Shown here piece after piece: positions 1 to 27,150 of a stretch of 27,150 bases of DNA (within the stretch, counting starts at the first letter, position 1; every line of letters starts with the position of its first letter). The stretch covers positions 1 through 27,150 of the IMG/VR virus record IMGVR_UViG_3300043410_000752; one strand, given 5' to 3'. A model generated the notes under the pieces. The model was not told where the DNA came from and made no database searches. It saw only the letters and a list, made by a program, of their open reading frames with translations. This DNA comes from a virus. A program made the translations under genes and the position numbers.

Positions 1-43
1 TTATGAGCAAGCCATGAGCTTCTGCAAACTGTTCAAACCTCAT
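1..43 (-). CDS. 5' end of a gene running off the left edge, possible phage primase
   Basis: An ATG at 43 overlaps the stop of the upstream helicase (ATGA), the coupling style used all through this operon. Only 14 codons are inside the window, reading MRFEQFAEAHGLLI. This opening (aromatic residue, FA, then HGLLI) resembles the N-terminus of phage toprim-type primase or primase-helicase proteins, and its position directly after a helicase fits. That identification is inference from a short peptide. The gene could be another replication protein. No strong Shine-Dalgarno is visible, so translation is probably coupled to the helicase. Confidence 0.5.
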   Translation of the reverse strand, partial: MRFEQFAEAHGLLI

Positions 44-1518
44 GACGATGCCCGCATTCTTGATTTTGAGTACGCAATGTTTCTGGAACGTATCCAGCTA
101 AGTGTCTTTTGAGAGGGAGCCACAGGTGTTTGTGTCAATCCTCGCGGGAAACCACCATACTTTTCTTTGTATTTGTACGCTGCCCACCCATCTCGATAGC
201 CGCGCATCTTCGCAAAGTACAAGACTTCAGAGTAAAACTGCTGTTGCTCACCCAGCAATCCTTGCGTAATCCGGTTGTATTCCTGCAGCTCACCAGCAAC
301 CGAGGCTACCCCACGGATAGGTTTCTCATGGCCACACGACCCGCAAGTGTTGGACTTCCACACCCACAAAGCCCCGCATGATGGACACTTCGCCTCTTTC
401 TTTTCCTTCTCGCTGGGTTCTTTTTTGGCTTTTTCACCGTCCTTTGTCAGCTCCGTCACGCCTTCATCGAACAGTTTCTCCCAATCATTCCTGAATCGGA
501 GGTAGTTTCCTGAGTGATCAAGCCAGATTCCAGTCTCTTTACCGGGCGATGGACGCATCACACGCCCCATTTGCTGGACGTGAGAGCTAAAAGACTTGGA
601 AAAAGGCCGCGCAGACACACCCATAAGCACGTCTGGGACGTCAAAACCGCGAGTAAGTATGTCGGTGGCTATCAATCCATTGATGCTGGAATCAGGCTTT
701 GAGAACTCTTCGATAGCCTCACGCTTGAATTCATCATCCTCAAGGTAAGAGATTGAAACAAAGTTATATCCGTGCTCTCTGAACTGCCGCTCAAGGTCTT
801 TGCCGTGCGCTACACCTGCACAGAACACGACAGTCTTGACCGCCTTGCCAAAGATCCGGTTGGTCTGTTTGATCCACTCTGAAACAATATCGCCTGTGAT
901 CTTCATGCCGCGCTCGGACACTTCATCCTGGGCCCACTCGCCGGCAACCTTCTTGGCACCGCTCATGTCGATTTCTTTTGCAATGAAGACACGAAGGGGC
1001 GTGAGCCACCCCTCCTTGATCAGCTCGCCTGTCGCCTTTGCCCCAACGATATGCGTGTAGACATTCCCCAATCCCTTCGTGAAGGGCGTGGCGGTCAAGC
1101 CGATCACCTTCATGCCGGGGTTTGACTGAATGATCTTCACGATGCTAGCGCGCTGAACGTGGCACTCATCGATGATGAGCAAGTCAATGTCCAGCTTCTT
1201 TGCACGCTTCTCCAGGGTCTGGGCGCTCACGATCTGTATGCGCTCATGCGGCCTGTACCGCCAGTGGTCAGCCTGCAGCACGCCGTGTTCTATGCCGTAA
1301 GAGGATAGCCGGGTGGATGTTTGGTTGACCAGGACGATGCGGTCCAGGACCATGGCCGTGCGCTGATACTTGCGTGAGACTTCGCGCATGATGGCCATGG
1401 CGACCTCTGTTTTGCCAAAACCCGTGGGCGCATACAAGAGTTGGCATTGATGGCCAGCTTCAAAGCCAGCATTGATTTTATCCACCACATCTTGCTGGTG
1501 GGGTCTGAGTGAAAGCAT
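40..1518 (-). CDS. DEAD/DEAH-type superfamily 2 DNA helicase with zinc ribbon
   Basis: The 492-residue protein has a full SF2 motif set: Walker A APTGFGKTE at residues 30-38, DECH at 117-120, LTATP at 141-145, motif V ATDILTRGFDVP near 284-295 and motif VI QQMGRVMRP at 315-323. A lysine/glutamate-rich linker (about 358-376) leads to a four-cysteine zinc ribbon (C378, C381, C392, C395). This is the architecture of phage helicases related to UvsW/RadD-like ATP-dependent unwinding or branch-migration enzymes. The exact substrate cannot be read from sequence. The start is supported by CAGGAG 7 nt upstream of ATG. It lies 37 nt after the ParB-like gene and overlaps the next gene by 4 nt, so it belongs to the leftward replication operon. 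Confidence 0.93.
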   Translation of the reverse strand: MLSLRPHQQDVVDKINAGFEAGHQCQLLYAPTGFGKTEVAMAIMREVSRKYQRTAMVLDRIVLVNQTSTRLSSYGIEHGVLQADHWRYRPHERIQIVSAQTLEKRAKKLDIDLLIIDECHVQRASIVKIIQSNPGMKVIGLTATPFTKGLGNVYTHIVGAKATGELIKEGWLTPLRVFIAKEIDMSGAKKVAGEWAQDEVSERGMKITGDIVSEWIKQTNRIFGKAVKTVVFCAGVAHGKDLERQFREHGYNFVSISYLEDDEFKREAIEEFSKPDSSINGLIATDILTRGFDVPDVLMGVSARPFSKSFSSHVQQMGRVMRPSPGKETGIWLDHSGNYLRFRNDWEKLFDEGVTELTKDGEKAKKEPSEKEKKEAKCPSCGALWVWKSNTCGSCGHEKPIRGVASVAGELQEYNRITQGLLGEQQQFYSEVLYFAKMRGYRDGWAAYKYKEKYGGFPRGLTQTPVAPSQKTLSWIRSRNIAYSKSRMRASS

Positions 1519-1540
1519 TCAATTCTCCTGCCGGGAAACC

Positions 1541-1554
1541 GCCCGGCTTCGGGC
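1541..1554 (-). other. intergenic hairpin between the ParB-like and helicase genes
   Basis: GCCCG (1541-1545) and CGGGC (1550-1554) form a five-pair GC stem with a four-base loop. It lies right after the stop codon of the upstream gene and before the helicase ribosome binding site. No U-tract follows on the minus strand, so it is not a standard terminator. It could modulate readthrough, mRNA stability or helicase translation. Confidence 0.4.
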
Positions 1555-1555
1555 T

Positions 1556-2356
1556 TTAAGCTGCTTGACGTTCTGCCTTTTCTGCTCTGCGTTTCCAGTA
1601 CTGAACCTGTTTGATGGCTTCTGCAGCCCGGTTTTGGTACTCGTTGCGTGACTTCGTTACCGCTGCCAGCTCGATCTCAAGCTGCTTGATGTTCTCACGC
1701 AGCTCCTCCAAGGTCTGCTCAATCTCCGCCTGGGCTTCAGGCAGCTCATCCATCGAGCGCACCGCCAGCTTGTCCTTGAGCTTGGCGTTCTCTTCTGCGA
1801 TAGCCTGCAGCTCGCTGGCCAGCTCCTGCACGCGATCTTCTTCTGTCGGCTCTGGCGGAGGGGGAGTAGCGACTGGCTTGAGGCTAGGCTTGGCAGGGGG
1901 TGGGGGTGGCAGGCTTTTCTTCTTGCTGAGCTCAAGCTCCTTGCGGATACGCCCGACTGTCATGTTTGAAACGTCACAGATCTTTGCGATCTCACGATCT
2001 GACTTACCTTCGTATTCGATGTCCTCAAGCAAGGAAATAACGCAATCGCGCTTCTCTTCGTTGGTGCGGGGCATGCCGTGCTTTGAGTTTGCGCTGCGGG
2101 AAAAGATGAAGGCGTCGCGCTTTGTGCCTTTGTGTACCGTGCTCTCGATCTGCTTGTGACCGGCTCGCTTGTGCGCGTGATAGCGGTGGAATCCATCAGC
2201 CAGCCAATAGTCTTTGCCGTCAAAGAACAGATCAACCGGGGTGAACTTTGCTCCTTCAAGGACTCTTTCTGTGTAGTCCCTTACTGCCTCCTCAATGATG
2301 CTTTTGCGGGGTTGTGTGCCTCCGTCGAGGCGGATTTTTTCAAGATCAATCAGCAT
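1556..2356 (-). CDS. ParB/Spo0J-like protein with HTH and coiled coil
   Basis: The 266-residue protein begins with a ParB/sulfiredoxin-fold domain. The hallmark segment is WLADGFHRYHAHKRAG at residues 51-66, the equivalent of the ParB box with conserved G, H and R residues. A helix-turn-helix follows at about 119-140 (DREIAKICDVSNMTVGRIRK). A proline-rich linker (about 149-170) connects to a long charged coiled coil (about 174-260). Such phage proteins can act as DNA-binding partition-like factors, CTP-dependent clamps or DNases. Which applies here is unknown, and no ParA partner is visible. The start has AGGAAA 7 nt upstream, encoded in the end of the preceding gene, which it overlaps by 11 nt. 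Confidence 0.85.
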   Translation of the reverse strand: MLIDLEKIRLDGGTQPRKSIIEEAVRDYTERVLEGAKFTPVDLFFDGKDYWLADGFHRYHAHKRAGHKQIESTVHKGTKRDAFIFSRSANSKHGMPRTNEEKRDCVISLLEDIEYEGKSDREIAKICDVSNMTVGRIRKELELSKKKSLPPPPPAKPSLKPVATPPPPEPTEEDRVQELASELQAIAEENAKLKDKLAVRSMDELPEAQAEIEQTLEELRENIKQLEIELAAVTKSRNEYQNRAAEAIKQVQYWKRRAEKAERQAA

Positions 2357-2528
2357 TTGTGTTTCCTATTTTGTGCCAGGCTTCTACGGCCCTGCATATT
2401 GCTCTGTCGATTTCTTTCAGGATGACGACTTCCCTGTCCTCAAACTGCTGGCGCAGAACTTGGGCGACCAGTTTATCAATTTCGTCATCGGTTAACGGCG
2501 TTTGTTGTGTAGGGGAATCCCCCATCAT
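2346..2528 (-). CDS. small conserved-type phage protein, unknown function
   Basis: A 60-residue acidic, mostly helical protein with no recognised domain. Its start overlaps the stop of the upstream gene. Two consecutive ATG codons (2528 and 2525) follow AAGGAGG, and the second has the better spacing, so the true protein may be 59 residues. It overlaps the ParB-like gene by 11 nt, and its last codons carry that gene's ribosome binding site. Function unknown; operon position suggests an accessory replication role at most. Confidence 0.7.
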   Translation of the reverse strand: MMGDSPTQQTPLTDDEIDKLVAQVLRQQFEDREVVILKEIDRAICRAVEAWHKIGNTNAD

Positions 2529-2758
2529 TTACCCTCCTTCGCTTTGATTGCTGCGCTGCATGCCATTGCGCCCAACATGCGGCCCTCGTCCTCGTCATAA
2601 GAAAACTTGTCCCACAATTCTTTGTAGCGTTGTTGCGCTTCTTCACAAACCTTTGTACACGACTCACACGCTTCTAACCACACGAACTTGGCGTTGGTTC
2701 TACCGATGACCTTTTGCTCTGCGGGTGTGAGCGTAGCCCACCATTCGTTGAAGTTCAT
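2525..2758 (-). CDS. small phage protein, unknown function
   Basis: A 77-residue protein starting MNFNEWWATLTPAEQKVIG, with four cysteines (CESCTKVCEE and MACSAA regions) and an acidic middle. Upstream AAGGAG sits 8 nt before ATG inside the previous gene's last codons. The C-terminal KEGK is encoded by the AAGGAGG that serves the next start. I do not recognise a family. The NEWW/EEW opening echoes the WW motif of the protein at 7390-7599. Confidence 0.75.
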   Translation of the reverse strand: MNFNEWWATLTPAEQKVIGRTNAKFVWLEACESCTKVCEEAQQRYKELWDKFSYDEDEGRMLGAMACSAAIKAKEGK

Positions 2759-2997
2759 GTGTTTTTCTCCTTAAGTTTGGCTTCAAAGTAGTTAGCCATC
2801 AGCTTGGGTTGAACCCAACCTTTGCGCTCTTCTTCCTCGTCGTACCAAGTTTCAAACTGGGCAACGTCTTCATCCGTCAACCCCTTCCATGGGAGTTCAA
2901 TCCCATCGTGACCACCCAGCTTGTAGGCTTCAGCCCGCCATCGGGCGGCGCGTTGCTTGTGGTATTCACAGTGTGGGCATCTGTGTTCTTTATCCAT
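2755..2997 (-). CDS. small zinc-binding-type phage protein with GLTDEE motif
   Basis: An 80-residue protein. An open frame extends further upstream, but the start at 2997 is chosen because AGGAGA lies directly before it and the upstream extension overlaps another gene and looks non-coding. The N-terminus has a CPHC pair that could be half a metal site. The middle holds WKGLTDEDVAQFE, related to WVGLTDEEIALV in the protein at 3398-3658. Both end in EAKLKE(K/R)N. These two are probably diverged copies of one module. Function unknown. It overlaps its neighbours by 8 nt and 4 nt. Confidence 0.72.
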   Translation of the reverse strand: MDKEHRCPHCEYHKQRAARWRAEAYKLGGHDGIELPWKGLTDEDVAQFETWYDEEEERKGWVQPKLMANYFEAKLKEKNT

Positions 2998-3178
2998 GGT
3001 TCTTCTCCTTTGGTTCATAGTCCAGCCCCAGCTCCTTGGCGTTGTCCGCCATGCGGTCAAGCGCAGCTTCGGCACGCACCCTCTGTGCGTACTGGTGCAG
3101 CCACTCGTTGGTTGCGGGGTGTTCAGTGTTGAACCCCACCTCACGGGCAATCTCAATGTCACGTTGTTTTTGATCCAT
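2990..3178 (-). CDS. small phage protein, unknown function
   Basis: A 62-residue charged helical protein (MDQKQRDIEIAREVGFN and onward). The start at 3178 has an excellent AAAGGAG six bases upstream. An in-frame ATG at 3256 would add 26 residues and overlap the preceding gene's end, but it lacks a ribosome binding site, so I prefer the shorter form. It ends EPKEKNHG, where AAGGAG in these codons is the binding site of the next gene. No family recognised. Confidence 0.65.
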   Translation of the reverse strand: MDQKQRDIEIAREVGFNTEHPATNEWLHQYAQRVRAEAALDRMADNAKELGLDYEPKEKNHG

Positions 3179-3243
3179 GTAAATCTCCTTTAGTGGCGCT
3201 GATCTGGCATAAGCCCAAAGAGCTTCTAAACCTAAGTTTGAAT

Positions 3244-3405
3244 TTATTTCTGCCATGATGTTTCTGGTTTGTTGCGTTTGCGATAGAAGTTGATAAGTAA
3301 GTCAACCACTTGGGCATAACTAAACTCAACCCCGTACTCATCTTGTAATTGTTTTTTAATCGCTTCAATGTTGCCTGTTATGGTCAAAGTGATGCGTTTA
3401 GCCAT
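3244..3405 (-). CDS. short putative ribbon-helix-helix-like protein
   Basis: A 53-residue protein. MAKRITLTITGN could form the N-terminal strand of a ribbon-helix-helix fold, followed by two helices (IEAIKKQLQDEYG and YAQVVDLLINFYRK). The pattern is suggestive, not diagnostic. The start at 3405 overlaps the stop of the upstream gene by 8 nt with only a weak AAGAACGA upstream, which implies translational coupling. The open frame extends upstream, but that part runs antiparallel to no conserved feature and overlaps the neighbouring gene. Confidence 0.6.
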   Translation of the reverse strand: MAKRITLTITGNIEAIKKQLQDEYGVEFSYAQVVDLLINFYRKRNKPETSWQK

Positions 3406-3658
3406 GATTTCGTTCTTTGAGTTTGGCTTCAATGGCGCGGGCAAAACTAATGTCATTCCAATTGTGGGCAGACGCCGCACACTCTCCGCACACCAAAGCA
3501 ATCTCCTCATCCGTCAGCCCAACCCATTCACGCTGTTGTGGAGTGGTGTAGAGGTCAGCCTCATGTTGAAACTGTTTGTCTGCAATCCAGTTAACGACAC
3601 CATGACTTGCAAACGCCACCGGCTCCTGTTTCTCAGCCTGCTCTATGGCTTTTTTCAT
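3398..3658 (-). CDS. phage accessory protein with GLTDEE motif (downstream half of an HNH-split gene?)
   Basis: An 86-residue protein of the YTTPQQREWVGLTDEEI type often found in aquatic phages; function unknown. It starts MKKAIEQAEKQEPVAFA, a sequence that looks like the middle of a longer protein. The preceding gene carries the matching front half (AITSLRAAL) followed by an HNH endonuclease. I infer that the endonuclease entered the gene here and this ATG, overlapping the HNH stop by 4 nt, restarts translation. It ends KLKERNHG and overlaps the next start by 8 nt. It shares GLTDEE and the EAKLKE tail with the protein at 2755-2997. Confidence 0.75.
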   Translation of the reverse strand: MKKAIEQAEKQEPVAFASHGVVNWIADKQFQHEADLYTTPQQREWVGLTDEEIALVCGECAASAHNWNDISFARAIEAKLKERNHG

Positions 3659-4296
3659 AAGGAAACCCCTTTTTTCTTCGCAAAATACTTTTGACTAGCA
3701 ATTTTGTTGCATTGACGACAAAATCTTTTTCCATTTCCTAGCCAGCCTGTATTTGATTCATCAAATGGATGACCAGATTTGCACTCGGTTTTCTTCATGT
3801 TTTTTGCGCCAACGCCTTCTCCACGAAGATTGTTTTCTTTTACCGTTACTGGCTCAAGGTGCATTGGGTTGACGCATGAACGGTTCCTGCATAGGTGATC
3901 AATCACCATACCTTCAGGAATAGGGCCGTTCAATGCTTCCCAAACAACTCTATGCGCTCTTAAATTGCCACCACCATTGTTTTTGTTTGCAGATAACTCT
4001 CCATATCCTTGTGGCGTTATCCGACCTTTCCAATCATGGCATGGTGTTGATTTCCAATCCAATGCAGCTCTTAGGGATGTGATGGCTGTTCGTGCATGAC
4101 ATGGGTTGTATTCAGCATTGCATCTATCCCCACACGCTTCTTCCAACGCCTTCAGCCACTGTTTCATTGCTTCAATGCTCATGTGTTCATTTCCTTGTGG
4201 TTTTGCGACACATTCCTGCTTTGTGTCGTGCTCCCCATACTTTGGAGACATACAGACGTAGCATTCCTTAGTTGTCAGACCATGTTCGCAGCTCAT
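3655..4296 (-). CDS. HNH endonuclease fused to the front half of a phage accessory protein
   Basis: A 213-residue protein. Residues 1-79 are non-nuclease: a cysteine-bearing start (MSCEHGLTTKECYVC), then a segment from MSIEAMKQWLKALEEACG to AITSLRAAL like a common small phage protein. From about residue 82 it is an HNH_3-type homing endonuclease: AHRVVWEALNG near 114-124, IDHLCRNRSCVNPMHLE near 132-148 with the key H134, N143 and H146. A C-terminal zinc knuckle follows (C172, H176, C193, C196). The start at 4296 has GAGAGG six bases upstream and overlaps the previous stop. An internal in-frame ATG (residue 39) also has a good AAGGAA. The nuclease would nick or cut DNA for its own spread. Confidence 0.88.
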   Translation of the reverse strand: MSCEHGLTTKECYVCMSPKYGEHDTKQECVAKPQGNEHMSIEAMKQWLKALEEACGDRCNAEYNPCHARTAITSLRAALDWKSTPCHDWKGRITPQGYGELSANKNNGGGNLRAHRVVWEALNGPIPEGMVIDHLCRNRSCVNPMHLEPVTVKENNLRGEGVGAKNMKKTECKSGHPFDESNTGWLGNGKRFCRQCNKIASQKYFAKKKGVSL

Positions 4297-4445
4297 TTCG
4301 TACCTCTCAATTCCCATCCCAGAAGAAAGTATTTCCATCTTGTTTGCAGACTTGGGACTGCATACTTGCCTGTATGTGTCTTAGTAAAGTTGATATGTCC
4401 TGCGGCCCTCATCACTGCTTCAAACTCTCTTTGTGCTTGTGTCAT
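4293..4445 (-). CDS. 50-residue phage microprotein
   Basis: A short gene reading MTQAQREFEAVMRAAGHIN and ending with a tryptophan-rich tail (RWKYFLLGWELRGTK). The ATG at 4445 overlaps the stop of the upstream gene (ATGA). AAGGGG in that gene's last codons is the ribosome binding site. Its own stop overlaps the ATG of the HNH fusion at 4296. The tight double overlap and balanced composition support it as real. Function unknown; paired tryptophans near the end are a recurring feature of very small phage proteins. Confidence 0.7.
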   Translation of the reverse strand: MTQAQREFEAVMRAAGHINFTKTHTGKYAVPSLQTRWKYFLLGWELRGTK

Positions 4446-4759
4446 GCTTGTCCCCTTGCTCGGATGTCGTTAACAATTTCAAACGCCCAAACTGGTGATG
4501 CGTATTGCCAAGCCTCATTTTCAACAATCTGTACACACGCCTCACGCTCTGCCTGAATAGCCTGCTCAACCATCCCGCAGAATTGGGTTGTTCGCTGGTC
4601 TTTGGCGCATTGCCTCCAGCCTTGTTTAATCATTGATTCACGTTCAGCGGCTGCGACAAGGGCGGCAAAGCGGGCAATTCGTTGATGCCATTCCAGTGAA
4701 CAACAATCTAATTCAAAACCAGCCTCTTGCGCCATGCGGATGATGTCTTCGCGGTTCAT
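4442..4759 (-). CDS. small phage protein of the DIIRMA / EREAC / RGQA family
   Basis: A 105-residue helical protein: MNREDIIRMAQEAG at the start, RFAALVAAAERES near 30-42, a second AEREAC near 70, and ending IRARGQA. The same building blocks occur in the adjacent gene 4756-5046 and in 7596-7826 and 7823-8011 on the other strand. The function of this aquatic-phage-type family is unknown. The last codons (AAGGGGACAAGCATGA) encode RGQA-stop and also give the ribosome binding site and ATG of the next gene. The internal double AERE suggests a fusion or partial duplication. Confidence 0.8.
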   Translation of the reverse strand: MNREDIIRMAQEAGFELDCCSLEWHQRIARFAALVAAAERESMIKQGWRQCAKDQRTTQFCGMVEQAIQAEREACVQIVENEAWQYASPVWAFEIVNDIRARGQA

Positions 4760-5046
4760 GCCTGCCCCCTTGCCTCAAGCCAAGCTGCAAACTTTGAGAT
4801 TTCTGGGTATTCCTTTTGCCACTTTTCTGTTGCGATTTCATTCAAAGACTTTACGCCGTTTTCAAGGTCAGACTGAACGCACATCCACCATTCATCGCTG
4901 ATGGCCTCACGCTCTGCGGCGGCGACAAGGGCGGCAAAGCGTTCAAGGTAATAGACAAACTTTTCTCTGTCTTTCCCAAGCCCGTACAGTTCCATCCCTG
5001 AGTCCCGCGCCATGCGGATAATGTCATCTCTGTTCATATTGTTCAT
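4756..5046 (-). CDS. small phage protein of the DIIRMA / EREAC / RGQA family
   Basis: A 96-residue paralogue of its downstream neighbour: MNRDDIIRMARDSG, then ERFAALVAAAEREA, a divergent middle with a WW pair, and ending LEARGQA. The first ATG (5046) overlaps the stop of a 30-residue gene, with GAGGA nine bases upstream. A second ATG three codons later aligns with the start of the paralogues and is an alternative. The RGQA tail again embeds AAGGGG and overlaps the next ATG. Function unknown. Confidence 0.8.
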   Translation of the reverse strand: MNNMNRDDIIRMARDSGMELYGLGKDREKFVYYLERFAALVAAAEREAISDEWWMCVQSDLENGVKSLNEIATEKWQKEYPEISKFAAWLEARGQA

Positions 5047-5135
5047 ATCGGCGCGTCCTCAAAGTTGTCTGGGTTGAAGGGGATGGGCTTGTTGGGCACA
5101 TCAGGCAAGGGCTCGGTGGGGAATGGCCAGGTCAT
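5043..5135 (-). CDS. 30-residue proline-rich microprotein
   Basis: Reads MTWPFPTEPLPDVPNKPIPF and ends with an acidic NPDNFEDAPI. A GAGGAG sits three bases before the ATG, which overlaps the stop of the upstream gene. Its own stop overlaps the next ATG. The exact overlaps at both ends and the strong ribosome binding site argue that it is translated. With about one proline in four it is likely unstructured, or serves mainly as a coupling leader. Function unknown. Confidence 0.6.
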   Translation of the reverse strand: MTWPFPTEPLPDVPNKPIPFNPDNFEDAPI

Positions 5136-5380
5136 TGTCTCCTCGCTTTTAGCATTGCGTCTGCCACCATGAAAGACATTTGAGCCACTGCAAATTCTTC
5201 GGGAATACCTGCTTTGCTTGCCTCTCTCATGGCGACTGAATGTATGACATCATTTGTGATCATGGCCTGCATCGCCTTGGCAGCAAAGTAGTCACGCAGG
5301 GTCATGCCTTCTTCTATGGTCCATGTTTGACTCGCAACGTCATATGATTTTGTGGGAAACGCTGGTCCACCTGTATTCAT
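5132..5380 (-). CDS. conserved-type phage protein with GMTLRDYFAAKAMQ motif
   Basis: An 82-residue protein opening MNTGGPAFPT and carrying GMTLRDYFAAKAMQA at residues 25-39, a signature seen in many small phage proteins of unknown function. The C-terminal half is helical. AGGAGGAGAAC directly before ATG is a very strong ribosome binding site. It overlaps the next gene by 4 nt, and the last codons (AAAGCGAGGAGACAA) double as that gene's binding site. Confidence 0.85.
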   Translation of the reverse strand: MNTGGPAFPTKSYDVASQTWTIEEGMTLRDYFAAKAMQAMITNDVIHSVAMREASKAGIPEEFAVAQMSFMVADAMLKARRQ

Positions 5381-5392
5381 GTTCTCCTCCTT

Positions 5393-5722
5393 TTATAAAA
5401 CCAACTCAAGCATGTCACTTGATAAACACTTGCCGTCAAACCGGTTGTAGAGCGTGCCTGTGGCGGTGTCCGCCCAGAACTCCCCTATGTCCTCGTACCT
5501 CTGCAGCCGAGGGTAGTACTTCGAGACTGAAACAAGTTTCATCGGTCGGTCCAGAATCTCCACCGGCGTCTTCACTTGTTTCATCACTCGACCCGCCCTC
5601 TTTGCCAACTTGTCAAACCCTCGCGTGATACACAAAGGCTGACCCTCAATCACCACGAATGGGCTCGTTGATACCGTCTTCAACAAACGCTGATCCTCTT
5701 CCTTTTCCCAAACAAGTTCCAT
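5393..5722 (-). CDS. 109-residue phage protein, unknown function
   Basis: The start at 5722 is chosen because AAGGAGGG lies just upstream. The frame is open to 5785, but the extra residues overlap a promoter-like sequence. The protein starts MELVWEKEEDQRLLKTV, has a beta-rich middle (SPFVVIEGQPLCITRGFDK), basic helices (KLAKRAGRVMKQVK) and an aromatic C-terminal half (EFWADTATGTLYNRFDGK). I do not recognise a family. It is the first gene of the leftward operon after the structured region at 5790-6733, with 12 nt to the next gene. Confidence 0.75.
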   Translation of the reverse strand: MELVWEKEEDQRLLKTVSTSPFVVIEGQPLCITRGFDKLAKRAGRVMKQVKTPVEILDRPMKLVSVSKYYPRLQRYEDIGEFWADTATGTLYNRFDGKCLSSDMLELVL

Positions 5723-5743
5723 AACTTCCCTCCTTTTTTTGAA

Positions 5744-5772
5744 ATGTAACTCATGTATTCCAAACATGTCAA
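5744..5772 (-). promoter_or_regulatory. candidate sigma70 promoter for the leftward operon
   Basis: On the minus strand a perfect -35 TTGACA (5772-5767) is followed after 17 nt by TTACAT (5749-5744), a weak -10. Transcription would begin near 5737, some 15 nt before the 5722 start codon, including its AAGGAGG. Spacing and -35 are good; the poor -10 keeps this tentative. Confidence 0.45.
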
Positions 5773-6320
5773 CTGTTATATTCACGCTTTTAGCTACGCC
5801 GGGTGACCTGGGGGCTTTGACTGCACATCCAAGGCACCGTGCCCATCACAGGGTTTTCCCTGAGACTAGCTGCCGGCTATTACTAGACGACACACCTGAG
5901 GTGATTGATTCATCGGGAAGGGTGCTTTGGCTGTCACAGTCACCCCTGCCTGCGCGAGTCGCTCAATTACGCTCGCACGCTCTAGTTGGTCTTGCTAGAA
6001 CGATAGTCTTTTCTGGGTGCCGGAGATTTCTGCCGCATTAGCTAACGCGCCCTGACGGCTGCTGCGGAAAACAATTAGCGGAGAGCCAATTAAAAAGCCG
6101 TTTACAACTGCCCTCGGTGGAAACCCTTCGGATTAAAACCAAGGGCGAGAGCATGTGTAAACGGCCTTCAATTTGTTGTTTTCCACGACAACGCTTTCAG
6201 TGTATCAAAGAATTTAAAAGCGTGCAAGCGGGTTGTTGGGCTCGATTCGGTCTTCAACAAGGCAGATCGGAAAGCCAGAAAACAATCTGCGTCAACATCC
6301 TCGATTGCTGGCTTAACACC

Positions 6321-6384
6321 CAACACGGCTGAGGACTGTTCCGGCCCTCCGAGAATCCCCAGAGGACAATCCCCATGCGTGTTG
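6321..6384 (-). repeat. structural module copy A inside the candidate RNA
   Basis: Begins CAACACGGCTGAGGACTG and ends CAATCCCCATGCGTGTTG on the plus strand. CAACACG (6321-6327) pairs with CGTGTTG (6378-6384), and 6331-6341 pairs with 6364-6374. The same two flanks recur in copy B around a different internal hairpin, so the outer stems are conserved while the tips differ. Confidence 0.7.
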
Positions 6385-6499
6385 ATGCTGGTGGCCGGTG
6401 CTGATCTCCGGCTTTCGTTCCTCCGCGAACCGCGCCGCCAGCACGCAAGCATGACGATCTCGGCAAATAAAACGGCGCGCATCAGCCTACGCATTCACC

Positions 6500-6589
6500 A
6501 ACACGGCTGGGGACTGATCCGTCAGGTTGCGGACTCATCGGTGCGGCTGACGGACCGCCCGCTTCTTGCCCCAATCCCCATGCGTGTTG
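6500..6589 (-). repeat. structural module copy B inside the candidate RNA
   Basis: Repeats the flanks of copy A: CAACACGGCTGGGGACTG at the left and an identical 18-base CAATCCCCATGCGTGTTG at 6572-6589. Outer stem 6498-6505/6583-6590, second stem 6509-6516/6572-6579, and a unique 8-pair stem 6518-6525/6547-6554. The A-to-G change at 6510 relative to copy A (6332) restores a Watson-Crick pair with C6578, which supports selection on base pairing. Confidence 0.7.
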
Positions 6590-6721
6590 GTTGCTGGCTA
6601 AGACCACATAAAGCAGTGTCTGCGGCGTTGTTGCACTCTGATACATTGATTCCGCCCGGCGCTAACCCGGTTTTCTTAGCCAGCACAGATGAACACTGGT
6701 ATCAATGCTCATGTGTGCTAG

Positions 6722-6737
6722 GTGAAACAAGTTTCAC
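6722..6737. other. hairpin at the boundary of the RNA region and the 61-residue gene
   Basis: GTGAAA (6722-6727) and TTTCAC (6732-6737) enclose a four-base loop (CAAG on plus, CTTG on minus). On the plus strand it is followed by TTTT, so it could weakly terminate rightward transcription. On the minus strand it overlaps the stop codon of the gene at 6734-6919 and would be the first hairpin of the RNA region. Confidence 0.5.
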
Positions 6738-6919
6738 TTTTGGATCCGCTCAAGCTCTTTCTCAGCCATGTCTCGAATGGCGATAGATGCTAACCTACAT
6801 TCAGCTGCTGCTGCAACAGCGTATTCCAGGGCGGAATCGTAATCGCGTCGAAGCATCGCGTGATGCAGCTCGCGCAAAGCCTTCTCGGCCATCATGGTTG
6901 GGTATGAATAATCAATCAT
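6734..6919 (-). CDS. 61-residue helical phage protein
   Basis: Reads MIDYSYPTMMAEKALRELHHAM, then RRDYDSALEYAVAAAAECRL and a second helix ending EKELERIQK, the look of small helical phage proteins of unknown function. The start is uncertain. The ATG at 6919 lies only three bases after the U-tract of a terminator and has no clear Shine-Dalgarno. The double ATG eight and nine codons later is the alternative. In-frame sequence upstream of 6919 runs through palindromes and is unlikely to be coding. Its stop lies inside a hairpin. Confidence 0.6.
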   Translation of the reverse strand: MIDYSYPTMMAEKALRELHHAMLRRDYDSALEYAVAAAAECRLASIAIRDMAEKELERIQK

Positions 6920-6922
6920 TTT

Positions 6923-6950
6923 AAAAAACCCCCCAGCTTTCGACCGGGGG
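6923..6950 (-). terminator. strong intrinsic terminator, leftward
   Basis: On the minus strand CCCCC (6950-6946) pairs with GGGGG (6934-6930), and three further pairs including G-U close a CGAAA loop. TTTTTT (6928-6923) follows at once. This is a textbook Rho-independent terminator for the nuclease-like gene at 7005-7319. Oddly, the next gene's ATG begins three bases after the U-tract. Confidence 0.85.
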
Positions 6951-6954
6951 ATAA

Positions 6955-6970
6955 GCACTATGCATAGTGC
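6955..6970. repeat. 16-bp perfect palindrome
   Basis: GCACTATGCATAGTGC is self-complementary over all 16 bases. It lies between the terminator and a long hairpin, and shares GTGC (6967-6970) with that hairpin. It could be a dimeric repressor site, or the alternative partner in an RNA switch. Confidence 0.65.
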
Positions 6971-7002
6971 ATTGCTAGGAGGAGACAACCTAGCAACTGC
7001 AC
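6967..7002. other. 13-pair stem-loop upstream of the terminator
   Basis: GTGCA-TTGCTAGG (6967-6979) pairs with CCTAGCAA-TGCAC (6989-7002), with one bulged C (6997) and a nine-base loop (AGGAGACAA on plus). It begins two bases after the stop codon of the 7005-7319 gene on the minus strand. Likely a 3'-end structure or part of a regulatory element with the adjacent palindrome and terminator. Confidence 0.7.
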
Positions 7003-7004
7003 GG

Positions 7005-7319
7005 CTACTCTATCACAACTTCTTTCACCTCCCAACGAGCACCCTTTTTTGCCCAGCCCTGCACGACAACAACTATGCCGGCTGACTTCACGATAGGGAA
7101 ATTTACATGCTCGCGGATCTTCGTAGACCTGTTGGCAATGTGCCCCCGGCTGGTGGTCTGTACGCCTACAACCTCCCCCTCCTTGATACACAAAATATCA
7201 ATGAACCCGAACAGATCGTTTTTACGCTTTGTGAAACTGTTAAAGCGCTCAACAACCTCAGCGTAATACCCACGCTCGCGCATCAACTTCAGACTTCTTT
7301 GAGTGGTGGTCACTGCCAT
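7005..7319 (-). CDS. small PD-(D/E)XK-like nuclease-fold protein
   Basis: A 104-residue protein. The start at 7319 has AAGGAG eight bases upstream; an ATG seven codons earlier lacks one. It reads like a compact restriction-endonuclease or Holliday-resolvase fold: helix MRERGYYAEVVERFN, then KRKNDLFGFIDILCI (D35, D41) and strand EVVGVQTTSR (Q54). The last segment sits where (E/Q)xK is expected, but the lysine is replaced by threonine, so activity may be altered or another lysine may serve. A basic segment HIANRSTKIREHVNFP follows. It is transcribed away from the rightward operon and ends before a strong terminator. Confidence 0.65.
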   Translation of the reverse strand: MAVTTTQRSLKLMRERGYYAEVVERFNSFTKRKNDLFGFIDILCIKEGEVVGVQTTSRGHIANRSTKIREHVNFPIVKSAGIVVVVQGWAKKGARWEVKEVVIE

Positions 7320-7331
7320 TTGATAAACTCC

Positions 7332-7361
7332 TTGCAACACATGAATTGTTATGGGTATAAT
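7332..7361 (+). promoter_or_regulatory. sigma70-like promoter for the rightward operon
   Basis: TTGCAA (7332-7337), 18 nt, then a perfect TATAAT (7356-7361) in the divergent gap between 7319 and 7390. A six-base inverted repeat, ACACAT (7337-7342) and ATGTGT (7360-7365), brackets the spacer and overlaps the -10. It is placed as an operator would be. Transcription would start near 7368. Confidence 0.65.
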
Positions 7362-7389
7362 GTGTCACAGATTCTAACACGGAGCGGCA

Positions 7390-7599
7390 ATGTCATCAAA
7401 CGAATACAAGAAAGAAAAGGACCTTCACTTTAAAGAGTGGTGGGAATCTGAGGAGAACGACCTTCTAAGTCTTGTGACTGAGGAGATTGCGAAGGAGATC
7501 TGGGACGTTGCTTACAGGTGGGGCGGCAAGCAACCCTGGTGGACATTGAACCAATCCCAGATGCAAATACTGATGAAAAACTTCCAGGTGAAGAAATGA
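7390..7599 (+). CDS. small phage protein with WW motif, first gene of the rightward operon
   Basis: A 69-residue acidic protein: HFKEWWESEENDLL, then EEIAKEIWDVAYRWGGKQPWW and a basic tail. GGAG lies six bases upstream of ATG, and the gene sits just downstream of the promoter at 7332-7361. The stop overlaps the next ATG, with AGGTGAAGAA in the last codons as that gene's binding site. Tryptophan-rich small proteins like this recur in aquatic phages; function unknown. Confidence 0.8.
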   Translation: MSSNEYKKEKDLHFKEWWESEENDLLSLVTEEIAKEIWDVAYRWGGKQPWWTLNQSQMQILMKNFQVKK

Positions 7600-7826
7600 C
7601 CAGAGATGACATTATCCGCATGGCTTTAGAGGCTGGATTGGGGCCGTTTGAAATGAATTGTGCGTTAGCTCATGTAGAAGACCTTGAACGCTTCTTCCAC
7701 ATGGCTCAAGCCGCTGAACGTGAGGCGTGTGCGAAGGTGTGTGATGACATTGACGTTGAATATGAAGGAGAAGATGTACTAGCGACATGGTGCGCCGCCG
7801 CAATCCGAGCAAGGGGCCAAGCATGA
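7596..7826 (+). CDS. small phage protein of the DIIRMA / EREAC / RGQA family
   Basis: A 76-residue protein with the whole family pattern: MTRDDIIRMALEAG, AAEREACAKVC near 42-52 and the ending AAIRARGQA. An upstream in-frame ATG at 7518 is rejected because it lies in the coding sequence of the previous gene. The tail codons AAGGGGCCAAGCATGA encode RGQA-stop, a ribosome binding site and the next ATG. Its closest relatives are on the other strand at 4442-5046. Function unknown. Confidence 0.82.
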   Translation: MTRDDIIRMALEAGLGPFEMNCALAHVEDLERFFHMAQAAEREACAKVCDDIDVEYEGEDVLATWCAAAIRARGQA

Positions 7827-8011
7827 TTCAGGCAAAAGAGTTTGACGGAGAGCTGTGGATAAAAGCCGCAGACCATCACCAAGAGGTCAAGCGCATGGTG
7901 GATGCCGAGCGTGAGGCTTGTGCAAAGGCTTGTGAAGACTCAAATTCATGGGACTTGTATGACCCGAACGGATTTGCTGCAAATCTAATCAGAACAAAAG
8001 GACAAGCATGA
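7823..8011 (+). CDS. small phage protein of the EREAC / KGQA family
   Basis: A 62-residue family member that has lost the DIIRMA start (it begins MIQAKEFDGELWIKAA) but keeps VDAEREACAKACED and ends LIRTKGQA. The tail codons AAAGGACAAGCATGA again provide the binding site and start of the next gene, the methyltransferase. Function unknown. Its position suggests a spacer or coupling cassette as much as a specific role. Confidence 0.8.
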   Translation: MIQAKEFDGELWIKAADHHQEVKRMVDAEREACAKACEDSNSWDLYDPNGFAANLIRTKGQA

Positions 8012-8523
8012 AACGAGAACTCTTGATCGGCTGCGGATCTGAGCGCTCAAAGCGCCTGACCTGCGATAACACCCAGACCTGGTCCAACGTAACCACGCTT
8101 GATTACAACGCCGACCACAAACCTGACGTTGTCTGGGATCTGACGAACAAGCTCGGCCTGCCGTTCAACGCTAACGAGTTCGACGAAATCCACGCCTATG
8201 AGGTACTTGAGCACACAGGAAGCCAGGGGGATTACAAGTTCTTCTTCTGGCAATTCAGCGACTTCTGGCGCGTTTTAAAGCCAGGAGGCTACCTACTAGC
8301 CACCTGCCCTTCGAAAACGTCTGTATGGGCCTTAGGAGACCCCAGCCATAGCCGCATCCTGGTGAAAGAAAACCTGGTGTTCCTGAGCCAGAAAGCTTAT
8401 GAGGAAAACGTAGGGAAAAACTCTATGTCTGATTTCCGAAACATTTACAAGGCTAACTTCGAGCCGGCCTTTGTTGACGAAGGACCGGAGACTTTCATGT
8501 TTGTTTTGAGGGCCATCAAATGA
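8008..8523 (+). CDS. class I SAM-dependent methyltransferase
   Basis: A 171-residue protein with the Rossmann-type methyltransferase pattern: LLIGCGSE at residues 5-12 (motif I), the TLDYNADHKPDVVWDL region at 30-45, FDEIHAYEVLEH at 58-69 and FWRVLKPGGYLLATCP at 86-101. This matches the Methyltransf_11-like group that includes small-molecule and cell-surface-modifying enzymes. It lacks an (N/D)PPY motif, so it is not an obvious DNA N6/N4 methylase. Substrate unknown. It overlaps both neighbours by 4 nt. Confidence 0.85.
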   Translation: MKRELLIGCGSERSKRLTCDNTQTWSNVTTLDYNADHKPDVVWDLTNKLGLPFNANEFDEIHAYEVLEHTGSQGDYKFFFWQFSDFWRVLKPGGYLLATCPSKTSVWALGDPSHSRILVKENLVFLSQKAYEENVGKNSMSDFRNIYKANFEPAFVDEGPETFMFVLRAIK

Positions 8524-9392
8524 TCATCACCAACAAGTACAACCTACCCCAGACCTTCGTCAACATCACGAAGCGCCCGACCTATTCCAAGGGGAAGGCT
8601 CACCTGTCTGCGACCGAGCTCATCAACGCACCCAGGATCGTGCAGCTGCGTAAGGCACACGAAGACAAGATCGAGGTGGATGTGGCCGACATGGTTTGGT
8701 CGATCTTTGGCACCGCCATTCACGGCGTTCTTGAGCACGGCAAGGACGATAACCACCTTGTCGAAGAGCGCTTGCACGCCGAGCTCGATGGCTGGTCTAT
8801 CTCAGGCGCGATTGATCTGCAGATTGTCAACGAGGACGGCAGCATCACGATCAACGATTACAAGACAACCGGCGCTTGGTCGGTCATGAACGAAAAGCTT
8901 GACTGGGAATACCAGCTCAACATCTACGCCTGGCTGGTGGAGAAGGTCAAGAAGATGCCCATCCACAAGCTGGAGATCGTGGCCATCATCCGCGATTGGA
9001 GCCGCCGGGATGCCGCGATGAAGGAGGCTTACCCTGATGCCCCGATCAAAGTTATTCCGATACAGTTGTGGCCCTACGAGCTGCGCGAAGACTTCATTCG
9101 CCAGCGCATATCTCAGCACTCAAACGCCGCCCTGTCCTTTGACCTTGGGGATGAGCTGCCAGAGTGCAGCCCCAGCGATATGTGGGAAAAGCAAACAACT
9201 TACGCAGTCAAGAAAAAAGGTGGAGTCAAAGCACGCAACGTTTGCTTCACCCCTGAAGAAGCCAATGAAAAAGTGGCCGAGTACGGGAAGGACTATGAGA
9301 TAGAAGTCCGACCCGGTGAACGTACCCGCTGTGAGAAGTTCTGCACCGTCAGCGGGTTTTGTAATCAGTATCAAGCCTATAAGGAGAAGTGA
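8520..9392 (+). CDS. RecB/Cas4-like PD-(D/E)XK exonuclease
   Basis: A 290-residue protein with the RecB nuclease motifs: GTAIHGVLE (H68), ISGAIDL (D99), INDYKTT (D113, K115) and the downstream QLNIYAWL (132-139). The C-terminus has CEKFCTVSGFC (C271, C275, C281), and another cysteine lies earlier (NVCFTPEE). The pattern resembles the iron-sulphur cysteines of Cas4/AddB-type nucleases, but a full cluster is not certain. Its place just before an ERF annealing protein suggests the exonuclease half of a phage recombination pair, making single-strand ends for annealing. The start ATG overlaps the methyltransferase stop. Confidence 0.9.
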   Translation: MIITNKYNLPQTFVNITKRPTYSKGKAHLSATELINAPRIVQLRKAHEDKIEVDVADMVWSIFGTAIHGVLEHGKDDNHLVEERLHAELDGWSISGAIDLQIVNEDGSITINDYKTTGAWSVMNEKLDWEYQLNIYAWLVEKVKKMPIHKLEIVAIIRDWSRRDAAMKEAYPDAPIKVIPIQLWPYELREDFIRQRISQHSNAALSFDLGDELPECSPSDMWEKQTTYAVKKKGGVKARNVCFTPEEANEKVAEYGKDYEIEVRPGERTRCEKFCTVSGFCNQYQAYKEK

Positions 9393-9393
9393 A

Positions 9394-9546
9394 ATGGAGA
9401 AGGAAAAAAAGGGGTTGCTCAATCCTTACTTTGTTTACAAGAAGGGTTCAGACGTGCAGCTGCTGTGGCGCAAGCACGGTTGGACCCCGCCAACAGAGTA
9501 CCGCAATGACTATGAATTCAAGAAAAACAGAGAAGGAACAGCATGA
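9394..9546 (+). CDS. 50-residue basic microprotein between nuclease and ERF
   Basis: Reads MEKEKKGLLNPYFVYKKGSD and ends EFKKNREGTA. AAGGAG lies nine bases before the ATG at 9394. A longer open frame upstream overlaps the nuclease gene and is rejected. The stop overlaps the ERF gene's ATG by 4 nt. Highly charged, rich in lysine, tyrosine and tryptophan. Function unknown, possibly a small partner of the exonuclease or annealing protein. Confidence 0.72.
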   Translation: MEKEKKGLLNPYFVYKKGSDVQLLWRKHGWTPPTEYRNDYEFKKNREGTA

Positions 9547-10229
9547 AAGAGATCTTTGAAGCACTGGTTAAGGCCCAGAAAGAGTTCGGGCCCGCTCTCA
9601 AGACCAGCACGAACCCGCACTTCCGCACGAAGTACGCAGCCCTGGACGCATGTATCGAAGCCGTCATCGATGCCTTGAACAACAACGGCATCATGCTCAT
9701 GCAGCAGACCCACCTGTGTGAGGATGGCGTGATTGTGGAGACAACCTTCCTGCACGAGTCTGGCCAGCAGTTCAGCGCAGGCAAGCTGCACATCCCAGCC
9801 TCCAAGCATGACCCCCAGGGTTTTGGTGGCGCGCTTACGTATGCTCGCCGCTATAGCCTGCAAGCCGCCTGTGGCATCGCACCAGAAGATGACGACGCCA
9901 ACAAAGCTACGGCCTCCTACATCGAGAGCAAAAAGGTTGAGCCCAAGCTCGCTATCAAGCAGGCGCTTAAACCTGTTGAAAAAGTTACATCAGGAAAAGG
10001 AGGGGAGTGGAACATCGTGCTCAAAGAGCGCGAAGATGGTGACTGGGCAGGCGCAATCATGGACGCCGTCAACGTTGCCCTCGAACTGGCAAAGAGCGCA
10101 GATGACGTGAACAACATCTTCAAGGTTAACAAAGCCCACTTTGATCGCCTGAAAGAAGAGACACCCACGGTCTACGCAGATGCACTTGAGATTCTCAAGA
10201 AAACAAAACAATCATTCACACAGGAGTAA
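9543..10229 (+). CDS. erf: ERF-family single-strand annealing protein
   Basis: A 228-residue recombinase. The ERF domain is clear: ALVKAQKEFGPALKTS and NPHFRTKYAALDACIEAV (residues 8-42), then LHESGQQFSAG and the hallmark PQGFGGALTYARRYSL (91-106) followed by GIAPEDDDAN. The C-terminal half is charged and helical, probably for oligomer or partner contacts. ERF proteins anneal complementary single strands in phage recombination and genome circularisation. It sits with a RecB-like nuclease upstream and a small acidic-tailed protein downstream, a standard phage recombination cassette. Confidence 0.93.
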   Translation: MKEIFEALVKAQKEFGPALKTSTNPHFRTKYAALDACIEAVIDALNNNGIMLMQQTHLCEDGVIVETTFLHESGQQFSAGKLHIPASKHDPQGFGGALTYARRYSLQAACGIAPEDDDANKATASYIESKKVEPKLAIKQALKPVEKVTSGKGGEWNIVLKEREDGDWAGAIMDAVNVALELAKSADDVNNIFKVNKAHFDRLKEETPTVYADALEILKKTKQSFTQE

Positions 10230-10232
10230 AGA

Positions 10233-10496
10233 ATGGATTACCCAAACACTGGGGCGCTTTGGACGTCAAAGAACCGGCGTAACGAGAAAGCACCGGACAT
10301 GAACGGCAACATCGAGATCGAGAAAGACTTGTTGTTGTCCATGATCGAGGAGGCTGCAGGCCAGACCTCCGTCAAGATCAAGCTCGATGGCTGGCGCAAG
10401 AAGGACAAAGACGGCAATCCTATGGTTTCGATGAAGGTCAACACCTACAAGAAACCCGCTGAATCGTTTTCTGGAAAGGATCCCTGGGATGACTAA
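10233..10496 (+). CDS. small recombination-module protein with acidic tail
   Basis: An 87-residue protein: MDYPNTGALWTSKNRRNEKA, then a likely beta segment (SVKIKLDGWRKKDKDGNP, MVSMKVNTYKKP) and the acidic end GKDPWDD. The order ERF then GALW-type protein is common in phages. The beta content plus an acidic tip would suit a small single-strand-DNA-associated protein, but no OB-fold signature can be confirmed by eye. AGGAG precedes the ATG. It overlaps the next gene by 8 nt. Confidence 0.8.
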   Translation: MDYPNTGALWTSKNRRNEKAPDMNGNIEIEKDLLLSMIEEAAGQTSVKIKLDGWRKKDKDGNPMVSMKVNTYKKPAESFSGKDPWDD

Positions 10497-10728
10497 TACT
10501 AAAAAACGTGGTCGCCCTCGCAGCGTCCAAATCACCACCGACTGGGAAGCGCTGGCAAAGCGGCTGCAGGATGCTCTTGAGTCTAGCTTCCAGGACAACA
10601 AGACCCTGGTTAAGCAAAAGACAGAAGCTGTTCGCATGGCGCACGAGCTGGAGAAACAAGTGGTTGGCCTGGAAGCAGTGGTTAATCTATTGGAGCAAAA
10701 ACTTGACAGAGCCCACTATCCAGTTTGA
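10489..10728 (+). CDS. small coiled-coil protein with AT-hook-like N-terminus
   Basis: A 79-residue protein. MTNTKKRGRPRS contains the RGRP core of an AT-hook, a minor-groove DNA-binding motif. The rest (about 18-75) is a heptad-patterned helix, AKRLQDALES and onward to VVNLLEQKLDRA. I infer a small DNA-binding or nucleoid-type dimer; the AT-hook match is short. It overlaps the preceding gene by 8 nt and the next (TTG start) by 26 nt. Confidence 0.72.
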   Translation: MTNTKKRGRPRSVQITTDWEALAKRLQDALESSFQDNKTLVKQKTEAVRMAHELEKQVVGLEAVVNLLEQKLDRAHYPV

Positions 10729-11128
10729 GGGCGTCAAGGCTGGGTTGAAACAGTCTAAGGATGGGTATATCCTGACCTTGGCTGTTCACCCAGATGAGAT
10801 CCCCGATGATCTTGTTCGTGACTTTGTCGGCTCACGATACGTTGTTGTCATGGTCCGACTGGACGAACAAGAGCAACCCATGAACCGCACCAACGAATTC
10901 CCAGGCGACCAAGCAGTCAAGATGGCTGGCATCCTTTGCCGCGATCCTGACTTCTGGGAATGGCTCCATGCCAAAGAATGGCTGATGGAAAAGAACGAAA
11001 GGGTCTGCACTGAATGGCTTACCAGCTATCTTGGGATTGAATCCAGGAAAGAGCTGAAGACAGACAAAGAAGCGCGAGACTTATTCAACAAACTTAAAAA
11101 TAGCTTTGACGCATGGAGGCGTTCTTAA
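10703..11128 (+). CDS. phage protein with probable TTG start, unknown function
   Basis: About 141 residues if started at the TTG at 10703, which has GGAG seven bases upstream. No suitable ATG occurs until well inside the conserved-looking part. The protein then reads TEPTIQFEGVKAGLKQSKDG, a beta-strand region YILTLAVHPDEIPDDLV and RYVVVMVRLDEQEQP. A helical second half with several tryptophans follows (DFWEWLHAKEWLM, EWLTSYLG). The N-terminal beta part resembles phage recombination-module proteins of unknown function. In-frame sequence upstream of the TTG is a shadow of the previous gene. Confidence 0.7.
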   Translation: MTEPTIQFEGVKAGLKQSKDGYILTLAVHPDEIPDDLVRDFVGSRYVVVMVRLDEQEQPMNRTNEFPGDQAVKMAGILCRDPDFWEWLHAKEWLMEKNERVCTEWLTSYLGIESRKELKTDKEARDLFNKLKNSFDAWRRS

Positions 11129-11400
11129 TGAAGAAACTTATCCCCTACAGCGTGTACCTGCCCGCTGAATACCACGACAAGATCAAAGAGCTGGCTCAAG
11201 AGCGAAAGGCATCCAGCACCGTGCGTGACGCTATCCAAATGATCCTGGACGGCAACGACAGTTACAAAGCCGGTTACTCAAAAGCTATCAAAGACTGCGT
11301 CAAGATCGTTGATAACTGCAAAGAGATTGAAGTTATTGCGATTCGAGGCAAGTACTTGAATGACATCTTGATTGATCAAATCGAGCAACTACAGTCATGA
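11128..11400 (+). CDS. ribbon-helix-helix-like DNA-binding protein
   Basis: A 90-residue protein. KLIPYSVYLP (strand), AEYHDKIKELAQERKA (helix A) and SSTVRDAIQMIL (helix B) give the ribbon-helix-helix pattern of Arc/MetJ-type regulators in the first 41 residues. The remainder is a helical tail with two cysteines. GGAGG lies eight bases before the ATG at 11128, which shares one base with the previous stop (TAATG); an ATG 15 nt earlier lacks a site. A candidate regulator of the phage promoters here, for example the repeat-flanked one at 7332-7361, but that link is speculative. Confidence 0.72.
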   Translation: MKKLIPYSVYLPAEYHDKIKELAQERKASSTVRDAIQMILDGNDSYKAGYSKAIKDCVKIVDNCKEIEVIAIRGKYLNDILIDQIEQLQS

Positions 11401-11603
11401 ACAGTTTTTTCTATGCTCAGATGTTCATTGACATTATCAATGAGCATGACAAAGAAGAGCTTCAACCTTTGGTGAATGGGTTATGCCTGGCCCTGGCTGC
11501 GGTCATGGTGGAAACCAAGACACCAGAGGATGAAGCCATATCTTCTTTTGAGCGAGCGTTGGGTTACTGTACAGAAAGACTCAAAGAGAAAAGGCAACAT
11601 TGA
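11397..11603 (+). CDS. small helical phage protein, unknown function
   Basis: A 68-residue all-helical acidic protein (MNSFFYAQMFIDIINEHDKE, then LVNGLCLALAAVMVE and ERALGYCTERLKEKRQH). The ATG overlaps the stop of the ribbon-helix-helix gene by 4 nt and has no strong binding site, so coupled translation is likely. It resembles the following gene in size and fold prediction. Function unknown. Confidence 0.72.
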   Translation: MNSFFYAQMFIDIINEHDKEELQPLVNGLCLALAAVMVETKTPEDEAISSFERALGYCTERLKEKRQH

Positions 11604-11797
11604 TGGACGAACACGAAAACAATCTGCGTGATCTAGCGGCGATGTTTGCCATGACCGGTCTGCTCATTAGAGATCGGGCAAATGACAACATCCCCTACCT
11701 TGCATACGAACTTGCAGACCTGATGATGGAAGCACGCAAGCCTCCAGAACAGGGCATCGTTGCAATTAAAAAAGTACGCAAGAAAAATGATCTATAG
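11603..11797 (+). CDS. small helical phage protein, unknown function
   Basis: A 64-residue protein: MDEHENNLRDLAAMFAMTGLL, then NIPYLAYELADLMMEARKP and a lysine-rich end. The FAMTGLL and AYELADLMMEAR blocks are typical of small phage proteins found widely in aquatic and enteric phages; function unknown. The ATG at 11603 overlaps the previous stop by one base (TGATG). A TTG one codon earlier is an unlikely alternative. Confidence 0.78.
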   Translation: MDEHENNLRDLAAMFAMTGLLIRDRANDNIPYLAYELADLMMEARKPPEQGIVAIKKVRKKNDL

Positions 11798-12083
11798 AAA
11801 CAAGAAGATCTTGGAGGTTGCGCGCGAACTGCCCTGCCAACACTGTGGAATACAGGACGGCACGGTGGTCGCTGCTCACTCCAACCAGCTGCGCGACGGC
11901 AAAGGTCGAAGCATCAAGGCCCACGACTATCGAATTGCATCTCTCTGCTATCGATGCCACAGCGAGCTGGACCAAGGCTCACGCATGAGCAAGGAAGAGC
12001 GCGTGCAAATGTGGGAAGACGCTCACCGGGGGACTATTGGTGAGCTCTTCTCTCGCGGCCTTATTGACGTTGTGAAGCCTTAA
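11787..12083 (+). CDS. YbcO/DUF1364-like HNH-type zinc protein
   Basis: A 98-residue protein with CQHC (C17, C20), AHSNQLRDGKG (H31) and LCYRCHSELDQG (C54, C57, H58), followed by a C-terminal helix. This is the DUF1364/YbcO pattern, a small phage nuclease-like fold with structural zinc and an HNH-like active-site histidine, usually found among phage recombination genes. Catalysis is inferred from the family. The start at 11787 overlaps the previous gene by 11 nt. The stop end runs 23 bp into the convergent giant gene, with no terminator seen between them. Confidence 0.8.
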   Translation: MIYRNKKILEVARELPCQHCGIQDGTVVAAHSNQLRDGKGRSIKAHDYRIASLCYRCHSELDQGSRMSKEERVQMWEDAHRGTIGELFSRGLIDVVKP

Positions 12084-15000
12084 CTCGTTCGTTGAAGTTA
12101 TTCATCATCCGAGTCTTCTGCTCTTTGAAGCGTTCAATCTGGGCCTTGGTTTGCTCGGTCTCAGGACGCTTTTGAATTTCCTTGATCGTCTTGTTGATCC
12201 GGGAGATCTGATTCTCAAGGTTGTTTGCGTTCTGGATGAACTTGTACTCAGGGTTGTCTTTCATGAACTCTGTGAGACTTTCACGCTTCTCACGCATGCG
12301 CTTCATCTCACCTTCAAGCTCGGCCAGCATCGTTACGTTCTTGTAGAACTTATCCGATACGGCTGACGGTGTTTGCGTCTCGCCGTAGGCCTTGCCCAGG
12401 ATTGGCACCTTGTAAGGCGGCGTCTCTTCACCCTCAGCCTTGGCTTTAACGAAGCCAACCGCCTTGGAAGCTTCACGACCCAGGCCACCCACGTACTGGG
12501 AGAACACATAGTCGATGTCATCAGCGGTCGGGCTGTAAGCTCCGATGCCGTACTTACCACCGCCCGTCAGGTAGTTGATACCATAAGCCAGACCTTTGCT
12601 GATGGCTGATGCGTTGTCACGGCTGCGCTCATACCCAGGCGTGGGATTCGTGGCTCGATTCTCTTTCGAGATCGGACGACCAAAGGCATCCTTGTTCTCA
12701 GCGATCGCAACGAATGGATCTACCAACGTGGGGGACAGGGTCTGGATCAAGCCACTGGAGCCCAGGGGGTTGAAGGCATCGAGCACAGCAGAGCCAATGC
12801 TCAGGATGGTCTTGGGAAGATCCCGCTTGCCCGTCATCGCGCCAGCCTGGGTGAGGGCATACTCCGTCACGATACGTGCAGTGTTGGGGAACACGTTCAA
12901 GCCCAGCGGCATCGGCACGATCAGATAGTTACCACTACCCGTTGGGATGATCAAGTTCTTGTTCTTCAAGAACTCTGGCGGCTCATCAGCATCAAAGCCA
13001 AAGATGGCCAGCAATGCAGCTTGCATCGCACCGATCATCATGCCGCCGGCAATGATTGACTTGCCCCCGGTTGTGAGGCTCACCTTGCCATTGTCATCGC
13101 GCTTAAAGATCAGCTGAGCCATACGGGCAGAGCCCTGCACAGAAGCGTTCAGGAAGGCGTAGAAGGCGTTTGCGTTCGTTGTCCAGGATCCTTTGCGGTT
13201 GAAGTTAACCGTGAGGTTCTTAGCCAGCTCAGCAGCGCGGTCCTCAGACAAGCCATTCTCAAGGGCTGCTTTGAATGCTGACAGACGCACGGCGTTTTCC
13301 ATCGCGTCGTTGTAGTCAGACAACCAGTCAGCCACAGCGTTGGCAACCTTACGCACGTTAGAGCGATCCAGGCGGGCCATCTCACGCTTGACCAGGGTCG
13401 CCTTGTCCTTGGCGCGGGTGAACTGCTCGCGGTAACCCGTCTGGCCACCGGCGTTGGCAAAGCGCTCGTACAGGTCGATCCACTCTTTTGCCTTGGCATT
13501 CGTTGGTGTCTTGCCACGCAGGTCGCGGTAGATTGCCTTGAGCGCGGGGATAGCATCAGCCACAACTTGCATGCGCTTGTCTGCGATGGAAGTGCCGGTC
13601 AGGTTGACGGCTGCAGACTCAACGTCACGCACAAAGTTCCAGGCACCGAACACCGGGTTGAACTGCGTGTTCATCGCGGCCATCAGGCGCGTCAGCTCAG
13701 CAATCGTATCCAGGCCGTTCTCAAGCTGGTGGGCGTCCATGTTCTTCAGAGCTTCGACCATTCGCTTGGCACGGGGGTCAGCCGGGTTGAAGATGATGAA
13801 GCGGTCCTTGCCGTTGATACGCACAGGGAACACGTTGGGCATGTTACGCATGGCCGGATTGACAGAGTACTCGACCATGCCGGTCTTCTTGTCAATGCGC
13901 GGCGTGCGGGGTTCTTGCAGGATGTTCTCTGCCGTATCAGCATCCAAGCCCATAGACTGGAGCTCAGCGATCAGCTTCTTCTTGTTCTTGATGGCATCAG
14001 GGTTGATGGGCATCCAGAACTCAGGGTTGGGTGCTTGCAAGGCCATCCCGTACAGGGCCCGACCAACACGCGCCTTCTCAGAGCGCACGATGGCCATCTC
14101 ACGCTGCAGCGCGATATTGTTCAGGATGTCCACCACCGTCTTCAGCGAGCCAGTAGCCGTGCGGGAGAAGTCACCCTTGATGGCAAAGCCCTTACCCATG
14201 CCAAAGCTTGGGTTCACAAAGTCTAGCTCGTTGGGATCACGCTTGAGCGGAACGTAGTGCTTGAACATGTCACGCCAGGAATCAATGCGCTCCTGGGTTT
14301 CAAGCCCATTTTCCACCAGCATGTCCTGGGTTTCAGCCACAAACTTATCGACATCCTTGGCCAGCTCTTCATACTTCTTCTTGTCCTCTGCGCTGAGGTT
14401 GTTGAAGTACTCAACGGCTTCATCGGTTTCAATGCCGGAACCCTTGTCGGCCATGCCAGCGTTACGCGAAGCAATCAGCTCGTTGTATTCAACGGCATGA
14501 CGGTTGTGCAGGTAGAACTCAAACTCGTCAACCTTCACGCCCATCTTTGCCATCTTCTCGATGAACGGACGGAAGTCACGCTTGAGGAAGTCCATGGTCT
14601 GCTTTGCAACACGACCGTGGTACAGCGTCTCTTTCAGGTAAGCATCAAAGCGGTCAGCAATATCGCCAATCCCCTTTGTGACGGCCTGCACAACTCGCTT
14701 GGTATCGATGTGCTTGTCCTGCCAACGATATGCCCAGTTGTCCAACTTGAGCATTTCAGGAGAATCCCAAGTGGACAAAGGAGCAGGCTTGCCCTTGTAG
14801 TTGCGGCGGGTGTTCTCATCCAGGTTGAGCATGCCCATCACGCTGGCTTCAACGTAGTCATTCAAGGCTGCTTTTGTGAAGCGCTCGCCCTTAGAAGACA
14901 TGATGTCGTTGAAGGTGCGCTGCACGATGTACTGGTTGTCAAACCCGAACATGTACTTCAGGCCTTCAAACAGTCGCTTAGCTGCCAGGACAAATCTATC

Positions 15001-18000
15001 CCAGCCAGTACCCAGCTTGCGTGCCATCAGCTTCTCAGCGTTGACTGCCCAGTATTCAGACGGGTTGATGTACTGGTAATAGTCGTAGCTTGGCATCAGG
15101 GCTACTGCGGCCTTGTATGCATCGATAGACGGGTTCTCAAAGAACTCCAGCACAGCTCGGAAGTATGGGCGTGCTTCAGGCACATCCTTCTTGATGGCTT
15201 TTCCAAGCTTGTCAGACCAATCCATGATCAGGTCTGCCACAGCATCAGCAGACATCATCTGCTCAAGGCCGTGGGTGATTTCATGGCGGATGGTTGATGG
15301 ATCTTGGACGCCGTTGGTGCCTTTGTACAGGCGAACCAGGCGCGCCAGAGAGAAGAACTGACCGGCAGCGTTACTGTCTTCCGGCTGCTTCTTCACCGAC
15401 AGGTTCAGCCCTTCCAGGACCATGGGGTACTTCTCGTACATGGTCTTGATGGCAGCGTAAACGTCATCACTGATGTTGCCGTCGTTCCACTCTCGGGTGG
15501 CGCGGGCAAAGAAGTTCTTGGCGTCTGTGCGCTTGACCTTGCTGGAAGCAATATCGTCTTTGATCTGGCTAGCAATCTCATCGATCGTGTTGATTGCTTC
15601 TTGCTCATCCAATCCGGTTTCACCCTTCTTGAACTTACGCATGATCGCGCCACGCTTTTGACGCAGGCTTTGGTACTTGCGGATCAATGTCTCGCGGTCA
15701 GCAACAAAGTTGGCCGTTGCACTCAGACTCTCACGCTCAAAATCAGGCTGGACATTAGCCAAAGGAACCTTAGGAGCAAACATCTCCCGAGCTTTATCCT
15801 TGTTGTTGTAAGCAATCAGAGTCTCGCCCCGGTCCGACAACAGATACTGGATAGCTTCGTTGGCTTTGTCCTGGCTATAAACCATTGCACGCATGATCTG
15901 GCCAGACTTGTAGAAGTCGCCAGTAATATCGGTCAGGCTTTTGTCAAGATAGAAAGTGCCGCCCTCACGCTTGGAGCTGGGGGTAACAAAGCGGTACTCA
16001 GAATTACCCATGTAGGCAATCTTGAGGTTCCATTCCGGCGTGCTGACCTCAGCGTTACGACCAAACGTGTTAAAGAAATCCATCACCGCAGCGAGGTTCT
16101 TCAAGCGAACGTCGGCGTTCTTCTGGGCTTTCTCAAAGTCAAACGTGCGGGGCATCAAGATGCCCTGAGCCGTGGTGCCATCATCCTTCGTGTAGGTGAT
16201 GATCTGGCCCATGTTATTCACAGCAGCGAAGCCAGCCAGGATGTTACCGGTCACCATCCAACGCTTCTCACGTCGCACGGTTGCACCCTTGTCGAACAGA
16301 TCCAACATCGGGATGTATTCGAACTTGTCGGTTGTAGGATTAAACCAGGCCGTCTCTGATTCTTTCTTCAGCTGGTAGGTGCTACCAATCTGAGAGAACG
16401 TCATCGTGATGGACTTGGCATCCCCATCAGCCAGGGCAATCGTCATCTTCCAATCAGAACCAGCAGCCGGGTTCTTGGTCTTCATCTTGTTCTGGACGTC
16501 TGTCACAACGCCCTTCACAAGCATGCCCTTGGAATGCTTCACCACCACCGGAGAACCGATCGGGAACTCGGTCAGAATGGTCTTGGCGTGGGTGTATTGC
16601 GCGTTGAGCTGGCTCTTGGTGTTCTCGATCTTGATCCGATCTGGCTCGGCTTCTTCTTCCATCTTTTGAATGATGGGTCGGCCATATTCCTTCACGCGAT
16701 CACTGAGCTCATGCCACATCTTGGCGGCTTTTTCGCCAGCCTTTTCGCCGTCCAGGCTTTCCTCAACCTGCTTCTTAACCTCATCCTTGGAGTAAGGCTT
16801 GACCGTGCGCTTGACGTCCACCTTCTCCATGATGGCGGGCTTGGCAAACACAGACGGGTCACCCTTGTCTTCGGTGATGGCAGCAGACGCAATCGTCTTG
16901 GCGTCAAGGTCAACAGCCTTGGCTTCCAACTTGTTGGTGCCCATGCTGTCTTCGCGCTCGATCAAATCGTTGTAGCGCTCGACCAGATCCTTGTAGACCT
17001 CTTCCTGCTGTTTGATGGGCAGGATGGGGATATACCCCGTCAGGCGGCGGATGTCGTCTTCGTTTGCCTCTGACGGATCTTCCATGATCTCAAGGATCTT
17101 CTTGCCACCCAGTGCTTCATAAACTTCAGGGTTGTCACGCAAGTATTCCTGGGCAACCTGACCGCCGTATTCATTCATGAAGTCAACAGCGCCTTCAGCA
17201 GACACGGCAGACTTACGCGAAGCTGTTGTGTTGGCGTTCAAGCTGGCCATCTTCTTGAGCAGGATGGCAGCAGGGCGCATCTCAGCAGGGATGTCAGCCA
17301 TCATCTGCGAGTAAGCAGGCGGGATCACCTGGCCAGTACGGTGAACACGGCCCAGCATCTGCATGTGGGTGTCGATGTTCTTCTCAGCCTGAACAATGAT
17401 CATGTGCCGCTTGCGCGTGTCTATGAACTTGTTTGAGGCATGTAGAGACAGACCAGTAGAACCAGCTTGGTTCAGAATGATGACGTCAGCTGCACCACTG
17501 TTAAAAGCCTTGACGGCATTCACACGTTGCTTGATGTTGGCGGTGCGGCTGGTCAGGATGGGACGTCCACCTTCGTAGTTCAGGGTCATGGTACGACCCG
17601 TGATCTCTTCGGTTTTTACATTACGCTCGACACCGTTTAAATCTTTAACCTTGGCCTTACGCAGCTCAGCGTGCATGTAGTCGATTGGAGAGATGGGGGC
17701 AGAGCCAAACCCAGCGTTCTCGATGAAAGTCTTTATTTCCTCGTACTGCTGAACCAGGGCCGGACCAAGATCGTTGTCAGTCAAACGATACTCTTCAACT
17801 CTTCCACCAGGATGCTTGATCGAAAGGATTCGTTGTTTCTCAAGGTAGCGGATGTACAGATCCTTGAACGACAAAGTGACAGGATCACCAACATTCAGGT
17901 TCATGTCATCAGCATAGGTCTTCAAGAAAGAACCCATGGTGTTAGACACTGTCATTACAACCTTCTCGCCTGCCTTCAAACGCTCAATCGCATGACGCAC

Positions 18001-21000
18001 AGACTCCTGTGCCTTCAAAGACAGCAGCATCTGGTCGATCAAGTTGTGCATGATCGAGCCAAAGTTGGCGCTCTGCACCTTGGTCTTTTCGCCTTCCATG
18101 CCAATCTTGGCACCCTGACGATCCATTTGCTTTTGGATGTCTTTGACTGCCAGCTCTTTTGCGCGCGAGAAAGCCAAGATGTCGCGCATCGACGTTGCCA
18201 TGTTCTCGGCAGTCTCTTTGTCAACCTTGGTCTCTTGAGTGTCATAAGACACACCAGCAAACGTGCGCTCGCGGCGGATGTACTGGCCAACCTGGGTCAG
18301 CATTTGAGCCACGGTCTGCTGCATCGGAATGCCGCCACCTTTGATAGCTTCTGCTAGCTCTGAAATCTTATCCACAGCCAGGCTCATGTCCGTGCTGGAG
18401 TACAGGTCCATCACGTCAGGGCGCTTGGCATACGTGGCCGATGAGAAGAACGTGCCGTAAGCTTTACTTACCAAGTTACGCACGAATGATGCGCGCCCGG
18501 TAGCCAGGCTTTCACCAGCTTTAGCCTTCTCTCTTTGTTCTTTAGTCCGGGCCTGGGTCTCACCAGCGCCGCCAGCGTTGTGGCTCTCGTCAAAGATCAT
18601 GTAGTTGCCAGCGGCAAACTGATTGATAAACTTTTGACGCTCGGTCTCTTTGCCCTTGACGGTCTGCAGCTGGCTGTACGTGGTGAAGATCACCTTGTAG
18701 TCACCCAAGCTATCCTTTTCCATCATGGACTTCATCATCCCGTCCAAAGCAGCCCCAGACTTGGGAGCTTTGAGGATCAGGTTGTTTTCAGTAATCTCGT
18801 CACCCTTCTTGCGCAGGAGGGTGTATGGAATAGATTCGCTGCCGTTGGTGATAAATATCTTGGGCTTGGCGGTATCAAGCGCCAGCTCTTTCGTCATCCC
18901 AATATCATCCAAGTCCCGGATCATGTCCGAGTACAGGTTGGGCTTCTCTGTCACAAAGATCGGCGTCTTATCGTTGACCAGGGCATAACGCATCATGGCG
19001 GCAACAACACGGCCTTTACCAACGCCGGTCTGATCCCCGATGATGAAGCCTTTGCCAGCCTCTGCGTTATTGATCGCAAGTGCCAGCGCATCTACCTGCT
19101 CAGCAGAGAACAACTCACGCACGGTCTCAGGATCCATTTCCAAAGACTCAGCAACGTAGTTGTCCAGGTCTCCGACCGAGCTCTCAATCTTGGCAAGAGA
19201 GTTCTCAATTGAGTCAGCCATGGCCTTGGGAACCAGGGTTCCAACAGAGTTGGCTTGCGAATGGGGATAGTAAGCGACCTGGTTTTCTGTTTCGGTCTCC
19301 AGGCCACGGCGTTCTGCTAAGCCAGATCCGACACGTTCACCTGAGACAACGCTAACTCCACCCAGCTTTCCAGGTCCACGTCCTTCAGCGCCTGCTTCGC
19401 CAGCTCGTTTGGCCCGCTCACCTGCGCCGGCCACTGGTTCTCCCTTTGCTCCACGCTCAGATACGTCAGCAGGTTCAGGTTGTACTTCACCAGCGCCTCG
19501 CCCACCTGGTTCGCGCTCTCCACGCTCGGTAGGTCTAGCCTCCGACACGCCTCGTTCGCCGCCTCCAGCGGGTTTTCTTCCTTCAGCGCCAGGTCCGCCA
19601 CTCGGTCGCTCAGCGCCTCGATCCACTCCTTCTCGCTCAGCTTCCCCTTCGGCACTGACACCGCTGTCAGCTCTGCCGGTGCCACGATCTTCTCCGGATA
19701 CCATGGGTTCATTTAGCTTCTCCTTTAATTGTTCGTATGTCGTGATGAGCTGGGGCAGCTCTGCTGCAGGCAGATCCCGCGATGACTTGCCAACACCGTC
19801 AATCACGATCACATCAACGGGATAGGTGGTGCCCTGCTTGGCGTACAAGTTGCCGCCTGCTGTGAAATGATCCACAACGTTATAGAGGTTGTACAGCTCG
19901 TAATAGAACTCACGCTTGGCGCGGTTCCTGTAGCCCTCGCGGCGTCCCTCTTCGGTCGTGGCCTGCACACCACCCACAATCAAGACAGCGCGGCCATCTT
20001 CCTTCAGCCCAACCAGGGACTTCAGGACAATGTCGTGGTCGATGTTGCTGATCTCACCAGCCTTGCCAAACGGCGGGTTGGCGATGACAACGTCAAAGGA
20101 GTTGTTCTCAATCTCCATCTCCAGAGCATTCTCTTGAGAGATGTCAGCACCAAACATGATGGTTTCCAACATGCGCGCCCGATCAGGATCAAGCTCGTTT
20201 GCTCGCACTTTGTCCGGGTTGGCCGCGATCAACAGCATGCCGTTGCCTGCAGTTGGCTCAAGCACGGTTGTTTTGTTGGTAATCCCAGCCAGCTCAGAGG
20301 CAACATAAGCCAGAGGGGCGGGCGTGGAATAAGCTTGGTTGGCTACGCTAGTTGAACTGCGAACAGAGAGGTTAGGCTGACGGTTGTACAAACCGACCAG
20401 CTCGTCATAGATTTCTTGGGTAGATCGCTTATTAAACCTACCCTCTTCGATAATATTGCGAGCGGCAATGATGACGCCTGCTTCAATCGCTTCGTCAGCA
20501 TCCTTTGCGGCTTTGGTACCGGGCTCAATCTTTTCGCCAGTAATTTTGCTGATCTGATCTCTGGCCTCAACAATGGTCTTAAAGCTGGCTCCATCGGAAA
20601 GTTTGTCTCCAATCTCTTGCGCCATTTTTTCTTTGCGAGAAAATTGAACAGCACTCTCTATGCCGCTAGGAGCTTCGCGCTCTTCAATCTCATCCATCGA
20701 CTCAACTTCGATGACTTCCTTCTTCGAGCTAGCGCCCTGATCCTGATACTTACCGGCCATGCCGATGTACGAACCTTGCAGGTGATCCAGCGTGATCTGG
20801 TCTGCAACTTCGTCCCCCAGCTTGGAGCGGATCGTGTCCATCACAAAGCGAGAAGCTTCCTTGAACTTGATCTTTCCTAGACGGAAGGCAGCATCCATGA
20901 TCCGGGTCAGGATCGGCAGAAGCTTTTGCTCATCTTCAGGAACAATGTTCATGCGCCCAGGCTTGGACAACAGCATGGACAGATCGCCCAGCGCATCTTC

Positions 21001-23658
21001 CAGGTCTTGCTGAGCTTTAGCTTTTTCCTCAGCTTCCTTAGTTGCTTCGGTTTCTTTTGCTTCTTTCTCGGCAACAGCCTTGGTCCGCTCTTTTTCGGTT
21101 TTAGCACGAGCCTTGTCGAGCGCCTCTCGAATTAAGCGCTCATCTTCTGATCGAGATACTTTCTGATCTTCTGTCAGAGTTGCCTGGGCATCCTTCAATG
21201 CCTTGGCAAAGCGCTCACCCATGGGAGTGAACTGAGGCTTTTTGCCCGGCTCTTGATAGGTAATGCCCTGGCCCTTCATCCAACCCGAGGTAGGCACATC
21301 AACAACTCGGCCAGCTTTCATTTTGTCAACGGCATCGATTGCTTTATCGATCGTTGGCAAAGGAGAATACTTGCCAGTCTGAGTTTTCTTTTCAATCTCA
21401 TCAATTTGCTTGAGCAAATCGCTGGAAGTAGTTTTGGGTGCTTCGACAGCAGGTGCCGCAGGCTTCGCTAAAGCAGGCTGCAACACGTTTTCACGAATCA
21501 TTGCCTCGGCTTCTTCGCTGGACGGCTGTCTTGCACTAAGCCCAGCCGGCTTGATTTTGCCTAGCAAGTCACGGCCTTTTGGCGTCAAGATGCCTTTGCC
21601 GTTAATCATGTCGCTCGCTAACAGCGCATCCTTAACAGGGCCGTCTTTCAACGACTCGGTTGAAGCATCTTCCAAACCCATGAAAACTTGGATTGGTGTC
21701 GGGGTTACTGCTGAGGGTGCGGCAGGAGCTGGCGCAGCAGGTGGGGTAGGAGCCGGTGCAGGCGTAACCTCTGTGGCAGGAGCTGCATATTTGTCTTCAA
21801 ATAATTTAGACAAACGTTCCATTACCGGGCTGTAATCAGTACCCAGAACAGATGTTGCAAAGGCTTGCTGGGTTTCTTGAGGAGCAGAAGATAAAAATTT
21901 ATCAACCGCAGCATCACCCACAACACGTCTAAACAACTTCTCTTTATCTCGTTCGCTACGAGACATTCTGGCAAAACCACCAGCATCACTATCCAACTCG
22001 AGGTAATCTTTATCGACTTTTAGTCTTACCCCTTTTGACTTTTCTGTTTCACCAAAAAACGTTGTTCTGTCTGGGCTTACGCTGACAGAGTTAACAGTGA
22101 GTCCGCCCGCAACTTGAGGCTGTTTAAGATCAATCCTTGATCCTGTGCCAGTTTTAGACGCTGTGTAAAGATTGTTATCAACAACAACCTCCGGCATGTA
22201 CAGAGTGTCTTTATCTTTTGGAGGCTCTTGATAACGAATTGTTTCTTTGCCAATGGCAGGAGCTTCCACCACGGGAGCTGCAGGCGGCGCTGGCGGGGGT
22301 GTAACTTGTTTCACTTCTGTCCCAAAAGTACTCACTTCTGGGGGTGTAACAGGCTCTGGTGTTACCTTTGGTTCTGCTGGTTTACCCGTAGCAACAGGTG
22401 GCTTTTCTTCGGTCTGCGCAAGGATCTCACGCAACATTGCTGCCGTGTCTTGGGCTTCTTCTGCGCTGGGTGCGGCAGGTGCAGCCGGGGGCGCAGCGGC
22501 TGGAGGAGCAGCCGGAGGAGGGGGCGTTGTAGCTACAGGGGCCGCAGGAGGTGCAGGCGGGGTAATTGCGCTAGGCAAGCCTGGTGTACGCAAAGAACGT
22601 GCGGCCAACGGCACTTCGACTGCTGATCCACCCAGCTCACCCAAAATTTCAAGCGCAACATCTTCCAGGTCAACCTTGCCGTAAGCAGCAAGCTGACCGC
22701 CAGCTTCAGAGATACCACCGCCAGCAACGTCAAGACCAACACCAGCAGCACCGCGACCCACCTTCTGGCCGATGGTTCTGCTAGCCATAATTTCGTTGGC
22801 TCGATCTGCAATCTTTGCAACGTCTGCAGTAGCCCCTAATTCGGTCCTGGCGGCTTTAATTGCGGCGCTCTTGGCACCACCAGCCACCTTGCCTCCCAAA
22901 GCCGTTGTAGCAGCATCTATGGCCGCTGTCGTCGTACCTTTTGTGCGGGCTTCTGAGATAGCCTTTTGCAAGAACTCTTTGTCTTGCATCAGTGCCTGGA
23001 CGTTTGCTTCTGTAGGAGCAAGCCCACGATTGTTTAGCTCTTTACCGATCAACCCAATAAACTCTGATCCGATCTCGACAGGGGCTTGGCCTGCAAATGC
23101 ACCGCCGATAGCACCAACACCAGCACCGATGGCAGTACCAACGCCAGGAGCAATGGCCGTTCCTGCAAGAGCACCACCCTTACCGCCAGCGATCATGCCG
23201 GCGATGGAGGGAGCCATGTTTGCCGCCTGCTCAGCGGTCATGTACATCAGACCCTTGGGGTTGGTGATGGCTTGACGGCCAACCTCATAGAGCATCTCAC
23301 CAATCGCCTTGGATCCTTGCATGAATCCTTGGGCTTCTTCCCAGGCTTTACCTTCTTCTTTGAAAGCGCCTTTGATGTCTTTGAGCTCTTTGGGTTCAGG
23401 GACGGTTGTGCCCAGCTGCTCAGCGATTAGCTTTGATTTAGCGGCAACATCCCCACCGGCAATGACAGAGGGAGCAACTTCAGCGGCACCAAGCGTTTGC
23501 TTGCCACCTTTGACTAGAAGTTGTCCAATGTTGGAAAAGAACCCTGGCTCTGGAGGAGCATTCTTGTCGGTGTAATTAGCCCATTGCCAAGCAGTATTCG
23601 GATCGGGGGCATCAACTTCATACGTTTTACCCCCGACATCAACTTCATAAATAGGCAT
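12061..23658 (-). CDS. 3865-residue polyvalent protein: DarB-like methyltransferase-helicase, zincin motif, LPD38-like end
   Basis: Start supported by GAGGT five bases upstream. Regions by residue: about 1-30, IYEVDVGGKTYEVDAPDP, an entry motif of large phage virion proteins; about 150-196, a glycine/alanine-rich, possibly membrane-inserting stretch; Pro/Ala linkers near 363-406, 450-466 and 623-656; a charged helical region near 840-900. An N6-adenine methyltransferase follows (VLEPTAGNGMLL near 1130, NPPFG 1194-1198). About 1316-1447 is a Gly/Glu/Arg-rich linker hosting a nested gene. A Strawberry-notch SF2 helicase comes next (GDQTGVGKG 1541-1549, DESH 1690-1693, LGRVHRTGQ near 2100). HEITH at 2792-2796 is a metalloprotease motif. 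The last part (about 3480-3640) resembles LPD38 with a hydrophobic GGMMIGAMQAALLAIFG, then a basic coiled coil. Methyltransferase plus helicase matches phage P1 DarB, an ejected anti-restriction protein. I infer packaging in the virion. Confidence 0.93.
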   Translation of the reverse strand: MPIYEVDVGGKTYEVDAPDPNTAWQWANYTDKNAPPEPGFFSNIGQLLVKGGKQTLGAAEVAPSVIAGGDVAAKSKLIAEQLGTTVPEPKELKDIKGAFKEEGKAWEEAQGFMQGSKAIGEMLYEVGRQAITNPKGLMYMTAEQAANMAPSIAGMIAGGKGGALAGTAIAPGVGTAIGAGVGAIGGAFAGQAPVEIGSEFIGLIGKELNNRGLAPTEANVQALMQDKEFLQKAISEARTKGTTTAAIDAATTALGGKVAGGAKSAAIKAARTELGATADVAKIADRANEIMASRTIGQKVGRGAAGVGLDVAGGGISEAGGQLAAYGKVDLEDVALEILGELGGSAVEVPLAARSLRTPGLPSAITPPAPPAAPVATTPPPPAAPPAAAPPAAPAAPSAEEAQDTAAMLREILAQTEEKPPVATGKPAEPKVTPEPVTPPEVSTFGTEVKQVTPPPAPPAAPVVEAPAIGKETIRYQEPPKDKDTLYMPEVVVDNNLYTASKTGTGSRIDLKQPQVAGGLTVNSVSVSPDRTTFFGETEKSKGVRLKVDKDYLELDSDAGGFARMSRSERDKEKLFRRVVGDAAVDKFLSSAPQETQQAFATSVLGTDYSPVMERLSKLFEDKYAAPATEVTPAPAPTPPAAPAPAAPSAVTPTPIQVFMGLEDASTESLKDGPVKDALLASDMINGKGILTPKGRDLLGKIKPAGLSARQPSSEEAEAMIRENVLQPALAKPAAPAVEAPKTTSSDLLKQIDEIEKKTQTGKYSPLPTIDKAIDAVDKMKAGRVVDVPTSGWMKGQGITYQEPGKKPQFTPMGERFAKALKDAQATLTEDQKVSRSEDERLIREALDKARAKTEKERTKAVAEKEAKETEATKEAEEKAKAQQDLEDALGDLSMLLSKPGRMNIVPEDEQKLLPILTRIMDAAFRLGKIKFKEASRFVMDTIRSKLGDEVADQITLDHLQGSYIGMAGKYQDQGASSKKEVIEVESMDEIEEREAPSGIESAVQFSRKEKMAQEIGDKLSDGASFKTIVEARDQISKITGEKIEPGTKAAKDADEAIEAGVIIAARNIIEEGRFNKRSTQEIYDELVGLYNRQPNLSVRSSTSVANQAYSTPAPLAYVASELAGITNKTTVLEPTAGNGMLLIAANPDKVRANELDPDRARMLETIMFGADISQENALEMEIENNSFDVVIANPPFGKAGEISNIDHDIVLKSLVGLKEDGRAVLIVGGVQATTEEGRREGYRNRAKREFYYELYNLYNVVDHFTAGGNLYAKQGTTYPVDVIVIDGVGKSSRDLPAAELPQLITTYEQLKEKLNEPMVSGEDRGTGRADSGVSAEGEAEREGVDRGAERPSGGPGAEGRKPAGGGERGVSEARPTERGEREPGGRGAGEVQPEPADVSERGAKGEPVAGAGERAKRAGEAGAEGRGPGKLGGVSVVSGERVGSGLAERRGLETETENQVAYYPHSQANSVGTLVPKAMADSIENSLAKIESSVGDLDNYVAESLEMDPETVRELFSAEQVDALALAINNAEAGKGFIIGDQTGVGKGRVVAAMMRYALVNDKTPIFVTEKPNLYSDMIRDLDDIGMTKELALDTAKPKIFITNGSESIPYTLLRKKGDEITENNLILKAPKSGAALDGMMKSMMEKDSLGDYKVIFTTYSQLQTVKGKETERQKFINQFAAGNYMIFDESHNAGGAGETQARTKEQREKAKAGESLATGRASFVRNLVSKAYGTFFSSATYAKRPDVMDLYSSTDMSLAVDKISELAEAIKGGGIPMQQTVAQMLTQVGQYIRRERTFAGVSYDTQETKVDKETAENMATSMRDILAFSRAKELAVKDIQKQMDRQGAKIGMEGEKTKVQSANFGSIMHNLIDQMLLSLKAQESVRHAIERLKAGEKVVMTVSNTMGSFLKTYADDMNLNVGDPVTLSFKDLYIRYLEKQRILSIKHPGGRVEEYRLTDNDLGPALVQQYEEIKTFIENAGFGSAPISPIDYMHAELRKAKVKDLNGVERNVKTEEITGRTMTLNYEGGRPILTSRTANIKQRVNAVKAFNSGAADVIILNQAGSTGLSLHASNKFIDTRKRHMIIVQAEKNIDTHMQMLGRVHRTGQVIPPAYSQMMADIPAEMRPAAILLKKMASLNANTTASRKSAVSAEGAVDFMNEYGGQVAQEYLRDNPEVYEALGGKKILEIMEDPSEANEDDIRRLTGYIPILPIKQQEEVYKDLVERYNDLIEREDSMGTNKLEAKAVDLDAKTIASAAITEDKGDPSVFAKPAIMEKVDVKRTVKPYSKDEVKKQVEESLDGEKAGEKAAKMWHELSDRVKEYGRPIIQKMEEEAEPDRIKIENTKSQLNAQYTHAKTILTEFPIGSPVVVKHSKGMLVKGVVTDVQNKMKTKNPAAGSDWKMTIALADGDAKSITMTFSQIGSTYQLKKESETAWFNPTTDKFEYIPMLDLFDKGATVRREKRWMVTGNILAGFAAVNNMGQIITYTKDDGTTAQGILMPRTFDFEKAQKNADVRLKNLAAVMDFFNTFGRNAEVSTPEWNLKIAYMGNSEYRFVTPSSKREGGTFYLDKSLTDITGDFYKSGQIMRAMVYSQDKANEAIQYLLSDRGETLIAYNNKDKAREMFAPKVPLANVQPDFERESLSATANFVADRETLIRKYQSLRQKRGAIMRKFKKGETGLDEQEAINTIDEIASQIKDDIASSKVKRTDAKNFFARATREWNDGNISDDVYAAIKTMYEKYPMVLEGLNLSVKKQPEDSNAAGQFFSLARLVRLYKGTNGVQDPSTIRHEITHGLEQMMSADAVADLIMDWSDKLGKAIKKDVPEARPYFRAVLEFFENPSIDAYKAAVALMPSYDYYQYINPSEYWAVNAEKLMARKLGTGWDRFVLAAKRLFEGLKYMFGFDNQYIVQRTFNDIMSSKGERFTKAALNDYVEASVMGMLNLDENTRRNYKGKPAPLSTWDSPEMLKLDNWAYRWQDKHIDTKRVVQAVTKGIGDIADRFDAYLKETLYHGRVAKQTMDFLKRDFRPFIEKMAKMGVKVDEFEFYLHNRHAVEYNELIASRNAGMADKGSGIETDEAVEYFNNLSAEDKKKYEELAKDVDKFVAETQDMLVENGLETQERIDSWRDMFKHYVPLKRDPNELDFVNPSFGMGKGFAIKGDFSRTATGSLKTVVDILNNIALQREMAIVRSEKARVGRALYGMALQAPNPEFWMPINPDAIKNKKKLIAELQSMGLDADTAENILQEPRTPRIDKKTGMVEYSVNPAMRNMPNVFPVRINGKDRFIIFNPADPRAKRMVEALKNMDAHQLENGLDTIAELTRLMAAMNTQFNPVFGAWNFVRDVESAAVNLTGTSIADKRMQVVADAIPALKAIYRDLRGKTPTNAKAKEWIDLYERFANAGGQTGYREQFTRAKDKATLVKREMARLDRSNVRKVANAVADWLSDYNDAMENAVRLSAFKAALENGLSEDRAAELAKNLTVNFNRKGSWTTNANAFYAFLNASVQGSARMAQLIFKRDDNGKVSLTTGGKSIIAGGMMIGAMQAALLAIFGFDADEPPEFLKNKNLIIPTGSGNYLIVPMPLGLNVFPNTARIVTEYALTQAGAMTGKRDLPKTILSIGSAVLDAFNPLGSSGLIQTLSPTLVDPFVAIAENKDAFGRPISKENRATNPTPGYERSRDNASAISKGLAYGINYLTGGGKYGIGAYSPTADDIDYVFSQYVGGLGREASKAVGFVKAKAEGEETPPYKVPILGKAYGETQTPSAVSDKFYKNVTMLAELEGEMKRMREKRESLTEFMKDNPEYKFIQNANNLENQISRINKTIKEIQKRPETEQTKAQIERFKEQKTRMMNNFNERVKASQRQ
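19317..19712 (-). CDS. 131-residue gene nested in another frame of the giant gene
   Basis: The ATG at 19712 has AAAGGAG seven bases upstream and a stop at 19317-19319. The frame is shifted by one base from the giant gene. The product is balanced and helical: MNPWYPEKIVAPAELTAVSV, KGKLSEKEWIEALSDRVADL, then ENPLEAANEACRRLDLPSVE, NLNLLTYLSVEQRENQWPAQ and a LESWVELAL end. By hand count about 111 of 131 codons end in G or C, mostly CTG, GCG, GAG, GTG and AAG. The giant frame over the same bases gives low-complexity Gly/Glu/Ala/Arg, as expected if the nested frame is the one under selection. Function unknown; no signal peptide or membrane segment. It may be an insertion of a foreign gene into a tolerant linker. 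Confidence 0.75.
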   Translation of the reverse strand: MNPWYPEKIVAPAELTAVSVPKGKLSEKEWIEALSDRVADLALKEENPLEAANEACRRLDLPSVESANQVGEALVKYNLNLLTYLSVEQRENQWPAQVSGPNELAKQALKDVDLESWVELALSQVNVSDLA

Positions 23659-23665
23659 AGTTACC

Positions 23666-25621
23666 TCATTGTTTAGGCTTCAGCCGCACTGCTCCAGGAG
23701 GAGGTGCGCTTCCCAGATCAACTTTGGCCATTTCAGCTATTTTCGCAGTAACTATAGCCAATTGTCGAGCAGCTTCTTTCTGTGAATCAGGGTCCGGGTT
23801 TTTCATCGGATCTGCCATGATTCTCAAATTTTCTGCCAATGTTTTAAGTTCAGCAAGAGTCTGCTTGTTAGGTGCAAGATAAGAGGCCGGCTTTGTAACA
23901 GCTTCGTAAGCCTCAGCGTAAGACATCTCCGTATTGTTTTTCATCAAATCCGCAATAGCTTTATCAATACGCGCTCCTGCAGCCAGCTGGGGACCAGCAG
24001 AGATGCGAGCGGTAGCAAGTGCATTTGCCATCTTCTCACGATCAAGCACAGCATCTTGTGCCAGCTTCTTGGCGGCGTCATCGGTTCTGCCCATCTCTTT
24101 AGCGGCGTCATAAGCCTCTTTGTAGACGGTGTTGAACTCTTCACGTCCAATCGTGAACACGTCTTTCTTCCAGCCACGCTTAACATCAGAGATCTTGGCC
24201 TGTGTTTCAAACAAGCTTTTTGCCAATTCAAAGTCTTGAAGATCACGAGCGGCTTGTTGTTTGTCTGCATAGTCAGCACCGCGAGAACCAGAGAACATCC
24301 AACGCTCTCCCTTGGGTGCCAACGCAGTACCACGCAACAGGTCTTGAATAGGATCTGCACGCTCAGCTATCTTTTGACGACGAGCTGCAATTTCTTCCGC
24401 AAGCGATTGCAAACCAGTTGTATCAGGCGCGCCAACCTCTTTCTCGAAACGCTCACGCATCAACCGCTCACGCGCAGCAGGATCTAAGTCACGGCGCGCG
24501 CGAATGATGTCAAGGTTCTTTTTCTGCTCAGCTGCATCCATGATCCCTTGAGGAGCTGCAGCAGCAGGGGCAGCAGCTGGGACAGGAGGTTTAGCAGAGA
24601 CTACCGGAGCTGTTGGAGCAACAGGTGGAGCAGGCGGTTTTACAACTGCATCAGGATTGGCACCTTCAAAACGTTTTTTGATAACAGCATTGGCCTCTGC
24701 TTGTTCTTGCGGAGTGCGCTGGATGCCTGATTTTTCATCTTGCTTACGAGCTGCTTCAAATACCTCTTGTTGAGTCATGCCGGCAACACGCTTGGGCTGT
24801 TCATTGGTTTGACTCAAAGGCACCAAATCAGCATTTGGCTGGGTATCTCTCAAAGAACTTAAACCAGTGCCAGGGTAATTGAGCGCATGTTTAAGGGCGG
24901 TAAGACCAGCATTTCCAAGAAATTTAAACGCCTTGGTAATTCCTGATTCTTCCTCTTTGTTTTCTGTGCGCTCTTGTATACGACGAAAAATATCGTCTGC
25001 TGTTTCTTTATCAAGCTCAGGAACTGTGCTTCCTTGCTCACCCTTGCCGTTAAATCCCATGATGCCTTCATCAGCATGACCTGATTTTTTCATCTCATTA
25101 ACTCTTGCAAGAATGGCAGCTTTGATCTTGGCCCTAATTGCTTCAGTTTTAGGATCGTCAGCTTGTACATCACCGCCATCTTCAAAGGCAATAATGCCGC
25201 CACCAGCCAGGTTTTGACCGATGTTTGAAGTGAGCACATCCAAGCCTTGAGCATCAGGTTGACTGACGGGCTGGGGCACGCCTGCAGGAATCTGTCCTGA
25301 CTGGGCTTGTTGAGCCAACGCCTGCAACCCCTGCTGCTTTTGTTGCTCTTGCATCATTCGCGATTGCAAAGCTTGCTTGGCTTTCATCTCAACGTTTTCA
25401 GCAACCGTTGGCTGATTTGACACTTGTTGCAACTTTTGTAACGCTTGATTGCGTTTCATTGCATCATCCTCCGATGTGAGAATTTGCAGAGCTAAAAGCT
25501 TTTGCAAGTCAGGAGGAATGCCAGGTTTTGCTTGTTCTTCCTTTTGAATGCGCTGTTCAAGCGCGCCAGGATTTCCCTGATACAAGGAAGCAATGTCCTT
25601 AATGCTCGGTTGAGAAAACAT
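23666..25621 (-). CDS. probable internal or structural virion protein
   Basis: A 651-residue, glutamine/alanine-rich, mostly helical protein. It begins MFSQPSIKDIASLYQGNPGA with long predicted coiled coils (about 20-115), and has a glycine motif LAGGGIIAFEDGG near 138-150. A charged helical part and a Pro/Ala linker (about 324-359) follow, then more helices (AEEIAARRQKIAERAD and onward). Such proteins lie next to giant polyvalent proteins in phages and are usually virion or ejection proteins; that role is inferred. TAAGGA sits just before the ATG. The last codons and stop create the GAGGT site of the giant gene seven bases away. Confidence 0.75.
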   Translation of the reverse strand: MFSQPSIKDIASLYQGNPGALEQRIQKEEQAKPGIPPDLQKLLALQILTSEDDAMKRNQALQKLQQVSNQPTVAENVEMKAKQALQSRMMQEQQKQQGLQALAQQAQSGQIPAGVPQPVSQPDAQGLDVLTSNIGQNLAGGGIIAFEDGGDVQADDPKTEAIRAKIKAAILARVNEMKKSGHADEGIMGFNGKGEQGSTVPELDKETADDIFRRIQERTENKEEESGITKAFKFLGNAGLTALKHALNYPGTGLSSLRDTQPNADLVPLSQTNEQPKRVAGMTQQEVFEAARKQDEKSGIQRTPQEQAEANAVIKKRFEGANPDAVVKPPAPPVAPTAPVVSAKPPVPAAAPAAAAPQGIMDAAEQKKNLDIIRARRDLDPAARERLMRERFEKEVGAPDTTGLQSLAEEIAARRQKIAERADPIQDLLRGTALAPKGERWMFSGSRGADYADKQQAARDLQDFELAKSLFETQAKISDVKRGWKKDVFTIGREEFNTVYKEAYDAAKEMGRTDDAAKKLAQDAVLDREKMANALATARISAGPQLAAGARIDKAIADLMKNNTEMSYAEAYEAVTKPASYLAPNKQTLAELKTLAENLRIMADPMKNPDPDSQKEAARQLAIVTAKIAEMAKVDLGSAPPPGAVRLKPKQ

Positions 25622-25630
25622 TTTTTTTCC

Positions 25631-27150
25631 TTAGGGCTTGATAACGCCAAGTTTTGTCAGGTAAGCAATCACCGTATCCGCAGCTGCAGCACTGGTTTGC
25701 AAAGTGTTGGGCGTTGCGGTGGACGTCCCTTGAGTTGCAAGCGGCAAACCACTAAACAAACTTTGCATGTACTTGACCATGTTTTTGTCATAGTCTCGTT
25801 GCTCTTCAAACTGAGCTTTGTCAGCAGCCACTCCTTCTGCATCAATAGCGCGCTGAGTTGCTCCCAGATCAGCTAGATCTTTCACAGACTTTATGCCAAA
25901 GTCAGCGCTGTATTGGCGAGAGGCTTCAGAAGCTTTATCTGCTTCCATGCGGCGTTGTTGGTCAGCGTTGAACTGCTGCATTGCCTTGTCATAGGCAGTC
26001 TGATAACCGGTGCCAATCGCTTGAGTCTGCTTATCAAGCAGGTTACGGCGACCTTCAGATTCCATAATTGCCTGGCGTCCACCACCGTAAGCACCAGCCT
26101 TTGTCAGGCGACTGGCATCAGCCAAACGAGCAATGTCAGATTGACGCTGCATCTCTTTCAGCTGAGGATCCAAGGCCGCTTGAATGTACGGATTCATGTA
26201 CTGGTTTGCTGCGTTAATGTCAAACAAACCGCCGGTGAAAGTGGTTGGCTTGTATCCGCTTTTGGCAATGTCACTTATCCCAGCAAATGCTTGTTGCTGC
26301 AAATCAGATGCGCCAGCAGTCAAAGGACCGGTGTAAGCTTGGTAAGGCGTTGTAGAAACAGCCTTGCCTCTTGCAAGCATGTCCGTTACTTCCGGGCCAG
26401 CCCAGTTGGACAGGTTGGATTCATAGGTTGGCTTAGTTGTGTCAACCGTACCACCATCCAAATATCCTTTAATGTTACCGCCAGAGGCATAACCCACTGC
26501 GCCGCCAGGCATGAACTTGTCAGGGTTGATTTGTTTGCCCTGTTTCTTCGTGCCGGTGCGGGCCATGCGGATCTTGTCCATCATCTGATACAGCTTGCGC
26601 GCGCCAGCATCACTGTTGCCGTTTCCAAGGTGGGAAACAACATCGGCCGGAACAACAAACTCACCATGGCTCAGTTTTGCAGGCTGGCGCCCATCAATGG
26701 AAGCGGGCAGTTTGTCAGCCATACCATCAGATGCGCCTTGCAAATAGCGACCTTTAGACAGCATGGCAATACCACCATGAGCCATTGCCGTAGTTGTAGA
26801 TTTGTTATCCACAGGCAGATATTTTTTTAACATATCATTAGGGTTAAGAATGGACGAAATGCCTGAAGCAGCAGACGTTGTATCGGCTTTTGTAGTGGAT
26901 GTATTGCTTTCCCAAGGCCGTTCCATCTTCCCAACATACGGGTTAGTCTGAGCGGTTGCCGGCGTATATTTGCTCAAAATATCAGCAGCCTGTTGTTGTG
27001 TAGCGGTTTTTGCCGCCTGAATTCCAGCTTTATCGTCTTTTGGTACAAACTGGGTGTCACTAAAATACGAACGACCAGTGCTACCAGGGCGACGATTTGG
27101 GTCGGTATAGTTAACAGCTTGGCGAACAGCTTCGTATTTTGGAATGGAGC
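25631..27150 (-). CDS. probable virion structural protein, 5' end beyond the window
   Basis: The frame is open from the stop at 25631 to the right edge, about 506 codons. A TTG at 26977 is only an internal leucine, since protein-like sequence continues upstream of it (IPKYEAVRQAVNYTDPNRRP and onward). Visible features: AHGGIAMLSKGRYLQG, the block LSHGEFVVPADVVSHLGNG near 26620-26680 with RKLYQMMDKIRMAR after it, and GGAVGYASGG and GYLDGG glycine motifs. A long helical glutamine-rich half follows. The GEFVVPADVVS block is typical of large virion proteins of aquatic podovirus-like phages; the exact role is unknown. It is cotranscribed with the next two genes (gaps of 9 and 7 nt). Confidence 0.8.
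   Translation of the reverse strand, partial: SIPKYEAVRQAVNYTDPNRRPGSTGRSYFSDTQFVPKDDKAGIQAAKTATQQQAADILSKYTPATAQTNPYVGKMERPWESNTSTTKADTTSAASGISSILNPNDMLKKYLPVDNKSTTTAMAHGGIAMLSKGRYLQGASDGMADKLPASIDGRQPAKLSHGEFVVPADVVSHLGNGNSDAGARKLYQMMDKIRMARTGTKKQGKQINPDKFMPGGAVGYASGGNIKGYLDGGTVDTTKPTYESNLSNWAGPEVTDMLARGKAVSTTPYQAYTGPLTAGASDLQQQAFAGISDIAKSGYKPTTFTGGLFDINAANQYMNPYIQAALDPQLKEMQRQSDIARLADASRLTKAGAYGGGRQAIMESEGRRNLLDKQTQAIGTGYQTAYDKAMQQFNADQQRRMEADKASEASRQYSADFGIKSVKDLADLGATQRAIDAEGVAADKAQFEEQRDYDKNMVKYMQSLFSGLPLATQGTSTATPNTLQTSAAAADTVIAYLTKLGVIKP

What the first reader, a model, noticed from the sequence alone, without database searches (positions are those of the whole stretch)
19317..19712. 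A complete, high-GC3 gene nested out of frame in the linker of the giant gene
The frame has a strong AAAGGAG site, an ATG, 131 codons and a stop. About 85 percent of codons end in G or C by hand count, and the product has natural composition with helices and aromatic residues. The giant frame over the same bases is a low-complexity Gly/Glu/Ala/Arg linker that lies exactly between the methyltransferase and helicase. The simplest reading is that a foreign gene was inserted without breaking the giant frame, and the linker is the by-product of reading it in a shifted phase. That is overprinting by insertion, and it places a free-standing small protein inside an ejected anti-restriction protein gene.
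Basis: partly seen in the sequence, partly recalled or inferred. Interest (0 to 1): 0.88.

Follow-up and report, generated by a model that had tools for sequence, protein, structure and literature searches.

The report
Hidden gene inside giant antirestriction gene
A small, never-annotated gene is written in a second reading frame inside the floppy linker of a giant phage and plasmid DNA-modifying protein, and it has been kept there across phages and plasmids of several bacterial phyla, so both messages have evolved together on the same DNA for a very long time.

Summary
It lies in the +1 frame of a 3,865-aa methyltransferase-helicase gene, with AAAGGAG 7 nt before its ATG. Every close relative (about 40 distinct viral loci) keeps the same start, stop and frame. 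Over exactly these bases substitutions move from giant codon position 3 to position 1, which is nested position 3. The nested protein is more conserved than the giant frame in 378 of 378 pairs. AlphaFold gives it a confident fold (pLDDT 91) without a database match; the giant frame over the same bases is disordered (pLDDT about 25). Iterative profile search recruited 122 ORFs, all at this site, from phages, plasmids and MAGs of several phyla; Bacteroidota loci have a nested ORF at the same place, but sequence homology is unproven there. On the giant's tree carriers form one clade with one loss; Proteobacterial plasmid giants lack the gene. No free-standing copy was found, so 'a recently inserted foreign gene' is not supported; the high GC3 is explained by the second frame. 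Translation is inferred, not observed. Most likely role: a dedicated partner or regulator of the methyltransferase-helicase.

The parts
19317..19712 (-). nested gene: 131-aa acidic protein (pI 4.4), family signature W-x-P ... FP ... L-x-x-W
   Evidence: AlphaFold pLDDT 91.4
19720..19726 (-). ribosome-binding site AAAGGAG of the nested gene, 7 nt before its ATG; in the giant frame it encodes the conserved K-E of LKEKLN
   Evidence: sequence; SD of 5+ nt in all 37 phage-clade loci; AAGGAG or AAAGGA in all 30 distinct close relatives
12061..23658 (-). host giant gene, 3,865 aa polyvalent protein: NPPF adenine methyltransferase, Strawberry-notch-type helicase, LPD38
19714..20640 (-). methyltransferase domain of the giant protein (NPPF motif), folded
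   Evidence: AlphaFold residues 38-346 of the segment, mostly above pLDDT 80; MTase matches
19372..19707 (-). giant-frame linker over the nested gene: disordered, Gly/Glu/Ala/Arg/Pro-rich
   Evidence: pLDDT about 25 over residues 349-460 of the segment
16936..19116 (-). helicase of the giant protein (AAA_34 and Helicase_C_4, Strawberry-notch type)
12397..12987 (-). LPD38, large polyvalent protein-associated domain

Best explanation
One mRNA carries two proteins. Ribosomes starting at the giant gene's own start read through MTase, linker and helicase. Other ribosomes bind AAAGGAG inside the coding sequence, start at the nested ATG in the +1 frame and make a 131-aa, acidic, folded protein. The linker is a tolerant disordered spacer, so the DNA is shaped mainly by the nested protein while the giant frame is kept free of stops. 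The nested protein arose once, before the carrier clade diversified, and is most likely a dedicated partner of the methyltransferase-helicase: a subunit, assembly factor or activity brake made beside it, never needed without it. Shown: ORF, RBS, frame, conservation, selection in both frames, distribution, predicted fold. Inferred: translation (about 0.95), single origin (about 0.8), partner role (about 0.5). The stated confidence is for the whole chain including the role.
For: Giant positions 1/2/3 differ 0.25/0.18/0.57 upstream, 0.38/0.30/0.24 in the ORF and 0.21/0.14/0.54 downstream; a cyanobacterial clade shows the same independently, 0.07/0.05/0.34 against 0.19/0.07/0.06; in 19 of 20 further pairs from several clades nested position 3 varies as much as or more than the other positions. 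Nested identity exceeds giant-frame identity in 378/378 phage pairs and 66/66 cyanobacterial pairs. Giant frame is held open: 0/300 resamplings. Folded versus disordered. 122 of 122 profile-recruited ORFs lie at the same site out of 9,864 ORFs. Genome-wide matches in cyanobacteria lie beside the helicase of the giant, never alone. Tree: carriers one clade, 99% SH-aLRT, one loss. Nested and host-domain identities correlate, rho 0.50, 0 of 999 permutations.
Against: No ribosome profiling or peptide data. The nested protein has no recognisable domain or fold match, so the partner role rests on linkage alone. In L141 the giant frame has in-frame stops while the nested ORF is open, which could mean a role of its own or recent decay. 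Homology of the Bacteroidota and some short alphaproteobacterial nested ORFs to the rest is not significant by profile.
Confidence: 0.5

Rival explanations
1. The nested protein is an independent anti-defence protein (for example an acidic inhibitor of a host restriction enzyme) that shares the locus for compactness and co-delivery, not a partner of the giant enzyme.
For: Host gene is DarB-like antirestriction in architecture; nested family is acidic, median pI 4.4, median charge -10.
Against: An independent inhibitor should sometimes occur alone; none was found. Charge is modest and no fold match to known inhibitors was found.
Confidence: 0.25
2. A selfish or homing insertion carrying an out-of-frame gene, like the ShiLan element in phage methylases.
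For: Same geometry: an in-frame, stop-free insertion hides an out-of-frame gene in a methylase gene, and the host frame there is a loop (PMC11855218).
Against: No HNH motif, histidine 1.1% of residues and none conserved; not sporadic, one loss in a large clade; correlated with host domains; no copies elsewhere.
Confidence: 0.05
3. The nested ORF is not translated; it is an open frame left by a low-complexity linker rich in stop-poor codons.
For: In the window alone the frame stays open in 88 of 300 synonymous resamplings; an antisense frame is also often open.
Against: Codon-position switch, higher conservation of the nested frame, conserved RBS and start, confident fold, decay of control ORFs. 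A linker alone would vary at giant position 3.
Confidence: 0.03
4. Ancestral operon MTase - small gene - helicase became a fused giant by reading through the small gene in a shifted phase; the nested gene is older than the linker. This concerns origin only and is compatible with the partner role.
For: Nested protein is folded and dominates selection, linker is disordered; MTase and helicase occur as separate genes in Persicobacter.
Against: No free-standing small gene was found; Persicobacter's split genes have no small gene between them; giants without it are fused too.
Confidence: 0.3

Closest known systems
DarB-type methylase-helicase dyad / polyvalent proteins (Iyer et al. 2017, PMC5512222)
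   Same: The host gene: NPP(F/Y) adenine MTase fused to an SF2 helicase, with an LPD domain, on phages and plasmids.
   Different: That paper does not contain the word overlap; phage P1 darB has no nested relative. The nested protein is the new part.
ShiLan domain, hidden out-of-frame HNH endonuclease in phage methylases (PMC11855218)
   Same: A gene in another frame inside a methylase gene whose own frame stays open over it and is predicted to be a loop.
   Different: ShiLan is a sporadic homing element with an HNH fold and free relatives; this gene is fixed in a deep clade, has no HNH motif, an own Shine-Dalgarno site and no free relatives found.
Lambda Rz1 inside Rz, and phiX174 E inside D (established examples, from general knowledge)
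   Same: Phage gene wholly inside another in a shifted frame with its own ribosome site; Rz and Rz1 are partners.
   Different: Unrelated proteins; the host here is a giant DNA-modifying enzyme shared by plasmids and phages of several phyla.

Membership tests
Out-of-frame nested (overprinted) gene | complete ORF with start and ribosome site inside another gene's coding sequence | tested here: met
Out-of-frame nested (overprinted) gene | frame, start and stop conserved in relatives | tested here: met
Out-of-frame nested (overprinted) gene | purifying selection in the nested frame, seen as a switch of the variable codon position | tested here: met
Out-of-frame nested (overprinted) gene | both products translated | not testable with these tools
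   no expression data; 0 of 300 resamplings keep the giant frame open by chance, which supports its translation indirectly
ShiLan-type hidden homing endonuclease | HNH or other nuclease signature | tested here: not met
   no Pfam, PHROG or NCBIfam family; no conserved histidine
ShiLan-type hidden homing endonuclease | sporadic distribution across closely related hosts | tested here: not met
   present in nearly all of one clade, one loss
DarB-like methylase-helicase polyvalent protein (host gene) | NPP(F/Y) adenine MTase fused N-terminal to an SF2 helicase | tested here: met
DarB-like methylase-helicase polyvalent protein (host gene) | packaged in the virion and acting on injected DNA | not testable with these tools
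   no proteomic data; homologues on plasmids
Acidic DNA-mimic antirestriction proteins (Ocr, ArdA) | shared fold with known members | tested here: inconclusive
   no significant Foldseek match and no VIA-align Z of 2 or more; absence of a match is not proof
Acidic DNA-mimic antirestriction proteins (Ocr, ArdA) | strongly acidic | tested here: inconclusive
   median charge -10, pI 4.4; moderate

The most novel reading that the evidence does not exclude
A whole protein family exists only as an overprinted gene inside the interdomain linker of methyltransferase-Sbno helicase giants. It was born once, is kept across phages and plasmids of several bacterial phyla, works as an obligate partner of the enzyme that encodes it, and is unannotated or mis-resolved in public genomes.
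Probability: 0.45. Interest if true: 0.93.

Novelty: new variant of a known kind. Interest (0 to 1): 0.86.

Why it matters
Most overlapping genes known in bacteria and their phages are young, narrow or weakly supported (general knowledge). This one is 95-175 codons, folded in the form modelled, old and spread across mobile elements of several phyla, with an independent switch of selection in at least two clades. It gives a clean natural experiment on how a folded protein and a disordered linker share one DNA sequence, adds a hidden component to antirestriction methylase-helicases, and shows that annotation pipelines drop or mis-resolve such genes: in Gloeobacter the pipeline kept the nested ORF and truncated the giant. 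The model cyanobacterium PCC 7002 carries one on pAQ6, so it can be tested soon.

Tried and rejected
Foreign origin from GC3: rejected, explained by the second frame. Free-standing relatives: none by tblastn in phages, profile in viral contigs, genome contigs or whole genomes; the Bacteroidota search is uninformative because the profile misses that clade's own members. Family names: weak, scattered hits only. Fold search: nothing. Homology of the Bacteroidota nested family by profile-profile comparison: not significant. P1 DarB: no nested relative. Internal promoter before the nested gene: none found. Programmed frameshift into the nested frame: a TAA lies directly before the ATG in that frame in the window and most close relatives, so internal initiation is simpler.

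Full report
What was checked. The ORF at 19317-19712 on the minus strand is present as described: ATG, 131 codons, TAG, with AAAGGAG 7 nt before the start. It lies in the +1 phase inside a 3,865-aa ORF (12061-23658, minus) that carries an NPPF methyltransferase, a Strawberry-notch-type helicase (PF13872, PF13871) and LPD38. The window is an IMG/VR virus record of 27,150 bases. By itself the ORF proves little: with the giant protein held fixed and codons redrawn from the gene's own usage, the nested frame stays open in 88 of 300 trials.

Conservation in close relatives. The nested protein and the surrounding giant segment recover viral relatives with 61-93% identity in the giant. All keep a 129-134-codon ORF in the same phase with the same start context (AAGGAG, 7 nt, ATG; one has AAAGGA) and the same stop region. 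A profile search finds 48 viral loci, the most distant at 39% identity; all are nested in the same phase. Two other same-phase ORFs of over 100 codons in the same giant gene serve as controls: both are broken by stops in relatives, while the nested frame has none in 15 genomes.

Selection. Giant codon position 1 is nested position 3. Mean pairwise differences at giant positions 1/2/3 are 0.254/0.175/0.569 upstream, 0.375/0.296/0.235 inside and 0.209/0.139/0.539 downstream. An independent cyanobacterial clade gives 0.071/0.052/0.337 outside and 0.187/0.073/0.062 inside. In 20 further pairs from several clades, aligned on the nested protein, differences at nested positions 1/2/3 average 0.308/0.272/0.431. 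Nested amino-acid identity exceeds that of the giant frame over the same bases in 378 of 378 phage pairs and 66 of 66 cyanobacterial pairs. The giant frame is also under selection: redrawing nested codons synonymously would put about 10 stops into it in the window, and 0 of 300 trials leave it open. The high GC3 (0.85 against 0.61) is therefore expected: nested third positions are giant first positions, where G is favoured and T avoided.

Two products, two structures. AlphaFold with 26 relatives gives the nested protein mean pLDDT 91.4 and pTM 0.86, mostly helical. The giant segment folds as MTase and helicase, with residues 349-460 at pLDDT about 25, which matches the nested gene (residues 347-478 of the segment) closely. 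No significant fold match was found in PDB or viral models and no known family in Pfam, PHROGs or NCBIfam.

Breadth. A giant-domain alignment brought 159 further loci from genomes and viral contigs, and plasmids were searched too. Nearly all fused giants outside one Proteobacterial group have a +1 ORF of about 95-170 codons starting 120-140 codons after NPPF; the +2 frame only occasionally has a long one. An iterative profile search seeded with the phage family, run on 9,864 six-frame ORFs from all loci, recruited 122, all at the nested site; one (L157) runs on in frame into the helicase. Carriers include Cyanobacteriota, Pseudomonadota and Thermodesulfobacteriota by significant profile match. 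For Bacteroidota, a Candidatus Moraniibacteriota MAG and some short alphaproteobacterial forms only place, phase and size agree; profile comparison is not significant. Bacteroidota pairs do show the nested position-3 excess. The near-invariant signature of the recruited family is W-x-P, with FP and L-x-x-W further on.

Origin. On a tree of the MTase and helicase columns, without the linker, 11 of 12 sampled giants lacking the gene form one clade (99% SH-aLRT) and all carriers the other, with one loss; the root is not known. Whole-genome searches of 386 cyanobacterial and 398 Pseudomonadota genomes found the family only inside a giant, beside its helicase. So there is no sign of a recent foreign insertion. 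Whether the gene was born in the linker or an old operon gene was overrun by fusion is open.

Function. The constant factor is the methyltransferase-helicase, not the virion: the gene is on plasmids and in phages alike and was never found alone. I therefore favour a dedicated partner or regulator of that enzyme, made from the same mRNA by internal initiation. This is inference. An independent acidic anti-defence protein is the main rival.

Prior work. The paper that defined these dyads contains no mention of overlap. [quoted passage not shown] it differs in motif, distribution and start signal. Searches of the held paper library found no report of this gene; most subscription papers are not covered. 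P1 DarB has no nested relative.

Limits. No expression data exist here. Start codons outside the phage clade were chosen partly for their Shine-Dalgarno site, so the 96% with such a site is biased; the phage clade, where the start is unambiguous, is not affected. Pairwise counts are not independent events. The profile could not reach Bacteroidota genomes, so says nothing about them. A test bed is at hand: Picosynechococcus sp. PCC 7002 pAQ6 carries the nested gene (profile E 3e-24).

Noticed in passing
L098:2501-2950 (Gloeobacter morelensis pGMOR1): The public annotation keeps the nested ORF (WP_230844304.1, hypothetical protein) and starts the giant only at 2947, although the giant frame is open from 1486; the pipeline resolved the overlap by truncating the giant.
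   Followed up: partly
L141:2737-7257 (Oscillatoria sp. CS-180): The giant frame has in-frame stops, but the nested ORF (3752-4348) is intact.
   Followed up: no
L157:3851-8512 (Leptolyngbya MAG): The nested frame runs on in frame into the helicase; a frameshift, assembly error or true fusion of nested protein and helicase.
   Followed up: no
L173 (Bacteroidetes bacterium SZAS-40): The only giant inside the carrier clade without a nested ORF; apparent loss.
   Followed up: partly
13149-13565 and 20343-20654, minus strand: Two more same-phase ORFs of 138 and 103 codons inside the giant gene; not conserved in relatives, so chance.
   Followed up: yes
23666-25621 and 25631-27148, minus strand: Two large upstream genes (651 aa and at least 505 aa) without a significant PHROG or Pfam match; the first also has none by tblastn in phages.
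   Followed up: partly
L015, L018, L024 around the nested gene: Upstream, nested and downstream segments show different degrees of divergence in the same pairs, which suggests recombination between these phages at or near the nested gene.
   Followed up: no
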